From positions 186,001-250,000 of the forward strand of contig NZ_CP065359.1 of NCBI RefSeq assembly GCF_019904295.1: 64,000 nucleotides of DNA. Direction: 5' to 3'. Source of the stretch: Ruegeria sp. SCSIO 43209. Its GTDB lineage: Bacteria; Pseudomonadota; Alphaproteobacteria; Rhodobacterales; Rhodobacteraceae. The notes beneath the pieces were generated by a model. That model worked only from the letters and a program-made list of their open reading frames with translations, was not told where the DNA came from and did no database searches. This document shows, in pieces, positions 1 to 64,000 of the stretch; position 1 is the stretch's first letter; every line of letters starts with the position of its first letter. The position numbers were made by a program, and so were the translations under genes.

Positions 1-981
1 TTCATGGAGCGCTATGCGCCCCAGTACAAAGACCTCGCGCCGCGCGACTACGTTAGCCGTTCAATGACCATGGAAATTCGCGAAGGGCGTGGACATGGTG
101 ACAACGGCGACCACATCCACCTGAACCTCAGCCATTTGCCAGCCGAAGCTTTGGCGGAACGCCTACCGGGCATTTCAGAATCTGCGCGCGTTTTTGCAGG
201 GGTTGATGTTACCAAAGAACCGATTCCGGTTCTGCCGACCGTGCACTATAACATGGGCGGTATCCCGACGAACTATTGGGGTGAAGTTCTGAACCCGACA
301 GCCGACAACCCGACCGCCGTGGTCCCTGGCCTGATGGCTGTGGGCGAGGCCGGGTGTGCCTCGGTTCACGGGGCAAACCGTCTTGGTTCAAACTCGCTGA
401 TCGACCTCGTGGTCTTTGGCCGCGCTGCGGCGATCCGAGCGGGCAAAGTTGTGGATGCCGACGCGTCGAACCCGGTTCTGAACCAGGCCTCTGTCGATAA
501 GGCGTTTGACAGGTTCGATGCGGCGCGCAACGCCAGCGGTGCAATTCCAACCGCAGATCTGCGGCTTGAGATGCAGCGCACCATGCAAGAGGACGCGGCG
601 GTTTTCCGCACCTCGAAGACCATGGCTGAGGGCGTCGAGAAGATGACTGCGATCGCCGCCAAGATGGATGATCTGAAGGTTTCTGACAGATCGTTGGTCT
701 GGAACAGCGATCTGATGGAGACGCTCGAGCTTACCAACCTGATGCCAAGCGCGCTCGCCACCATCGTTGGTGCCGAAGCTCGTAAGGAATCCCGCGGTGC
801 GCACGCCCATGAAGATTTCACCGAGCGCGACGATGAGAACTGGCGCGTCCACACGGTCAGCCGTGTCGATGGCAATAAAGTAGAGCTTAGCTACCGTCCG
901 GTTATCGTTGATCCGCTGACGACCGAAGACGAGGGCGGCATCAGCATGAAAAGAATCGCGCCCAAGGCGCGGACGTTCTAA
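1..981 (+). CDS. sdhA: succinate dehydrogenase flavoprotein subunit, 3' part (start outside window)
   Basis: Catalytic flavoprotein of complex II: oxidises succinate to fumarate on covalently bound FAD at the cytoplasmic face of the inner membrane. Only the C-terminal ~326 residues are present; the frame is open at the window edge (a Phe codon precedes the first Met), so this is truncated by the window and not broken. Seen in the sequence: [10 protein letters not shown] in the capping/active-site region, [20 protein letters not shown] in the FAD-binding fold, and the conserved tail DDENWRVHT. sdhB follows after 12 nt with an AGGAGAGG ribosome site, so the two are clearly one operon. sdhC and sdhD would be expected upstream, outside the window. 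Confidence 0.98.
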
Positions 982-993
982 GGAGAGGAACTT

Positions 994-1773
994 ATGGTAC
1001 AACTGACCCTCCCCAAGAATTCCCGGATCACCACCGGTAAAACCTGGCCCAAGCCCGACGGCGCGACCAATGTGCGCAAATTCCAGATCTATCGCTGGAA
1101 CCCGGATGATGGCCAGAACCCGCGCGTCGATACTTATTTCGTCGATATGGATACTTGCGGCCCGATGGTTCTGGACGCTCTGATCAAGATCAAGAACGAG
1201 ATTGACCCAACCCTGACTTTCCGCCGGTCCTGCCGCGAGGGCATCTGTGGTTCCTGCGCGATGAATATCGACGGGATCAACACGCTGGCCTGTATCTATG
1301 GCATGGATGAGATCAAGGGCGACGTGAAAATCTATCCGCTGCCTCATATGCCAGTGGTCAAGGACCTGATCCCTGATCTGACTCATTTCTACGCCCAACA
1401 CGCCTCGATCATGCCGTGGCTGGAGACTAAGACCAATCGTCCGGCAAAAGAGTGGAAGCAATCCATCGAAGACCGCAAGAAATTGGATGGTCTCTATGAA
1501 TGTGTGATGTGTGCCAGTTGTTCGACCTCGTGCCCCAGCTACTGGTGGAACGGCGACCGTTATCTCGGCCCTGCCGCGCTGCTGCATGCTTACCGCTGGA
1601 TCATCGACAGTCGGGATGAGGCCACCGGTGAGCGCTTGGACGAGTTGGAAGATCCGTTCAAGCTGTATCGCTGCCACACCATCATGAACTGCGCCAAGAC
1701 CTGCCCCAAGGGTCTGAATCCGGCCAAAGCGATTGCAGAAATCAAGAAGATGATGGTGGACCGCGCGGTCTGA
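994..1773 (+). CDS. sdhB: succinate dehydrogenase iron-sulfur subunit
   Basis: Electron-transfer subunit of complex II carrying electrons from SdhA's FAD to quinone. The 259-residue length is normal. The three Fe-S cluster sites are intact: the ferredoxin-type 2Fe-2S motif [14 protein letters not shown] with a later Cys in NTLAC, then [16 protein letters not shown], and [17 protein letters not shown] for the 4Fe-4S and 3Fe-4S clusters. It starts directly behind sdhA with a good ribosome site and is probably the last large gene of the sdh operon. A GC-rich hairpin follows the stop. Confidence 0.98.
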
Positions 1774-1790
1774 TCGTGCACTAAATCAAC

Positions 1791-1815
1791 GCGCTTGCCG
1801 AGTTGCGGCAAGTGC
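1791..1815 (+). terminator. hairpin after sdhB
   Basis: A 10-bp stem containing one G-T wobble (core CTTGCCG / CGGCAAG) closes a 5-nt loop 18 nt after the sdhB stop codon. No T-run follows, so it is either a weak or factor-dependent terminator or a 3'-end stabiliser of the sdh mRNA. Confidence 0.45.
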
Positions 1816-1910
1816 ATGCCGCCTCTGCAAAACTATGCGATGCGTTTATTCTCCTGCGGTTCTAAGTTTGCTGCAGGGAGGAGTGATGAGTTCGAAAAGA
1901 GGTCACTCCG

Positions 1911-2051
1911 ATGAGCAGGCAAAACAAAAAACACGACGCGGCCAAAGCTCTGGAATTGCTGGAGCAAGCCTGGGCTTACTATACGCCCGAGCCCAAAGTT
2001 CCGGCCAAAGACGAAACACCAGAATTGTTTGAATATGCGAACGCTGCCTGA
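1911..2051 (+). CDS. 46-aa conserved-looking microprotein downstream of sdhB
   Basis: Small acidic-tailed protein of 46 residues beginning MSRQNKKHDAAKALELLEQ and ending ELFEYANAA. An AAAGAGGT ribosome site lies 8 nt before the ATG. The middle is predicted amphipathic helix (AAKALELLEQAWAYY) followed by a Pro/charged linker. I do not recognise a named family; my impression is that Rhodobacteraceae often carry a similar small gene here, but that is recollection and not a search. A longer overlapping ORF in another frame lacks a ribosome site and has an implausible composition. Function unknown; no membrane segment or signal peptide. Confidence 0.6.
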   Translation: MSRQNKKHDAAKALELLEQAWAYYTPEPKVPAKDETPELFEYANAA

Positions 2052-2095
2052 CCGTGTCGGCTTGAAAAACTCGACACAATAGGCAATGCAGAGCT

Positions 2096-2284
2096 ATGCC
2101 CGTTCTATTGCTTCTGCTCGCCGCTGGCGTTTTTGCCTATTTTTTCTGGCGGTCCCGCACGTCGTCTCTAACGCGCGACTGCAGGTGGCGGCAACATCGA
2201 AGCGAGGGCCAGTGGCGCTGTGCGTATTGTGGTGCGGTTTCAAAATCTGACGTCGAGCCCACGCAGTGTCTGAAAGGGCAATAG
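2096..2284 (+). CDS. 62-aa single-span membrane protein with CxxC
   Basis: Residues 2-17 (PVLLLLLAAGVFAYFFW) form one hydrophobic helix, followed by a basic stretch (RSRTSSLTRDCRWR) and a C-terminal segment with WRCAYCGA, a CxxC pair that could bind metal or be redox active. Charge distribution suggests the Cys-containing tail faces the cytoplasm. It lies 44 nt after the 46-aa gene in the same direction and may belong to the same transcript. Family not recognised; function unknown. Confidence 0.6.
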   Translation: MPVLLLLLAAGVFAYFFWRSRTSSLTRDCRWRQHRSEGQWRCAYCGAVSKSDVEPTQCLKGQ

Positions 2285-2332
2285 CTGTGGTTTGGGGTTC
2301 CCCACCGGGCCGAACTGCGCCACTCTCGGCCC

Positions 2333-3196
2333 ATGTCAGAATCTCGGAACACGCCCCGCCCACCCGCTGATGCAGATGCACGCCGCACGATTGCGCCCGT
2401 TATTTGCTACCCCAATGACGGGCTGCCAAAGCCCGATCTCGGGCTTTATCAAACTGCGCGTGATGGAGCGATAAAGACGGGCGAGGTGCTGGTACCGCCA
2501 CGAGATGCACGGTGTTTTGAAGTCCCTGCCGGGCATTTCTTTCGGATCACTTCTGTTGAAGGATCGCAGGTTGGCGACCTGAACCTGTGGAACCTCAACG
2601 ACCTGACCGAGCGCTTCTATTCCGGCAAGACGCGCGCGTTGCATGGCACGCATATCTCCGTAGGTGAGCGCATGTGGTCGAGCTTTCCACATATGCGACC
2701 CATGGCGACAATCATTGCAGATACGCTGGGGTGGTACGGGATCGATGATTTCGGCGGGTCGGTTCACGATGTTATCGGCACGCGATGCGACCCCTATACC
2801 GGCAATTTACTGTCCGGGTCGCAGTACCATCACTGTTGCCATTCGAACCTGACGCGCGCGCTGGCGGATCATATGGGCATCTCTTTGGCCGAAGCCGAGC
2901 CTGCCGTGCATGATGTATTGAACGTATTCATGTGCACCGGCTTCACGCGTGATACCGGGCAGTATTTCATGAAAGCATCACCCGTTCGTCCGGGCGACTA
3001 TCTTGAGTTCTTCGCCGAGATTGATCTGCTGGGAAATCTAAGCGCGTGCCCGGGTGGAGATTGTTCGTCCGAGCATTCATCGGATACAGCACCGTGTTAT
3101 CCCCTGCTGGTAGAAACCTTTGCCCCGGCTGAAGGTGCGCTTGAGGGATGGCGCAGCCCCGCACGCAACGGATATGACCGCACGCACGGGCGCTAG
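2333..3196 (+). CDS. DUF1989 / urea carboxylase-associated family protein
   Basis: 287 residues. The region from about residue 38 matches the DUF1989 family usually annotated as urea carboxylase-associated protein: conserved blocks are VPAGHFFRI, GSQVGDLNLWN, SVHDVIGTRCDPY, HHCCHSNLTRAL and the C-terminal PVRPGDYLEFFAEIDLL. The Cys/His-rich HHCCHSN block suggests a metal site. Members often accompany urea amidolyase or guanidine and purine nitrogen genes. Here no such genes are adjacent; the neighbour is the convergent purine-nucleoside phosphorylase. The exact start is uncertain because no clear ribosome site precedes the first ATG. Biochemical role unknown. Confidence 0.8.
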   Translation: MSESRNTPRPPADADARRTIAPVICYPNDGLPKPDLGLYQTARDGAIKTGEVLVPPRDARCFEVPAGHFFRITSVEGSQVGDLNLWNLNDLTERFYSGKTRALHGTHISVGERMWSSFPHMRPMATIIADTLGWYGIDDFGGSVHDVIGTRCDPYTGNLLSGSQYHHCCHSNLTRALADHMGISLAEAEPAVHDVLNVFMCTGFTRDTGQYFMKASPVRPGDYLEFFAEIDLLGNLSACPGGDCSSEHSSDTAPCYPLLVETFAPAEGALEGWRSPARNGYDRTHGR

Positions 3197-3208
3197 AACT
3201 TGCGCAAT

Positions 3209-3919
3209 TCAGCTGGCCGGAAACGCCGCCTGCAGCGCGATTTCGATCATGTCGCCAAAACTGCTTTCCCGGTCCGAAGAGGGCAGGGCTTCGCCGGTCA
3301 GCAGGTGGTCGGAGACAGTCAGCACCGCCAATGCGCGGCATTTGTGACGCGCGGCGAGGATGTAAAGCTCTGCCGCTTCCATCTCGACACCCAAAATACC
3401 GTGCCGAACCATTTGTTCGTTCAGATCCGGGCGCTCGTCATAGAAGACGTCGGATGAATAGATGCCGCCAACATGGGTTGGCGTGCCTTTGGCTTGTGCA
3501 GCCAATGCCGCAGCCTGCAAAAGCCCCCAATCCGCACAAGGGGCAAAGTTCATCTCTTTCATGATCCCGCGCGAAGGTGTGCTTAGCGTGGTCGATGTCA
3601 TCGCCAGAATGACATCACGCACATTCACGCTGTCCTGCATCCCGCCACAAGACCCGATCCGGATCAAGGTCTTGGCACCGTAGTCCCGGATCAGCTCGTT
3701 CACGTAGATCGACAGCGAGGGCATGCCCATGCCGCTGCCCTGAATGGTAACGCGGTTCCCTTTCCAAGTGCCGGTGAACCCCAGCATACCGCGCACTTCG
3801 TTGACCAGCTTAACGTCTTCAAGAAACGTTTCAGCCGCCCATTTCGCACGATACGGGTCGCCGGGCAAAAGAACGGTTTCGGCAATCTCGCCTTTTTGGG
3901 CTCCAATATGGATAGTCAT
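3209..3919 (-). CDS. deoD: purine-nucleoside phosphorylase, hexameric DeoD type
   Basis: Phosphorolyses purine (deoxy)nucleosides to base and (deoxy)ribose-1-phosphate in the cytosol for salvage. At 236 residues it has the size of the trimer-of-dimers class. Visible landmarks: N-terminal HIGA (His4-type residue), [11 protein letters not shown] for phosphate binding, LIRIGSCGG, the VEMEAAELY substrate loop, and the catalytic SDHLLTGE near residue 204. It converges on the DUF1989 gene with a 12-nt gap. A nucleoside-type ABC importer lies 11 kb away in the same direction, a plausible functional partner. Confidence 0.95.
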
Positions 3920-3937
3920 TTTGCCACTTGCCCCCGA

Positions 3938-4249
3938 TCAGATTTCCAGATCAGTAATATCGGTACCGGCTTTTATGGCGTCATGAACCCACTGCGGTTT
4001 GCGGCCCCGCCCGGTCCAGGTTTGCGACGGATTGTTCGGATTTTGATACTTCGCTTTAGATGATTTTACCGATTTAGTGCTGTCTCCTGACAATTCAGAC
4101 AACGAAAACCCATATTCCGCCGCCGCCTTTTCGGCGGCTTTCAACGCTTCTTTTCGCTCACGCACTTCGGCGGTTTTTAGCGCCTTTTCGACCCGATTGC
4201 GCAATTCGAGCAGTTCTTTGCGCGACATTTTTTCAAGATCGATTGCCAT
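3938..4249 (-). CDS. H-NS family nucleoid-associated protein (HvrA/Spb-like)
   Basis: 103-residue DNA-binding protein. The N-terminal half is a charged coiled coil (LEKMSRKELLELRNRVEKAL) for dimerisation; the C-terminal half carries the H-NS signature, here TWTGRGRKPQWV, which inserts into AT-rich minor grooves. The start is taken at the second Met because GGAGAAGATT immediately precedes it; an upstream in-frame ATG would overlap that ribosome site. In Rhodobacter the homologue HvrA/Spb modulates photosynthesis and nitrogen genes; target genes here are unknown. The leader upstream of it is markedly AT-rich compared with its surroundings, compatible with autoregulation. Confidence 0.9.
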   Translation of the reverse strand: MAIDLEKMSRKELLELRNRVEKALKTAEVRERKEALKAAEKAAAEYGFSLSELSGDSTKSVKSSKAKYQNPNNPSQTWTGRGRKPQWVHDAIKAGTDITDLEI

Positions 4250-4364
4250 AATCTTCTCCATTTCGGCTATTCCCCTACTTATTGCAGGGGAAATTGAATA
4301 AACCCGAACCTATCTATTCCCATTTTACCGGAAATAGAAATGGAGATTTCTGTAATATGCTTTT

Positions 4365-6332
4365 CTATTCAGCCGCAATTTCCGTTGGGTCAACCAATGT
4401 GACGATATCGCCCATGATTGCATTCAATTCGAAATTTTTCGGCGTATAGATTTTCGATACACCCATGGAACGCAATTGATCCGCGTCCTCATCGGGGATG
4501 ATCCCACCTACAATGACGGGAATATCGCTTAGCCCTGCTGCTTTCAGCCGCGTCATCACGTCCTTCACCAAAGGCAGGTGGCTGCCAGAGAGGATAGATA
4601 GACCAATCACATGCGCTTTGTCTTCTTGTGCCGCAGTTACGATTTCTTCGGGCGTAAGACGAATACCTTCGTAGCTGATATCCATGCCACAGTCGCGTGC
4701 GCGGAAGGCGATCTGTTCGGCTCCGTTCGAGTGTCCGTCCAGACCAGGTTTGCCAACAAGAAACTTCAGCCTTCGCCCCAGACGGTCGCTTACCGCATCT
4801 ACGGCTGCGCGCAAGTCTTCCAGACCTTCGGTTTTGTTCGAAACAGATCCCGAGACGCCGGTTGGTCCACGATATGTACCGTAGGCCTTGCGCATTTCCT
4901 CGGCCCATTCGCCAGTTGTGACACCGGCCTTGGCCGCAGCGATTGAAGGTGCCATCACGTTGGCACCGGATCGCGCTGCTTCGCGCAATGCTTGCAGCGC
5001 CGCGGCCACTGCTGCGTCATCCCGATCCGCACGCCAGTCGTTCAAGCGCCCGATTTGTTCCTGTTCAACCGCCGGGTCGACGACCATGATGCCGCCATCC
5101 TCGGTCTGCAAAGGCGAGGCTTCGCCCTCGGTCCATTTGTTTACGCCAACGACGACGGTTTCATTGCGTTCAATACGGTTCAGGCGCTCGGCATTGGACT
5201 CGACCAGCCGCGATTTCATGTATTCGATCGAGGCTACTGCGCCGCCCATCGATTCGAGATTAGCCAATTCGGCTCGTGCGCCATTTTTAAGTTCTTCGAC
5301 TTTGGCGTCGACAACCGGATTGCCGTCGAACAAATCGCCATATTCCAGCAGATCGGTTTCATAGGCGAGGATTTGTTGCATCCTCATCGACCATTGCTGA
5401 TCCCAGGGACGAGGCAGGCCGAGCGCTTCGTTCCATGCAGGCAACTGCACCGCACGTGCGCGGGCACGTTTGGATAGCGTCACCGCAAGCATTTCAATCA
5501 GTATGCGATAAACGTTGTTTTCCGGCTGCTGTTCGGTCAGCCCCAGCGAGTTTACCTGAACGCCATAACGGAATCGGCGGAACTTGGGGTCTTCAATGCC
5601 ATAGCGCTGCTGCAGAATTTCGTCCCAAAGATCCACAAAGGCGCGCATTTTGCACATTTCGGTGACAAACCGGATGCCCGCATTCACAAAAAACGAAATC
5701 CGCCCGCAGAGTGCCGGGAAGTCTTCAGCCGGAACGCGCGGGCGAAGTTCGTCCAGCACTGCAATGGCAGTCGCCAGAGCATAGGCCAGCTCTTGCTCAG
5801 GCGTCGCGCCTGCTTCTTGCAGGTGGTACGAACACACATTCATCGGGTTCCATTTGGGCACGTTATCGTAGCAATATTCGGCCACGTCCGCGATCATCTT
5901 CAGCGATGGCTTTGGTGGGCACACATAAGTGCCGCGGCTCAGGTATTCCTTGATCAGGTCGTTCTGGACGGTCCCCTGCAATTTCGAGACATCCGCGCCC
6001 TGTTCCTCGGCAACTGCGATATAAAGCGCCAAAAGCCAAGGAGCAGTCGCATTGATCGTCATCGAGGTATTCATCTGTTCCAGCGGAATTTGATCGAACA
6101 GAACCCGCATGTCCCCCAGATGGCAGATCGGAACCCCAACTTTTCCAACTTCGCCGCGCGCCAAAGTGTGATCGCTGTCATACCCTGTTTGGGTTGGCAG
6201 ATCGAAGGCCACGGACAGGCCGGTCTGACCTTTGGCTAGGTTCGCACGATAAAGCGCATTTGACGCTTTGGCCGTTGAGTGACCGGCATATGTACGGATG
6301 AGCCAGGGGCGATCTTTCTGCAACTGCGTCAT
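4365..6332 (-). CDS. ecm: ethylmalonyl-CoA mutase
   Basis: Adenosylcobalamin-dependent mutase converting (2R)-ethylmalonyl-CoA to (2S)-methylsuccinyl-CoA in the ethylmalonyl-CoA pathway of acetate/C2 assimilation. 655 residues in one chain: an N-terminal TIM-barrel substrate domain (SVAFDLPTQTGYDSD, NTSMTINATAPWLL) and a C-terminal B12-binding domain with GKPGLDGHSNGAEQIA, the DxHxxG base-off motif, at about residues 545-560. The length and N-terminal block favour Ecm over methylmalonyl-CoA mutase. It lies divergent from an acyltransferase, with ccr, the previous enzyme of the pathway, just beyond. A GAGG ribosome site precedes the ATG. Confidence 0.95.
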   Translation of the reverse strand: MTQLQKDRPWLIRTYAGHSTAKASNALYRANLAKGQTGLSVAFDLPTQTGYDSDHTLARGEVGKVGVPICHLGDMRVLFDQIPLEQMNTSMTINATAPWLLALYIAVAEEQGADVSKLQGTVQNDLIKEYLSRGTYVCPPKPSLKMIADVAEYCYDNVPKWNPMNVCSYHLQEAGATPEQELAYALATAIAVLDELRPRVPAEDFPALCGRISFFVNAGIRFVTEMCKMRAFVDLWDEILQQRYGIEDPKFRRFRYGVQVNSLGLTEQQPENNVYRILIEMLAVTLSKRARARAVQLPAWNEALGLPRPWDQQWSMRMQQILAYETDLLEYGDLFDGNPVVDAKVEELKNGARAELANLESMGGAVASIEYMKSRLVESNAERLNRIERNETVVVGVNKWTEGEASPLQTEDGGIMVVDPAVEQEQIGRLNDWRADRDDAAVAAALQALREAARSGANVMAPSIAAAKAGVTTGEWAEEMRKAYGTYRGPTGVSGSVSNKTEGLEDLRAAVDAVSDRLGRRLKFLVGKPGLDGHSNGAEQIAFRARDCGMDISYEGIRLTPEEIVTAAQEDKAHVIGLSILSGSHLPLVKDVMTRLKAAGLSDIPVIVGGIIPDEDADQLRSMGVSKIYTPKNFELNAIMGDIVTLVDPTEIAAE

Positions 6333-6361
6333 GGGTCGGGCCTCGCGGATCGGTGGGTAAC

Positions 6362-6395
6362 AAAATTACGTTCTATGGTGGTAAATAGTAATTTT
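6362..6395. promoter_or_regulatory. inverted repeat in ecm / acyltransferase divergent region
   Basis: Perfect 8-bp arms AAAATTAC and GTAATTTT separated by 18 bp, 30 nt upstream of the ecm start. The same AAAATTAC word occurs upstream of ccr at 7859-7866. Spacing of about two and a half helical turns between arm centres fits a dimeric regulator; the identity of the regulator is unknown. Confidence 0.4.
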
Positions 6396-6477
6396 CAGTA
6401 CATGTCAATTCGCTGCGTTGCGGCATCGACGGTTTCTGCAGATTGTGGGTGGTCGCGTTTGATGGCACTGTGCCCGA

Positions 6478-7860
6478 ATGATGCAGACTGTGGAAATCCC
6501 GCTTTGGCTGTTTGTGCTGATCGTGCTGTTTGCCGCGGTCACATTTGCCTCGCATTTTTTGTTTCCGTCGGTGCGCTGGTTTTTCCGCCGCCGCCTTGAG
6601 CGCGCCGTCGCACGGTTGAACAAGCGCCTTCAGCGCCCGATCCAACCGTTCAAGTTGGCGGGGCGGCATGACATGATTCAACGGCTTATCTATGACCCGC
6701 AAGTAAGCCGGGCGGTGCAGCAGCATGCCAAAGAAGAAGGTGTGCCTGACGCTGTTGCCTCAGAATTGGCACGGCGTTATGCGCGCGAGATTGCGCCCTC
6801 ATTCTCGACAGTGGCGTATTTCAGCATCGCGATCCGTTTTGCCCGCATGCTGAGCAACGCCTTTTACAAGGTGCAGTTGGGTTACGAGGACAAAGCCGCG
6901 CTGGACAATATCGATCCCGATGCGACGGTCGTTTATGTCATGAACCACCGCAGCAATATGGATTACGTGCTGGTCACCTATCTGGCGGCAGACCATTCGA
7001 CCTTATCCTATGCTGTGGGCGAATGGGCCCGTGTCTGGCCTCTAAGTCGATTGATTCGCGCGATGGGGGCCTATTTCATTCGCCGCAAGTCGGGTAGCGA
7101 CCTATATCGACAGGTCCTTGCAAGCTATGTAAGACACGCGACCGAAGCGGGCGTGACGCAGGCCATGTTCCCTGAGGGCGGGCTGAGTCTGACTGGCAAA
7201 CTGGGGCGCCCCAAGCTGGGATTGTTGAAGTATATCCTTGACGGAGTCGAACCGCAGGGGCGGGATGTGGTGTTTGTTCCGGTTGCTTTGAACTATGATC
7301 GGGTGCTTGAAGATACCGTATTGACGGCAGCAGCGAAGGATAGTGAACGCCGCTTCCGCGCGCGGATCGGGGTTATCACCCGTTGGTCGCTCAAGCAGAT
7401 CTGGCGCAGGCTAGTCGGGCGCTACAAGAGATTCGGGATTGCCTCGGTGCGGTATGCGACACCGATTTCTCTGAAGGAATTTCGAGTCGCGCACGAACGG
7501 GACCTAACGACCGATCTGGCCCGCGAGTTGATGCGCAGGATCGGCGCCGCAATTCCCTTTGTTCCAGTGCCTGCTGCGTGTCGGCTGGTTCAGGAAGAAG
7601 GTGAGATGTCAGAGCAGGACTTGAAGGCGCGTTTGCTGACGTTGGGCGGCGACGCGGTTGCCCAGGATGATGGAGAGGCTGTTGACGATGCCATCAATCA
7701 GTTGGTCGAGCGACGGATTCTGCGTCGTGAGGCTGGAGTGTTGCGCCCATCAGGCGAGCGATCAGAGCTGCTTGCTTATTACGCGGCAGCATCAGAACCC
7801 GTTGTTCGGGCTGAGAATGATGCAAGTGCAGAAAGTATTTCTGCAACTGCTGGGTCATAA
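6478..7860 (+). CDS. PlsB/PlsC-type glycerophosphate acyltransferase
   Basis: 460-residue acyltransferase with an N-terminal membrane anchor (about residues 8-26) and the HX4D catalytic motif in NHRSNMDYVL, followed by FPEGGLSLTGKLGRPKLGLL, the acceptor-binding blocks of the glycerol-3-phosphate/lysophosphatidate acyltransferase superfamily. The size is larger than ordinary PlsC (~250 residues) and closer to PlsB-like enzymes; the extra C-terminal ~150 residues include a region with winged-helix-like character and a low-complexity acidic tail. Likely role is phosphatidic acid synthesis at the inner membrane; whether it acts on glycerol-3-phosphate or lysophosphatidate cannot be told. It sits between ecm and ccr, transcribed toward ccr. 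Confidence 0.8.
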   Translation: MMQTVEIPLWLFVLIVLFAAVTFASHFLFPSVRWFFRRRLERAVARLNKRLQRPIQPFKLAGRHDMIQRLIYDPQVSRAVQQHAKEEGVPDAVASELARRYAREIAPSFSTVAYFSIAIRFARMLSNAFYKVQLGYEDKAALDNIDPDATVVYVMNHRSNMDYVLVTYLAADHSTLSYAVGEWARVWPLSRLIRAMGAYFIRRKSGSDLYRQVLASYVRHATEAGVTQAMFPEGGLSLTGKLGRPKLGLLKYILDGVEPQGRDVVFVPVALNYDRVLEDTVLTAAAKDSERRFRARIGVITRWSLKQIWRRLVGRYKRFGIASVRYATPISLKEFRVAHERDLTTDLARELMRRIGAAIPFVPVPAACRLVQEEGEMSEQDLKARLLTLGGDAVAQDDGEAVDDAINQLVERRILRREAGVLRPSGERSELLAYYAAASEPVVRAENDASAESISATAGS

Positions 7861-7971
7861 AATTACAAAATAGATACCAAAAACGGTTGCAATATTACTC
7901 AGGGGCTAATATTTCGTCTTTGGAAAGCCGCGATTCTGCGGCGCGGCAACAGTTGGAAAAAGGAGGCCAGC
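7859..7971 (+). promoter_or_regulatory. ccr upstream region
   Basis: 111-nt spacer containing AAAATTAC at its left edge, ACCAAAAACGG, an isolated TTGCAA, a GCCGC/GCGGC hairpin and a near-consensus AAGGAGG ribosome site 7 nt before the ccr ATG. The very strong ribosome site implies high expression. TTGCAA words are typical of ScfR/RamB-family operators that control C2-assimilation genes in other bacteria, but only one copy is present here, so that link is speculative. Confidence 0.4.
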
Positions 7972-9258
7972 ATGGCTTTGGATGTCGACAGCGGTATCGC
8001 GTCGTATGAGGCGCCGGAAAAGGACCTCTACGAGATGGGTGAAATCCCCCCGATGGGGTACGTTCCCAAGCAAATGTATGCCTGGGCCATCCGGAAAGAG
8101 CGCCACGGTGAGCCAGACACAGCGATGCAGTTGGAAGTCGTTGATGTCCCGAAGCTGGACAGCCACGAAGTGCTGGTTCTCGTTATGGCGGCGGGTGTGA
8201 ACTACAACGGCGTCTGGGCATCGCTTGGCAAGCCGATCAGCCCGTTTGATGGCCACGGCCAACCCTTTCACATCGCAGGTTCAGATGCGTCGGGCATCGT
8301 CTGGGCGGTTGGTGACAAAGTGAAGCGCTGGAAAGTCGGCGATGAAGTCGTGATTCACTGCAACCAGGACGATGGCGATGACGAACACTGCAATGGTGGT
8401 GATCCGATGTATTCGCCCAGCCAGCGCATCTGGGGATATGAGACACCTGATGGCTCGTTCGCGCAGTTTACAAATGTTCAGGCACAGCAGCTGATGCCGC
8501 GTCCCAAGCACCTGACCTGGGAAGAAAGCGCCTGCTACACGCTGACCTTGGCAACAGCCTATCGGATGCTTTTTGGGCACGAGCCGCACGATCTGAAGCC
8601 GGGCCAGAACGTCCTGGTTTGGGGCGCATCGGGCGGTCTGGGCTCTTACGCGATACAGTTGATCAACACTGCGGGTGCCAATGCGATCGGCGTGATATCG
8701 GATGAAAGCAAGCGTGAGTTTGTGATGGACCTTGGCGCCAAAGGCGTCATCAACCGCAAGGATTTCAACTGCTGGGGCCAGCTGCCCACGGTGAATACTC
8801 CGGAATATGCTGAATGGTTCAAAGAAGCCCGCAAGTTTGGCAAGGCCATCTGGGATATTACCGGCAAAGGTGTGAACGTCGACATGGTGTTCGAGCACCC
8901 CGGCGAAAGCACGTTCCCGGTGTCCACTTTTGTCGTGAAAAAGGGAGGTATGGTTGTGATCTGCGCCGGGACCACTGGCTACAACCTGACCTTCGACGTG
9001 CGTTACATGTGGATGCACCAGAAACGCTTGCAGGGCTCGCATTTTGCGCATCTCAAACAGGCCTCGGCTGCAAACCAGCTAATGGTCGAGCGCCGCTTGG
9101 ATCCGTGCATGTCCGAAGTGTTCACTTGGCAGGATCTGCCTGAGGCGCACATGAAGATGATGCGCAACGAACACAAGCCGGGCAACATGTCGGTGCTGGT
9201 TCAGGCTCCGCATACAGGCATGCGCACCCTTGAAGAAGTATTGGCTGCCCGCGACTAA
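7972..9258 (+). CDS. ccr: crotonyl-CoA carboxylase/reductase
   Basis: NADPH-dependent reductive carboxylation of crotonyl-CoA to (2S)-ethylmalonyl-CoA, the key step of the ethylmalonyl-CoA pathway. 428 residues, MDR/zinc-independent alcohol dehydrogenase fold: N-terminal GroES-like domain with YNGVWASLGKP, nucleotide-binding WGASGGLGSYAIQL, and the C-terminal GSHFAHLKQASAANQLM typical of Ccr. The carboxylase signature residues cannot be verified without alignment, but the length and blocks match Ccr rather than simple enoyl-CoA reductases. A strong terminator hairpin follows. Ecm, the mutase later in the pathway, is encoded 1.6 kb upstream on the other strand. Confidence 0.96.
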   Translation: MALDVDSGIASYEAPEKDLYEMGEIPPMGYVPKQMYAWAIRKERHGEPDTAMQLEVVDVPKLDSHEVLVLVMAAGVNYNGVWASLGKPISPFDGHGQPFHIAGSDASGIVWAVGDKVKRWKVGDEVVIHCNQDDGDDEHCNGGDPMYSPSQRIWGYETPDGSFAQFTNVQAQQLMPRPKHLTWEESACYTLTLATAYRMLFGHEPHDLKPGQNVLVWGASGGLGSYAIQLINTAGANAIGVISDESKREFVMDLGAKGVINRKDFNCWGQLPTVNTPEYAEWFKEARKFGKAIWDITGKGVNVDMVFEHPGESTFPVSTFVVKKGGMVVICAGTTGYNLTFDVRYMWMHQKRLQGSHFAHLKQASAANQLMVERRLDPCMSEVFTWQDLPEAHMKMMRNEHKPGNMSVLVQAPHTGMRTLEEVLAARD

Positions 9259-9282
9259 CGGTCTCAGGCAAACAGCAGCTGC

Positions 9283-9325
9283 AACACCCGCAGGGCGCAC
9301 ACACGCCTTGCGGGTGTTCATCGTT
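9283..9325 (+). terminator. intrinsic terminator after ccr
   Basis: A 15-bp stem (AACACCCGCAGGGCG with its complement, one G-T wobble) and 6-nt loop CACACA lie 24 nt past the ccr stop, followed by a T-rich stretch CATCGTTTCT. Confidence 0.8.
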
Positions 9326-9468
9326 TCTATCGATGATTATGCATTTTCAATGCTTTAAGAAATCGCACCCCACTATTTCTGGGGAGTAGAAAGCAGCGAG
9401 TAGGCCGAATTAGTCTGCACATGTTATGGTTGTGTTAACCCTTCGTTAACTATTTCGGGGACACCCTG
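9319..9468 (+). promoter_or_regulatory. upstream region of the quorum-sensing locus
   Basis: 150 nt without a gene. It holds two small imperfect hairpins (GCATT/AATGC near 9339-9351 and CCCCA/TGGGG near 9367-9383), the CtrA-type site described separately, and a GGGGA ribosome site 8 nt before the small ORF at 9469. No convincing sigma-70 hexamer pair was found by eye. Confidence 0.4.
9435..9450 (+). promoter_or_regulatory. exact CtrA-type binding motif upstream of small ORF/luxR
   Basis: TTAACCCTTCGTTAAC matches the alphaproteobacterial CtrA full-site consensus TTAA-N7-TTAAC exactly, and is also embedded in a GTTAAC...GTTAAC inverted repeat. It ends 18 nt before the ATG of the small ORF, so it would overlap the core promoter or the transcription start. 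CtrA itself is not encoded in this window. Confidence 0.6.
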
Positions 9469-9687
9469 ATGGCGCAAAATGAGTGGATTTTGGACGTTCT
9501 GTCGGACCTCAACGCCTTTGCTGTGGCGAATGGGTTGAGCGCGCTGGCCGAGCAGCTTGACGACACAAGACTGATCGCCGCGGCCGAGATTGCGTCCTCA
9601 AAGGATGAGGCTTGCGCGCCCGCGAATGGGAAGAAAATTCGATTTGAGCCAGATCCTAGGGGATTTGGAAAGCACCAGCACGCTTGA
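9469..9687 (+). CDS. 72-aa protein encoded upstream of and overlapping luxR
   Basis: Small acidic, helical protein (MAQNEWILDVLSDLNAFA..., LAEQLDDTRLIAAAEIAS). A GGGGA ribosome site lies 8 nt upstream. The N-terminal ~45 residues look like a genuine folded segment; the C-terminal part, which overlaps luxR in another frame, is less convincing. I do not recognise a named domain. Position and overlap suggest translational coupling to luxR. No signal peptide or membrane span. Confidence 0.6.
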   Translation: MAQNEWILDVLSDLNAFAVANGLSALAEQLDDTRLIAAAEIASSKDEACAPANGKKIRFEPDPRGFGKHQHA

Positions 9688-10345
9688 CGAGCTGACCAGC
9701 GTAGCAGTCCAGTTGCGGGACAAGCTGCAAATTGACCACATGACATATCATTGGGTTGATGGGGCCGGGGATCAATACGGGTTCACGACTTATTCGGATG
9801 CCTGGGATGATCGGTATCGAGACAGGAATTATCATCGTATTGATCCGGTTATTCTGGGTTGTTTTCAGCGATTTCACGCTGTGGACTGGAAACAGCTGAA
9901 TTGGTCGGGCAAAGCAGTAAAGGCCTTCCTGCAGGACGCGCAGGAACATGGCGTCGGCAATCAGGGCTATTCGATCCCGCTGCGGGGGCCAGGCGGGCAA
10001 TTCGCGCTGTTTACGGTCAACAACAGCTGTGATGACATCACATGGCAGGCATTTGTCGAAACGTATGGCCGCGATCTCATATTGGTGGCGCATTTCCTCA
10101 ATCGAAAAGCGCTGGAATTTGCAAAAGAACGGCAGCCGGACAACATGCGGGGGCTCTCGCCCCGCGAAATCGATGCAATGACATTGCTGGCGCTGGGGTA
10201 TAGCCGAGCGCAGGTGGCGCACTCTCTTTCCATTTCTGAGCATACGCTCAGGGCCTATATCGAAAGCGCACGCTCAAAACTCGGTGCGCAAAATACGACT
10301 CATGCAATCGCCACTGCACTCAGTAGAGGATTAATAGTCGTTTAA
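9626..10345 (+). CDS. luxR: LuxR-family acyl-homoserine-lactone receptor/regulator
   Basis: Quorum-sensing transcription factor, ~239 residues from the chosen ATG (a TTG and another ATG lie just upstream in frame). The N-terminal autoinducer domain retains the invariant positions: Trp and Tyr in YHWVDGAGDQYGF, Asp-Pro in YHRIDPVI, Trp in VDWKQL and Gly in GNQGYSIPLRG. The C-terminal LuxR HTH reads LSPREIDAMTLLALGYS then ISEHTLRAYIESARSKLG. The start overlaps the preceding small ORF by about 60 nt and no strong ribosome site is visible, which argues for coupled translation. luxI follows 83 nt downstream. Confidence 0.9.
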   Translation: MGRKFDLSQILGDLESTSTLDELTSVAVQLRDKLQIDHMTYHWVDGAGDQYGFTTYSDAWDDRYRDRNYHRIDPVILGCFQRFHAVDWKQLNWSGKAVKAFLQDAQEHGVGNQGYSIPLRGPGGQFALFTVNNSCDDITWQAFVETYGRDLILVAHFLNRKALEFAKERQPDNMRGLSPREIDAMTLLALGYSRAQVAHSLSISEHTLRAYIESARSKLGAQNTTHAIATALSRGLIVV

Positions 10346-10346
10346 C
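10331..10346 (+). promoter_or_regulatory. second exact CtrA-type motif, upstream of luxI
   Basis: TTAATAGTCGTTTAAC is a second exact TTAA-N7-TTAAC match. It covers the last codons of luxR and abuts the lux-box palindrome. A TTAACC half-site follows at 10372-10377. Confidence 0.6.
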
Positions 10347-10362
10347 GACCGTACGGTGGTCT
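10343..10362 (+). promoter_or_regulatory. candidate lux box of luxI
   Basis: About 20 bp centred on the perfect palindrome ACCGTACGGT, with further symmetrical bases ACG/GGT around it, 76 nt from dyad centre to the luxI ATG. This is the expected position for a LuxR-AHL activator site of the luxI promoter. It begins inside the luxR stop codon and overlaps the CtrA-type motif by a few bases. Confidence 0.6.
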
Positions 10363-10377
10363 CACCTTAAATTAACC

Positions 10378-10427
10378 ACGTGTTCGTACCCCCTTTGTTC
10401 CAACTATGGACGATAAGGGGAACACGT
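10378..10427 (+). promoter_or_regulatory. luxI leader hairpin covering the ribosome site
   Basis: ACGTGTTC at 10378-10385 is perfectly complementary to GAACACGT at 10420-10427, and CCCTT (10391-10395) can pair with AAGGG (10415-10419) in the same stem, giving 13 bp with a 5-nt bulge on one side. The right arm contains the AAGGGG ribosome site of luxI and ends one base before the ATG. It forms only in transcripts that begin upstream of 10378. Confidence 0.45.
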
Positions 10428-10428
10428 C

Positions 10429-11067
10429 ATGTTGCGTTATTTGTATGCCGATGAGCTGCATAACTTTCCGGAATTGGCCAGGGGGATGTTCAGGGATCGC
10501 GCGGATCAGTTCAAAACCCGCCTTGGCTGGGATGTTAAGGTTAATGAAAAGGGGGAAGAGCGGGATCAGTATGATGACCTGAACCCGCTCTATGTGATTT
10601 GGGAAGAGGCAGATGGCAGCCATGGCGGGTCCATGCGGATCCTACCGACGACCGGTCCGGTCATGGTGAACGACATATTCGGACATCTCGCCGGGGGCAG
10701 TCCGATCCGAAGCCCACTAATCTGGGAGGTCACTCGCTTTTGCCTCTCGCGCAACGCCAGCGCTCATACTGCTGGGGCCATCATGCTGAGCGGCGGTGAG
10801 GTGATGGAAGGGTTTGGCCTGACCCACATAGCGGGCGTTTTTGATGCCCGCATGATCCGGATCTACCGTATGATCGGATCGTCTCCGGTGGTTTTGGGCA
10901 CCGAAGGGAAAGGGCGCGATCAGATCTCGGTCGGCCTGTGGCCTTATTCAGCGGATGATTGCAACCGTGTAGCAGCCCGCGCAGGCATCCCGCGAGAGTT
11001 GTCGCGCCTGTGGTTCAAGACAGCATTTGGCCATGGCGCACAGCACCGGTTCGCTTTGTCGGCATAA
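10429..11067 (+). CDS. luxI: acyl-homoserine-lactone synthase
   Basis: Makes N-acyl-homoserine lactone signals from S-adenosylmethionine and acyl-ACP. 212 residues. The conserved LuxI positions are present: Arg/Phe in MFRDRADQFKTRLGW, the acidic pair in YDDLNPLYVIW, Arg in SMRILPTTGP, and Glu/Arg in WEVTRFCLS. The acyl chain length cannot be deduced. Directly downstream of luxR, apparently from its own promoter with a lux box. The helicase gene begins 60 nt later. Confidence 0.95.
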   Translation: MLRYLYADELHNFPELARGMFRDRADQFKTRLGWDVKVNEKGEERDQYDDLNPLYVIWEEADGSHGGSMRILPTTGPVMVNDIFGHLAGGSPIRSPLIWEVTRFCLSRNASAHTAGAIMLSGGEVMEGFGLTHIAGVFDARMIRIYRMIGSSPVVLGTEGKGRDQISVGLWPYSADDCNRVAARAGIPRELSRLWFKTAFGHGAQHRFALSA

Positions 11068-11103
11068 GCATACGGAAAAACCAATCGGCATCTGGCAGCG
11101 CGC

Positions 11104-11127
11104 GGCGCGTCCCTGTAGGGTCGCGCC
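11104..11127 (+). promoter_or_regulatory. near-perfect hairpin ending at the helicase start codon
   Basis: GGCGCG and CCCT are mirrored by AGGG and CGCGCC with a single T-T mismatch, giving a 24-nt inverted repeat whose last base directly precedes the ATG of the helicase gene. AGGG, the only ribosome-site-like word there, is inside the stem. Confidence 0.5.
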
Positions 11128-12660
11128 ATGTCCTTGCCCCAAGTCACATTTTCCGAAGATCAGGCTGCCGCTTTTGACAACATTGCCGAGATGTTGCGAG
11201 GTGCCGGAGTAGACCTTGAAGACGACGCTCTGCTGAAACTGCCCGGCAACGGAAAGTCTGGTGTGATGGCTGTTATTGGCAAGGCTGGATCGGGCAAAAC
11301 CCTGTTGCTGGCAGAGCTTTACAAAGCTTTGGCCGAGACGGGGGTCAACCTGATCTCGGGTGATTTCGAAAGCCGCAAATCCCGCGACAAGCGCAGCCTT
11401 GCGATCCTCGCGCCGACGAACAAGGCCGCCAGCGTATTGCGGCTGCGTGGGGTGCCCGCGACCACGATACACCGTATCCTCTATACGCCTGTTTACGACC
11501 CTGAATACGAGCGGATCGCCGAATGGCTAGCGGGCAATGACGAACGGCCCGAGATCGAAGGGCTGACAGACGAAGCGCTGGACCGCGCAGCCGCGTTCTA
11601 TGCCAACAACAAATCCATCCCCGGTGCGCTGGCCGCTGCTGGGTTGCGCGGTTCGGATTTCATCACCGGCTGGAAACGTCGGGAAGAGCCGCTGGATATC
11701 GGTTTTGTGGACGAAGCCTCGATGCTAGACGACCGGCAATTCGAGGATCTAAAGGAAATCTTTCCAACCTTGTTGCTATTTGGTGACCCGGCGCAGTTGG
11801 CGCCGGTCAATCAATCGGGCTCGATGGTGTTCGACGGGTTGCCAGAGCCGCGCAAACAAATCCTGCATCGAGTGCATCGGCAAACTGCGGACAACCCGAT
11901 CCTAGACCTCGCCCATGCTCTGTCCGATCCGGTCATGGGGTTTGAGGATTTCGAACGTCTGATCGAGGACACTGCCCGAAAGGATGACCGCGTTGTCTGG
12001 GGACAGCGGGTAGAAGTTGATCTGATGGCGCGCAGCCCGGTTCTTGTCTGGCGCAATGCGACCCGAATCCGGCTGATTCAGGCGTTCCGCACCGTACATG
12101 GCGCGCCGGAAACTGAACTACTGGAAGGGGAACCGTTGATTTGTGACGGCATTGAGCTGCCGTTGAAGCACCGCAAAAAGCGGCTGGACCTTGAGGCGCG
12201 CGGGCTGATTAAAGGCGCGCAGGTCATCTATCTTGGCCCTGGTCGCAAGCCGGGTTTTTCGCGGTTGCATGTGATGGGGGCCGAAGACCCTCAGGTCTCG
12301 GCGGCGTCGATCGTGCAGATTGAAAAGCCCGATGAGGAGGAGCCGTTCATTCCCTATGCTGCCCGTATGGGGGCAACGTTCCTGCATGGTGCCGCTGTGA
12401 CGATCCATAAGGCGCAAGGGTCGCAATGGGACACGGTTCAGGTCTTTGCGCCAGACATCTACGCAGCCGCCCGCATGGGCCGTACTGAGGCCGGGCAACC
12501 GTTGTGGAAGCGCCTAGCTTATGTCGCCATAACCCGCGCACAGGAGAGGCTAATTTGGGTAGTGCGGAACCGCTTGTCGAAACCGACCCACCCATTGCGT
12601 GTGGATGACCTGCGTGCGGTTGCGGCACCATCCCTGACATTGGAGGCGGAAGAGACATGA
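11128..12660 (+). CDS. RecD-like ATP-dependent DNA helicase (UvrD/RecD superfamily 1)
   Basis: 510-residue SF1 helicase. Motif I is GKAGSGKTLLLAEL (about residues 51-64), motif II is DEASMLDDRQF, then GDPAQLAPV (motif III) and the C-terminal UvrD_C_2 block TIHKAQGSQWDTV with YVAITRAQERLIWV. These are the order and spacing of the short RecD-like/viral-type helicases annotated as AAA family ATPases, not the RecBCD subunit (no recB or recC nearby). Likely function is unwinding of DNA in repair or recombination; specificity unknown. The stop codon overlaps the start of the following SDR gene (ATGA), so the two are translationally coupled. Confidence 0.85.
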   Translation: MSLPQVTFSEDQAAAFDNIAEMLRGAGVDLEDDALLKLPGNGKSGVMAVIGKAGSGKTLLLAELYKALAETGVNLISGDFESRKSRDKRSLAILAPTNKAASVLRLRGVPATTIHRILYTPVYDPEYERIAEWLAGNDERPEIEGLTDEALDRAAAFYANNKSIPGALAAAGLRGSDFITGWKRREEPLDIGFVDEASMLDDRQFEDLKEIFPTLLLFGDPAQLAPVNQSGSMVFDGLPEPRKQILHRVHRQTADNPILDLAHALSDPVMGFEDFERLIEDTARKDDRVVWGQRVEVDLMARSPVLVWRNATRIRLIQAFRTVHGAPETELLEGEPLICDGIELPLKHRKKRLDLEARGLIKGAQVIYLGPGRKPGFSRLHVMGAEDPQVSAASIVQIEKPDEEEPFIPYAARMGATFLHGAAVTIHKAQGSQWDTVQVFAPDIYAAARMGRTEAGQPLWKRLAYVAITRAQERLIWVVRNRLSKPTHPLRVDDLRAVAAPSLTLEAEET

Positions 12661-13385
12661 AGACGATCATAGTGACCGGTGCAAGCTCGGGCATAGGCCG
12701 CGCCACCGCCGAGCTGTTTCTGTCAGAAGGATGGACTGTCGGGCTTCTGGCCCGCAGCGCTGACAAACTTCTTGCTATGGCACAGCATAACGCCTCGGCG
12801 ATCCCGCTGGTTGCCGATGTGACTGACCCGGATGCCGTTGCAAACGCCTATACTGCATTCACCCGACAGACCGGGCGACTGGACGTGCTGTTCAACAATG
12901 CCGGGATTTTTGCCCCTGGTGGCACCATCGACGAGATCGCGCTTGAGGATTGGTACGGCTCGGTCAATGTGAACCTGAACGGCATGTTCCTGTGTGCACG
13001 GGCTGCATTTGCTGCGATGCGGGCTCAGGCGCCGCAGGGGGGGCGTATCATAAACAACGGTTCAATCGCTGCTCATGTGCCGCGCCCGAACTCGGTGCAT
13101 TATTCTGCGACGAAACACGCGATTACCGGTCTGACGCGCAGCCTTTCTCTGGACGGGCGGAGTTTTGGAATTGCCTGTGGTCAGATCGACATCGGAAATG
13201 CGCGCACCCCGATGGTGCATGGGCTGGTCGATGAGGCGCTTGCTGAAGGCCGCGACCCTGATCCCACCATGGATGTCGGGGATGCCGCCCGCTCGGTACT
13301 GCATATGGCCGAACTGCCGCTTGAGGCGAATGTGCAGTTCATGACCGTTATGGCCACGACCATGCCCTATATCGGTCGCGGGTGA
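12657..13385 (+). CDS. short-chain dehydrogenase/reductase
   Basis: 242-residue classical SDR. Visible: NAD(P)-binding TGASSGIGRATAELF, DVLFNNAGIF, and the catalytic Tyr/Lys in HYSATKHAITGLTRSLSLDG. Substrate unknown. It overlaps the helicase stop by 4 nt, yet nothing in either protein suggests a shared pathway. Ends 3 nt from the convergent TIGR02186 gene. Confidence 0.88.
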   Translation: MKTIIVTGASSGIGRATAELFLSEGWTVGLLARSADKLLAMAQHNASAIPLVADVTDPDAVANAYTAFTRQTGRLDVLFNNAGIFAPGGTIDEIALEDWYGSVNVNLNGMFLCARAAFAAMRAQAPQGGRIINNGSIAAHVPRPNSVHYSATKHAITGLTRSLSLDGRSFGIACGQIDIGNARTPMVHGLVDEALAEGRDPDPTMDVGDAARSVLHMAELPLEANVQFMTVMATTMPYIGRG

Positions 13386-13388
13386 CGA

Positions 13389-14153
13389 TCAGTTCTCGCG
13401 CAGTAGGCGGAAGGCTGTCGAAGCGCCCCAACCGGCGGCAATCGCGATGGCCAGTGACATGAGCCCGTACCAAATGGGTTGTTCACGCGACATCGCGTAC
13501 AAGAATCGCTCAAGCCCGACTTTGCGTACTCCGATCGAGGTTTCAAAGGTCGAGACCACCTTTCCGTCTCGTGTCAGGAAGATACGGGCGCTGTAGTCGC
13601 CTTCGGTCAGGTCCGACGGCATGTCGATTGATGTGCGGAACAACGTCTGTTCGTCCACAGCCACTGTGTTTTCCCGAATTGAGTACAGCCCTTCATCTTC
13701 GCGGATGCGGATGACCGCCTCGGAAAAATCCTGTGCGCCCTGAATGCTCATGTCCGCACCGACCGACCGGATGGCACGCTCGATCGAAACCTTATAGCGT
13801 AGGTCTTCGGTCTGGGTCAGAACCTCGGAAAACGGGGCGCTGGTGGCAACGGCGTAGAAGCTTGGAGCCAGATCAACAACAAGGCTATCGGTGTTCACCC
13901 AGATACCGAACCGTTTCTCTTTGCGGCGTACGGTGACCGGTTCGGATGGGCCGACCACCGATACGATGACCTCAAGCGGTGGACCGTCCGGGATTGGGGC
14001 TTCGCGCTTTACCGCGCCGAAAACCAGTATTTCGGACCCGTCAAAATTGGCGGTAATCGAGACGCGATCCTGACTTAGGCCCAGAACAACCTGTTCTTCG
14101 GCTGCGTAGGCTGGCAGACAGATCAGACAAAGAAGAGCAATCAGACGCAGCAT
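13389..14153 (-). CDS. TIGR02186 family periplasmic/membrane protein
   Basis: 254 residues: a signal peptide (MLRLIALLCLICLPAYAAEEQ), a mainly beta periplasmic portion (LGLSQDRVSITANFDGSEI, GDYSARIFLTRDG), and a C-terminal transmembrane helix (about residues 228-248). This is the layout of TIGR02186, a family found beside sulfite exporter-like TSUP permeases in Alphaproteobacteria. The start chosen lies right behind the TSUP stop with a GGGAGGG ribosome site; a longer ORF would run back into the permease gene. Probably an accessory component of the permease; function not established. Confidence 0.85.
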   Translation of the reverse strand: MLRLIALLCLICLPAYAAEEQVVLGLSQDRVSITANFDGSEILVFGAVKREAPIPDGPPLEVIVSVVGPSEPVTVRRKEKRFGIWVNTDSLVVDLAPSFYAVATSAPFSEVLTQTEDLRYKVSIERAIRSVGADMSIQGAQDFSEAVIRIREDEGLYSIRENTVAVDEQTLFRTSIDMPSDLTEGDYSARIFLTRDGKVVSTFETSIGVRKVGLERFLYAMSREQPIWYGLMSLAIAIAAGWGASTAFRLLREN

Positions 14154-14154
14154 C

Positions 14155-15075
14155 TTAGTGCCCTCCCGCATCGCCAAGCGAATACAACTCGGCGGGTTGA
14201 AGCAGAAGATCAAGCGCCAGCTTGCCGCAGACGACAAGTACAAGAGCCGCCAACAAAACGCGCAGTTGTTCAGCCGGCATTCGGGCACCGATGACTGTTC
14301 CGATTTGGGCACCAACTACCCCACCGACGAGCAGAAGAACCGCCAACACGACATCAACGGTATAGTTGGTAGTGGCGTGCAGCATAGTGGTAAAGGCGGT
14401 TACAAAGATGATCTGAAACAGCGAAGTTCCGACAACAACCTTGGTCGGCATACCCAATAGATAGATCATCGCGGGCACCATGATAAACCCGCCGCCGACA
14501 CCCATGATAGCAGACAGGACACCGACAAACAGGCCTACGACAAGCGGTGGAATGACTGAGATGTACAGGCCCGACGTCCGAAACCGCATCTTGAACGGCA
14601 TGGCGTGCACCCAACCGCGCTGGCGTCGTTTCGGAGGCGGCGTGCCGCCTTTCCGCGTTTTTCTAATCGCGTTCAGGCTTTCGACAAACATCAGACTGCC
14701 GATGATGCCCAGAAATACGACATAGCAAAGTTTGACCAGCAGATCGACTTGTCCGAGGCTCTTGAGATAGTTGAAGACAACAACACCCAACGCAGCGCCT
14801 GTCAGCCCTCCGACCAAAAGGACTGTACCCATTTTAAGGTCCACGGTTCGGCGCCTGAAATGCGCCAGCACCCCAGAAAATGATGAAGCAACAATCTGGT
14901 TTGCCTCGGTTGCAACCGCCACTGCAGGCGGAATGCCGATGAAGAACAGCAGTGGAGTCATCAAAAACCCACCGCCAACGCCAAACATTCCAGACAGAAT
15001 GCCCACCATTCCACCCAGTCCAAACAGTAGAAACGCGTTTACGGATACTTCGGCAATCGGGAGGTAAATCTGCAT
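14155..15075 (-). CDS. TSUP family (TauE/SafE) anion permease
   Basis: 306-residue inner-membrane protein with about 8 hydrophobic segments in two homologous halves, each with the family's glycine-rich signature: GMFGVGGGFLMTPLLFFIG near residue 29 and SAIMGVGGGFIMVPAMIYLL in the second half. TauE/SafE proteins export or import sulfite, sulfoacetate and other organosulfur anions. The substrate is undetermined. Followed without gap by the TIGR02186 partner. Confidence 0.9.
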   Translation of the reverse strand: MQIYLPIAEVSVNAFLLFGLGGMVGILSGMFGVGGGFLMTPLLFFIGIPPAVAVATEANQIVASSFSGVLAHFRRRTVDLKMGTVLLVGGLTGAALGVVVFNYLKSLGQVDLLVKLCYVVFLGIIGSLMFVESLNAIRKTRKGGTPPPKRRQRGWVHAMPFKMRFRTSGLYISVIPPLVVGLFVGVLSAIMGVGGGFIMVPAMIYLLGMPTKVVVGTSLFQIIFVTAFTTMLHATTNYTVDVVLAVLLLVGGVVGAQIGTVIGARMPAEQLRVLLAALVLVVCGKLALDLLLQPAELYSLGDAGGH

Positions 15076-15335
15076 GGCTTCTTCTAGACAGGAGAGGCCG
15101 TACCACGCGGTGTGGCAAAGCCATTGGTAACATAAATCTCAACAGACGAAGCGCGCGTGCCAGGTGGGGCCATCTAGTTGTTTCCGTGGCTCAACCTGAA
15201 AATAGTCGATAGCATGGCTGCGGAACTGATGCGGGACACGTCCATACCCCCTTAGAGCGGTTGCGGCATACAAAATCAACTCTGTATGCCGCTTTGCAGC
15301 AAACAGGACTGAGGGGCAGTCCTGAACTGGCTCTA
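15076..15335 (-). other. 260-nt spacer with two hairpins downstream of the ABC operon
   Basis: No convincing gene. Two perfect hairpins stand behind the last permease gene: CAGGACTG/CAGTCCTG (15304-15324, 5-nt loop) and GCGGCATACA/TGTATGCCGC (15263-15292, 10-nt loop). Neither has a proper T-run, but in tandem they could end the bmp-ABC transcript or protect its 3' end. The remainder is the promoter region of the TSUP gene; no clear hexamers by eye. Confidence 0.5.
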
Positions 15336-16346
15336 TCAGCGTTCCTTTACATATGGTTCGCCGCCTGCGCGTGGCGGTATGGCCTTGCCGACGAACCCGG
15401 CAAGAATCACCACGGTCAGGATATAGGGCAGGGCGTCCATGACCTGCACCGGGATCACGACCCCGCCCAAATCGATGTTCTGGAACCGCAAGGCAATGGC
15501 CTGCAACAGCCCGAACAAGAGGCATGCCCACATCGCGTGCCACGGACGCCATTTTGCAAAGATCAGAGCAGCCAGTGCGATAAATCCGCGCCCAGCGGTC
15601 ATCTCTTTCACAAAGCCTGCTTGCAGCGCGGTGGCCAGGTAGGCACCTGCGATGCCGCAAAGTACGCCGCAAATCGCAACCGCTGCGTAGCGGAGACCTA
15701 CAACCGAAACTCCAGCAGTATCCACCGCCGCAGGATTCTCTCCGACCGCGCGCAGACGCAGCCCGAACCGGGTGCGGAATAGAATCCACCAAGTCAGTGG
15801 CACCATAAGGAAAGCCACATACACCAGAATGGAATGGCCAGACAGAAGCTCGGAATAGGCCATATGCAGGGGATTGGTTTCAGACATTAGCTCGGAAACC
15901 GGACGGCCTGTCAGTTCGGCGTCAGCCGGACCGATCGCATAAGGGAATTCTGCAGATTCAAACCGCCCTTCACCGAACAATGATGGCGTACGACCACCCT
16001 GCTTGAACCAGCTTTGGGCGACAAGAACGGTCATACCTGAAGCGAGAAAGTTGATCGCAACCCCCGAGATAAGCTGATTGCCCCGGAACGTGATCGACGC
16101 AAACCCGTGTAGCGCCGAAAGGACCAGAGATGCCGCGATCCCGGCCAGCAATCCCAGCCACACCGAACCGGTTACGGCGGCGACGGCAGCCGAGAAGAAT
16201 GCTGACATCAGCATCTTGCCTTCAAGGCCGATGTCGAAGATGCCCGCGCGCTCGGAGTATAGTCCGGCCAGGCAGGCAAGCAGCAAAGGCGTAGCCAGTC
16301 GGATGGTCGAATCCAGAACCTGGATGAGTGTCAGGAAGAAATCCAT
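15336..16346 (-). CDS. nucleoside-type ABC transporter permease 2 (NupQ/YufQ-like)
   Basis: 336-residue inner-membrane permease of the BPD_transp_2 family with about 9-10 hydrophobic helices. The EAA-like block AERAGIFDIGLEGKMLMSAFFSA near residue 30 and GENPAAVDTAGVSV in the second half are typical of permeases for nucleosides or simple sugars that work with BMP-type binding proteins. Last gene of the four-gene operon; its start codon shares a base with the stop of the preceding permease gene. Confidence 0.92.
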   Translation of the reverse strand: MDFFLTLIQVLDSTIRLATPLLLACLAGLYSERAGIFDIGLEGKMLMSAFFSAAVAAVTGSVWLGLLAGIAASLVLSALHGFASITFRGNQLISGVAINFLASGMTVLVAQSWFKQGGRTPSLFGEGRFESAEFPYAIGPADAELTGRPVSELMSETNPLHMAYSELLSGHSILVYVAFLMVPLTWWILFRTRFGLRLRAVGENPAAVDTAGVSVVGLRYAAVAICGVLCGIAGAYLATALQAGFVKEMTAGRGFIALAALIFAKWRPWHAMWACLLFGLLQAIALRFQNIDLGGVVIPVQVMDALPYILTVVILAGFVGKAIPPRAGGEPYVKER

Positions 16347-17440
16347 CAGGCCGACCCCTTCCGAAGCGCCATGAACAGCTTTTCAAGCGGCATGCGCACC
16401 ATGTTGTCCAGTGCTCCGGTAAACAGAATGACCAGCGCTTGGATGACCACGATCAGTTCGCGCGGAATCGATGTCCAAAGCGCCAGTTCGGCCCCGCCCT
16501 GATACAAAAAACCAAACAGAATAGCGGCTAGAAATACCCCGAATGGATGCGACCGACCCATCAGTGCCACGGCAATTCCAATGAAACCCGCGCCTTCGGT
16601 TGCGTTCAGCACCAACCGCTCGGCTTCGCCCATCACGTTGTTGACTGCCATCAGGCCCGCCAGAGCGCCCGAGATCAGCATGGCAATAATCGTGATGCGT
16701 ACAGGCGAGATACCGGCGTAGACGGCACCGGTTTCCGAATGGCCGTAGGCGCGGATTTCATAGCCCAACCGAGTTCGCCAGATCAGCGCCCAGACAACAA
16801 AACACGCAAGGATTGCGACGAAGAACGAGATGTTGGCAGGCGCACCTCGGAAAACGATGTTTTCGGCGCTCGAGAACATCGACTGGAAAGTCGGGAGATG
16901 CACTGCCTCGGGGAAACGAGCCGTTGCTGGATCTTGCGACCCTTGCGGGCGCATGACGTTGACCAGCATGTAATTCAGGAAAGCGGCAGCGATGAAATTG
17001 AACATGATCGTGGTGATCACGATATGGCTGCCCCGCTTCGCCTGCAGATAGGCCGGGATCGCGGCCCAGGCTGCACCGAAGATCATCGAAGCAGCACAGG
17101 CGGCCAGCAAAGCTATTGTCCAATGCGGCCAAGGAACCGATAGGCAGACGATGGCAACGCCCAGTCCGCCCAGCATGGCCTGACCCTCGCCGCCGATGTT
17201 GAACAAGCGCGCGTGAAAGGCAACTGCAACCGCGAGCCCGGTGAAGATGAAGTTCGTTGCGTAATAAAGTGTATAGCCCCAGCCGTAGGTTGACCCTAGG
17301 GCCCCAGTGACCATCAGATTTACCGCCTCAAGCGGATCTTCCCCGATGGCCAGGATCACGATTGCCGAAAGGATTGTGGCTAGAAGCAGACTGATTAGCG
17401 GGATCAGTACCACATCGGCCCATTTGGGCATTTTTTCCAT
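16346..17440 (-). CDS. nucleoside-type ABC transporter permease 1 (NupP/YufP-like)
   Basis: 364-residue permease, same family as its downstream partner and forming the heterodimeric membrane channel with it. Landmarks: ARLFNIGGEGQAMLGGLGVA and GHSETGAVYAGISPVRI. Begins 3 nt after the ATPase stop. About 10 predicted membrane segments. Confidence 0.92.
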   Translation of the reverse strand: MEKMPKWADVVLIPLISLLLATILSAIVILAIGEDPLEAVNLMVTGALGSTYGWGYTLYYATNFIFTGLAVAVAFHARLFNIGGEGQAMLGGLGVAIVCLSVPWPHWTIALLAACAASMIFGAAWAAIPAYLQAKRGSHIVITTIMFNFIAAAFLNYMLVNVMRPQGSQDPATARFPEAVHLPTFQSMFSSAENIVFRGAPANISFFVAILACFVVWALIWRTRLGYEIRAYGHSETGAVYAGISPVRITIIAMLISGALAGLMAVNNVMGEAERLVLNATEGAGFIGIAVALMGRSHPFGVFLAAILFGFLYQGGAELALWTSIPRELIVVIQALVILFTGALDNMVRMPLEKLFMALRKGSA

Positions 17441-17443
17441 GGT

Positions 17444-18973
17444 TCAGGCGGCCTCTCCTGCAACACCGGCCATCAGCAGGCCTAGTTCTTTTTCATCCGT
17501 CTCGGCGGGCAGACGCTCGCCCATGATATGTCCGTCAAACATGACCGCGATCCGGTCCGAGAGTGAGAAGATCTCTTCCAGCTCGACCGAGACCAGCAAG
17601 ATTGCTTTGCCCTGATCCCTCAAGGCGACGATCTGTTTGTGAATGAACTCGATGGCACCGATATCCACGCCGCGTGTGGGCTGACCCACCAGCAGCAGGT
17701 CGGGATTGCGTTCGATTTCTCGTGCAACGACGATTTTCTGTTGATTGCCGCCCGAGAAGCTTTTTGCCGTCAGCCAGCCATTGGGCGGGCGCACATCGAA
17801 CTTCTCGATCTTGGCTTCGGTGTCGGCACGCAGGGCAGCGTTGTCCATGAACAGCCCGCGTTTGTAAGCAGGGTCGCGGTGGTAGCCGAACGCCACGTTC
17901 TCCCACGCGTGAAAATCCATGATCAGGCCTTCGCGCTGCCGATCCTCGGGGACATGAGCGATATGTCGGGCGCGCCGCGCTTGCCCGTCCGATCCGGGGC
18001 CGTGCAACGCCAGAGGCTCGCCGTTCAGTTTGATCGAGCCTACCCCGGGTCGCATACCGCCCAAAACTTCAAGCAGCTCGGACTGCCCGTTGCCAGCAAC
18101 GCCCGCGATGCCAACGATCTCACCCGCACGAACGGTTAGGTCGATGCCTTTGACACGCTCGACACCGGCCGAATCGGTGACACTGAGGTTTTCGATTTCC
18201 AGAACCGGTTTGCCCGGCTGTGCAGGCACCTTATCAACCTGTAGCAAGACCTTGCGGCCAACCATCAATTCGGCCAGTGCCTGCGGATTGGTGTCAGCTG
18301 TTTTGACGGTGGCGGTCATCTCACCACGGCGCATAACCGAAACCGTATCAGTGTTCTCCATGATTTCGCGCAGCTTGTGCGTGATCACGATGATTGTTTT
18401 ACCCTCGGACCGCAGCCGGTCGAGAATGCGAAACAGCTGGTCCGCCTCGGCAGGGGTAAGAACGCCCGTGGGTTCGTCCAGAATCAGAATTTCGGCCTTG
18501 CGGTAGAGCGCCTTGAGAATCTCAACCCGCTGCTGCATGCCCACACCGATCTCATCGATGCGTTTGTCAGGGTCGACGAACAGTTCGTATTCTTCTTCTA
18601 GGTCTTTCAGCTCTTTCCGGGCTTTCGCCAGCGACGGAGCCAACAGCCCACCGTCTTCCGCACCCAGAACGATGTTTTCCAGAACGGTGAAATTCTCGAC
18701 CAGTTTGAAATGCTGAAACACCATCCCGATGCCCGAGGCGATCGCCGCCTGGCTGTCAGGGATGTCGGTCTTGGTACCGTTGATCCAGATTTCGCCTTTG
18801 TCGGCTTTGTAAAATCCGTAGAGGATGCTCATCAGCGTGGATTTGCCCGCTCCGTTTTCACCGATGATCCCGTGGATCGCTCCGCGGGCGACGCTGATGG
18901 AAATATCTTTATTAGCCTGAACCGGCCCAAAGGCTTTGGAAATCCCTTTGAGTTCAATGGCGGGGACGGTCAT
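17444..18973 (-). CDS. double-domain ABC transporter ATPase (NupO/YufO-like)
   Basis: 509 residues with two fused nucleotide-binding domains. Domain 1 has Walker A GENGAGKSTLMSILYGF, a degenerate signature region (IGVGMQQRVEILKALY) and Walker B ILILDEPTGVL. Domain 2 has the degenerate P-loop GVAGNGQSELLEV, signature FSGGNQQKIVVARE and a Walker B that reads LLLVGQPTRGVD: the catalytic Asp-Glu is replaced by Gly-Gln. One degenerate ATP site is the rule in this sugar/nucleoside importer subfamily. Energises the two permeases downstream. Confidence 0.93.
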   Translation of the reverse strand: MTVPAIELKGISKAFGPVQANKDISISVARGAIHGIIGENGAGKSTLMSILYGFYKADKGEIWINGTKTDIPDSQAAIASGIGMVFQHFKLVENFTVLENIVLGAEDGGLLAPSLAKARKELKDLEEEYELFVDPDKRIDEIGVGMQQRVEILKALYRKAEILILDEPTGVLTPAEADQLFRILDRLRSEGKTIIVITHKLREIMENTDTVSVMRRGEMTATVKTADTNPQALAELMVGRKVLLQVDKVPAQPGKPVLEIENLSVTDSAGVERVKGIDLTVRAGEIVGIAGVAGNGQSELLEVLGGMRPGVGSIKLNGEPLALHGPGSDGQARRARHIAHVPEDRQREGLIMDFHAWENVAFGYHRDPAYKRGLFMDNAALRADTEAKIEKFDVRPPNGWLTAKSFSGGNQQKIVVAREIERNPDLLLVGQPTRGVDIGAIEFIHKQIVALRDQGKAILLVSVELEEIFSLSDRIAVMFDGHIMGERLPAETDEKELGLLMAGVAGEAA

Positions 18974-18998
18974 ATCTTGTCCTTGGGTTGCCGAAAGG

Positions 18999-19045
18999 GC
19001 CGCATGCGGCAGAGTGGTGCAGGGCGGAGGCCATGGCCCCCGCCC
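18999..19045 (-). other. stem-loops between bmp and the ATPase gene
   Basis: An 11-bp GC stem (GGGCGGAGGCC with GGCCCCCGCCC, one wobble, 19022-19045) follows the binding-protein stop codon, with the palindrome GCCGCATGCGGC next to it (18999-19010). Such hairpins commonly stabilise the upstream mRNA end, so that the binding protein is made in excess over membrane components. No T-run, so not a clean terminator. Confidence 0.55.
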
Positions 19046-19054
19046 CCAGTTACA

Positions 19055-20053
19055 TCAGAACTGCAGTGCAGGGCAGCTGTCGTTCTCGTAGTAGCTGACA
19101 ACGCTTACGTTGCCATCGATGATGTCGCGACGGGCACTTTCAATGGCCGAGCTCATTTCTTCGCTCACCAGTTCCGCGTTGTTTTCATCCATCGCAACGC
19201 CAACGCCATCTTGTGCAAGACCCATGGTGTAAACACCGGTCTGGACGTCTTCGCCAGCTTTCATGGCGTCATATACAGCAACGTCCACACGCTTGAGCAT
19301 CGAGGTCAGGACCTTGCCCGGGTGCAGGTGGTTCTGGTTGCTATCGACACCGATTGACAGGATGCCTTCGTCGGCTGCGGTTTGCAGAACGCCAACACCG
19401 GTACCGCCCGCAGCGGCGTAAATCACGTCAGCACCCTGGCTGATCTGTGCTTTGGTCAACTCCGAGCCCTTCACCGGGTCGTTCCATGCTGCAGGGGTGG
19501 TGCCTGTCATATTAGCAACAACGTTGATGTCCGGGTTTACGGACTTCGCGCCTTGTGCATAACCACAACCAAAGTGACGGATCAGAGGGATATCCATACC
19601 ACCGATAAAGCCCACTGTGCCGGATTGGGACGCCATCGCCGCCATCATGCCGACCAGGTATGATCCTTCATGTTCGGCAAATCCGATCTGGCGAATGTTC
19701 GGGGCTTCCAGCCAGGTCACGTCGACCGCAACGAATTTGGTATCCGGATAGTCACCTGCCACTGCAGCCAATGGATCGGCCATGGCGAAGCCCATTGTGA
19801 TAATCGGGTTTGCGCCCGCTTCGGCAAAGCGGCGAAGCGCTTGTTCGCGCTGCGCTTCCGACTGAAGCTCGATCTCGCGATAGCTTTTGCCGGTCTGTTC
19901 CGCCCAACGCTGAGCGCCATTATGCGCGGCTTCGTTGAACGATTTGTCGAACTTGCCACCCAGATCAAAGATAAGGGCCGGTTCTGCCATAGCAGCACCT
20001 GCTGTTAGTGCAACCGCAGCGGCTGCGCCCATCAAGGATTTCATAAATGTCAT
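19055..20053 (-). CDS. BMP family ABC transporter substrate-binding protein
   Basis: 332-residue periplasmic binding protein with a Sec signal peptide (MTFMKSLMGAAAAVALTAGAAMAEP). The mature start LIFDLGGKFDKSFNEAAHNGA is the signature of the BmpA/PnrA/Med family, which binds purine nucleosides or related bases. No lipobox Cys is seen, consistent with a soluble periplasmic form in a Gram-negative. First gene of the operon with ATPase and permeases; preceded by a palindrome-rich promoter region. Purine nucleosides are the best-guess substrate, in line with deoD elsewhere in the window. Confidence 0.93.
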   Translation of the reverse strand: MTFMKSLMGAAAAVALTAGAAMAEPALIFDLGGKFDKSFNEAAHNGAQRWAEQTGKSYREIELQSEAQREQALRRFAEAGANPIITMGFAMADPLAAVAGDYPDTKFVAVDVTWLEAPNIRQIGFAEHEGSYLVGMMAAMASQSGTVGFIGGMDIPLIRHFGCGYAQGAKSVNPDINVVANMTGTTPAAWNDPVKGSELTKAQISQGADVIYAAAGGTGVGVLQTAADEGILSIGVDSNQNHLHPGKVLTSMLKRVDVAVYDAMKAGEDVQTGVYTMGLAQDGVGVAMDENNAELVSEEMSSAIESARRDIIDGNVSVVSYYENDSCPALQF

Positions 20054-20138
20054 TTGTTACTCCCGTTGGCTGTTATCGGTCCGGGGCTTAATCGCCCGGT
20101 ACCCACTCAGAGCGAGCATACCTGTTGTGATGGCGGGA

Positions 20139-20168
20139 ATTGAAGCTGTTTGCAACAGCTTCGGTCAA
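20139..20168 (-). promoter_or_regulatory. candidate bmp promoter with a palindrome filling its spacer
   Basis: On the minus strand a -35 TTGACC (20163-20168) is followed after 18 nt by TTCAAT (20139-20144). The whole spacer is a palindrome with 9-bp arms GAAGCTGTT and AACAGCTTC around TGC (20142-20162), a geometry typical of repressor occlusion. The start codon of bmp is 85 nt downstream. Confidence 0.5.
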
Positions 20169-20172
20169 CACA

Positions 20173-20194
20173 TTTTTGACCATATGGTCTAAAA
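20173..20194 (-). promoter_or_regulatory. operator-like palindrome upstream of bmp
   Basis: GACCATATGGTC is a perfect 12-bp palindrome (20178-20189), flanked by TTTT and AAAA that extend the symmetry to 22 bp with one mismatched pair. It lies just upstream of the candidate -35 and overlaps the rimI stop codon. The shape suggests a GntR- or MarR-type dimer site; regulator unknown and not encoded next to it. Confidence 0.5.
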
Positions 20195-20620
20195 AAGCGA
20201 ATATTTTTCGCTCAGGGGGCGTTCCATGACGATCGCATCGGCGTTTGGGCCACTTTTGCGATGATAATAGGCTGCGCGATTGCCGCATGGCGTGTATCCG
20301 CAGGTTTGGTACAGAGAGATCGCCGAATGGTTATCTGAGGCAACGTCCAGAAATGCACGGATTGCACCGAGTTCTCGTGCCTTGGCGTGCCAGTCTGCCA
20401 TGATGCGCCGCGCCAGCCCGCGTCTTTGATAGTCTGGACGTGTCGCGATCGTGAGCAGCTCGGCCTCTTCGCCGATCACTTGAATGAGAGCGAAAGACCG
20501 TTTGTCACCAACTACATGGGTAAAGCGATTGGCGATCAGATTGCTGAATTCTTCAGCGCTCCACGGGCGTGACTGTGTGAAGGCTGCGGCGTGGGTTTCT
20601 GCCATGTCCTGTGGTGTCAT
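20189..20620 (-). CDS. rimI: ribosomal-protein-alanine N-acetyltransferase, RimI-like GNAT
   Basis: 143-residue GNAT acetyltransferase. The acetyl-CoA pyrophosphate loop is RPDYQRRGLARRIM, followed by FLDVASDNHSAISLYQTCGY, the motif B region typical of RimI. It N-terminally acetylates ribosomal protein S18 in E. coli; substrate range elsewhere is broader. The start was placed at the ATG overlapping the tsaB stop (ATGA); the longer ORF reads back into tsaB. rimI behind tsaB is a common arrangement. Confidence 0.88.
   Translation of the reverse strand: MTPQDMAETHAAAFTQSRPWSAEEFSNLIANRFTHVVGDKRSFALIQVIGEEAELLTIATRPDYQRRGLARRIMADWHAKARELGAIRAFLDVASDNHSAISLYQTCGYTPCGNRAAYYHRKSGPNADAIVMERPLSEKYSLF
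20190..20212 (-). terminator. rimI terminator overlapping its last codons
   Basis: On the minus strand AGCGAA-AAATA-TTCGCT is followed by TTTTTT, the stem lying within the final codons of rimI and the T-run running into the stop codon. Short 6-bp stem but with a proper U-tract. Confidence 0.55.
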
Positions 20621-21207
20621 TCGTCCAAAAGCACCGGTGGTACATCGCTGGAGGGAGCCGCATCTGCAGGGCGGACATAAAGCGGAGCAGGTGGCGCTTG
20701 AACTGTCGTCCAACGACCAGCAGCCACCTGGGCGATCGCACGGGCCTGCTGTTCTGGGTCCTCGCAGAAATACAAGGGACCAATATCGTCAGCGGCATGA
20801 CGTAAGGTCAGGTAAGGCGCGCGCCCCTTAGGCTGCACATAAACCTGATCGCGCGGTGCAGCTATCGCCGGGAGATGCCCGTCGGGCGCAATTTCCGCAA
20901 CTGCATCAAACCCCGACACCCCAACCGCCGGCACACCAAGCCCAAGCGCCAACCCGCGCGCTGCGGATACCGAGATTCGGATGCCGGTGAAATTCCCGGG
21001 GCCGATTCCGACGGCGATCGCATCAAGGTGCCGCCATGTGCAATTGTTCCGGGTCAGGATTTCTTCAAGCAAGGGCATCAACCGTTCCGCCTGCCCACGA
21101 GTCATCGCCTCGGCGTGCGATGCGATAATCTTGCCCTCTCGCAGCAAAGCGGCCGCGCAATGCGCGGCCGATGTATCGAATGCTAAAATCGTCGGTTCAG
21201 ACGGCAA
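20617..21207 (-). CDS. tsaB: tRNA threonylcarbamoyladenosine biosynthesis protein TsaB
   Basis: Partner of TsaD in making t6A37 of ANN-decoding tRNAs. 196 residues, slightly short for TsaB. ASKHA-fold signature ILAFDTSAAHCAAALL at the N terminus, then GPGNFTGIRISVSAARGLAL, the conserved TsaB/TsaD interface helix. The start codon is TTG: no ATG is available, and a GAGG word lies about 9 nt upstream within the end of nfuA, which it overlaps by 11 nt. Operon nfuA-tsaB-rimI. Confidence 0.93.
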   Translation of the reverse strand: MPSEPTILAFDTSAAHCAAALLREGKIIASHAEAMTRGQAERLMPLLEEILTRNNCTWRHLDAIAVGIGPGNFTGIRISVSAARGLALGLGVPAVGVSGFDAVAEIAPDGHLPAIAAPRDQVYVQPKGRAPYLTLRHAADDIGPLYFCEDPEQQARAIAQVAAGRWTTVQAPPAPLYVRPADAAPSSDVPPVLLDE

Positions 21208-21760
21208 CAGGGCGAACCTCGGTCACTTCGGGGATATAGTGACGCAACAGGTTCTCGATCCCCATTTTCAGCGTTAGGGTCGAGGACGGACAGCCCGCGC
21301 AGGCTCCCTGCATGTGCAGATAAACAACGCCGCGGTCGAAGCCGTGGAAGGTGATGTCACCGCCGTCCTGAGCCACAGCAGGACGCACGCGGCTATCCAG
21401 CAGATCTTTGATCTGGTTGACAATCTCTGCATCTTCGCCGGTGTGTTCAGCGTGGCCCGAGGCGGTCTCTGCGCCTGCGCCCATAACCGGTTGGCCGGAC
21501 TGGTAATGCTCCATCACAGCGCCGAGAATTGCGGGCTTGATGTGATCCCACTGCACGTCATCAGATTTGGTTACCGTGACAAAATCGTTGCCGAAGAACA
21601 CGCCTGTTACGCCGTTTACACCGAATATGCGTTTGGCGAGCGGAGATTTTTCTGCAGCGTCGACGCTTGGAAAATCAGCGGTGCCTGCTTCCAGAACCGT
21701 CTGGCCGGGTAGGAATTTTAGTGTGGCCGGGTTGGGTGTGGATTCGGTTTGAATGAACAT
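21197..21760 (-). CDS. nfuA: NfuA-type Fe-S scaffold protein
   Basis: 187 residues. N-terminal Nfu_N domain (MFIQTESTPNPATLKFLPG) and C-terminal NifU-like domain with the cluster-binding pair in HMQGACAGCPSSTLTL. Transfers 4Fe-4S clusters to client enzymes. The start is at MFIQTE, which is the invariant N terminus of this family; an upstream in-frame ATG adds 8 residues only. First gene of the nfuA-tsaB-rimI run. Confidence 0.95.
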   Translation of the reverse strand: MFIQTESTPNPATLKFLPGQTVLEAGTADFPSVDAAEKSPLAKRIFGVNGVTGVFFGNDFVTVTKSDDVQWDHIKPAILGAVMEHYQSGQPVMGAGAETASGHAEHTGEDAEIVNQIKDLLDSRVRPAVAQDGGDITFHGFDRGVVYLHMQGACAGCPSSTLTLKMGIENLLRHYIPEVTEVRPVAV

Positions 21761-21829
21761 GGCGCGGCTCCGTCTAAGATGCACTTGATATGCGCGTCCG
21801 TGCGGGGGAAGTCAAGATTTGGAACCGTT

Positions 21830-22423
21830 CTAAATTGCGGCGGAGTAAGAAATCGCATCATCCAGACGATCATCACCCCAGAATAGCTCGTCCCCAATAA
21901 CGAAACTCGGCGCACCAAAGATGTGTTTAGCCTTGGCCTGAGTAACTTGCTCGAACAAGGCAGCCTTGATCGCGGGGTCGCTTATCCGATCCATCAGATC
22001 AGTCGAAACGCCAGATTTGGTAAGGCACTCAACCAGAACCGCCGGATTCGATATATCACGACCGGAACCAAACTGCGCAGAATAGACAGTGCGTACAAAG
22101 GCTGCCCGTTGATCAGCTGGTTCGATCGCCAGCGCTAGCCTTGCTGCTTTCAAGCTGTTTTGCGGAAATGGCTCAGGCCGCCGAAAAGGTAAATCGCGCG
22201 CGGCGCAAAGCCGTTCCATGTCTCGCCACATGTACCGACCTTTTGCCGGGTAGAGGTTGAACGGCGAGTTGTTCCATCCCTGTTCAGCAAAGATCGGCCC
22301 CAGAAGGAATGGGTGCCATTCTATGGCAACTCCATATTCCGAAGCCGCCTGCTGGATACGCATCGCGCTGAGATAAGAATAGGTCGATGCGAAGTCGAAC
22401 CAGAACTGCAGCTTCGCGGACAT
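21830..22423 (-). CDS. 2-hydroxychromene-2-carboxylate isomerase / DsbA-family kappa GST-like protein
   Basis: 197 residues with the DsbA/kappa-GST fold. N terminus LQFWFDFASTYSYLSAMRI: in HCCA isomerases the Ser at the end of the first strand activates glutathione, and the CxxC of true DsbA proteins is absent. C-terminal FGAPSFVIGDELFWGDDRLDD with the cis-Pro is typical. The isomerase name comes from naphthalene catabolism, but no such pathway is nearby, so a general glutathione-dependent isomerase or transferase role is more likely. Confidence 0.85.
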   Translation of the reverse strand: MSAKLQFWFDFASTYSYLSAMRIQQAASEYGVAIEWHPFLLGPIFAEQGWNNSPFNLYPAKGRYMWRDMERLCAARDLPFRRPEPFPQNSLKAARLALAIEPADQRAAFVRTVYSAQFGSGRDISNPAVLVECLTKSGVSTDLMDRISDPAIKAALFEQVTQAKAKHIFGAPSFVIGDELFWGDDRLDDAISYSAAI

Positions 22424-22432
22424 AAATTCACC

Positions 22433-22888
22433 TCAGGTGATGGCTTCCAGCTTCTCTTTGCTCAGATCGCCGGGCACGATAGTAATAGGAATGGGCAAAC
22501 TTCCAGAGTTCCGGGTCAGTTGTGTCACCAACGGTCCGGGGCCTTTTTTGTCAGTACCTGCACCCAGAACCAATACGCCGATCTCGGGATCGGATTGGAC
22601 ATGTTCAATGATTTCGGCCACCGGATCGCCTTCACGGATTGCCAATTCGGGCTCGACACCCTGTTTGTCGCGCATCCATTTGGCGAACACCTCGAAATGG
22701 GCGTGAATACGTTCACGCGCTTCTTCGCGCATCACCTCGGCAACACCGATCCAGTGGTTGAATTCGTCCGGTGGAATTACCGAAAGAACCGTAACCCCGC
22801 CGCCAGTATGTGCCGCACGCATAGCGGCAAAGCGCATGGCGTTCAGGCATTCACGGCTGTCGTCCAGAACGACTAGGAACTTGCGCAT
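22433..22888 (-). CDS. universal stress protein, UspA domain
   Basis: 151 residues, single Usp domain: MRKFLVVLDDSRECLNAMRFA at the start, VLVLGAGTDKKGPGPLV and the closing SLPIPITIVPGD. The glycine-rich nucleotide loop is partly present, so ATP binding is possible. Located 9 nt upstream of the isomerase gene in the same direction, probably cotranscribed. Confidence 0.9.
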   Translation of the reverse strand: MRKFLVVLDDSRECLNAMRFAAMRAAHTGGGVTVLSVIPPDEFNHWIGVAEVMREEARERIHAHFEVFAKWMRDKQGVEPELAIREGDPVAEIIEHVQSDPEIGVLVLGAGTDKKGPGPLVTQLTRNSGSLPIPITIVPGDLSKEKLEAIT

Positions 22889-22961
22889 GTTTGTCCTCGT
22901 TTGTTTTCGGGATCATGCCTCACAGGGTAAGCAGTGGCAACTGAAACAGAAAAGGAGCAGA

Positions 22962-23825
22962 TCAGCAATTGCTTGCAGCCCAATCCCAGTACATCTCGCG
23001 TGTGCGACGGGCGATTGGGCCCACCTGATACTGGGTGTCATCCAGCGCGGTGATTGGCGTCACTTTGCTCATGTTACCGCTCATGAACACTTCGTCCGCG
23101 TCGTGAAAGTCATCGAAAGTCAGCACGGTTTCATGCACGGTTACCCCGTCGGCGCGCAGGTTTTTAATATGCCGCGCGCGTGTAATCCCGGCCAAGAATG
23201 TCCCATTGGGGATTGGAGTAAAAACCTCACCATCGCGCGCCATGAAGATATTTGCGGTCGCAGTCTCGGCTACATGCCCCATCGCGTCGGCCACAAGGGC
23301 GTTCGAAAAGCCCTTGCTGCGTGCCTCCTGCAACATCCGGGCATTGTTCGGATACAGGCACCCTGCCTTTGCATTGACCACAGCGGATTCCAGGACAGGG
23401 CGGCGGAACCGAGTGGTTGTCAGCGTCGCCGAGGCGGTTTCGGGTGCCATTGGGATTTCTTCAAGACAGATGGCAAAGCCAGTGCTGTTTTCCTGAGGGA
23501 CGATGGCGGTGTGATCCCCGTCGATGCCCCAATACATGGGGCGAATGTAAACGGCGGTGTCAGGTGCGTAACTCTGTAACCCTTCGTGAACCAGATCGAC
23601 CATCTGTTCGGTTGTTACAGAAGGTGTCAGCATCAGCGCCTCGGCTGAACGGTTCACGCGGGCACAATGGGCATCCAGATCCGGGGTCATTCCATCAAAG
23701 TACCGGGCACCGTCAAACACCGATGAGCCCAGCCATGCGCCATGGTCAGCAGCGCGCATGATCGGTGCGTCCCCGTCATGCCATTGGCCGTTGAAATAGG
23801 TGCGGATGTTTTTGCCGACTGCCAT
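22962..23825 (-). CDS. branched-chain amino acid aminotransferase-like, PLP fold class IV
   Basis: 287 residues. The class IV signature is visible: SSVFDGARYFDG near the N terminus, the PLP-lysine segment VVNAKAGCLYPNNARMLQEA, and VAETATANIFM / NGTFLAGITRARHI in the C-terminal domain. It interconverts Val, Leu, Ile and their keto acids, or less likely acts on D-amino acids or aminodeoxychorismate, as the families are close. The start is at MAVGKNIRTYF, behind GGGAGGG; a longer ORF lacks a ribosome site. Near Lrp and leucine dehydrogenase, which supports a branched-chain role. Confidence 0.88.
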   Translation of the reverse strand: MAVGKNIRTYFNGQWHDGDAPIMRAADHGAWLGSSVFDGARYFDGMTPDLDAHCARVNRSAEALMLTPSVTTEQMVDLVHEGLQSYAPDTAVYIRPMYWGIDGDHTAIVPQENSTGFAICLEEIPMAPETASATLTTTRFRRPVLESAVVNAKAGCLYPNNARMLQEARSKGFSNALVADAMGHVAETATANIFMARDGEVFTPIPNGTFLAGITRARHIKNLRADGVTVHETVLTFDDFHDADEVFMSGNMSKVTPITALDDTQYQVGPIARRTREMYWDWAASNC

Positions 23826-23884
23826 TGCGCCCTCCCTCAAGCTTCGGGGAAACCTAGGTTGGGGCTGACGCAAGGTCCAGCAGA

Positions 23885-24346
23885 TTATCCGTGGTGCTGA
23901 GGCAGCGCTTCGCGTTTGACCATGGTGCGCAAAGCGAAGTTTGATCGTAGGTTTCGAATGCCCGAAATTTTCATAAGCCGGTTTTCCAGAAATGCATCAA
24001 ACGCATTGAGGTCTTTGGCAACCACGCGCAGCAGAATGTCGCGTGATCCGGTCATAAGGTAGCATTCCATCACCTCGTCGCAGCGACGAATCGCCTTTTC
24101 GAAGGAATCGATGGCGTTGCGATCCTGTTTCTCCAACTCGACTGACACAAAGATTGTAACGCCGAATCCAAGCCGCTCGGGGTCGACCTGTGCGGCGTAG
24201 CCGGTGATAATCCCGTCCCGTTGCAGCCGATCCAAACGCCGTGCGCAGGGTGTCGGGGACAGCCCGACATGCTCCGCCAAATCGATGACAGTCATACGGC
24301 CATCGTTTTGAAGGGCGCGGATTATCTTGGAATCGATATCATCCAT
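23885..24346 (-). CDS. Lrp/AsnC family transcriptional regulator
   Basis: 153 residues. N-terminal winged HTH (DDIDSKIIRALQNDGRMTV, HVGLSPTPCARRLDRLQRDG) and C-terminal RAM/AsnC ligand domain (MECYLMTGSRDILLRVVAKD). The start is at MDDIDSK with GGAG 8 nt upstream. Divergent from the leucine dehydrogenase gene with an AT-rich 129-nt gap, so it very likely controls that gene and itself in response to an amino acid, most simply leucine (inference from arrangement). Confidence 0.93.
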   Translation of the reverse strand: MDDIDSKIIRALQNDGRMTVIDLAEHVGLSPTPCARRLDRLQRDGIITGYAAQVDPERLGFGVTIFVSVELEKQDRNAIDSFEKAIRRCDEVMECYLMTGSRDILLRVVAKDLNAFDAFLENRLMKISGIRNLRSNFALRTMVKREALPQHHG

Positions 24347-24475
24347 GGCGAAAAACTCCACAAAAGTTTTCAATTTTAGATGTTAGCACCAAAAATTTCC
24401 CTGATATAGTGACAAAAGGGTGAAAATCACTCGATGATAGGTGGCAAACTCTCGGAAGCACTCCGGAGGAGAAGA
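24347..24475. promoter_or_regulatory. divergent lrp / leucine dehydrogenase control region
   Basis: 129 nt, AT-rich in its left half (runs such as AGTTTTCAATTTTAGATG and CAAAAATTTCC), as expected for Lrp-family binding. No single perfect palindrome stands out. A strong GGAGGAGAAGA ribosome site serves the dehydrogenase gene. Confidence 0.5.
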
Positions 24476-25525
24476 ATGGACATCACCATCGTAGACGCGC
24501 CAGAGCACGAGCGCGTGGTCGAATTCAAAGATAACTCACTTGGTCTATTGGGCTACATCGCGATCCACTCAACGCAACGTGGCCCCGCTGCGGGCGGTGT
24601 GCGTATGCGCCCTTTCGGCCACCCAGCCGAGGCCCTGGACGATGCTTTGCGACTGGCAAGGGGCATGACGTTCAAGAACGCCGCGGCTGATCTGCCGCTC
24701 GGGGGAGGCAAGGCTGTCATTATCGGGGATCCTCATGAGGATAAATCACCTGAACTTTTGCAGGCCTTTGGGCGCGTGATTCAAGGTTTGAACGGTCTGT
24801 ACTGGACGGCAGAAGATATGGGTATGACGCCTGCAGATATGGCGCATATCGGGTCTGAAACCGAATTTGTGGCTGGGCTGGCGGAAGGTGAGTTCGCCAG
24901 CGGTGATCCGTCTCCGATAACGGCGCGCGGGATATTCAATGCTATCCGGGTGACAGCGCAGCACCGGTTCAGGCTTTCTGGCCTTAAAGGCCTGACGGTA
25001 TCGGTTCAGGGTCTTGGCCATGTAGGCGAGCATTTGTGCCAGTTGTTGCACGATTCTGGTGCGCAGTTAATCGTAACTGACATCGACACCCGGCAAGCGG
25101 CCCGCGTGGCCGAACGGTTTGCGGCACGGGTCGTTGCACCCGATGCGATCTACGGCGTTGAAGCGGATATCTTTGCGCCTTGTGCGATCGGCGGCATCCT
25201 GAACGAAACGAGTATTCCATTACTGAAAGTCGGCGCTGTGGCCGGAGGGGCAAATAATCAGTTGTCCAGAGATCGGGACGCGCAGTTGCTCCACGAGCGT
25301 GGCATTCTTTACGCCCCTGACTTCGTCGCCAATGGCGGTGGTATCGTGAATGTGGCGACGGAAATCCTGCGTGTCGCAGAGCGTGAAGCCTGGGTCGCCG
25401 GTAGGTTGCAGGCGCTGGAGCAGACGATGGATCGCATCCTGACACGGGCCAAAGCCGAGGCGGTCAGCCCGCACGAAGTTGCGGAATCCATCGTGCACGA
25501 GATGCTGAGCCTGCAGGCGGCATAA
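24476..25525 (+). CDS. ldh: leucine dehydrogenase (Glu/Leu/Phe/Val dehydrogenase family)
   Basis: 349 residues. NAD-dependent oxidative deamination of leucine and other branched-chain amino acids. Landmarks: GPAAGGVRMRPF, the catalytic lysine block LPLGGGKAVIIGDP, and the Rossmann loop VQGLGHVGEHLCQLL; the short length and this loop match leucine/valine dehydrogenases rather than glutamate dehydrogenase (~420+ residues). The start is set at MDITIV after GGAGGAG. Divergent from an Lrp regulator; followed by a bidirectional terminator. Confidence 0.9.
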   Translation: MDITIVDAPEHERVVEFKDNSLGLLGYIAIHSTQRGPAAGGVRMRPFGHPAEALDDALRLARGMTFKNAAADLPLGGGKAVIIGDPHEDKSPELLQAFGRVIQGLNGLYWTAEDMGMTPADMAHIGSETEFVAGLAEGEFASGDPSPITARGIFNAIRVTAQHRFRLSGLKGLTVSVQGLGHVGEHLCQLLHDSGAQLIVTDIDTRQAARVAERFAARVVAPDAIYGVEADIFAPCAIGGILNETSIPLLKVGAVAGGANNQLSRDRDAQLLHERGILYAPDFVANGGGIVNVATEILRVAEREAWVAGRLQALEQTMDRILTRAKAEAVSPHEVAESIVHEMLSLQAA

Positions 25526-25540
25526 GGGCCGACGGAACGA

Positions 25541-25573
25541 AACGCCGCCCGAGAAAGGGCGGCGTTCTTTTTC
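25541..25573. terminator. bidirectional intrinsic terminator between ldh and trpS
   Basis: Perfect 10-bp stem AACGCCGCCC/GGGCGGCGTT with a 6-nt loop, followed by CTTTTT on the plus strand. It sits between the converging ldh and trpS genes and can serve both. Confidence 0.88.
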
Positions 25574-25589
25574 GATTGCGATCGCGTGG

Positions 25590-26618
25590 TCAGGACTTGC
25601 CCGCGCCGACCATCCCTACAATCTCGTAGGTCTGCTGCAGAATCGGGGCCGCGATTGCACGTGCCCGTTCAGCACCTCGGGCGAGAATCTGATCAATCTC
25701 GGCCTCTTCGCCCATCAGGCGCGCCATTTCGGTTGAAATGGGTGAGAGTTTCGAGACCGCAAGCTCTGCCAACATTGGCTTGAACTCACCGAATTGCTTC
25801 CCGCCAACTTCAGCCAGCACTTGTGCGGCCGTCTGGTCGCTAAGCGCGGCATAGATATTCACCAGATTGCGCGCCTCAGGACGGTCTTCAAGGCCATCGA
25901 CCTCCGACGGCAAAGCGTCCGGATCGGTCTTGGCTTTACGGATCTTCTTGGCGATGGCATCGGCATCATCAGTCATGTTGATCCGCGTCATATCAGACGG
26001 GTCTGACGACGACATCTTCCGGGACCCGTCACGCAGGTTCATCACACGGGGCGCAGGCCCACCGATGACCGGTTCGGTCACCGGAAAGAAATCGACGCCA
26101 TAGTCATGGTTGAACTTGATTGCGATGTCGCGCGTCAGTTCCAGATGTTGCTTCTGGTCTTCACCAACAGGCACATGGGTCGCGTGATAGACCAGAATGT
26201 CTGCCGCCATCAGGGCAGGATAGGCGAACAGACCCAGCGAAGCATTCTGCGCATTCTTACCGGCCTTGTCCTTGAACTGTGTCATTCGCTGCATCCAGCC
26301 GATACGGGCGATGCAGTTGAAGATCCATGCCAGCTGTGTGTGCTCGGGCACCTGGCTCTGATTGAACAGGATGGATTTCTCGGGATCCAGACCAGCGGCA
26401 ATGAACCCCGCGCAAACTTCGCGGGTCTTTTCACGCAGACGATCCGGATCTTGCCAGACAGTAATCGCGTGGAGGTCGACCATGCAGTAGACGGTCTCGT
26501 ATTCCGGTCCCTGCATATCCACGAAACGTTTGAGTGCACCCAGGTAATTACCCAAGTGCAGGTTTCCTGAAGGCTGGATGCCGGAAAACACGCGCGGCGT
26601 GAATTGGGTCTCGGTCAT
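25590..26618 (-). CDS. trpS: tryptophan-tRNA ligase
   Basis: 342-residue class I aminoacyl-tRNA synthetase charging tRNA-Trp. HIGH-type motif [17 protein letters not shown] and KMSKS-type motif [15 protein letters not shown] are both present; the length is normal for bacterial TrpRS. It lies upstream of murJ in many Rhodobacteraceae; here the rhomboid-like gene stands between, on the opposite strand. Confidence 0.97.
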
Positions 26619-26704
26619 CGAAGGAAACTCCTGTCTGGAAAAATCAGCCCCCGTCGCTTACCCATGAGGCCAAGGGACGTCAACAGCCGCGAAAGGCCAG
26701 CCCA

Positions 26705-27391
26705 ATGAGCAGTGAGCATTATACACCGCCCGTGAACCCTCTGCCGCCGGTCGTGGTGGCGCTGGTTCTGTTCATCATCGGGATTGAACTGATCTTCTTG
26801 CTTGGCAGCAGGGGCTTGGTCGGAGGGCCGACTGCTGTTGGTTGGCGCTTGGATGCGTTGCAGCAATATACGTTTTCGCCCGATATATTCGATTGGATGG
26901 TCCAGAACGGGCGCTGGCCGTTCGAACACGTGATCCGCTTTGTCACATATCCCTTTGTTCAGGCCAATTTCACACAAGCTGTGTTCGTCTGCGTGTTTGT
27001 TCTGGCGATGGGGAAGATGGTGGCTGAGGTCTTTGGCAGCGTCGCCATGCTGATCATATTCGTCTTGTCCGGTGTCGGCGGAGCGTTGGCCTATGCAGTG
27101 CTGTTGAACCCGCCATATCCACTGGTTGGCGGGTTTCCTCCGGTCTACGGGCTAATCGGTGCGTTCACGTGGTTGCTATGGCGCAAGCTTTCTCTGGTGG
27201 GTGAAAACCAATCGCGCGCATTCAGCCTGATCGCGGTTCTTATGGGCATTCAGTTGCTGTTCGGTCTGATCTTCGGTGGGACCTCGGATTGGGTCGCCGA
27301 TCTGGGCGGTTTTGCCACCGGGTTTGGTTTGTCTTTCTTTCTGGCTCCGGGTGGATGGGCGCGTATCCTTAGCAAAACCCGGCGGGATTGA
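26705..27391 (+). CDS. rhomboid-fold membrane protein lacking the catalytic dyad (pseudoprotease)
   Basis: 228 residues, six or so hydrophobic helices in rhomboid order: KMVAEVFGSVAMLIIFVLSG, YGLIGAFTWLLWR, WVADLGGFATGFGLSF. The fold signature GLxGA is kept, but the catalytic Ser of GxSG falls on Phe144 (GGFPPVYG), the catalytic His of AHxGG is Asp199 (VADLGG), and the TM2 HxxxxHxxxN motif reads FVQANFTQAVF with Gln for both His. It therefore should not cleave proteins and resembles an iRhom/derlin-like pseudoprotease. Ends 6 nt from convergent murJ. Confidence 0.8.
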   Translation: MSSEHYTPPVNPLPPVVVALVLFIIGIELIFLLGSRGLVGGPTAVGWRLDALQQYTFSPDIFDWMVQNGRWPFEHVIRFVTYPFVQANFTQAVFVCVFVLAMGKMVAEVFGSVAMLIIFVLSGVGGALAYAVLLNPPYPLVGGFPPVYGLIGAFTWLLWRKLSLVGENQSRAFSLIAVLMGIQLLFGLIFGGTSDWVADLGGFATGFGLSFFLAPGGWARILSKTRRD

Positions 27392-27397
27392 TGCGCT

Positions 27398-28939
27398 TTA
27401 GCTACGGCGCAGCGCTGTTCGGAATTCCGAAATCCTGAAGGCCCCCAAGAGGTGCCCCAAAAGGAAGTAGGCCACCGCCGCAGTTACAATGAGCACGATC
27501 AGCGCAAGGTAACGCCAGCCTGGTACGCCGAACGTCCAGCCGAAGAGGTTAATGGCCGTAAACAACACCACCCCCATGCCAGCCGATGCCGCCACGACCC
27601 GCCAGATCCGCTGTTTGAACCGGTCATCAAATCGGGCTTCGTCGCCCATTCTGCGCGCGCCGATTGCAAGCAGCGCAACCATGGCCCAGCCAGCAGTCGA
27701 CGCTGCGATTGCGGGCGCAATCCACCCGACAATGGGATAAAGCCCAAAGGCAAGTCCGGCATTCACCACCATCGCAACCACTGCGTATCGAAACGGTGAT
27801 TTGGTATCTTCGCGGGCGAAGAACAACGGTTGCAGCAGCTTTTGCAGCATGAATGCGGGCAGCCCGATACCATAGATGGCCACGGCCAAGGCGGTCGCCG
27901 CTGTATCTTCGGCGCTGAACTGGCCGCGTTGGAACAGGACCGAGACCAACGGGCCGGGGATGATCATAAAGGCAACTGTCGAAGGCAAGGTCAGCAGCAG
28001 AGTAAACTCTCCGGCTCTTGAAAAGGCGTTGCGTGCTCCATCTTTGTCGTCTGCGCGCAGGCGGCGCGACAGGTCGGGTAACAGCACGATGCCGACGGCA
28101 ATGCCAACCACTCCGAGCGGCAGTTGATACAAACGATCTGCGGCAAACAGCCAACTGACTGCCTTTTCGGTTTTTGATGCCACAAGCTGTCCGACTACAA
28201 GATTGACTTGCGTTACGCCCATGGCCAACGCCGCAGGAACCGCGATCCGCACCATGCGGCGCATTTCCGGGCTGAGCTTTGGCCGACCGAGCCGAATGCG
28301 AATTCCGGCGCGTTCAGTCGCAATCCAGACAAGCGCCAATTGCGCGATGCCTGCGACTGGGATGACCGCGATGAGCCAGCGTATGATTTCTCCACCAGAT
28401 ATCGCGCCAGAGATTAACGCGGAGCAGGCGAATATGTTCAGCAGCACAGGAGCGGCGGCTGCAGCGGCGAAGCGTCCGGTTGCGTTCAATACTCCGGAAA
28501 ACAGCGCAGCGAGGGACATAAACAGGATGTAGGGGAACACGACGTAACCATAATCCACCGCCAGATCGAAGCGTTCATCGCCATAGAATCCTTCGGCGGT
28601 TATCCAAACCAACGCGGGCATGAAGACCATCGCCAGACCGACTAGCGCCAACACCGCCACCGCCAACAGGTTAAACGCATCCTGTGCGAAACCTTCGGCG
28701 TCTTCACCGCCTTCAAGGCGTTTTGAAAACATTGGAACAAAGGCTGCGTTGAATGCGCCCTCGGCAAAGAAGCGGCGGAACATATTGGGTAGTCGGAAGG
28801 CTGCGACGAAAGCGTCCATCACCGGTCCGGGCCCGATATAAGCGGTCAGCAGGATTTCCCGCAAAAAGCCCAGAATGCGGCTTGCCAAGGTCCAGAACCC
28901 AACGGTGAAAAAGCCCGAAATCAGGCGGATCGGCTTCAT
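27398..28939 (-). CDS. murJ: lipid II flippase MurJ
   Basis: 513 residues and about 13-14 membrane segments, MOP/MviN family: flips lipid-linked peptidoglycan precursors across the inner membrane. Signature segments: SRILGFLREILLTAYIGPG with the conserved Arg pair region, FAEGAFNAAFVPMFS, and the LPDLSRRLRADD cytoplasmic loop. Its start overlaps the glnD stop by 4 nt. The glnD-murJ-trpS order is common in Rhodobacteraceae. Confidence 0.96.
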   Translation of the reverse strand: MKPIRLISGFFTVGFWTLASRILGFLREILLTAYIGPGPVMDAFVAAFRLPNMFRRFFAEGAFNAAFVPMFSKRLEGGEDAEGFAQDAFNLLAVAVLALVGLAMVFMPALVWITAEGFYGDERFDLAVDYGYVVFPYILFMSLAALFSGVLNATGRFAAAAAAPVLLNIFACSALISGAISGGEIIRWLIAVIPVAGIAQLALVWIATERAGIRIRLGRPKLSPEMRRMVRIAVPAALAMGVTQVNLVVGQLVASKTEKAVSWLFAADRLYQLPLGVVGIAVGIVLLPDLSRRLRADDKDGARNAFSRAGEFTLLLTLPSTVAFMIIPGPLVSVLFQRGQFSAEDTAATALAVAIYGIGLPAFMLQKLLQPLFFAREDTKSPFRYAVVAMVVNAGLAFGLYPIVGWIAPAIAASTAGWAMVALLAIGARRMGDEARFDDRFKQRIWRVVAASAGMGVVLFTAINLFGWTFGVPGWRYLALIVLIVTAAVAYFLLGHLLGAFRISEFRTALRRS

Positions 28940-31755
28940 GATGCGGCCCGCTCGGCACCTTCGGTGATGGCCGCGCGCAGCTTGGCTTCCAACCCGCGTT
29001 GCTTGGCCTCAGAGTGGTATTTCAGGCCGAACATATCCTTGACATAGAACGTGTCGACCACCTGTTCGCCATAGGTGGCGATCACTGCGTTCGCGATATA
29101 GACATTGGCGGCTGCCATCGTGCGCGTCAAATCATATAGCAGTCCGGGCCGGTCGCGGGTGTCGACTTCGATGATCGTGTAAATCTCTGAACCTTCGTTG
29201 TCGAAGGTGATATGGGTCGGGACGTTGAAGGCGCGTTCGCGCTTCTTGATCTTGTCGCGGGATTTCAATGCGTCCCGTGCGACAACCTCACCCCTGAGTG
29301 TCTTGTGAATCATCTGGGTCAGCCGAGGCAGGCGCGTAGCCTCGAAGGGATGGCCCTCGGCGTCCTGAACCCAGAACGCATCAGTTACATATCCGTCTTT
29401 CGTCGTATAGCTGCGGGCATCAACCACGTTGGCTCCTACAAGGGCAAGTGCCCCCGCTATGCGAGAAAAAATACCCGGATGATCACCCATGGCAAAGCAC
29501 GCGCGGGTGGCGTCGCGATCCTCATCCGGATGCAGTCGGATTTCTACGGCACCCGGATCGCCGCTGTCCTCCAGCGATTTCAACATTTCCGCGAATTCGA
29601 CATGTGTCGAAAGGTTCAGTCCCTGCCAATACGGATCATAATGCCGCCCGGTTTCGCTTTTCAGTTCAGATTTGGACCAGTTTTCCAATTCGGCCCGCAA
29701 CCGCTTTTTCGCCCCATCTCCACGATTGGCTCGGTTAAGCGCCTCCATCCCGGATTCCAGTGCGTGTTTGGTGTCAGCATGCAAAGCGCGCAGCAATGTA
29801 GCCTTCCAGTTGTTCCAGGTCGTTGGTCCGACACCGCGGATGTCACAGACTGTCAGCACCGTCAGCAAGTCCAGCCGTTTGACGGTTGCAACAGCTTTCG
29901 CGAAATCGCGGATTGTGCGCGGGTCTGAGATGTCGCGTTTTTGCGCCATATCGGACATCAGCAAGTGATAGCGTACAAGCCATTCGACGGTTTCCGAATC
30001 CGCCTTGCTCAGCCCTAATCGTGGCGCCACTTTGCGCGCGATTTGCGCACCCAGAATTGAATGATCTTCGGGGCGTCCTTTGCCGATGTCGTGCAGCAAC
30101 AGAGCCACGTATAGAACCTTTCGGCTAACACCACCCTCCAGGATGGATGACGCCAAGGGCAGTTCCTCGATTAACTCTCCTCGCTCGATCTGCGCCAAAT
30201 TGACGATGCACTGGATCGTATGCTCGTCCACCGTATAGCTGTGATACATATTGAACTGCATCATCGCCACGATGTGCTCAAACTCGGGCAAAAAGGCTGA
30301 CAGAACCCCCAACTCGTTCATGCGTCGCAGGGCACGTTCGGGGTTGCCGTGTTTCAGCATTAGATCAAGAAAGATGCGCCGCGCCTCTTTGTCGTTGCGC
30401 ATCTCATCGTCGATCAGGTTCAGGTTGGCCGTTACCAACCGCATTGCGTCGGGATGGATCAGCATACCCGTGCGCAAACCCTCTTCGAACAACCGTAACA
30501 GGTTGACCTTGTCTGACAGGAACGTGTCAGGGTCCGCGATATCCAGACGGCCATGGACCACGCGGTAACCGGCCTTGACGCGGGGGCGACGGCGGAAAAT
30601 ACGTTCCAGCAAGGCCGCGCCCTTCATGTGCGAGGCTTCCAGTTTGGTCAGGAAAATCCGTGTCAATTCGCCCACACGGGTGGCTTCGCGGAAATAGCGT
30701 TGCATGAACACCTCGACGGCGCGCCGACCGGCGCGGTCTTGATATCCCATACGATCGGCCACCTCGACCTGCAGATCGAAGGTCAGTTGTTCCGTCGCGC
30801 GGCCCGTCACCAGATGCAAATGAGACCTGACGGCCCAGAGGAATTCTTCGGCTTGCGCGAACTCGTCAAACTCTTCGGGCGTAAAGAGGCCCATAGGGAC
30901 CAGTTCGGCCACGTCCGTTACGCCATAGATGTATTTTGCGATCCAGTAGAGCGATTGCAGGTCGCGTAAGCCGCCCTTGCCCTCTTTGACATTGGGTTCG
31001 ACCATATAGCGTTCACCCTGCTTCAGGTGCCGCTCATCGCGCTCTTTCAGCTTGGCTTCGATAAATTCCCGCTCGGTGCCTTTGAAAAGATCGGTCTTCA
31101 GGCGCGCTTCAAGTTCTTGCGCAAGGGGCTGATCCCCGACGAGATACCGTTGTTCCAGCATGGCGGTACGGATGGTGAAATCATCGGCCCCCAGACGCAG
31201 GCAATCTTTGATCGTGCGTGAAGAGTGACCGACCTTCAGCCGCAGATCCCAGAGAATATAGAGCATGGATTCGATCACGCTCTCGGCCCAGGCGGTGATT
31301 TTGTACGGCGTCAGAAAAAGCAGATCTACATCGGATGACGGGGCCATCTCACCCCGGCCATAACCTCCCACTGCCAGCACAGCGATTTTCTCGCCTTGCG
31401 TTGGATTTGCCAGCGGATGCAGATGCTCGCTGGCGATGCGCATCGCTGTGCCGACCATCTGGTCCGTCAGATAGGTATAGGAATGCGTCAGCGGCAGTGC
31501 ATCAAATGGGCGCTCGGCAAAGGCGTCCGCAATCGCCTTGCGGCCTGTCTTTTGCGCCTCTCGCAGTATGCGCACCGTCTCGGCGCGCAAGGCTGCGTTG
31601 TCCGAACTGTTTTCAACAGCGGCGGACAGGTTGGCATTGACCTCGGCGTTGTTAAAAATCTCGTCAGCCGCGCAGATCAGATTGACATCGGGCGCAGAGC
31701 CCTGCGCCGGTAGATTAGAATCCGGCGCCAGAGAAGCTTTGTGGGGCAGGGTCAA
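28936..31755 (-). CDS. glnD: bifunctional uridylyltransferase/uridylyl-removing enzyme GlnD
   Basis: 939-residue nitrogen sensor that uridylylates and deuridylylates PII proteins in response to glutamine. Domains in order: nucleotidyltransferase (VGGYGRGEMAPSSDVDLLFL), PII-UTase, HD phosphohydrolase (LLLHDIGKGRPEDHS), and two C-terminal ACT domains (FSRIAGALALVGANVVDARS; DRPGLLYDLTRTMAAANVYI). The first possible start is a TTG that would overlap the upstream lipoprotein gene by 41 nt and has no good ribosome site, so the exact N terminus is uncertain by some tens of residues. Confidence 0.95.
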   Translation of the reverse strand: MTLPHKASLAPDSNLPAQGSAPDVNLICAADEIFNNAEVNANLSAAVENSSDNAALRAETVRILREAQKTGRKAIADAFAERPFDALPLTHSYTYLTDQMVGTAMRIASEHLHPLANPTQGEKIAVLAVGGYGRGEMAPSSDVDLLFLTPYKITAWAESVIESMLYILWDLRLKVGHSSRTIKDCLRLGADDFTIRTAMLEQRYLVGDQPLAQELEARLKTDLFKGTEREFIEAKLKERDERHLKQGERYMVEPNVKEGKGGLRDLQSLYWIAKYIYGVTDVAELVPMGLFTPEEFDEFAQAEEFLWAVRSHLHLVTGRATEQLTFDLQVEVADRMGYQDRAGRRAVEVFMQRYFREATRVGELTRIFLTKLEASHMKGAALLERIFRRRPRVKAGYRVVHGRLDIADPDTFLSDKVNLLRLFEEGLRTGMLIHPDAMRLVTANLNLIDDEMRNDKEARRIFLDLMLKHGNPERALRRMNELGVLSAFLPEFEHIVAMMQFNMYHSYTVDEHTIQCIVNLAQIERGELIEELPLASSILEGGVSRKVLYVALLLHDIGKGRPEDHSILGAQIARKVAPRLGLSKADSETVEWLVRYHLLMSDMAQKRDISDPRTIRDFAKAVATVKRLDLLTVLTVCDIRGVGPTTWNNWKATLLRALHADTKHALESGMEALNRANRGDGAKKRLRAELENWSKSELKSETGRHYDPYWQGLNLSTHVEFAEMLKSLEDSGDPGAVEIRLHPDEDRDATRACFAMGDHPGIFSRIAGALALVGANVVDARSYTTKDGYVTDAFWVQDAEGHPFEATRLPRLTQMIHKTLRGEVVARDALKSRDKIKKRERAFNVPTHITFDNEGSEIYTIIEVDTRDRPGLLYDLTRTMAAANVYIANAVIATYGEQVVDTFYVKDMFGLKYHSEAKQRGLEAKLRAAITEGAERAAS

Positions 31756-32887
31756 TCACAACCACCTGTTTGTTCTGGATCGTGGCAACAGCCAGACCGC
31801 GTTCGTTCGTACCGTTCGGCCGCAGGCGGAAAATACCGCCGACACCCTGAAAACCGGCGTTCTGGGTTAATGCTGCACCTGTCAACGCGTTCGATTTGCC
31901 CTGGCTGACCAAGGCTCCGATCGCAGCGATTCCGTCATAGGCAAGCCCGCTGATCGGGTGTGGTGCCTCACCGTAGGTGTTGTTGTAACGCTGGCGATAA
32001 GCCTGTGCCTTTGCCGGATCGGGAAGTGCGAACCAGCCACCTTGTACGCCAGGCAATTCCAGCGTTTGGGCCGGAATGTCCCAGCGTGTCAGGCCGATAT
32101 ACTGAGTTGTCGCAGGAGATACACCAGCCTCGGGCAACAACTGGCTGTAAAGCGGCAGCGCGCCTGCGGTTGTCGCGGTCAGGAAAATTGAATCCGCGCC
32201 GGTCGAATCGACCGTTGCTTTGATCGCCGAAACCGAATCGATCACGCCCTGCTGTGACCGGTCATATCCAACTGTGCCCGCATTGTTGACGCGGCTGTTG
32301 CTGAGCGCGGCAGCGATGGCAGACTGGCCTAGCTGGCCCGCTGAGTCATTGCTGTGCACAATGACAGTACTGTTTTTACCCTGCTGTCCGGCGTAGTTCA
32401 CCAGCCTGTTGGCCGTGTTCTGGAAAGTGGGGCCAAGCACATAGACATTGCCGCCCGCAATGCTGGTGTTGTTCGAGAAGGACAGCACGTTCACATTGTT
32501 GTTTAGCACCGCAAGTCCTGCCGCGTTTGCGGCTTGTGCGTACACTGGCCCAAGAATGATCTTGGCCCCGTCCGCTACAGCTTGCTGTGCAACCGCCGAG
32601 GCCGTTCCGGCATTTCCGGCCGTGTCGTAGACGCGCAGATCAATCTTGACGTTCGGCAAATCCGCTATAGCCAGCCGCGCTGCGTTCTCAAGGCTACGGG
32701 CAAGGGCCGCATCGCCAGACTGAGGTGATCCGCTTGGGACCAACAGGGCCACCGGAACCGGGTCAGAGGTGTCGATCGAGGGGCCTCCGCTGATGCCGCC
32801 GACTTCACAGGCGGCCAGAAAAGCGGCCGTGGCCAGTACAATGGCGGATTTCGCCAGTTTGCGTGCGGGCTTGCAAACGGTAAACAT
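31715..32887 (-). CDS. LpoA-like lipoprotein, penicillin-binding protein activator family
   Basis: 390 residues. Lipobox FLAAC at residues 23-27 predicts a lipoprotein. The rest is a type I periplasmic-binding fold (VALLVPSGSPQSGDAALARS, KIILGPVYAQAANAAGLAVL, GLAYDGIAAIGALVSQG), related to amino-acid ABC receptors and to the C-terminal domain of LpoA. It is divergent from rsmI-yraN-gshB, the arrangement seen around lpoA in Proteobacteria (lpoA-rsmI-yraN), which supports this call over a transport protein. Whether it activates a PBP here is inference. Confidence 0.82.
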   Translation of the reverse strand: MFTVCKPARKLAKSAIVLATAAFLAACEVGGISGGPSIDTSDPVPVALLVPSGSPQSGDAALARSLENAARLAIADLPNVKIDLRVYDTAGNAGTASAVAQQAVADGAKIILGPVYAQAANAAGLAVLNNNVNVLSFSNNTSIAGGNVYVLGPTFQNTANRLVNYAGQQGKNSTVIVHSNDSAGQLGQSAIAAALSNSRVNNAGTVGYDRSQQGVIDSVSAIKATVDSTGADSIFLTATTAGALPLYSQLLPEAGVSPATTQYIGLTRWDIPAQTLELPGVQGGWFALPDPAKAQAYRQRYNNTYGEAPHPISGLAYDGIAAIGALVSQGKSNALTGAALTQNAGFQGVGGIFRLRPNGTNERGLAVATIQNKQVVVIDPAPQSFSGAGF

Positions 32888-32974
32888 CTAAAAGAAAACT
32901 CCCTGATCCGGCGTCTGAGGGCACCTTGGTCTATTGAACCGCGATAATAAACGTCACGCTGTGAGGGTCCAGCT

Positions 32975-33832
32975 TTGAATTTCCAAAAGATCAGATTGGC
33001 CACTGGGCTGTACTTTATTGCCACCCCAATCGGGACGGCACGCGATATTACGCTCAGGGCGCTCGATGTTTTGGCCTCGGCAGACATGATTGCTGCCGAA
33101 GATACGCGCAGCTTGCGACGTTTGATGGAAATCCACGGCGTGCCGCTCGAAGGGCGCCGCATATTGGCCTACCACGATCACAGCGGCGCGGGCGCGCGGG
33201 GCAAAATACTTGAGGCGCTGGAACAAGGGCAATCGGTGGCTTACGCGTCCGAGGCGGGAATGCCGCTGATCGCCGATCCCGGCTATGATTTAGGCCGCCA
33301 GGCGGCTGAGGCTGGGCACAACGTGACATGTGCACCGGGACCGTCTGCTGTTTTGACGGCGCTGACGTTGGCGGGGCTTCCCACGGATGCATTTTTCTTT
33401 GCCGGGTTCTTGCCCAATGCCTCTGGCGCACGGCGTTCACGAATCGAATCCCTGCGCAGCGTCCCCGGAACGCTTGTCTTCTATGAATCGCCGAAGCGTG
33501 TGGCTGCCTGCCTCTCTGATCTCGCGGATATTTTGGGTGGAGACCGACAGGCGGCCCTGTGCCGTGAACTCACCAAAAAGTTCGAAGAAACGCGTCGTGG
33601 CACGCTCGCTGATCTGGCAGCAGAGTACGAGGGCGCATCGGTTAAGGGCGAGGTGGTTCTGCTTGTGGATCGCGCCCATTCGCAATCTGTTAAGGACTCT
33701 GACGTAGAAGAGGCATTGATAAAAGCATTGCAAACGCATTCGGTGCGGGATGCGGCAGATTTGGTGTCAGAGATGTTCAGCCTGCCGCGCCGCCCGATCT
33801 ATCAGATGGCTCTGAAGCTGGGAAAGGGATGA
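32975..33832 (+). CDS. rsmI: 16S rRNA 2'-O-ribose C1402 methyltransferase RsmI
   Basis: 285-residue SAM-dependent methyltransferase of the tetrapyrrole-methylase fold. Signatures: LYFIATPIGTARDITLRALDVL, AEDTRSLRRLM, and the SAM loop VTCAPGPSAVLTALTLAGLP. The start codon is TTG with GAGGG 8 nt upstream; there is no ATG before the conserved fold. First gene of rsmI-yraN-gshB. Confidence 0.96.
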   Translation: MNFQKIRLATGLYFIATPIGTARDITLRALDVLASADMIAAEDTRSLRRLMEIHGVPLEGRRILAYHDHSGAGARGKILEALEQGQSVAYASEAGMPLIADPGYDLGRQAAEAGHNVTCAPGPSAVLTALTLAGLPTDAFFFAGFLPNASGARRSRIESLRSVPGTLVFYESPKRVAACLSDLADILGGDRQAALCRELTKKFEETRRGTLADLAAEYEGASVKGEVVLLVDRAHSQSVKDSDVEEALIKALQTHSVRDAADLVSEMFSLPRRPIYQMALKLGKG

Positions 33833-33833
33833 T

Positions 33834-34205
33834 ATGGCACAGAGATCCGTTCGGGGTTCTGTATCTTATCACGCTGGACAATCCGCCGAACTTTGCGTGG
33901 CCGCCGAATACGTGCGACGGGGTTATTCAATCGCAAGACGCAGGTGGTGCGGTGCTGGCGGTGAAATAGATCTGATCGCGCGCAACGCAGATGGGTTGGT
34001 CTTCATTGAGGTTAAGAAAAGCCGTAGTTTTGACCGTGCAGCCGCTCGGATTAGTCGCCGACAGATGGATCGAATTTGCGCATCCGCTGCCCAGTTTCTT
34101 GAACAGGAGCCTGCTGGTCAGCTGACGAATACTCGGTTTGATGCGGCACTGGTTGATGACACTGGAACTGTTCAAATCATCGAAAACGCCTTTGGTTTGG
34201 ACTGA
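33834..34205 (+). CDS. yraN: YraN/UPF0102 family nuclease-fold protein
   Basis: 123 residues with the restriction-endonuclease-like fold: AAEYVRRGYSIARRRWCGAGGEIDLIARN contains the family's E-x-D motif and VFIEVKKSR the E-x-K. Function in bacteria is unproven; suggested roles are in DNA recombination or rRNA-related processing. Begins one base after the rsmI stop, so the two are coupled. Confidence 0.9.
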   Translation: MAQRSVRGSVSYHAGQSAELCVAAEYVRRGYSIARRRWCGAGGEIDLIARNADGLVFIEVKKSRSFDRAAARISRRQMDRICASAAQFLEQEPAGQLTNTRFDAALVDDTGTVQIIENAFGLD

Positions 34206-34266
34206 CCCCCATTGAACCCGTCAAGCCTCTGCGCCATGTATCGAGCGTGGAATTGAGGGATACACC

Positions 34267-35199
34267 ATGAAGATCGCCTTTCAGATGGACCCAATCGGGG
34301 CCGTGGATATCAACGCCGACAGCTCTTTCCGTCTGGCAGAAGAGGCTCAGGCGCGCGGCCACCAGCTGTTTTTTTATGGCCCGGATCAACTCGCTTACCA
34401 GGAAGGCAAGATCACGGCGCGCGGCCATGACATGACGGTGCAACGAGTCGCTGGCAACCCGGCAGTGTTGGGCCCTGAGTGTGAAGTGGACCTTGCTGAA
34501 TTTGATGTCGTCTGGCTGCGCCAAGACCCCCCGTTTGACATGCACTACATCACCTCGACCCATTTGCTTGACCGGCTAAAGGGGCAGGCCCTGGTGGTTA
34601 ACGATCCGTTTTGGGTGCGAAACTATCCCGAAAAGCTGCTGGTTCTGGATTTCCCAGAACTGACTCCGCCCACCGCGATTGCGCGGGATTTGCGAACCAT
34701 CAAGGCGTTCAAGGAAAAGCATGGCGATATCATCCTCAAGCCGCTTTACGGCAACGGAGGTGCTGGCGTATTCCGTCTTGATGCGAATGACCGCAACCTG
34801 ACATCGCTACATGAGCTGTTCACCGGCTTTTCTCGTGAGCCTCTGATCGCGCAGAAATTCCTGCCCGATGTGCGCAATGGCGACAAGCGGGTCATACTTG
34901 TCGATGGTGAGCCGGTGGGCGCCATCAACCGGGTTCCAGCTGAGGGCGAGACCCGCTCGAACATGCATGTGGGCGGGCGCCCCGAGAAAATCGGCCTGTC
35001 CGAGCGAGATATGGAAATCTGCGCTGCGATTGGACCGTTATTGAAGGAACGTGGTCAGATCTTTGTGGGGATCGATGTAATTGGCGACTACCTGACCGAG
35101 ATCAACGTGACCTCACCCACTGGTATTCAGGAGCTTGAGCGATTCAATGGCGTGAACATCGCCGAGAAAATCTGGCAAGCGATTGAGGCGAAACTTTAA
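34267..35199 (+). CDS. gshB: glutathione synthetase
   Basis: 310 residues. ATP-grasp ligase joining glycine to gamma-glutamylcysteine. [20 protein letters not shown] is the typical N terminus, then [15 protein letters not shown] and the C-terminal [20 protein letters not shown] that holds Mg-ATP ligands. The stop codon lies in TTAA, which also supplies the stop of convergent comM. Third gene of the rsmI operon. A glutathione S-transferase gene follows beyond comM. Confidence 0.97.
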
Positions 35200-36710
35200 G
35201 CTCCTGCTTTGGCGCTGATGCGAAAGCTCAGCGCCTCGGCGACATGGGGGCGGCGCACATCCGGCTCACCTTCGAGGTCGGCAATGGTGCGGGCCACGCG
35301 TAGGATGCGGTGAAAGGCGCGGGCCGACAGGCCAAAGCGTTCCGCGGCTTTCAGTAATAGTTCTTTGCCCTGGGCATCAGGGGCGGCGATTTCTTCCAGC
35401 ACATTGCCTTCCACATCTGCGTTTTGACGGGTATTTGGCGTGTCGCGAAAGCGATCTGCTTGTATGGCGCGCGCCGCTTCGACCCGCTCTGCGACGGTCG
35501 CAGAGCTGTCGCCGGTAGGCGGCAGATCGAGATCGGTAAATCCGACCGGAGGGACTTCGATGCGCAAATCGAACCGGTCCATCAACGGCCCTGAGATACG
35601 CCCCAAGTAATCCTCACCACAGACCGGCGCGCGTGAACAGGCGCGGGATGGGTCCGTCAGGTATCCGCATTTGCACGGGTTCGCGGCGGCTACCAGCATA
35701 AAGCGGCATGGGTATTTCAAATGGGCGTTGGCGCGGGCGACCATTACCTCTCCGGTTTCAATAGGTTGGCGCAGGGTTTCCAAAACTGTGCGCGGAAATT
35801 CGGGAAACTCGTCCATGAACAGGACGCCGTTATGCGCCAGTGAAATCTCACCGGGTTTAGCGCCTTTGCCACCGCCCACGATCGCGGCCATCGAAGCGGT
35901 ATGGTGCGGCTCGCGAAACGGTCTGGCGCGGCTGATGCCACCTTCGTCCAGTAAGCCGCAAAGCGACTGGATCATCGATGTCTCTAAAGCTTCGACCGGG
36001 CTCAGAGGCGGCAAAATACTCGGCAGACGCGCCGCCAGCATGGATTTGCCGGAACCCGGTGTCCCGATCATGATCAAATGATGCCGCCCGGCTGCGGCGA
36101 TTTCCAAGGCGCGTTTGGCGCGCTCTTGCCCCTTCACGTCCCGCAGGTCCCGTGCGTTGGGTGATAGTTTCACTTCGCCCGGTGTCGCAGCGGGCAGCGC
36201 AGACTGACCGGTAAAGTGCCGCACCACATCCCCCAACGAGCCCGCTCCGATTACCTGCGTGGCATCCACCCACGCGGCTTCGGCGCTAGAGGCGCTGGGA
36301 CAAAGCAAGCTGCGATCATCGGCGGCTGCTGTCATGGCTGCGGGCAGCGCGCCGACGACGGGTACCAGAGAACCATCCAAAGACAACTCGCCCAACGCGA
36401 CAGCGCCCTCGGCAGCATCCGCTGGAATGATTTCCAACGCAGTCAACAAAGCGACGGCGATAGGCAGGTCGAAATGGCTGCCCTCTTTGGGCAGATCTGC
36501 AGGCGAAAGGTTAATCGTGATCCGTTTCGACGGCAGCGCGATCGCCATCGAACTTAGCGCACTACGAACACGGTCCCGTGCTTCGGAGACTGCCTTGTCC
36601 GGCAATCCCACGATGGAAAAGGCCGGAAGGCCCGGTGAGACGGCGCATTGCACCTCGACCGGGCGGGCATCGACCCCTTGAAAGGCAACGGTGTGGGCGC
36701 GGGCGACCAT
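35196..36710 (-). CDS. comM: ComM/YifB family Mg-chelatase-like AAA+ helicase
   Basis: 504 residues. N-terminal Lon-like ChlI domain ([21 protein letters not shown]), AAA+ module with Walker [18 protein letters not shown] and [17 protein letters not shown], a Cys-rich insert ([19 protein letters not shown]), and the C-terminal Mg_chelatase_C domain. ComM is a hexameric branch-migration helicase for integrating transforming DNA; in Rhodobacteraceae it belongs to the CtrA/gene-transfer-agent competence set by prior literature. TTAA half-sites occur just upstream (see findings). Confidence 0.95.
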
Positions 36711-36757
36711 GGCAATCCTGTTCTTGGTTAACAGGACGTTGCTGCCATGGCTGCAGT

Positions 36758-37642
36758 TTAAGAATCGTTAACGTCAGCAACCATCGCCGTAAATTTCGGC
36801 CACGCCTCAGGGTCGGCAATGGTCTTGTCTCGGCAAAACGGATTACAAAAGCCCCAAATCTTGCCATCGAGTTCCAGATAGTCTTGTACAGGCTTGCCGG
36901 AATAGGGGCAGGCTGTGTTGACCGAGGGGCCTGTGCTGACTGCCAATGCCCCTGAACCCCCGCCAATTGGCCAACTGTGTGCGGGAAGGTCTTGCGGATA
37001 CGGGAAGGGCTCATACGCGACCGTCATGCCCATGGCGCGCCATTGCCGAACTGCGATATCAGAGAGCAGGTGCATGCAGTATGCACGATTGACCTCGGAC
37101 ACGGGCAGGCCATAGCCGACAATCCGCGCAGCGACCGGCGTGTAGAAAATATCAGCCAGAGAATAGGCACCAAACAGCGGGCCCGACGCGGCGCCAGAGA
37201 CCTTCCGTGCATGGGCCCAGAGGGTTTCGATCCGCTGCAAATCAGTCATCGTTTCAGGTGAAGGTTTGAACCCTTCCCAGCAACGTTTCAACTGCATGGG
37301 GCATTGCCCCCGCAGCGCTGTGAAACCGGCAACCATTTCAGCACAAAGCCACCGGGCTGTGGCGCGCGCGGCGGGGTCTGGCGGCCAAAGCCCTGCTTCG
37401 GGGTGGCGTTCGGCCAATGTCTCTGCCATCGCGAGGCTTTCGCCGACCACGGTTCCATCTGGTAGACGCAGCGCAGGAACAAGGCGCGCCGGGGCCAGTG
37501 GTTCCATATCCGCCGCCATTGTGCCGGAATAAAGGCCAATCATGTGGGTGCGGTATGGCAGGCCGAATTTCTCAAGCATCAGCCATCCGCGCATGGACCA
37601 GCTCGAGAACAACCGGTCACCGATAAAGAGATCATATGTCAT
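36758..37642 (-). CDS. glutathione S-transferase with C-terminal Cys-rich extension
   Basis: 294 residues. Residues 1-210 are a GST: thioredoxin-like N domain (LFIGDRLFSSWSMRGWLML, the SxW-S region of the Ser active site; LVPALRLPDGTVVGESLAM for gamma-glutamyl binding) and helical C domain. After a Gly-rich linker, residues 245-285 add CPYSGKPV...FCNPFCRDKT, a CxnCxxxC pattern resembling TRASH/YHS zinc modules. Other GSTs are ~210-220 residues, so this is a fusion. The added module may bind metal; its role is unknown. Confidence 0.85.
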   Translation of the reverse strand: MTYDLFIGDRLFSSWSMRGWLMLEKFGLPYRTHMIGLYSGTMAADMEPLAPARLVPALRLPDGTVVGESLAMAETLAERHPEAGLWPPDPAARATARWLCAEMVAGFTALRGQCPMQLKRCWEGFKPSPETMTDLQRIETLWAHARKVSGAASGPLFGAYSLADIFYTPVAARIVGYGLPVSEVNRAYCMHLLSDIAVRQWRAMGMTVAYEPFPYPQDLPAHSWPIGGGSGALAVSTGPSVNTACPYSGKPVQDYLELDGKIWGFCNPFCRDKTIADPEAWPKFTAMVADVNDS

Positions 37643-37700
37643 GCGGCAACGATGTCGGACAGAGACGCGTCGGTAAATCAGAGATTTGTGCGCAACCTTA

Positions 37701-38279
37701 TCACGGTCGGTGATTAATCCGACCTACAGTCCAACCATCGTTATGGCGCGTGATCTCGGTGACGGACAGGTTGTCGATGCGGTGACCAAACGCGTGTTGG
37801 GCGTCCACGTCCAGAGCGCGTTGGACCTGAGTCAGGATCACTCCGAAATGGGCGACTAGGACTAGGTCACATCCGGTATGGGCCGCGATCAGGGTGTCGA
37901 CGACCCTATCGACACGCGCGCGGACCTCATTCCAGCTTTCCCCGTTTGGAGGCCTGGCCTCGCCCGGATTATCCCAGTAGGCAAAGCAAAGCTCGGGGTC
38001 TTCCGCCTCGATCTCGGCGAAGGGGCGCATCTCCCAGTTGCCGAAATTGATTTCGCGCAGATCGCGGTGGTGCGGAAGGCGGAGGCGCGTGCCTTGAATG
38101 GCGCTGGCCGTATCGCTGGCGCGTGACAAGTCTGATGAGATTACGACGGCATTGGAAGGCAGATGCGCATCAAGCCGTGCAATCGCGGCCTCATCACTCA
38201 AGTCGGCAGGAAGGTCGGACCAGCCTACCATAGTTTTAGCATGGGTGGGGCCGTGCCGTACCAAATGCAGGCGCGTCAT
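37701..38279 (-). CDS. histidine phosphatase family protein, CobC-like
   Basis: 192 residues. Phosphoglycerate-mutase-type fold with the RHG motif in RLHLVRHGPTHAKTMVGW and the second catalytic His in LVLVAHFGVILTQ. It overlaps the cobU stop by ATGA, so alpha-ribazole phosphatase (CobC, the last nucleotide-loop step of cobalamin synthesis) is the natural reading, but the fold is too general to be sure. Confidence 0.75.
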   Translation of the reverse strand: MTRLHLVRHGPTHAKTMVGWSDLPADLSDEAAIARLDAHLPSNAVVISSDLSRASDTASAIQGTRLRLPHHRDLREINFGNWEMRPFAEIEAEDPELCFAYWDNPGEARPPNGESWNEVRARVDRVVDTLIAAHTGCDLVLVAHFGVILTQVQRALDVDAQHAFGHRIDNLSVTEITRHNDGWTVGRINHRP

Positions 38280-38797
38280 AGGGGTTGCCCTTTGAGAACC
38301 AGCGGCAGCCCGGCCGTAACCTGCACCACCCGATCTGCCTGCGCAGCCAGAGCGATGTTCAGCCGTCCCTGAGCCTCGCGAAACCGGCGGGAAAGCGCGT
38401 TGTCGGGGACGATCCCGTGGCCGACTTCGTTTGATACCACGACGATCTGGGCGGTACAGGTCTTCATCGCCTCAAGCAGCCCGGCCTGTGCTTCCTCTAG
38501 GTTATTCTCTGCCAGCAGGTGATTTGTCAGCCACATGGTTGCACAATCGATCAGGCAAATCTGATCATTTGTCAGCTTGGCGAGTTCCGGCGATAGATCA
38601 AATGGCGCTTCGATCGTCGTCCACCCGCTGCCGCGTTGTGCAATATGTTGCCTGATTTTTAGGCGCATCTCGTCATCAAACACTTGTGATGTCGCAAGGT
38701 AAACGCGACTTTTCCCAGTTGAAACAGCAAGTTGCTCCGCAAAAGCAGATTTTCCGGATGCAGCGCCGCCTAGGATAAAGGTTAAATCGGCATGCAC
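38276..38797 (-). CDS. cobU: adenosylcobinamide kinase/guanylyltransferase
   Basis: 173 residues. P-loop FILGGAASGKSAFAEQ near the N terminus, and the guanylyl-histidine region RVYLATSQVFDDEM...RIxxH as IRQHIAQRG, plus VVSNEVGHGIVPDN. It phosphorylates and GMP-activates cobinamide during cobalamin assembly or salvage. The start is a GTG with AAAGGT 6 nt upstream; the longer ORF lacks a ribosome site. No B12 riboswitch fits in the 103-nt gap to rpoH. Confidence 0.92.
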   Translation of the reverse strand: MHADLTFILGGAASGKSAFAEQLAVSTGKSRVYLATSQVFDDEMRLKIRQHIAQRGSGWTTIEAPFDLSPELAKLTNDQICLIDCATMWLTNHLLAENNLEEAQAGLLEAMKTCTAQIVVVSNEVGHGIVPDNALSRRFREAQGRLNIALAAQADRVVQVTAGLPLVLKGQPL

Positions 38798-38814
38798 TTT
38801 TATTACCTTTCTGG

Positions 38815-38844
38815 TGATCCACCCGGTTTTGTCCTGCGTATCGA
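38815..38844 (+). promoter_or_regulatory. sigma-E (RpoE/ChrR) type promoter of rpoH
   Basis: TGATCC (38815-38820) and TATCGA (38839-38844) separated by 18 nt, 57 nt before the rpoH ATG. TGATCC is the -35 of the group-IV sigma RpoE promoters in Rhodobacter sphaeroides, which drive rpoH-II there. The -10 fit is less certain. Confidence 0.55.
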
Positions 38845-38900
38845 CCACAAGTCGGCAAGGCAAGCCCGGCCCATCGCCTGTGATAAAAGGGGAGAATTGC

Positions 38901-39779
38901 ATGGCACTCGACAACGCACATGATTTTTCGATGTCCCGGCAGGCAATGAAGGCCGAGCTGCTGGATGCGGAGACTGAATTGAAACTGGCCTATGCCTGGC
39001 GCGACGAACGCGATGAGCAGGCGCTGCATCGCCTCATTACAGCTTATATGCGGCTGGCGATATCAATGGCGGCGAAATTCAAACGCTACGGCGCGCCGAT
39101 GAATGATCTGATTCAGGAGGCGGGACTGGGCTTGATGAAAGCCGCCGACAAGTTCGATCCGGATCGGGGTGTGCGGTTTTCAACGTATGCAGTGTGGTGG
39201 ATCAAGGCCAGCATTCAGGATTACGTGATGCGCAATTGGTCGATGGTGCGCACTGGTTCGACCTCTTCCCAGAAATCGCTGTTCTTCAACATGCGTCGGG
39301 TACAGGCGCGTCTGGAGCGCGAAGCCGCGACTGAGGGGCTGGAGCTGGATCGCCATCAGTTGCATCAGAAGATTGCCGCCGAAATCGGAGTCCCGCTGCG
39401 TGATGTCGAGATGATGGAAGGCCGTCTGGCAGGGTCCGATTTCTCGCTGAATGCGGTGCAGTCTGCAGATGAGGACGGGCGCGAGTGGATTGATGCGCTG
39501 GAAGATGACAGCGAACAAGCCGCCGAGGTAGTAGAGAACAGCCACGACAACCAGCAACTGCGCGAATGGCTGGTGGCGGCGATGCAAGCTTTGAACGATC
39601 GCGAGCGGTTTATCGTTCGCGAAAGAAAACTGCGTGAGCCTGCCCGGACGCTGGAAAGTCTTGGGAAAGAGCTTGGCCTGTCGAAAGAGCGTGTGCGCCA
39701 GCTCGAGGCGGCAGCGTTCACAAAGATGCGCAAGAACCTTGAAGCGCAATCGCGCGAGGTGCAACACTTCTTCGCATGA
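38901..39779 (+). CDS. rpoH: RNA polymerase sigma-32 type factor, RpoH-II-like
   Basis: 292-residue alternative sigma factor. Region 2: NDLIQEAGLGLMKAADKFDP and YAVWWIKASIQDYVMRNWSM. The RpoH-box-like QKSLFFNMRR is present. Region 4 HTH: LGLSKERVRQLEAAAFTKM. Alphaproteobacteria have two RpoH; the linkage to chaN-coaBC-dut and the sigma-E-like promoter match RpoH-II of Rhodobacter, which responds to singlet oxygen. Start at MALDNAH after AAAGGGGAG. Stop and start of chaN overlap (ATGA). Confidence 0.93.
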   Translation: MALDNAHDFSMSRQAMKAELLDAETELKLAYAWRDERDEQALHRLITAYMRLAISMAAKFKRYGAPMNDLIQEAGLGLMKAADKFDPDRGVRFSTYAVWWIKASIQDYVMRNWSMVRTGSTSSQKSLFFNMRRVQARLEREAATEGLELDRHQLHQKIAAEIGVPLRDVEMMEGRLAGSDFSLNAVQSADEDGREWIDALEDDSEQAAEVVENSHDNQQLREWLVAAMQALNDRERFIVRERKLREPARTLESLGKELGLSKERVRQLEAAAFTKMRKNLEAQSREVQHFFA

Positions 39780-40597
39780 AACCTCTTGCGATTCTTACAG
39801 CTTTTGTGTTGCTCGCCACTTTGCCTCAAACGGTTCGAGCTGCTGAATTTATCCCTCAGGACGTGTTGGCCGACATGCGGGCCGCGGATGTCGTCATTCT
39901 GGGCGAGATACATGACAACCCTCAGCATCATCTGGTCCAAGCCGAAGCAGTTGAAGCAATCACGCCCACGGCGGTTGTCTGGGAGATGGTGACCGAAGAA
40001 GGTGCTCAGCGGTTGGCTCAAAAAGCGGCAACCAATCCCGAGGAGCTGTCCCGAATTCTGCGCTGGGCAGAATCCGGCTGGCCGCCTCTTAGAATGTACT
40101 ACCCCATTTTTCAGGCCGCGGATGTGCCGGTGTATGGCGCGATGGTTCCGCGTGAAGCGGCCCGCGCTGCTATGGAACGCGGGGCGGCCACAGCGTTGGG
40201 GGCTGATGCGGCCAGATATGGATTGACTGTACCCCTGTCGGATGAAGATCAAGCCGCACGCGAGGCTGATCAACTGGCGGCACATTGCGACGCATTGCCC
40301 GCTGAAGTTCTACCGCAGATGGTCGCCATTCAACGTCTGAGGGACGCTGTGTTGACCCGAGCCATTCTGCGCGCCACCGATGAAACTGGTGGGCCTGTCG
40401 CGGTCATCACTGGCAATGGCCATGCCCGTAAGGATCGCGGAATTCCGACTTTTCTGTCGCGACTGCGCCCCGGTTTGAAGGTCTTTGTGCTTGGACAATC
40501 CGAAGATGGGGTCGTGAGCGGGGATTTTGATGCTGTTATCGATAGCCCCACGGCCGAGCGAGAAGACCCCTGCAAAGCCTTTGAGGTGCAGAATTAA
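39776..40597 (+). CDS. ChaN family heme-binding-type protein
   Basis: 273 residues. Signal peptide (MKPLAILTAFVLLATLPQTVRA) and the ChaN/Tiki domain: VVILGEIHDNPQHHLVQAEAV, VWEMVTEEGAQRL, VPVYGAMVPREAARA, VAVITGNGHARKDRGIP. In Campylobacter ChaN binds heme and aids iron uptake. No lipobox Cys here. Coupled to rpoH by a 4-nt overlap, so it is made under the same stress control. Biological role in roseobacters unknown. Confidence 0.85.
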   Translation: MKPLAILTAFVLLATLPQTVRAAEFIPQDVLADMRAADVVILGEIHDNPQHHLVQAEAVEAITPTAVVWEMVTEEGAQRLAQKAATNPEELSRILRWAESGWPPLRMYYPIFQAADVPVYGAMVPREAARAAMERGAATALGADAARYGLTVPLSDEDQAAREADQLAAHCDALPAEVLPQMVAIQRLRDAVLTRAILRATDETGGPVAVITGNGHARKDRGIPTFLSRLRPGLKVFVLGQSEDGVVSGDFDAVIDSPTAEREDPCKAFEVQN

Positions 40598-40660
40598 CTG
40601 CTGGAACTGCCCGCCAGCGTTGCCTAATGTCAGGGCCGACCGGGACGGGAAGGGCGAGCC

Positions 40661-41857
40661 ATGCTGTCATCGAAACGTATTCTGCTGATTATCGGCGGTG
40701 GGATTGCGGCCTACAAGTCGCTGGACCTGATCCGGCGGTTGCGGGAACGTGGTGCTGCGGTCACGCCGGTTTTGACGCGTGCTGCCGAAGAATTCGTAAC
40801 TCCGTTATCCGTGTCTGCCCTGGCCGGTGAAAAGGTCTATCGAGATCTCTTTGATCTGACCGATGAAGCTGAGATGGGTCATATTCAGCTTTCCCGTTCG
40901 GCTGATCTGATCGTGGTTGCTCCGGCAACGGCCGATCTGATGGGTAAGATGGCAGGCGGGTTGGCTAATGATCTGGCCTCGACCCTTTTGATGGCGACCG
41001 ATACGCCGGTTCTGTGTGCGCCTGCGATGAATGTCCGCATGTGGGAGCATCCCGCAACCCGGCGTAACCATGCGCAACTGGAAGCAGACGGCGTGCGTTT
41101 TGTCGGCCCGAACGAAGGCGATATGGCTTGCGGTGAATACGGTCCGGGCCGCATGTCGGAGCCACTTGAAATTGTCGCGGCGATCGAGGCGCAGTTCGGG
41201 GATGGGCCTTTGGCTGGCAAACGTATTCTGGTGACATCGGGTCCGACACATGAACCAATTGATCCGGTACGATACATCGCCAACCGATCGTCGGGCGCGC
41301 AGGGGACAGCTGTCGCACGCGCGCTATCTGCATTGGGGGCCGATGTTACATTTATTACGGGTCCGGCTGACGTGCCTCCTCCAGACGGCGTGAAGGTCGT
41401 GCGTGTAGAGACCGCGCTGCAAATGTCGGATGCGGTCGACGCAGCGCTTCCGGTGGATGCGGGGGTATTTGCAGCTGCAGTGGCCGATTGGCGGGTATCC
41501 AGTGCCTCGGACCGGAAGCTGAAGAAAAGCCGCGACGGGGTGCCTGCGCTAGAGTTTGCCGAGAATCCCGACATTTTGAAGCGCATCGCGCGAATGGGAA
41601 GTGGCAGGCCCGTTTTGGTGGTGGGTTTTGCCGCCGAAACAGACAACGTGATCGAACATGCTACGGCCAAACGTGCCCGCAAGGGCTGTGACTGGATCGT
41701 TGCGAATGATGTCAGCCCCGCGACAGGTATCATGGGCGGTTCTGAGAATGCGGTGATCCTGATCTCAGAGCAAGGTGCCGAAGAATGGCCGCGAATGGGC
41801 AAGGATGATGTGGCAAAGCGGTTAGCAGCCAAGATCGCCGGCGCGTTGACCAGATAG
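40661..41857 (+). CDS. coaBC: phosphopantothenoylcysteine decarboxylase/synthetase
   Basis: 398-residue bifunctional enzyme of coenzyme A synthesis. N-terminal flavodoxin-like CoaC domain ([52 protein letters not shown]) and C-terminal CoaB synthetase ([20 protein letters not shown], then [11 protein letters not shown] and VGFAAETDN). Same strand as rpoH and chaN with a 63-nt gap. Confidence 0.97.
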
Positions 41858-41883
41858 CAGCCATAAAGACAAGAGGTACAGGT

Positions 41884-42339
41884 ATGGTGGCAATTCGCGT
41901 GATCCGAGAGGAGGGGGCTGACCCGTTGGTGCCATTGCCTTCCTACGAAACCGCGGGTGCTGCCGGGGCGGATGTGCGCGCCAATCTGCCGGATGGTGCG
42001 TCAGTTATTCTTCAACCTGGCCGTCGTGCGCTGATACCGACAGGCCTTAGGATCGAAATTCCGCAGGGGTTCGAGGTTCAGGTACGTCCACGATCGGGCC
42101 TTGCCTTGAAACACGGGATCACCTTGCCCAACACTCCGGGTACAATCGACAGCGACTATCGCGGGCCATTGGGCGTAATCGTGATGAATGCGGGTCAGGA
42201 ACCGTTCGAGATTACGCATGGCGAACGTATCGCGCAACTGATCGTCGCACCGGTGGTGCAGGCCATGTTCCAGGACGTTGAGGCTCTGACCGAGACTGAT
42301 CGCGGCGCGGGTGGCTTCGGCTCGACCGGGCGCAGCTGA
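41884..42339 (+). CDS. dut: dUTP pyrophosphatase
   Basis: 151 residues, trimeric dUTPase. All five motifs are visible: [51 protein letters not shown] and [12 protein letters not shown]. It hydrolyses dUTP to dUMP. The coaBC-dut order is widespread. The last base of its stop is shared with the start of the next gene (TGATG). Confidence 0.97.
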
Positions 42340-43385
42340 TGCTGCTGGTTCTGATCCTTGCCGCCGGGCTTTGGGGTGTCGGCTATATTGCCGGGGTGTC
42401 GCGCAGCGCGCGGCTGGTTTCTGTTGGCGCGCTCTTGACGGGCGTGATTATTGCTCAACTTCTGCTGCCTGAGGGAAACCCGTTGCGTCAGGCGACCGGT
42501 GGGTCGGCAGCGATGTGGCTGATCCTCGCTGGAGCGGCTGTGCTGGTGCTGCTTTATGGGCGGGGTTTGAAGGCGTTGCGAAATCGCGCCGCGTCCGGCC
42601 AGACGTCGGAGCCCGCCAAGCCATCCGAACAGTTCAGCGAGACCGAGCTTGAACGCTATGCCCGCCACATCGTTCTGCGTGAACTGGGCGGTCCCGGCCA
42701 AAAGCGAATGAAACAGGCGCGCGTGCTGGTAATCGGTGCGGGGGGGCTCGGCGCGCCCGCCCTGCAATATTTGGCTGCCGCCGGAGTGGGAACAATCGGC
42801 GTAATCGACGATGACGAGGTCGAGAACGCGAACCTGCAGCGGCAGGTTATTCACCGCGATGCTGATATCGGTATGCCCAAGGTGTTTTCAGCCCAGCAGT
42901 CTATGTTGGCGCAGAATCCCAATGTGATTGTCTTGCCTTATCATCGCCGTCTGACCGAAGAGATTGCAACAGATCTGTTCGCTGATTTCGATTTGATCCT
43001 TGACGGCACTGACAATTTCGATACCCGCTACCTGGCCAACCGAACGGCCGTTGCGTTGGGCAAACCGCTGATCTCGGGGGCGCTTTCGCAATGGGAAGGG
43101 CAGCTGAGTGTGTTCGATCCCGCCACAACCGGCCCGTGCTATCAGTGCATTTTCCCCGAAGCGCCTGCCGCCGGCCTTGCACCTTCTTGCGCCGAAGCTG
43201 GAGTAATCGGCCCACTGCCGGGTGTGGTCGGCTCGATGATGGCGGTTGAGGCGATCAAGGTGATCACCGGCGCCGGGCAGGCATTGCGAGGTGAGATGTT
43301 GATCTACGATGCGCTATACGGCGAAAGCCGCAAGATCACCCTGGCGCGTCGCACCGATTGCCCGATCTGCGGGGCATCTCATTAA
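42339..43385 (+). CDS. HesA/MoeB/ThiF family adenylyltransferase with membrane anchor
   Basis: 348 residues. Residues 1-75 form two to three hydrophobic helices (LVLILAAGLWGVGYIAGVS; AMWLILAGAAVLVLLYG), then an E1-like domain: LERYARHIVLRELGGPGQKR, VIGAGGLGAPALQYLAAAG for ATP, LILDGTDNFDTRYLAN, and zinc Cys pairs CYQC and CPIC. Such enzymes adenylate the C terminus of ThiS/MoaD-like proteins. Typical MoeB/ThiF have no membrane part. Partner sulfur carrier not in the window. Confidence 0.88.
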   Translation: MLLVLILAAGLWGVGYIAGVSRSARLVSVGALLTGVIIAQLLLPEGNPLRQATGGSAAMWLILAGAAVLVLLYGRGLKALRNRAASGQTSEPAKPSEQFSETELERYARHIVLRELGGPGQKRMKQARVLVIGAGGLGAPALQYLAAAGVGTIGVIDDDEVENANLQRQVIHRDADIGMPKVFSAQQSMLAQNPNVIVLPYHRRLTEEIATDLFADFDLILDGTDNFDTRYLANRTAVALGKPLISGALSQWEGQLSVFDPATTGPCYQCIFPEAPAAGLAPSCAEAGVIGPLPGVVGSMMAVEAIKVITGAGQALRGEMLIYDALYGESRKITLARRTDCPICGASH

Positions 43386-43460
43386 GGTGGGCTCAAATTT
43401 TCGGCTAGCTCTGGATCATTTCGACGGACGGTCTTAGCTATGAGGTCAAAGGAGACCTCA

Positions 43461-45476
43461 ATGACCAATCCGATCCTTTCTGACTGGAACACGCCTTTCG
43501 AAATCGCACCGTTTGACACAATCTCGGATGATGATTTTTCCCCCGCGCTGAAACAGGCGATGCACGCACATGATGCCGAGATTGAGGCGATAGCAGCGAG
43601 CCCGGACACGCCCACATTCGCCAATACGATCGAAGCGCTGGAGGCTGCAGGCGAGCAGATGGATAAGGTTCTGTCGGTCTTTTTCACCGTTGCAGGTGCG
43701 GACAGCAACCCCAAGCGTGAAGAACTGCAACGCGAATTTTCGCCCAAGCTGGCGGCACACTACTCGCGCATCTCATCAAACAAAGCACTGTTTAAGCGCG
43801 TGGCGGATTTATGGGACCGGCGCGATAATCTGGACCTGACCGATGAACAGGCGCGCGTTTTGATGCTGTCTCATCGCGGGTTCGTGCGGGCGGGGGCGGC
43901 GTTGACCGGCGACGACGATGCGAGAATGCAAGAGATCAAGGCCCGTTTGGCGTCTCTGGGCACGTCCTTCACGCAGAACTTGCTGGCGGATGAACGCGAC
44001 TGGTTCATGGATTTGACCGAAGAAGACCTGCAAGGCTTGCCGGATTTTGTTATCGATGCAGCGCGCGCAGCGGGTCAGGAAAAGGGAGCGGATGGCCCGG
44101 TGGTAACCCTTTCTCGGTCGATTATCGTGCCCTTTCTGCAATTCTCGCCCCGCCGGGATTTGCGTGCAAAGGCTTATCGCGCGTGGACTGCACGGGGGGC
44201 AAATGGAGGTGAGACCGACAACCGCGAGATTGCGGCGGACATCCTGCGCCTGCGCGAAGAACGCGCCAAGCTGCTGGGGTATGCCAGCTTCGCCGCCTAC
44301 AAGCTTGAGACCGAGATGGCCCGCACACCAGATCGCGTGCGAGAGCTGCTGCTGGATGTGTGGGAGCCCGCCAAATCCCGCGCCGACGCAGATGCCGAGG
44401 TGCTGACGGCAATGATGCAAGAGGATGGCGTAAATGGCCCGCTGGAGGCGTGGGATTGGCGCTACTATGCCGAGAAACGCCGCAAGGCCGAACATGATCT
44501 CGATGAAGCGGCGCTGAAGCCGTACCTGCAACTGGACCGAATGATCGAGGCGTCTTTCGCCTGCGCCACACGGCTGTTCGGGCTGGAGTTCGCGCCGCTT
44601 GATGTGCCGCTCTATCATCCCGATTGCCGTGCATGGGAGGTGTCCCGTGACGGGCAGCATATTGCGGTGTTCATCGGTGACTACTTTGCACGCGGATCGA
44701 AACGGTCGGGTGCATGGTGCAGCGCAATGCGCGGGCAGGCGAAATACCCGAAAGAACAGGCTCCGGTCGTGATCAACGTCTGTAACTTTGCCAAAGGTGA
44801 ACCAGCGCTTTTGTCCTATGATGACGCCCGAACGTTGTTTCACGAGTTCGGCCATGCCCTGCACCAGATGCTGTCCAATGTGACCTATGAGAGCATCTCG
44901 GGCACCTCGGTGGCGCGTGATTTCGTTGAACTGCCCAGCCAGCTTTACGAACACTGGCTGGAAGTGCCTGATGTACTGGCCGAGTTCGCGACCCACGCCG
45001 AAACCGGCGCACCGATGCCGCAAGAGATGTTGCAGAAGGTGCTACAGGCCGCCAATTTCGATCAGGGGTTCCAGACGGTGGAATATGTCGCCTCGGCCCT
45101 GGTCGATCTGGCGTTTCATGAGGGGGCTGCCCCCGCTGATCCGATGGAGAAACAGGCCGAGGTGCTGGCCGAAATCGGCATGCCTCGGGCCATTGGAATG
45201 CGCCACGCCACCCCGCATTTCGCCCATGTCTTTGCGGGCGACGGTTATAGCGCAGGTTACTACAGTTATATGTGGTCCGAAGTCATGGATGCCGACGCCT
45301 TTGCGGCCTTTGAAGAAGCAGACGGTGCGTTTGATCCCGAACGCGCCAAGGCACTGGAGGAACACATCCTGTCAACTGGCGGATCCCGCGAGGCGGAAGA
45401 GCTGTATCTGGCCTTCCGTGGACGTCTGCCTGGCGTCGAAGCCTTGCTGAAAGGCCGCGGGCTGATCGCGGCCTAG
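43461..45476 (+). CDS. M3 family oligopeptidase (Dcp/OpdA-like)
   Basis: 671 residues. Zinc site HEFGHALHQM at about residues 461-470, with a downstream glutamate region; N-terminal helical ring typical of thimet oligopeptidase-like M3A enzymes. Cleaves cytosolic peptides; no signal peptide, so a cytoplasmic location. Start at MTNPILSDW with AAAGGAG upstream. Its TAG stop falls inside CTAG, shared with the convergent dehydrogenase gene. Confidence 0.94.
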   Translation: MTNPILSDWNTPFEIAPFDTISDDDFSPALKQAMHAHDAEIEAIAASPDTPTFANTIEALEAAGEQMDKVLSVFFTVAGADSNPKREELQREFSPKLAAHYSRISSNKALFKRVADLWDRRDNLDLTDEQARVLMLSHRGFVRAGAALTGDDDARMQEIKARLASLGTSFTQNLLADERDWFMDLTEEDLQGLPDFVIDAARAAGQEKGADGPVVTLSRSIIVPFLQFSPRRDLRAKAYRAWTARGANGGETDNREIAADILRLREERAKLLGYASFAAYKLETEMARTPDRVRELLLDVWEPAKSRADADAEVLTAMMQEDGVNGPLEAWDWRYYAEKRRKAEHDLDEAALKPYLQLDRMIEASFACATRLFGLEFAPLDVPLYHPDCRAWEVSRDGQHIAVFIGDYFARGSKRSGAWCSAMRGQAKYPKEQAPVVINVCNFAKGEPALLSYDDARTLFHEFGHALHQMLSNVTYESISGTSVARDFVELPSQLYEHWLEVPDVLAEFATHAETGAPMPQEMLQKVLQAANFDQGFQTVEYVASALVDLAFHEGAAPADPMEKQAEVLAEIGMPRAIGMRHATPHFAHVFAGDGYSAGYYSYMWSEVMDADAFAAFEEADGAFDPERAKALEEHILSTGGSREAEELYLAFRGRLPGVEALLKGRGLIAA

Positions 45477-46405
45477 TACCCAAGCTTTCGGTCGACGAGG
45501 TGGAGAAAGGGTTCACCCGCTTCACCTCGGCGAATGTTCTCGCAGATCACCTGAGCTGCGGTAACAGGTCTAGTTTCCGAGGCGATATGCGGCGTCACCG
45601 TCACATTGGGATGTGCCCAATAGGGATGCTCGGTCGGCAGGGGTTCGGTGCGGAAGACATCCAGCGTGGCGTGCCCGACCTGCCCTGAATTCAGCGCGGC
45701 CAGCAGGGCCTCATCATCGATAAGCGGCCCGCGACCCGGGTTGATGATCTTGGCCCCTTCCGGCAACAGCGCCAGTGTTTCGGCGTTGAGCGTGTTTTCG
45801 GTCGCCGGAGTATCTGGCAGCAGCAAAACCACTATCTCGACCTGGGACAGCGCATCGCGCAGCCCGTTCTTACCATGCAGACAGGTCACGCCGGGAATAG
45901 TCTTGGCGGTACGGCTCCAACCGATGACATGGAAATTCAACGCTGCCAACGCGTGGGCCGATGCTTCACCCAATGCGCCCAAACCCAAGATGCAGACGGT
46001 GCGTTGCTGGGCCAGTGGTGGCGCATCAGGTGTCCAGACCCCATCCTGTAGCGTAATGTGTTGGTCCATCCCAAGGTGATAGCGCAGCACATGGCCCACC
46101 ACCCATTCCGTCATGCCTTGCGTTAAACCCCCGTCAACCATACGCGCCAGCGGAACGGTCAAGGTTTCATTGCCCGAGATTTTCTCAACCCCCGCCCAGA
46201 GGCTCAGCACCGCCTTGAGCCGTGTAAAGGGGGTGAAATCCTGTACCCCTCCGTTCGGGGCGTAAACGATGTAGTCGACCTGATCTGCAGGGATGTCCGT
46301 GGCCAGATGAAAATCTAGCCCTGCGTCCGACAAGTATAGATGCATCAGAGCTTCATACTCAGGCCACAACTCAGGGCGCGCGGAAAACAGGACATTCACG
46401 GGCAT
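45473..46405 (-). CDS. D-2-hydroxyacid dehydrogenase, GhrA (glyoxylate/hydroxypyruvate reductase A) type
   Basis: 310 residues. Rossmann block TVCILGLGALGEASAHALAA, the substrate-Arg region INPGRGPLIDDEAL, and the catalytic His pair region HPYWAHPNVTVTPHIAS. Reduces glyoxylate or hydroxypyruvate to glycolate or glycerate. Start at MPVNVLF with AAAGG 6 nt upstream. It follows rodA by 10 nt, so it rides on the cell-shape operon, an unusual tail gene without an obvious functional tie. Confidence 0.88.
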   Translation of the reverse strand: MPVNVLFSARPELWPEYEALMHLYLSDAGLDFHLATDIPADQVDYIVYAPNGGVQDFTPFTRLKAVLSLWAGVEKISGNETLTVPLARMVDGGLTQGMTEWVVGHVLRYHLGMDQHITLQDGVWTPDAPPLAQQRTVCILGLGALGEASAHALAALNFHVIGWSRTAKTIPGVTCLHGKNGLRDALSQVEIVVLLLPDTPATENTLNAETLALLPEGAKIINPGRGPLIDDEALLAALNSGQVGHATLDVFRTEPLPTEHPYWAHPNVTVTPHIASETRPVTAAQVICENIRRGEAGEPFLHLVDRKLGY

Positions 46406-46415
46406 GGGAAACCTT

Positions 46416-47555
46416 TCAGCGGGGACGATGTATATGGGCGCTTTGAACGATGCCAAAGGCGGCCATCAGGACCAGCATGGCCGAGCCGCCATAACTGACC
46501 ATCGGCAGCGGTACTCCGACCACTGGGGCCAGCCCCATCACCATCGACATATTGACGGCAAAGAACAGGAAGAAATTCAGCGCGATCCCAAGTGTCACCA
46601 GAGACGAGAAACGATCCTTGGTCGACAGCGCCGTGACCATGCAGAAGATCAGGATCAGACCGTAAAGGATCAACAGTGTGATGCCGCCGACAAAGCCGAA
46701 CTCTTCGGCCAAGGTGGTGAAGATGAAATCGGTGTGTTTTTCGGGCAGGAAGTTAAGACGTGATTGCGTTCCCTGCATGAAACCGCGCCCATTCCAGCCC
46801 CCCGAACCCAGAGCGATCTTCGATTGCGTGATGTGATATCCCGCTCCCAACGGATCGGTTGAAGGATCCAGAAACGTATCGATGCGTCGGAACTGGTAAT
46901 CTTTGAGCAACTGCCATTCAGTCCCTCGGCTGTTGAACACCGCAGCAATCAGGCCAACCCCCGCTGCAATCACGGCAGCGAAATAGGCCCAATGCACCCC
47001 GGCAAGGAACATCAGACCACCACCAGCAGCCAATAACAGGATCGATGTGCCTAGGTCGGGCTGGCGCAGCACCATGAATGTCGGGATCAGGATCAGAATG
47101 ACCGGGATAATCACCCAGAGCGGGCGCGAGGTTTTGTGCGCCGGCAGCCAGTCGTAATAAGCGGCCAGCACCATCACCAACGCCACTTTCATTACTTCTG
47201 AGGGTTGCAGCCGCATGAAGCCCAGATCAATCCAGCGCTGCGCCCCCATGCCGATCGTTCCAAACAGTTCGACCACGATCAGTAGACCGATCGCGCCCAG
47301 ATAGGCCACAACCGACATGTTCCGCCAGAACCAGATGGGCACCAGCGCAATGATAAACATGGCTGCCAAGCCCAGACCGAACCGTTCCATTTGCGGTTCC
47401 GCCCACGGCATCCAGGATCCACCCGCGACCGAGTAGAGCATCAGGAACCCCGCGCTTGCCACGCTGATCAGCAACAGGGTGAGCGGCCAGTTCATATAAA
47501 GGAACTTGCGAAACCCCGACGGCGTGGATTTGACGGCATATTCAAGATAGCTCAT
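46416..47555 (-). CDS. rodA: SEDS peptidoglycan glycosyltransferase RodA
   Basis: 379 residues, about 10 membrane helices. The SEDS signature appears as SKIALGSGGWNGRGFMQGTQS, KHTDFIFTTLAEEFGFVGG and the C-terminal PLPMVSYGGSAML. With MrdA it polymerises septum-independent (lateral) peptidoglycan. Overlaps the mrdA stop by ATGA. Confidence 0.96.
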   Translation of the reverse strand: MSYLEYAVKSTPSGFRKFLYMNWPLTLLLISVASAGFLMLYSVAGGSWMPWAEPQMERFGLGLAAMFIIALVPIWFWRNMSVVAYLGAIGLLIVVELFGTIGMGAQRWIDLGFMRLQPSEVMKVALVMVLAAYYDWLPAHKTSRPLWVIIPVILILIPTFMVLRQPDLGTSILLLAAGGGLMFLAGVHWAYFAAVIAAGVGLIAAVFNSRGTEWQLLKDYQFRRIDTFLDPSTDPLGAGYHITQSKIALGSGGWNGRGFMQGTQSRLNFLPEKHTDFIFTTLAEEFGFVGGITLLILYGLILIFCMVTALSTKDRFSSLVTLGIALNFFLFFAVNMSMVMGLAPVVGVPLPMVSYGGSAMLVLMAAFGIVQSAHIHRPR

Positions 47556-49501
47556 GCGCGGTCCTTCTCGTCAGGACGCGCTTTGGGGCGACGGTCACCC
47601 TCTAGCCGTTTCTGTTGTTCCTTTATGCGTTCTCGATCTCCGGCCGGATACGCCTCGAGCGGTGGCGTGCCATCGTAGAGTGCCTGCAGCATGATATCGC
47701 GCGCCACTGGGGCCGCGGCTTTGGAGCCGCCGCCGCCGTGTTCTACCACCACAGCCACAGCGTATTTCGGATTGTCATAGGGGGCGAAGCTGACGAACAG
47801 GGCGTGGTCTCGACGCTCCCATGGCAGGTCTTCGTTTCGGATTACACCTGCGGCGCGTTCTGCCTTGGTAATATTGCGCACCTGACTAGTGCCGGTTTTG
47901 CCCGCCATGCGGAACTCATCGGCGATGATGCGACTGCGATACGCGGTGCCACGCCTGTTATTCGAGACTGTGAACATGGCTTTGCGCACTTGCTCAAGGT
48001 TGTTGCGGTTCACCTGCAGCGGTTCACCCGCGCCCGAGGGCTGCTCAACCCCATTGATTGATCGAACAAGGCGTGGTTGCACGGCGCGACCTGTCGCCAA
48101 ACGCGCGGTCATCACGGCCAATTGAAGCGGTGAGGCAAGCATGAACCCCTGACCGATCGACGCGTTTGCGGTGTCGCCTACCAGCCAGTCCTGTCCGTGA
48201 ACCCGCTGCTTCCATTCCTGATTGGGGGCAAGCCCGGCGGCAACGGCAGACATCGGAATGTCATGTTTGATACCCAGTCCGAAGGTGCGTGCCATCTCGG
48301 AAATCCTGTCGATCCCGACACGTATTGCCACGTCGTAATAGTAGACGTCGCAACTGCGCTTCAGCGAGGTTTCAAGGTCAACCGTCCCGTGCCCGCCGCG
48401 TTTCCAGCAGTGAAAGCGGCGGCTGCCCACTTTCATGTGACCCGGACAGTACACCGTGCTGGAAGGGCTGATCACCCCGGCTTCGAGCGCGGCCATGGCG
48501 GTGATCATTTTGAAAGTCGATCCAGGAGGGTAGGTGCCCTGCACTGTCTTATTGGCGAGTGGCCGATACTTGTCCTGCGTCAGCATCTGGTAGTCCGCCA
48601 CCGAGATACCACGCACGAACAGGTTCGGATCGAAGCTGGGCGCGGAACTGATGGCGCGGATGTCGCCGGTTTCGCAGTCGATCACGACCGCGGCGGCGCT
48701 TTCCCCAGCCAATCGCGCCTGCGCGTATTGCTGCAGATTGGCGTCGACTGACAATTGCAAGTCAGCCCCGGCTTCGCCGATCTGGCGGTCCAACTCGCGC
48801 ATCACCCGGCCTGTGGCGTTGACCTCAACCCGCTTGGCCCCCGCCTTGCCGCGCAATGTGATCTCTTGCTTGGCTTCCAGTCCGACCTTGCCGATCTGGA
48901 ACCGTGGGATGCGCAGTACCGGCTCGGGGTCTTCAATCTGGCTCAGATCATAGTCGCTGACCGGGCCGACATAGCCGACCACATGGGCGAAATCTTCATA
49001 GCGCGGATACTGGCGCGTCATGCCGACCTCGGGCGTGACACCAGGCAGTGCGGGGGCATTGACCGCGACTTTCGAGATATCCTCCCACGTTACTTGATCG
49101 GCCAGCGTGACCGGCAGAAACGGGGCCGATCGACGCATCTCGGTTTTGGCACGTTCGATCTCATCCTCGGTCAATGGGATCAGTTCCGAAAGCTTGGCGA
49201 TAACCTTGTCGATATCGCCTGCATCCTCGCGCACGATGACGATGCGATAGGACTGAGAGTTTAATCCTATGATCTGCCCGTTCCGGTCATATATCCGGCC
49301 CCGGGTTGGTGGGATCAGACGGATGTTGATCCGGTTTTCTTCGGCCAGCAGACGGTATTCATCCGCTTGATCCACCTGCATGAACCGCATCCGGGCTGCC
49401 AGCCCCCCGATAAAGGCCGCTTGTAGCCCACCGAGGATCAAGGCGCGGCGCGGCAAACGTTTGTAAGCAAGGCCCTTGGGCTTTGGTCTGCGCTGCTTCA
49501 T
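47552..49501 (-). CDS. mrdA: penicillin-binding protein 2
   Basis: 649 residues. Class B transpeptidase: N-terminal membrane anchor near residues 18-40, dimerisation/pedestal domain (NRINIRLIPPTRGRIYDRNG), then active-site Ser in YPPGSTFKMITAMAAL (SxxK), SxN as KRSCDVYYY (SCD), and KTGTSQ. Partner of RodA in elongation. Overlaps mreD by ATGA. Essential for rod shape and the main target of mecillinam. Confidence 0.96.
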   Translation of the reverse strand: MKQRRPKPKGLAYKRLPRRALILGGLQAAFIGGLAARMRFMQVDQADEYRLLAEENRINIRLIPPTRGRIYDRNGQIIGLNSQSYRIVIVREDAGDIDKVIAKLSELIPLTEDEIERAKTEMRRSAPFLPVTLADQVTWEDISKVAVNAPALPGVTPEVGMTRQYPRYEDFAHVVGYVGPVSDYDLSQIEDPEPVLRIPRFQIGKVGLEAKQEITLRGKAGAKRVEVNATGRVMRELDRQIGEAGADLQLSVDANLQQYAQARLAGESAAAVVIDCETGDIRAISSAPSFDPNLFVRGISVADYQMLTQDKYRPLANKTVQGTYPPGSTFKMITAMAALEAGVISPSSTVYCPGHMKVGSRRFHCWKRGGHGTVDLETSLKRSCDVYYYDVAIRVGIDRISEMARTFGLGIKHDIPMSAVAAGLAPNQEWKQRVHGQDWLVGDTANASIGQGFMLASPLQLAVMTARLATGRAVQPRLVRSINGVEQPSGAGEPLQVNRNNLEQVRKAMFTVSNNRRGTAYRSRIIADEFRMAGKTGTSQVRNITKAERAAGVIRNEDLPWERRDHALFVSFAPYDNPKYAVAVVVEHGGGGSKAAAPVARDIMLQALYDGTPPLEAYPAGDRERIKEQQKRLEGDRRPKARPDEKDRA

Positions 49502-50037
49502 GGCCGCACCCGTGGCATCGTGCTGTCGGCAACAGATTTGCGCCTAACGCCAAACACAGTTTGGCTCATCAAAACCATCACAGGATAGATTGCGATTGTC
49601 AGAATAACTTGCACCACTACCGGTCCCAGAGTTGCCTGTTGCACCGAGAGGATAGCAAGAATGAGTCGATTGAGCACAAACACAACCGTGATCACGGCCC
49701 CGACGGTTGCCCATTCGCCCACAAACCCGCTGTCTTTCATGCCAGCTGCAGTGGAATGAAGATAGGCTGCACCCAGAACCACTAACGCAGCAAGCAACCC
49801 GGGTGGGCGTTGCAACAGCAAATCGGCCATGAACATGACCATGGCAATGATCAGGATCGGAATATATTCCGGCCGCCGCAGCACCCATGCGTAGGTAAGA
49901 GCGATCAGTATGTCAGGAAAGGGCAGGCGATCAGGTTTTGTATCCAGCGGCAACAGGTGCAGAAACACCACAAACACCGCCAGAGCGACATAGAGACCGC
50001 GCTTGGCCCACAGATCTGAGACCGACCTATCCATCAT
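49498..50037 (-). CDS. mreD: rod shape-determining protein MreD
   Basis: 179 residues, five or so membrane helices with the typical short cytoplasmic ends. Low sequence conservation, but the position between mreC and mrdA fixes the identity. Its start overlaps the mreC stop by 11 nt. Confidence 0.9.
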   Translation of the reverse strand: MMDRSVSDLWAKRGLYVALAVFVVFLHLLPLDTKPDRLPFPDILIALTYAWVLRRPEYIPILIIAMVMFMADLLLQRPPGLLAALVVLGAAYLHSTAAGMKDSGFVGEWATVGAVITVVFVLNRLILAILSVQQATLGPVVVQVILTIAIYPVMVLMSQTVFGVRRKSVADSTMPRVRP

Positions 50038-50929
50038 TGACCTCGGATGGAGTCAAGGATGCTTCGGGTTGACGGGGGCCGACGATATCACCGGATTCCG
50101 TGATCGGTGGGGCCGACTGATAGCGTAGTACGCGCAGAAACTCGAGCCGCTCGAAATCTGCCGACAGCCGCACGCGCAACCTGCCACCGGGATCAACCGT
50201 AATTTGACCGATCAGCAAGCCACCGGGGAACACACCGCCATCGCCCGACGTGACAACCCGGTCACCAGGGCGCACGAGTTCCCGGTTTTCCAGAAACTCC
50301 ACCGCAGGGGCTGAAGTATTGTCTCCTGCGATCAGCGCTGTCTGCCCCGAAGGTTGGATTGTCGCCGGGATCGCGCTTGAGGCATCGGTCATCAGAATTA
50401 CGCGGGCGGTATCGGGGCCCACGCCCGAAATACGTCCGACCACGCCGATCCCATCCATCGTGGCCCAGCCATCCACTATCCCGTCACGCTCGCCTACGTT
50501 CAACAGCACAGATTGCCTGAAGGGTGAGCCGCTATCGGCCATCACAACTCCTGTGACATAGGTCAGGCGCGGATCGAGCCGTACGTTGTTGAGATCCAGC
50601 AGTCGGGCGTTTTCCTGTTCCAGCTGCAGCGCGGCCTCTTTCCAGGCGCGCATCAGGCGCAGCTCGCTGCGCAATTCCTGGTTCTGCTCGCTCAGCCGCT
50701 GATAGCTTTGGAAATCACGAGACAGGTTCACCAGCGCAGTGACCGGAACCATCGCCCACTCCATCGAGGGGACAACCGTGTCCACCACCTGCGCGCGGAA
50801 CCGTTCAACGCGCGGGCTGTCAATGCGCCAGACGAGGAAAATACCAAGCAGGCACAGAACAACGATCCCCAGAAGCAATCGGCGCAGGGGTGTCGTGTAT
50901 TCATCGCGCTGTGATCGGTCCTTTGCCAC
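50027..50929 (-). CDS. mreC: rod shape-determining protein MreC
   Basis: 300 residues. Cytoplasmic tail, one membrane helix (LLLGIVVLCLLGIFLVW), periplasmic coiled coil (QRLSEQNQELRSELRLMRAW), then two beta barrels (DGWATMDGIGVVGRIS; GDRVVTSGDGGVFPGGLLIG). A disordered acidic tail follows. Start codon is GTG with AGGTAA upstream. Links MreB filaments to the periplasmic synthases. Confidence 0.95.
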   Translation of the reverse strand: MAKDRSQRDEYTTPLRRLLLGIVVLCLLGIFLVWRIDSPRVERFRAQVVDTVVPSMEWAMVPVTALVNLSRDFQSYQRLSEQNQELRSELRLMRAWKEAALQLEQENARLLDLNNVRLDPRLTYVTGVVMADSGSPFRQSVLLNVGERDGIVDGWATMDGIGVVGRISGVGPDTARVILMTDASSAIPATIQPSGQTALIAGDNTSAPAVEFLENRELVRPGDRVVTSGDGGVFPGGLLIGQITVDPGGRLRVRLSADFERLEFLRVLRYQSAPPITESGDIVGPRQPEASLTPSEVNDG

Positions 50930-50985
50930 AGGTTACCTTCCCGTGCTGCTCGTGCCCGAGTTCTCACCCGATCAGGGTGCGCGCC

Positions 50986-52143
<1,158 letters not shown>

Positions 52144-52186
52144 TCAGCACCTTTCCGCCTTATTGATGGGGACTTTAGAAGGCATA

Positions 52187-52972
52187 ATGCTCTCATATCA
52201 ACACATTTACCACGCTGGAAATCTGGCTGATGTGCAAAAGCACGCTTTATTGGCGTGGACGCTGCGTTATTTGACCCAAAAGGACAAACCCCTCAGCTAT
52301 ATCGAAACGCACTCCGGGCGTGGACTATATCACCTTGACGCGGCTGAGGCGGTTCGAACGGGTGAAGCTGTCGCCGGGATCGGGCGCGTCAGGCGCGAAG
52401 GTTGGTTTGATTCCGATCATCCAATGGCGCGGGTGCTGGATACCATACAGGCCAGTCACGGCGTGCAAGCGTATCCCGGTTCACCTCTGATTGCGGCCAA
52501 CCTGCTGCGAAAACAGGATAGCCTGCATTTCGCCGAGCTGCATCCGCAGGAACATACGGCACTTTCACTGGCGCTGTCTCCTTTCGGGGCGAAGGTTTAT
52601 CGGCAGGATGGGTTTGAGTTGGCCCAATCGTTGCTGCCTCCGACCCCGAGGCGGGGCATGATGCTGATCGATCCCAGTTATGAAGTGAAAGCCGAGTATG
52701 ACCGTTTGCCTGGGGTGATCGCGAAGCTGCACCGCAAATGGAATGTGGGTGTGATCGCACTTTGGTATCCAATCCTGACGGATGCACGTCACAAGGCTAT
52801 GATTTCGTCTCTGAAATCCGCTGGATATCCCAAAACGATTTGCCATGAGGTGACGTTCCCTCCGGCGCGGGAAGGTCATCGCATGGTCGGATCAGGTATG
52901 TTCATGTTGAATGCACCCTTCGGGATCGAAGACGAAACGCGCCGCTTGTCGGAGCTGTTCGCTCAGCTTTGA
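52187..52972 (+). CDS. rlmJ: 23S rRNA adenine-2030 N6-methyltransferase RlmJ
   Basis: 261 residues. N-terminal SYQHIYHAGNLADVQKH is the RlmJ signature, THSGRGLYHL the SAM region, and the catalytic N6-adenine motif is LIDPSYE where E. coli has DPPYE. Start at MLSYQH with AGAAGG 5 nt upstream; an in-frame ATG 24 nt earlier has no ribosome site. Divergent from mreB. A very strong hairpin lies behind it. Confidence 0.93.
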   Translation: MLSYQHIYHAGNLADVQKHALLAWTLRYLTQKDKPLSYIETHSGRGLYHLDAAEAVRTGEAVAGIGRVRREGWFDSDHPMARVLDTIQASHGVQAYPGSPLIAANLLRKQDSLHFAELHPQEHTALSLALSPFGAKVYRQDGFELAQSLLPPTPRRGMMLIDPSYEVKAEYDRLPGVIAKLHRKWNVGVIALWYPILTDARHKAMISSLKSAGYPKTICHEVTFPPAREGHRMVGSGMFMLNAPFGIEDETRRLSELFAQL

Positions 52973-53038
52973 TAAGCAAGAATTACACAGGGAAAGCTCC
53001 CGTCCTGTTTGCCCGCATCAAAGATGCCGACAAACGCG

Positions 53039-53079
53039 TTGGGCCCGGCAGCGCGCTAGTGGCGCGCTGCCGGGCCCAA
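53039..53079. repeat. perfect 18-bp GC-rich inverted repeat between rlmJ and leuA
   Basis: Arms TTGGGCCCGGCAGCGCGC and its exact complement around TAGTG, with a further GC-rich hairpin-prone stretch to 53117. It stands between convergent rlmJ and leuA and can end both transcripts, but lacks a T-run on either side. The perfect symmetry and the complex GC-rich tail look like a dispersed intergenic repeat. Confidence 0.75.
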
Positions 53080-53144
53080 AACCCAAGAAGGGTCGGCGAA
53101 GCCGGGCCGCCGCGGGCGCGGGAGCCATTCGCCTTACCCTTCAA

Positions 53145-54716
53145 TCAGGTCAGGTCTTTGTAGCTGATCTCGCGTGTATCTGCTCCCGGACCAGCCTTTT
53201 CACGACGCATGATCAGGCGGTTCAGCGCGTGGATATAGGCTTTGGCCGACGCAACCACCGTATCTGTATTTGCAGACTGACCGGTGGCGATCATACCATC
53301 CTCTTCCAGACGGACCGAAACCGTGGCTTGCGCGTCCGTGCCTTCGGTTACCGCATGCACCTGATACAGTTGCAGCCGCGCAGTGTTGGGATAGATCGCC
53401 CGGATCGCCCGGAAGGTTGCGTCGACTGGGCCGTCACCGTTTTCCGTGGCGATCCTGTCTGCACCCTCTACCTCCAGTTCGACCGTCGCTTCGGCCTGAC
53501 CTCCGGTACCGCAGGTCACTTTCATCGACACCAGTTGCAGGTGATCGTCCGCTTCGTCGTCGACGCTCATTAACGCGATGAGGTCATCGTCAAAGACTTC
53601 TTTCTTGCGGTCGGCCAGATCCTTGAAGCGCACAAAAATGTCTTTGAGCTGGTTGTCACCAACCTCATACCCTAGCGTTTCGAGCTTATCGCGCAGCGCA
53701 GCGCGGCCCGAATGCTTGCCCAGCGGCAAAGAGGTGCCAGAGAGCCCAATGTCTTCAGGGCGCATGATCTCGAAGTTTTCGCGGTTCTTCAGCATGCCAT
53801 CCTGATGGATGCCGCTTTCATGGGCAAAAGCGTTCTTGCCGACGATGGCCTTGTTGAACTGCACCGGAAATCCGGCCACGGTCGCGACCCGGCGTGAAAT
53901 ATGCATGATCTTGGTGGTGTCGATGCCAGTATGCCACGGCATGATGTCGTTGCGTGTGCGCAACGCCATCACAACTTCTTCCAGCGCGGTGTTGCCTGCG
54001 CGTTCACCCAACCCGTTTATGGTGCATTCGATCTGACGCGCACCACCTGCGACCGCTGCCAGAGAGTTCGCTGTCGCCATGCCAAGGTCGTTGTGGCAGT
54101 GGGTGGCAAAGATTACCTCATCCGCGCCGGGAACCGTCTCGATCAGGCGCTTGATCAGATCTGCAGACTCGACCGGGGCAGTATAACCGACAGTATCGGG
54201 GATATTGATCGTGGTGGCGCCAGCCTTGATTGCAATCTCGATCACACGGCACAGATAATCCCATTCGGTCCGGGTCGCATCCATCGGCGACCACTGCACG
54301 TTTTCGCAAAGGTTGCGCGCGTGGCTGACCGTTTCGTGGATCTTGTCGGCCATCTCGTCTTGCGTCAGATTTGGTATCGCCCGGTGCAGCGGAGAGGTTC
54401 CGATAAAGGTGTGGATCCGGTTCTTCTCGGCGTGTTTCACCGCCTCCCAACACCGATCGATATCGGCGAAATTGGCGCGGGCCAGACCACAGATGCGGCT
54501 GTTCTTCGAGCGCTCGGCAATCTCGGACACCGCTTTGAAGTCGCCTTCCGATGCAATGGGGAATCCGGCTTCGATGATGTCGACGCCCATCTCATCCAGA
54601 AGCTCGGCAATTTCGAGCTTTTCGTTGTGGGTCATGGTCGCGCCGGGGCTCTGCTCGCCGTCGCGCAAGGTGGTGTCGAAGATCACGACGCGGTCTTGGT
54701 CGGTCACGTTTGTCAT
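53145..54716 (-). CDS. leuA: 2-isopropylmalate synthase
   Basis: 523 residues. First committed step of leucine synthesis: acetyl-CoA plus 2-ketoisovalerate to 2-isopropylmalate. TIM-barrel signatures VVIFDTTLRDGEQSPGATM and FATHCHNDLGMATAN, linker, and the C-terminal LeuA regulatory domain for leucine feedback (QLYQVHAVTEGTDAQATVSV). Start at MTNVTDQ; the longer ORF runs into the leader. The ribosome site is weak (AAAGAGAA). Preceded by a leucine-rich leader peptide and hairpins (separate entries). Confidence 0.96.
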   Translation of the reverse strand: MTNVTDQDRVVIFDTTLRDGEQSPGATMTHNEKLEIAELLDEMGVDIIEAGFPIASEGDFKAVSEIAERSKNSRICGLARANFADIDRCWEAVKHAEKNRIHTFIGTSPLHRAIPNLTQDEMADKIHETVSHARNLCENVQWSPMDATRTEWDYLCRVIEIAIKAGATTINIPDTVGYTAPVESADLIKRLIETVPGADEVIFATHCHNDLGMATANSLAAVAGGARQIECTINGLGERAGNTALEEVVMALRTRNDIMPWHTGIDTTKIMHISRRVATVAGFPVQFNKAIVGKNAFAHESGIHQDGMLKNRENFEIMRPEDIGLSGTSLPLGKHSGRAALRDKLETLGYEVGDNQLKDIFVRFKDLADRKKEVFDDDLIALMSVDDEADDHLQLVSMKVTCGTGGQAEATVELEVEGADRIATENGDGPVDATFRAIRAIYPNTARLQLYQVHAVTEGTDAQATVSVRLEEDGMIATGQSANTDTVVASAKAYIHALNRLIMRREKAGPGADTREISYKDLT

Positions 54717-54751
54717 GGGGTTCTCTTTCTTCTTCTGTCCTAAAGCCTCTT

Positions 54752-54803
54752 GGCGCGCGGGCGTCCTCCTCTGAGCGGGCGCGCCGGATGGCACGCTCAG
54801 AGG
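54752..54803 (-). promoter_or_regulatory. alternative hairpins in the leuA leader (attenuator-like)
   Basis: Hairpin A: perfect 10-bp stem, CCTCTGAGCG (54794-54803 on the minus strand) with CGCTCAGAGG (54768-54777), containing the leader peptide's last codon and stop. Hairpin B: GGCGCGC (54779-54785), inside the loop of A, with GCGCGCC (54752-54758). A and B cannot form together. No U-tract follows B, so control could be by Rho or at translation rather than a classic terminator. Confidence 0.6.
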
Positions 54804-54883
54804 CGGATTAGGATCAGTAGACCACGCAGCAACGCGCCGCTGGGTGCGGCGTTTGCAAAAGCGATATCTGCGCGGTTGATCAT
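54797..54883 (-). CDS. leuL: leucine leader peptide, apparently leaderless
   Basis: 28-residue ORF ending LLRGLLILIRL: six Leu in the last eleven residues, two of them CTA, the rare leucine codon in a GC-rich genome. The stop codon is inside a perfect 10-bp stem. The end lies 80 nt before the leuA ATG. No ribosome site precedes the ATG; instead a TATAAG -10 box lies 9 nt before it, so the transcript would begin at or within 3-4 nt of the ATG, as for the leaderless trpL of rhizobia. I infer ribosome-mediated control of leuA by leucyl-tRNA. Not a shadow of a longer gene: the longer in-frame ORF has no support upstream. Confidence 0.7.
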   Translation of the reverse strand: MINRADIAFANAAPSGALLRGLLILIRL

Positions 54884-54892
54884 GGGGATCAG

Positions 54893-54921
54893 CTTATACA
54901 GGGCGCGCGGCGAATGAAAAG
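54893..54921 (-). promoter_or_regulatory. leuL-leuA promoter
   Basis: Minus-strand -10 TATAAG (54893-54898); at 17-nt spacing the -35 reads CTTTTC, at 16-nt TTTTCA, both weak. The -10 to leader ATG distance of 9 nt is what makes the leader peptide appear leaderless. Confidence 0.5.
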
Positions 54922-54965
54922 CGGGAAATTTACGGGGGAACAAAAATGACGGTGGAGTTGAAGCG

Positions 54966-55658
54966 ATGAAGCTTTCGGCTAACTTCTCGAGCATGAAAAC
55001 AGCATTAATCATCGGAGCTTCTGGCGGTATCGGGCGCGCTTTGAATGACCACCTGACAACGGATGGTGTCAAAGTCACCCGACTGGCCAGATCAACGGAT
55101 GGGTTTGACCTGACCGACCCGGATGGCGCAGAGCGTATGCTGGCGTCCCTTTCTGATCCGTTTGATCTGATCCTGGTAGCCTCAGGGGCGCTTGAGATTA
55201 ACGGTATGGGTCCGGAAAAATCTATGCGCACCTTGTCCGCGAAGGCGATGATGGACCAGTTTGCACTGAACGCAGTTGGCCCGGCCTTGGTGTTGAAGCA
55301 CGTGCACCGCCTGCTGCCACGCGACCGCAGATCGGTGATCGCCGTGCTGTCGGCCCGGGTTGGTTCAATCGGGGACAACCGGCTGGGTGGGTGGGTCAGT
55401 TATCGTGCGGCCAAGGCGGCTGTGAATCAGATAGTACATACGGCTGCCATCGAATTGGCGCGCACGCACAAACAGGCCATATGTGTCGCTTTGCACCCCG
55501 GAACAGTCAAAACGGCCTTTACCGAAAAGTACCTTGCCCGCCACCCGGCTGTTGAACCCAATGAGGCCGCAGCCAATCTGCTGTCCGTCATCAATGGACT
55601 TACCCCCGCTGACTCGGGCAGTTTTTACGATTGGGCTGGCAAGCGCGTGCCGTGGTAA
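54966..55658 (+). CDS. short-chain dehydrogenase (CsgA/C-factor-like SDR)
   Basis: 230 residues. NAD(P) loop LIIGASGGIGRALNDHL, substrate/catalytic Tyr-Lys in WVSYRAAKAAVNQIVHTAAI. The tail LHPGTVKTAFTEKYLA is typical of SDRs related to C-factor. An ATG 27 nt further in would remove the first nine residues, but GGAG lies 8 nt before the first ATG, which is preferred. Divergent from leuL-leuA. Substrate unknown. Confidence 0.88.
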   Translation: MKLSANFSSMKTALIIGASGGIGRALNDHLTTDGVKVTRLARSTDGFDLTDPDGAERMLASLSDPFDLILVASGALEINGMGPEKSMRTLSAKAMMDQFALNAVGPALVLKHVHRLLPRDRRSVIAVLSARVGSIGDNRLGGWVSYRAAKAAVNQIVHTAAIELARTHKQAICVALHPGTVKTAFTEKYLARHPAVEPNEAAANLLSVINGLTPADSGSFYDWAGKRVPW

Positions 55659-55665
55659 GGCTGAT

Positions 55666-57171
55666 TTAGCCGTCGTTTGTATCCGGGTCCGTCGCGTCAG
55701 GGGCGGGCGCGTCGGGGGTAGAGTCGGGCTCAGGGGTTTCGGCGCTCGAAGCGGGTGTTTCGGGCGCAATCTCTGTCTCGGTCGCCAGCGTGTCATTTTC
55801 CCAGACGCCGGTCTCAACCTCGCCGCCTGCGAAACGCATCGTGCCGTCACCATGGCGTTTGTTTTCCAGGAAATTGCCCTCATAGACATCCCCGGTCTCA
55901 TAGGTGGCGGTTCCAAAGCCAGTGATCTTGCCGTCGGCCCAGTCGCCTGTGTAGCTGTATCCGCCCGGTCGGGTCAGTGTTCCCTTGCCGTGACGCTTGC
56001 CATTCAGAAAATCGCCTTCGTAAATGATCCCGTCCGGAAACGTAGCCTTGCCCTTCCCCTGCCGGACGCCGTCTACCCAATCGCCATCATAGCGATAGCC
56101 ATTTGCAAAGGTCAGAATACCTTTGCCGTCGAAGCGGGCGTTTTTGAACTGGCCCGTATAAGCCGTTCCGTTGGGATAGGTTGCCGTGCCGGTGCCCTCA
56201 AAAATCCCGGCGATCCAGTTGCCGTCGTAAACTGATCCGTCGGGGTATGTCGTTTGCCCCTTGCCATGAGGCAGGTCATCCAGAAAGTCGCCGATATAAA
56301 CCGAACCATCGGGATAGAGCATCTCGCCCAGGCCCTCAATCTGGCCCTTTTGCCAGGCACCTGTGTACGCAAACCCGTCGCTGCCCTTGTAGGTGCCCTG
56401 ACCATGGCGCTGGTCGTCAGAATAGTCGCCTTCATAGGTCGCACCGTTGGCATAGATGGACTTGCCTTTGCCCTGTCGGCGATTTTCGACCATTTCGCCT
56501 TCGTAGACATCTCCGTTTGGTTGAACCAAACGGCCTGTTCCGGCCATCTGGTCGTTGGCCCAGGACCCAGCATAAGTCATGCCGTCGACCCAGACCTGAC
56601 TGCCCTGACCATGCCGTTGCCCGCCATTCAAGTCGCCCTCATAGGTACTTCCATCGGCGTAGGTGATCTTGGCGCTGCCGGTTTTCTGGCCGTTTACCCA
56701 GTCGCCCTCATAAACCGAGCCATCCGGGCCGGTCAGCACGCCGTGACCGTGATATCTGGCGTCCTTGAAGCCGCCCTCGTATCGCGAGCCGTTGGAATAT
56801 GTCGCGATACCGGTACCGTTTATCGTGCCGTTGGCCCACTCGCCCTCATAGGACTGGCCATCAGAATAGACGATTTTGCCGCGCCCTTCTGGTTGGCCCT
56901 TGGTGAATGTCCCTTCATAGACAGAGCCATTGGCGTAGCGCGCGGTGCCTTGTCCTTGAATCTCGCCCTCGACCCATTGACCGGAATATTCAAAACCGTT
57001 CGGCAGGCGGTAAGTGCCGGTACCATGGCGCAGCCCGTTTTCGAACGTGCCCTCGTAGACACCTCCGACATCATCATCAGCGATGACAATCTGACCGTCC
57101 TGTTGGGCGATAGCAAAAGACGCCAGCATTGTAAGCGTTGCAGCGGTAAGGGATGTGCGGATCGCTTTCAT
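55666..57171 (-). CDS. exported MORN-repeat protein (about 18 repeats)
   Basis: 501 residues. Signal peptide (MKAIRTSLTAATLTMLASFAIAQ), then 18 complete 23-residue MORN units plus a partial one, from YEGTFENGLRHGTG to ETGVWENDTL, then an acidic Pro/Asp/Thr tail. Units alternate between a Trp type (YxGxW) and a Phe-type (YEGxF, often RHG), so the true period is about 46 residues. MORN repeats in eukaryotes bind lipids or form dimeric scaffolds; a bacterial function is not established. An ORF three hundred residues longer upstream is antisense to nadE and not real. Confidence 0.88.
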   Translation of the reverse strand: MKAIRTSLTAATLTMLASFAIAQQDGQIVIADDDVGGVYEGTFENGLRHGTGTYRLPNGFEYSGQWVEGEIQGQGTARYANGSVYEGTFTKGQPEGRGKIVYSDGQSYEGEWANGTINGTGIATYSNGSRYEGGFKDARYHGHGVLTGPDGSVYEGDWVNGQKTGSAKITYADGSTYEGDLNGGQRHGQGSQVWVDGMTYAGSWANDQMAGTGRLVQPNGDVYEGEMVENRRQGKGKSIYANGATYEGDYSDDQRHGQGTYKGSDGFAYTGAWQKGQIEGLGEMLYPDGSVYIGDFLDDLPHGKGQTTYPDGSVYDGNWIAGIFEGTGTATYPNGTAYTGQFKNARFDGKGILTFANGYRYDGDWVDGVRQGKGKATFPDGIIYEGDFLNGKRHGKGTLTRPGGYSYTGDWADGKITGFGTATYETGDVYEGNFLENKRHGDGTMRFAGGEVETGVWENDTLATETEIAPETPASSAETPEPDSTPDAPAPDATDPDTNDG

Positions 57172-57312
57172 TTTTGTACCTGCCTGCGGTGTTTGTGTTG
57201 GCGCAAAACTAAGATACCGCCGAGGGCAGAGCAACGGCTTTTGGCGCATTTGCCTTTCACTCGCGGTGTGATCTGCTAAATCCCTGAAAGACATGAGGGC
57301 AAGAGGGCAAAA

Positions 57313-58971
57313 ATGGCCGATCGTTTCCGCATCACTCTGGCGCAATTGAACCCAACGGTTGGGGATATCGACGGTAATGCCGCCAAGGCTGCTGCAGCCT
57401 GGCAGCAAGGGCGCGCGGCGCAGGCTGATCTTGTGGCGCTGCCCGAGATGTTCATAACCGGCTACAATACCCAGGATCTGGTGATGAAGCCCGCGTTTCA
57501 TCGGGCCGCGATGAATGCGGTGCAGGCGTTGGCTGAAGACTGTGCCGACGGCCCGGCGTTGGCCATCGGCGGTCCTTGGGTTGAAGATGGGAAGCTTTAT
57601 AACGCCTACCTGATCCTCAAAGGTGGGCGGATTGTCAGCAAAGTTCTTAAACATCATTTGCCCAATGAGACCGTCTTTGATGAAGTACGCCTTTATGATG
57701 CGGGTCCTATGGGCGGCCCTTATGCGGTTGGAAATGTCCGTATTGGTAGCCCGATTTGCGAGGATGGCTGGCACGAGGATGTCGCCGAGACACTGGAAGA
57801 AACCGGGGCCGAGTTTCTGCTGATCCCCAACGGCTCGCCCTATTTTCGAAACAAATACGATATCCGGTTGAACCACATGGTGGCTCGCACGGTCGAAACG
57901 GGTCTGCCGGTAATCTACCTGAACATGGTCGGCGGGCAGGATGATCAGGTTTTCGACGGTGCTACGTTTGGATTGAACCCGGGTGGAGAGCTTGCGTTCC
58001 GCATGCCCGTCTTCGATGAGGCCGTCAGCCATATCGATCTGTCGCGCCAAGATGACGGATGGCGTATTGTGGCTGGTGAAGTCGTGCCGCAACCCGACGA
58101 ATGGGAGCAGGATTATCGCGCGATGGTGCAATCTCTGCGCGATTACATGGGTAAGACGGGGTTTGGCAAAGCTGTGCTGGGGTTGTCGGGTGGCGTCGAC
58201 TCGGCGCTGGTGGCCGCAATAGCCGTGGATGCGATCGGTGCGGAAAATGTACGCTGCGTAATGCTGCCTTCGGAATATACAAGCCAAAGTTCTTTGGATG
58301 ATGCCGAAGCCGTCGCCAAGGCGCTGGGCGTGCACTACGACTTTGTGCCGATCTCTGAGGGACGCGCAGCGGTAACCAACACTTTGGCTCCGCTTTTTGC
58401 GGGGCTGAATGAGGACCTGACCGAAGAAAATGTCCAGTCTCGCCTGCGCGGTCTTCTGCTAATGGCGATTTCGAACAAGTTTGGCGAGATGCTGCTGACC
58501 ACCGGCAACAAGTCCGAGGTCGCAGTTGGCTACGCCACTATCTATGGTGACATGAACGGTGGCTATAACCCGATCAAAGATCTGTACAAAACTCGCGTGT
58601 TCGAGACCTGCCGCTGGCGCAACGCCAATCATCGCGACTGGATGATGGGTCCCGAGGGTGAGGTCATACGCCCTTCGGTGATCGACAAGCCGCCAAGTGC
58701 TGAATTGCGTGAAGACCAGAAAGACAGCGACAGCCTGCCGGACTACCCCGTTCTCGATGCGATTCTTGATATTTTGGTGGATCAGGATGGCTCAATCGCC
58801 GACTGCGTTGCAGCCGGATTTGATGAGGCCGAGGCCCGGCGGGTCGAACATCTGATTTACATTAGTGAATACAAGCGCTTCCAGTCCGCGCCTGGCACAC
58901 GGTTGTCGCCGCGGGCCTTCTGGCTGGATCGCCGCTATCCGATTGTAAATCGCTGGCGGGATAGAACGTAA
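57313..58971 (+). CDS. nadE: glutamine-hydrolysing NAD+ synthetase
   Basis: 552 residues. N-terminal nitrilase-type glutaminase domain (ALPEMFITGYNTQDLV with the catalytic Glu; ICEDGWHEDVAETL with the Cys nucleophile) and C-terminal ammonia-dependent NAD synthetase domain (LGLSGGVDSALVAAIAVDA, about residue 290; TTGNKSEVAVGYATIYGD). Converts deamido-NAD to NAD using glutamine. Divergent from the MORN gene with a 141-nt gap. Confidence 0.97.
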   Translation: MADRFRITLAQLNPTVGDIDGNAAKAAAAWQQGRAAQADLVALPEMFITGYNTQDLVMKPAFHRAAMNAVQALAEDCADGPALAIGGPWVEDGKLYNAYLILKGGRIVSKVLKHHLPNETVFDEVRLYDAGPMGGPYAVGNVRIGSPICEDGWHEDVAETLEETGAEFLLIPNGSPYFRNKYDIRLNHMVARTVETGLPVIYLNMVGGQDDQVFDGATFGLNPGGELAFRMPVFDEAVSHIDLSRQDDGWRIVAGEVVPQPDEWEQDYRAMVQSLRDYMGKTGFGKAVLGLSGGVDSALVAAIAVDAIGAENVRCVMLPSEYTSQSSLDDAEAVAKALGVHYDFVPISEGRAAVTNTLAPLFAGLNEDLTEENVQSRLRGLLLMAISNKFGEMLLTTGNKSEVAVGYATIYGDMNGGYNPIKDLYKTRVFETCRWRNANHRDWMMGPEGEVIRPSVIDKPPSAELREDQKDSDSLPDYPVLDAILDILVDQDGSIADCVAAGFDEAEARRVEHLIYISEYKRFQSAPGTRLSPRAFWLDRRYPIVNRWRDRT

Positions 58972-59258
58972 GCACCGCTCTGGTTGAAGAATTTACCATT
59001 GTTTCGAAAGTGCATGGTAATGCGGATTTCTGCGGCAGTTTGTTTATCCATTTCAGCCAGTTGTGCGGTGAAAAGACTATGTTTCGCTTGTACGCGCGTC
59101 CTTTTTTTGCCACATTTACGACAGGGGTTCGCCTCATATGGGGCGGATGTGACGCAATCCGGTAGGTTGGCCTGCCATTTTCAGAGCCGATGACCGGGAT
59201 TGTGGAACTGGGAAAAGGCATCCGTGTTTGGGATGTCAGTAAAGGTATTGGTGGTCAA
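58972..59258 (+). other. 287-nt spacer after nadE
   Basis: No convincing gene. A TTACCAT/ATGGTAA inverted repeat with a 14-nt loop (58993-59020) lies near its start. A 69-codon ORF across it has no ribosome site and an irregular composition. The right end holds GGTGG before the next ORF. Confidence 0.5.
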
Positions 59259-59531
59259 ATGACGAATGGATACGATAAGCCGCTTCATTCTCCGTTGCAG
59301 TTGAAGCCCATGGAATCAGCGCCGCGCAAGTTGGATGAACAGGCGCTGGATGCTGCGATTGCAGACATTATGAGCCAGGAAGAGCCGACGCCCGACGCGT
59401 TGGCAGGCCCGGTTCCGTTGCGATCGGAATTTCCGGTGTTGCAGCCACAGGAATCGCTTGCATCAAAGTCCGATCCCAAGCTCAGCACGGTACTGCGCCA
59501 GAAATGGGCGCAACTTTCCGGGGCGGCGTAA
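59259..59531 (+). CDS. 90-aa hypothetical protein
   Basis: Starts MTNGYDKPLHSPLQLKPMES behind GGTGG; an in-frame ATG 69 nt upstream has no ribosome site. Composition: Pro-rich start, acidic helix (LDEQALDAAIADIMSQEE), then a conserved-looking end SDPKLSTVLRQKWAQL. No membrane span or known motif. Codon use is ordinary for the window, so I believe it is coding, but function and family are unrecognised. Confidence 0.55.
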   Translation: MTNGYDKPLHSPLQLKPMESAPRKLDEQALDAAIADIMSQEEPTPDALAGPVPLRSEFPVLQPQESLASKSDPKLSTVLRQKWAQLSGAA

Positions 59532-59543
59532 TCTGAACGCATC

Positions 59544-59581
59544 TGCGCGGCTTAATTCGCCGCGCATTGGCCAATTGGCCA
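59544..59581. other. hairpin and 14-bp palindrome between the hypothetical gene and the oxidoreductase
   Basis: TGCGCGGC/GCCGCGCA with a 7-nt loop (59544-59566) is followed at once by the perfect palindrome TGGCCAATTGGCCA (59568-59581). The first may end the short upstream gene; the second is about 100 nt before the oxidoreductase start and could be an operator. Confidence 0.45.
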
Positions 59582-59680
59582 CAGGTTCCGGCAATTGCCC
59601 GGGACCAATCGTTTTCTACATTGCCAGTGAAATCGCCTTCAGGCTGGATGTCGCTCCGATGAACGAGCACCGAGCGGTTA

Positions 59681-61012
59681 ATGCCAGGCCCCACACCGAC
59701 ACCCGTCGAATCTGATCTCACACTTCCCAAACACGTAGATGTTGTCGTCATAGGTGGTGGAATCATCGGGGCTTCGGCAGCCTTCGAGCTTGCTGAGCGA
59801 GGTGTTTCCGTTCTGTTGTGCGAGAAAGGCCGGATTGCGGGCGAGCAAAGCTCGCGCAATTGGGGCTGGGTGCGCCTTGGGACACGTGATCCGCGCGAGA
59901 TCCCCCTGATGCAAGAGGCGCTTAGAATCTGGCAAGGGCTGGATGCGCGATTGGGACGCGCCACAGGCTATGTTCAATCAGGAATCGTGTTTGGCGCATC
60001 TGGCACACGAGACGATGAAAACCTGACGCGATGGCTGGACCATGTTGAAGGGCTGCAAACAGGTGCTCGCATGGTATCCGGCCCTGAACTGGACGGGTTG
60101 CTGTCGGATAACAGTATGAAACTGCGCTCAGCGCTTTACATGCCGCAGGACGGGCGGGCCGAGCCGCAATGGGCGGCCCCCGCAATCGCCGAGGCGGCGC
60201 GCGACCGTGGGGCCGCGATCATGACGCAATGCGCGGTGCGAAGTGTCGATGTTGCTGCGGGCCGGATCGCAGGTGTTTTCACCGAACGCGGCCGCGTAAG
60301 GTGTAGTCAAGTCGTACTTGCAGGCGGAGCCTGGTCTCGGCTGTTTGCGGGGAACGCTGGAATCACTCTGCCACAGCTCAAAGTGCTCAATACGGTCATG
60401 CGGACCTCTCCGGTTGCAGCAGGGCCAGAGGTGTCGCTTTGGAGTGATGATTTTGCCATTCGAAAGCGCTCGGACGGGGGATACACCATAGCTTCGGGTC
60501 ACGAGAATACAGTGGATATCGTTCCTGACAGTTTCCGACTCGGGTTGCAGTTTCTGCCCGCATTCCGGCAAGAGTGGCGGTCCTTAAGGTTTCGCTTTTC
60601 GAGACGCTGGATGGTCGAGGCGAATGAGGATCGAAGCTGGCTGCCGACCGATGTGACACCGTTTGAACATTGCCGAGTGCTCGACCCGGAACCTTCCCAG
60701 AAAGTGTTGCGAAGGGCGTGGGCCAACGCCCGCAAGGCGTTGCCTGCGCTTGATAGTGCGGAGATCGTGCAAAGCTGGGCCGGCCTGATCGATGTGACCC
60801 CGGATGCGATCCCGGTCATCTCGAAAGTGGACGCGGTGCTGGGCCTGCATATTGCCACCGGTTTCTCTGGCCACGGTTTTGGCATCGGTCCTGCCGCAGG
60901 TCGATTAGTGGCGGACCTTGTTACGGAAAGCACGCCTTGCGTTGATCCGACCGCCTTTCGCCTGCCCCGTTTCACGGATGGGTCAAAAGTGCGGCCGGAT
61001 GCTGGTTTTTAG
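59681..61012 (+). CDS. FAD-dependent oxidoreductase (DAO family)
   Basis: 443 residues. FAD Rossmann motif VVIGGGIIGASAAFELAE near residue 21, then SRNWGWVRLGTRDPREIPLM, and the C-terminal DAO block SWAGLIDVTPDAIPVISKV with GFSGHGFGIGPAAGRLV. D-amino-acid-oxidase/glycine-oxidase/sarcosine-type enzymes share this layout. The substrate cannot be told. Followed 3 nt away by a convergent MBL hydrolase. Confidence 0.87.
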   Translation: MPGPTPTPVESDLTLPKHVDVVVIGGGIIGASAAFELAERGVSVLLCEKGRIAGEQSSRNWGWVRLGTRDPREIPLMQEALRIWQGLDARLGRATGYVQSGIVFGASGTRDDENLTRWLDHVEGLQTGARMVSGPELDGLLSDNSMKLRSALYMPQDGRAEPQWAAPAIAEAARDRGAAIMTQCAVRSVDVAAGRIAGVFTERGRVRCSQVVLAGGAWSRLFAGNAGITLPQLKVLNTVMRTSPVAAGPEVSLWSDDFAIRKRSDGGYTIASGHENTVDIVPDSFRLGLQFLPAFRQEWRSLRFRFSRRWMVEANEDRSWLPTDVTPFEHCRVLDPEPSQKVLRRAWANARKALPALDSAEIVQSWAGLIDVTPDAIPVISKVDAVLGLHIATGFSGHGFGIGPAAGRLVADLVTESTPCVDPTAFRLPRFTDGSKVRPDAGF

Positions 61013-61015
61013 CTC

Positions 61016-61948
61016 CTAGCCCATCATTTGATAGCTGACCGGCACGAACCGGAACCCGTCGCCACGGGATTCGACATACCCAGCGGCTGGGAAAGGCATG
61101 TGATAGCCGATCATAGGCACTTTGTCCGCAGCCAGCATGCCCAGCACATTCCTGCGCGATTCCGTGGCAGCGGCTTTGTCCATGTCGAATCGCACTTCCC
61201 ATTCAGGATGTGCAAAAGACCAGACATAGTGATTTGCAAGATCCGCCGTCAGGACCAGACGCTGACCGTTGCTTTCTAGGTGATAGACCATATGGCCCGG
61301 AGTATGCCCAAACGCTGCCATACCGGTGACGCCGGATGCGACTTCACCACCATCCCCGATAAAAGTCATCTTCTCTGCCATCGGGGTGACTTTGGCTGCA
61401 ACCATATCACCCACTCGGTTGCCCGCGTCTTGCGCTGACCAAAAGTCGTATTCGGGTGCTGCTGTTACATAACGCGCATTGGCAAAAGTTGCGGCATCAT
61501 TGGTTGTCATACCACCGATATGATCGGGATGCATGTGGGTAATGACCACCACATCGATCTGATCAGGCGTTACGCCGGCGTCGGCCAACGCGGCCTGAAT
61601 TCCACCTTGGCCAAGCCCAGTATCAAACAGGATCATCTCGGACCCCGTATTAACCAGCGTTGGTGTGAAGAAGAACTGTGCAACATCTGGCGAGATGAAG
61701 TTGTCAGCCGATACACGGGCGAAATCTTCATCCGAGGCGCCGCCGCCGAAAATGTCTTGCGCACCATCACGAGGCAGGCTGCCATCCAACAAGGTGGTGA
61801 CGGTGAAATCGCCCAGTTGAAACGATTTTGCTATTGTAGAGTTGGCTTTGGTCTCGGTACCCGCGGCCAGAACAGGCGAAGTAGCTGCCGCAAGCGGCAG
61901 AGCCGCAACCGTTCCAAGCGCCGCCCGGCGAGTCAATCTGATGGTCAT
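61016..61948 (-). CDS. exported MBL-fold metallohydrolase (Tat-type signal)
   Basis: 310 residues. Twin-arginine leader (TIRLTRRAALGTVAALPLAA, RR at 7-8). Metallo-beta-lactamase fold with VVITHMHPDHIGGMTT as metal site, then GHTPGHMVYHL and, near the C terminus, the last metal His in MIGYHMPF. Quorum-quenching lactonases of the AiiA type share the HxHxDH motif, but general MBL hydrolases do as well. Substrate unknown. Confidence 0.87.
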   Translation of the reverse strand: MTIRLTRRAALGTVAALPLAAATSPVLAAGTETKANSTIAKSFQLGDFTVTTLLDGSLPRDGAQDIFGGGASDEDFARVSADNFISPDVAQFFFTPTLVNTGSEMILFDTGLGQGGIQAALADAGVTPDQIDVVVITHMHPDHIGGMTTNDAATFANARYVTAAPEYDFWSAQDAGNRVGDMVAAKVTPMAEKMTFIGDGGEVASGVTGMAAFGHTPGHMVYHLESNGQRLVLTADLANHYVWSFAHPEWEVRFDMDKAAATESRRNVLGMLAADKVPMIGYHMPFPAAGYVESRGDGFRFVPVSYQMMG

Positions 61949-62064
61949 GGTCGTTCTCCCTGTCAGAGCATGTTTGACTGAATTAGGTCAGTCTGGGCCT
62001 GTGGCCATACTATGGCACTGTTATATGGGCTGCGCGGTTGAACATTACGTGTTAATTTTTGTTC

Positions 62065-62499
62065 ATGCCGCGATCTGCGAATAAAACCGTACCCACCGAG
62101 CAAAACGTTGCTGATTTTCTGGCGAGTATTCAGCCGACCCGCAAGGCGGAGGAGGCGCACGTGCTGGACAGGCTGTTTCGTGAAACCACAGGTTATGCGC
62201 CAGTAATGTGGGGGCCGTCGATCATTGGCTATGGTCGATATCACTATCGCTATGCGTCAGGGCGCGAGGGCGACTTTCTCGCAACTGGGTTCTCTCCGCG
62301 CAAGGCGGCGCATTCCATCTATATCATGCCCGGGTATGCTGACTTCGGAGATGTCTTATCAAGACTGGGCAAGCACAAGCTGGGTAAATCCTGCCTCTAT
62401 ATGAATAAGCTACCGGATATCGATCTCGACGTGCTTAGTGAACTCATCAAAGCCGGGCTCGAACGCTTAGATGGCATTTGGCCGGTTGAACCAACCTGA
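62065..62499 (+). CDS. DUF1801 domain protein
   Basis: 144 residues. DUF1801/YdhG-like: APVMWGPSIIGYGRYHYRYA, FLATGFSPRKAAHSIYIM and GKSCLYMNKLPDIDLDVL. Usually a small single-domain cytoplasmic protein without a known activity. No ribosome site is seen before the ATG. Divergent from the MBL gene. Confidence 0.85.
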   Translation: MPRSANKTVPTEQNVADFLASIQPTRKAEEAHVLDRLFRETTGYAPVMWGPSIIGYGRYHYRYASGREGDFLATGFSPRKAAHSIYIMPGYADFGDVLSRLGKHKLGKSCLYMNKLPDIDLDVLSELIKAGLERLDGIWPVEPT

Positions 62500-62559
62500 A
62501 AGCCTCTTCTGGACAAAAACGCGCCCATGTGAGATGAGCCGCGCCAACAGGAGACTTCC

Positions 62560-63885
62560 ATGACCACGACCCGTTTTGCCCCGTCGCCCACCGGTTACAT
62601 CCATGTGGGCAACCTGCGCACCGCCCTGATGAACTATTTGATCGCCCGCAAAGCCGGTGGTACGTTCATCTTGCGTATCGATGACACCGATCCTGAGCGG
62701 TCGAAGGAAGAATATGTCGACGCGATCAAGCAGGATCTGGAGTGGTTGGGCCTGCATTGGGACCGGGTTGAGCGACAGTCGGAGCGTCTGGATCGCTACG
62801 CCGAGGCCGCCGACAAGCTGCGCGAGATGGGCCGGTTTTATGAGGCGTTCGAAACGCCGACCGAGCTGGACCTGAAGCGCAAGAAACAGCTGAACATGGG
62901 CAAGCCGCCGGTCTATGATCGTGCGGCGTTGAATCTGTCGGATGCCGAGAAAGAAGCCCTGCGTGCCGAACGCGGCAACGGCGTCTGGCGGTTCAAGCTG
63001 AACCACGAGCGGATCGAATGGAACGATGGCATTCTGGGCGATATCTCGATTGATGCGGCCTCGGTCTCTGATCCGGTGCTGATCCGAGGAGATGGTCAGG
63101 TTCTCTACACGATAGCCTCTGTGGTCGATGACACCGAAATGGGCGTAACCGATGTCGTGCGCGGCTCGGACCATGTCACCAACACCGCAACGCAGATTCA
63201 GATCATCGAGGCCTTGGGCGGGACCTGTCCGCGTTTTGCGCACCACTCGTTGCTGACTGGCCCGCAGGGAGAGGCGTTGTCGAAACGCTTGGGCACTCTG
63301 GCCTTGCGCGATCTGCGAGAGCAGGGTGTGCAGCCAATGGCCTTACTGAGTCTGATGGCGCGTCTGGGGTCGTCAGATCCGGTTGAGCTGCGCTCGGATA
63401 TGGCAGAGTTGATCGACGGCTTTGATGTTACACGCTTCGGTGCAGCCCCAACCAAGTTCGACGTGCAGGACCTGTTCCCGCTGACTGCGAAGCATCTACA
63501 ATCGCTGCCGCTGACCGATGTGGCCGATGCCGTTGCTAAAGCAGGTGTACCTGCTGAACTGGCCGAGCCTTTCTGGACCATGGCGCGCGAAAATATCACC
63601 ACGCTGAGCGATCTCGAGGGATGGTGGGAATTGTGCCGTGATGGGGCCGAACCCCTGATTGCAGACGAGGATCGTGAGTTCATCGCTCAGGCTGTCTCAT
63701 TGCTGCCCGAAGGCCCATTCGATGGGGAAACTTGGGGCACATGGACCAAGGCAGTCAAAGAAGCAACTGGTCGCAAGGGCAAAGGCCTGTTCATGCCGCT
63801 GCGCAAAGCGCTAACGGGGATGGAGCGCGGGCCCGAAATGGCGACCTTGCTGCCGCTGTTGCAGGTGATCCGCGCTCGCGGCTGA
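62560..63885 (+). CDS. gltX: glutamate-tRNA ligase
   Basis: 441 residues. Class I synthetase: HIGH-type FAPSPTGYIHVGNLRTAL at the N terminus and KMSKS-type GEALSKRLGTL at about residue 240; C-terminal anticodon-binding cage ending LPLLQVIRARG. Charges tRNA-Glu. Roseobacters commonly carry two gltX genes; this is one. Ribosome site AGGAGA 7 nt before the ATG. A terminator follows. Confidence 0.96.
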   Translation: MTTTRFAPSPTGYIHVGNLRTALMNYLIARKAGGTFILRIDDTDPERSKEEYVDAIKQDLEWLGLHWDRVERQSERLDRYAEAADKLREMGRFYEAFETPTELDLKRKKQLNMGKPPVYDRAALNLSDAEKEALRAERGNGVWRFKLNHERIEWNDGILGDISIDAASVSDPVLIRGDGQVLYTIASVVDDTEMGVTDVVRGSDHVTNTATQIQIIEALGGTCPRFAHHSLLTGPQGEALSKRLGTLALRDLREQGVQPMALLSLMARLGSSDPVELRSDMAELIDGFDVTRFGAAPTKFDVQDLFPLTAKHLQSLPLTDVADAVAKAGVPAELAEPFWTMARENITTLSDLEGWWELCRDGAEPLIADEDREFIAQAVSLLPEGPFDGETWGTWTKAVKEATGRKGKGLFMPLRKALTGMERGPEMATLLPLLQVIRARG

Positions 63886-63914
63886 CTTCAGGGTCAGTGC
63901 TTAGAATACGAAGG

Positions 63915-63942
63915 AGGCAGGTAAATCACCTGCCTTTCTTTG
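63915..63942 (+). terminator. intrinsic terminator after gltX
   Basis: Perfect 8-bp stem AGGCAGGT/ACCTGCCT with a 5-nt loop, then TTCTTTG. About 30 nt past the gltX stop. Confidence 0.8.
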
Positions 63943-64000
63943 TTCTCCGGGTCGCAAAACTTGCGCCGAAACGCGTTGCAGGCGGTCATCCACGAATTCG

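Follow-up and report, generated by a model that had tools for sequence, protein, structure and literature searches.

The luxRI locus of Ruegeria sp. SCSIO 43209 raises the question of whether the cell-cycle regulator CtrA acts on AHL synthesis and, if so, through which sites and on which synthase. The pattern TTAA-N7-TTAAC is the known CtrA motif, and a first-pass annotation of the window (the whole stretch of 64,000 nucleotides analysed here) had placed two exact copies of it around a luxR/luxI pair, TTAACCCTTCGTTAAC at 9435-9450 (site 1) and TTAATAGTCGTTTAAC at 10331-10346 (site 2), both on the forward strand. Both copies were recovered at these positions, and a search of the whole 64 kb found the motif at these two places only, in agreement with the annotation, which had seen no further copy in the intergenic stretches. 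Site 1 also matches on the reverse strand, at 9434-9449, and is thus nearly palindromic, so that the window holds three strand-wise matches in comparison to a shuffle mean of 0.08, with none of 100 shuffles reaching three. Genome-wide there are 22 strand-wise matches at 16 distinct places. The chromosome contig accounts for 14 of these places, and with that number the expectation is about 0.05 pairs lying 912 bp apart or less. The results also showed that the motif is not over-represented genome-wide (22 matches versus 30 for a reversed control pattern) and that the N7 spacing is not singled out across the genome, N6 and N7 each giving 12 among the matches listed. These frequencies would suit the view that the sites are chance matches, or are shared through ancestry without function, the genomes of the genus being close relatives; as the reversed control pattern is no rarer, frequency proves nothing and the case rests on conservation.

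The features of the locus are collected in Table 1. The gene order is a crotonyl-CoA reductase-type zinc dehydrogenase gene (ccr), a gene of 72 codons (here called the small gene), luxR, luxI, a helicase gene and a putative short-chain dehydrogenase gene, and the luxRI pair therefore stands between the same neighbours as topology B (B1) in the Roseobacter account of Cude and Buchan (PMC3824088), namely crotonyl-CoA reductase before luxRI, and helicase and short-chain dehydrogenase after it. The flanking genes are alike in the two descriptions, whereas the small gene and the box are described only here, as far as the available parts of that account go. The named relatives of the LuxI protein are mostly from Ruegeria (94% identity to R. 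conchae TW15 and 92% to Ruegeria sp. KLH11), and KLH11 carries a second LuxI copy at 80% (L090) without a luxR gene, as described for sscI of that strain (PMC3907830, available in part); based on these two observations the pair was assigned to the SsbRI type. The SsbRI locus of KLH11 itself (L059) is orthologous, with the LuxI at 92%, the same two boxes and the small gene. In four genomes of the genus (L155, L156, L158 and L159) an additional sscI-like luxI, at 77-84% identity, was seen with neither luxR nor small gene in the stretch.

Table 1. Coordinates of the features of the luxRI locus, as positions in the window.
Feature	Position	Strand	Basis or remark
ccr, crotonyl-CoA-reductase-like zinc dehydrogenase, upstream neighbour	7972..9258	+	Pfam ADH_N, ADH_zinc_N; topology B landmark
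GGGGA element TTTCTGGGGAGTAGAAA, conserved upstream promoter element	9376..9392	+	about 54 nt before box
Predicted extended -10 (TG-T-TATGGT)	9422..9430	+	family alignment
Site 1, CtrA-type box TTAACCCTTCGTTAAC	9435..9450	+	about -1 to +14 of predicted transcription start
Small gene, 72 aa, overlaps luxR start	9469..9687	+	conserved, without family name
luxR (SsbR type); alternative start TTG at 9590	9626..10345	+	Pfam Autoind_bind 9.4e-36, GerE 1.2e-11
Site 2, CtrA-type box TTAATAGTCGTTTAAC over last luxR codons and stop codon	10331..10346	+	codon conservation
GC-rich dyad ACCGTACGGT between luxR stop and luxI	10348..10357	.	sequence reading
CtrA-type half-site TTAACC	10372..10377	+	57 nt before luxI start
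luxI (SsbI type AHL synthase)	10429..11067	+	Pfam Autoind_synth 4.6e-23
ATP-dependent helicase, downstream neighbour	11128..12660	+	Pfam AAA_30, UvrD_C_2; topology B landmark
Short-chain dehydrogenase	12657-13385		ORF reading

The second LuxI of the genome is 39% identical, has its own luxR, and adjoins a putative trigger factor gene, as in topology A; within the 4 kb examined, this SsaRI-type pair showed no TTAA-N7-TTAA. Around the SsbRI-type pair, a terminator-like inverted repeat follows ccr at 9283-9318 (AACACCCGC...GCGGGTGTT) and might insulate the luxRI promoter. An Rfam search over 9200-11150 gave one match below threshold, which was taken as chance, and at the limits used neither 9200-11200 nor the small protein had a match in the plasmid collection.

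Two sets of loci were used for the conservation of site 1. The genus set comprised 54 genomes, all 54 with a luxI match, and was reduced to 53 loci with upstream sequence since the G046 locus is cut at a contig end; TTAA-N7-TTAA was exact at site 1 in all 53. The luxI gene is damaged in four genomes (G005, G008, G040 and G048), and site 1 and the small gene are kept in all four (L161, L162, L160 and L150, respectively), including G008, which has lost the greater part of luxR and luxI, perhaps too recently for the box and the small gene to have gone as well. The family set was built on an even sample of 295 family genomes, of which 209 were found to encode the small protein. From the top 117 rows, ranked by E-value, 100 loci were taken; of those passed over, two belong to the same genus, and the other fifteen, some of them near contig ends, were omitted without a fixed rule. 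An exact TTAA-N7-TTAA was observed within the 100 nt before the small gene in 81 of these 100 loci from other genera, in comparison to 0, 3, 2, 4, 2, 0, 0 and 0 per 100 for the spacings N3, N4, N5, N6, N8, N9, N10 and N11, while under a Markov model of these stretches 0.55 loci per 100 would carry a box, and at most 4. When one mismatch was allowed the number rose to 89, and in 88 of these 89 a gap of 19-24 nt separates the end of the box from the start codon of the small gene, the spacer sequence being varied. An extra set of 20 loci, drawn from LuxI matches mainly outside the first 100, contained 3 loci without the small gene, 1 that was cut and 16 with the small gene, and of the 15 readable upstream 11 had the exact box and 4 did not.

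The conservation in orthologous lux loci on which the annotation had let its proposal depend is thus present for site 1, in all 53 loci of the genus and in 81 of the 100 from the family. The recurrence of the box in other genera, at one spacing and with varied spacer sequence, contradicts chance or functionless ancestry for site 1, and together with the constraint on synonymous changes within the motif of site 2 (see below) it makes such an explanation highly improbable. The view that the conservation pattern of the sites points to selection, and to the luxRI operon, is supported by these alignments. A ctrA gene is encoded in the same genome (C1:1423393-1424064, 93% to the CtrA probe), and ctrA was found in 38 of the 38 family genomes checked, including all 19 whose loci are without an exact box, which rules out that the box-less members of the family are simply CtrA-less. 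The promoter of ctrA (L264) has no full box but carries a half-site, TTAACCATT, roughly 56 nt ahead of the earliest possible ctrA start, in line with the positive feedback on ctrA published for KLH11 (PMC3692519, available in part).

To what the box is tied can be read from the loci in which the genes have come apart. In the family set, luxR and luxI follow the small gene in 98 of 100 loci, and in 81 of the 81 with an exact box; conversely, 160 of the 165 genomes with a topology-B LuxI have the small gene. Among the 209 small-gene genomes, 49 had no topology-B LuxI at 1e-40, of which 48 were searched (G122 was omitted, being already among the 100), and the best 30 of the 48 loci were examined, two of their genomes (G175 and G278) being also among the 100. 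Of these 30 loci, 24 had neither luxR nor luxI in the stretch, and the box was present in none of the 24, whereas the small gene stood between ccr and the helicase gene in all 24; a further 3 had box and luxR, and 3 had luxR without an exact box. The other promoter elements behaved in the same way: a GGGG-type element was found in 86 of 99 loci with luxR versus 2 of 24 without (shuffles 5.4 and 2.8), its offsets clustering at -52 to -55 from the box, and the extended -10 pattern TG.TA...T in 71 of 99 versus 3 of 24. Judged from these alignments, the box, the GGGGA element and the -10 appear as a module that is tied to luxRI and from which the small gene is separable. It should be read with this comparison that the luxRI-less loci are weaker and probably more distant small-gene matches, that most of the promoter and not the box alone is absent from them, and that they may stand for few independent events. 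The GGGGA element was also considered as an SsaR site, for which no support was found, CATTT-N-TGGGG being absent from the ssaRI region of the same genome; a single further exact copy of TTTNTGGGGAGTNGAAA was found in the genome, next to a putative transposase gene on contig C2.

So close an association would also be expected if the box were not a CtrA site at all and served as the operator of SsbR or of another regulator linked to luxRI, given that all 81 exact boxes of the family set are followed by luxR and luxI and none of the 24 luxR-less loci has one, and LuxR operators are often palindromic, as this box nearly is. This explanation is quite improbable. The motif is that of CtrA and also precedes non-lux genes of the genome, some of which look like CtrA-type targets, including a probable motB and a divL-like kinase gene (names from sequence alone); the luxR2I2 operon of Dinoroseobacter shibae depends on CtrA (PMC4046655); and SsbR does not activate ssbI in KLH11 (PMC3907830), both according to the parts of these papers available to us. 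The pair can moreover be kept without the exact box or the small gene, as in Leisingera (L110), G290 and G245, and as in all seven genomes of the genus of G127, which is Phaeobacter porticola by plasmid identity.

How CtrA and quorum sensing are wired in these bacteria has been worked out in part, and the statements that follow are those of the available parts of the cited papers. Mutants of D. shibae in ctrA, chpT or cckA express less luxR2I2 and lose the C14 AHLs, luxI1 being unaffected in ctrA mutants (PMC4046655). The same paper listed CtrA sites at a luxRI pair of R. pomeroyi in 2014, and its survey described CtrA control of quorum-sensing genes as scattered and as having evolved several times. 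A cascade from LuxI1 to CtrA to luxI2 and luxI3 is published, and when AHL was added to a D. shibae luxI1 mutant, ctrA rose at once and luxR2I2 from 20 minutes (PMC6473078). In KLH11, ctrA expression is down about 25-fold in the ssaI mutant, and the authors speculate on feedback from the relay to ssaRI (PMC3692519); ssbI transcription is not significantly affected in that mutant (PMC3907830). Since ssbI shows no significant change despite the drop in ctrA, the KLH11 data argue against a strong activating effect of CtrA on ssbI in Ruegeria.

The D. shibae operon is directly comparable to the present locus. Genome G088 is D. shibae DFL 12, as a stretch of 5001 bases agrees at every position with the 190506-base plasmid of that strain, and its luxR2I2 locus (L220) is orthologous, with the same order (ccr end, small gene, luxR, luxI, helicase start), a CtrA-type box in the operon promoter and the extended -10. 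Two differences were observed: the luxR stop region of D. shibae, GTCGTCTAA, holds no full box, unlike site 2 here, and the authors predict two perfect CtrA sites at the luxR2 promoter (PMC4046655, available in part), where we read one near-palindromic box. The small gene does not figure in the parts of the D. shibae papers at hand. From the sites to AHL synthesis, the arrow drawn in the annotation is supported by the conserved sites and the D. shibae mutants, and it is not new, having been published in 2014 (PMC4046655, available in part). The premise that quorum sensing acts upstream of the CckA-ChpT-CtrA relay is also borne out, the SsaRI/LuxRI1 pair standing upstream in KLH11 and D. shibae in the published parts at hand. 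The proposed closing of a loop found no support: it is SsaRI/LuxRI1 that stands upstream of CtrA, the D. shibae ctrA mutants leave luxI1 unaffected, and the SsaRI-type pair of the present genome is box-less within the 4 kb examined. The wiring runs as a cascade and does not loop back on a single synthase.

The position of the box within the promoter sits uneasily with this genetics. In 64 of the 89 aligned loci TG.TA...T precedes the box start by exactly 13 nt, the values at other offsets being next 14 and 8 (running into the box) and then 6, and a conserved extended -10 at this distance would put the box at about -1 to +14 of the predicted start. Ranked by plain likeness to TATAAT, a -10 within the box does equally well (3.38 at offset -1 and 3.37 at -10), and such a -10 would likewise place the box over the promoter core. 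No conserved -10 was found in the 19-24 nt between box and start codon, which hold a ribosome site only and leave no room for a downstream -10. By prediction, the conserved -10 is upstream of the box, in contrast to a classical CtrA-activated promoter, which has the box at -35 and the -10 downstream. By the rule known from Caulobacter, a CtrA box just downstream of the -10 is in a repressor's place, and direct activation is left without a ready mechanism by this arrangement. The repressor-like box position and the net activation in D. shibae genetics thus contradict each other, and the effect in Ruegeria may be of either sign.

CtrA bound at site 1 might accordingly repress by occluding the start and keep luxRI off as long as CtrA~P is high; the lower luxR2I2 expression of the ctrA mutant of D. 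shibae would then be an indirect effect. The promoter geometry just described fits this proposal, as does the steady ssbI transcription in KLH11 while ctrA falls, which is what an absence of activation would give (PMC3907830, available in part). It is nonetheless unlikely, for two reasons. In D. shibae the addition of AHL to the luxI1 mutant is followed by ctrA at once and by luxR2I2 from 20 minutes (PMC6473078, available in part), and Phaeobacter provides a natural comparison. In the parts of PMC12363192 available to us, pgaRI1 of P. inhibens, a homologous luxRI operon according to the authors, is unchanged in ctrA, chpT and cckA deletions, whereas the D. shibae ortholog responds; this absence of a CtrA effect goes with the absence of the exact box in 7 of 7 genomes of the genus, where an indirect positive effect could have been expected to persist. 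The comparison amounts to one pair of species, with the absence of the box read at the level of the genus, in those seven genomes. Another synthase gene of P. inhibens, pgaI2, falls about fourfold in the ctrA, chpT and cckA mutants, and the authors term the inverse regulation remarkable (PMC12363192, available in part); as CtrA controls pgaI2 there instead, the link between CtrA and quorum sensing can move. Direct action of CtrA with a positive net effect was given the highest weight, as the simplest indirect route is disfavoured by the comparison with Phaeobacter.

We therefore favour, with a probability of about two in three, the reading that site 1 is a CtrA site which would couple the SsbRI-type luxRI pair to the CckA-ChpT-CtrA relay, in a cascade with added inputs at luxI. 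One promoter before the small gene, composed of the GGGGA element, the extended -10 and the box at the start, would drive the small gene, luxR and probably luxI, and CtrA, presumably by direct binding, would set its output from site 1. In Ruegeria, site 2 and the luxI half-site would add CtrA input at luxI itself. Quorum sensing of the SsaRI/LuxRI1 type would raise CtrA and CtrA would set SsbRI/LuxRI2, as published for D. shibae, and the second AHL signal would thereby come under the control of the cell-cycle relay; the start point is a prediction, and the net effect in Ruegeria is assumed to be positive, as in D. shibae.

The second site differs from the first in both place and breadth. Taken as intergenic in the annotation, site 2 instead overlaps the end of luxR: its first TTAA consists of the codon TTA and the next base, and its second of the last base of the last codon and the TAA stop. 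It was found in 52 of 54 genus loci, being absent from G026, which has the leucine codon CTG, and from G008, in which luxR and luxI are mostly deleted. Among the 52 genus luxR genes the codons that carry the motif are nearly invariant (TTA in 51, GTT in 52 and TAA in 52), whereas the spacer's own valine codon varies between GTG (30 genes) and GTC (22 genes), and at other conserved luxR valines the commonest codon is used in 37-60% of genes. Fifty-one of the 88 TTA codons in all 52 luxR genes fall at the site 2 position. The picture is blurred by the spacer's isoleucine codon, which is ATA in 47 of 52 genes, and by two leucine and two threonine codons close to the luxR start that are equally invariant, although these four lie within the overlap with the small gene. 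In general, this codon usage shows site 2 to be under apparent synonymous constraint in Ruegeria. Outside the genus site 2 is rare, a full box within 130 nt of luxI being found in only 4 of 97 family loci, and what recurs there is the half-site: TTAAC was found at -85 to -35 before luxI in 71 of 97 loci versus 16 at -130 to -80, and TTAACC in 54 versus 9. A CG-rich element recurs in the family logo 16-22 nt before this half-site, and many relatives carry a different GC-rich, partly palindromic stretch at the position of the ACCGTACGGT dyad.

The CtrA-to-luxRI arrow, the R. pomeroyi sites and the LuxI1-CtrA-LuxI2 cascade were thus known before (PMC4046655 and PMC6473078, available in part), and what is brought out here is the breadth of box conservation, the odd position of the box and the small gene behind it. 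The arrow to AHL had been shown in one strain, and our survey suggests that the box is the usual state of a common roseobacter luxRI operon; the alignments would suggest one widely kept topology B module instead of the scattered, repeated evolution of the 2014 survey. Going further, we put forward as a tentative idea, somewhat short of probable, that topology-B luxRI operons across the family widely share a promoter module of GGGGA element, extended -10 and start-point box, present with luxRI wherever the operon follows the separable small gene between ccr and the helicase gene, and that CtrA~P, acting from the start point, is a gate that times the second AHL. If this is true, the second AHL would be made only in a certain window of CtrA activity and would constitute a cell-cycle-timed quorum signal. 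D. shibae, with box and CtrA dependence, and P. inhibens, CtrA-independent and of a box-less genus, offer a natural experimental pair for such questions.

The small gene, found between ccr and the helicase gene, encodes a conserved protein of 72 aa without a family name, with the consensus WILDVLxDLxxFAxxNGL...LAEQLDDT. The median dN/dS was 0.06 for codons 1-43 (1283 pairs) and 0.45 for codons 44-52, which indicates purifying selection. At E <=0.001, 1507 relatives were found, none with a Pfam domain among the 120 matches listed; Pfam on 26 members gave nothing better than E 0.058, Pfam and NCBIfam gave no family for it, and the open-licence papers searched yielded nothing on the small gene or on the position of the box. 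The small protein was also considered as a CtrA-induced factor that would account for the lack of detectable AHL in KLH11 ssaI mutants, in which ssbI is transcribed, a proposal that is weakened by the presence of the gene at its ccr-helicase place in 24 of the 24 luxR-less loci; it may still hold for species with luxRI. An AlphaFold2 model gave helices at residues 6-20 and 24-49, with a mean pLDDT of 97-99 for residues 11-40 and of 77.7 overall, and the protein is thus predicted to form a helical hairpin with a disordered tail.
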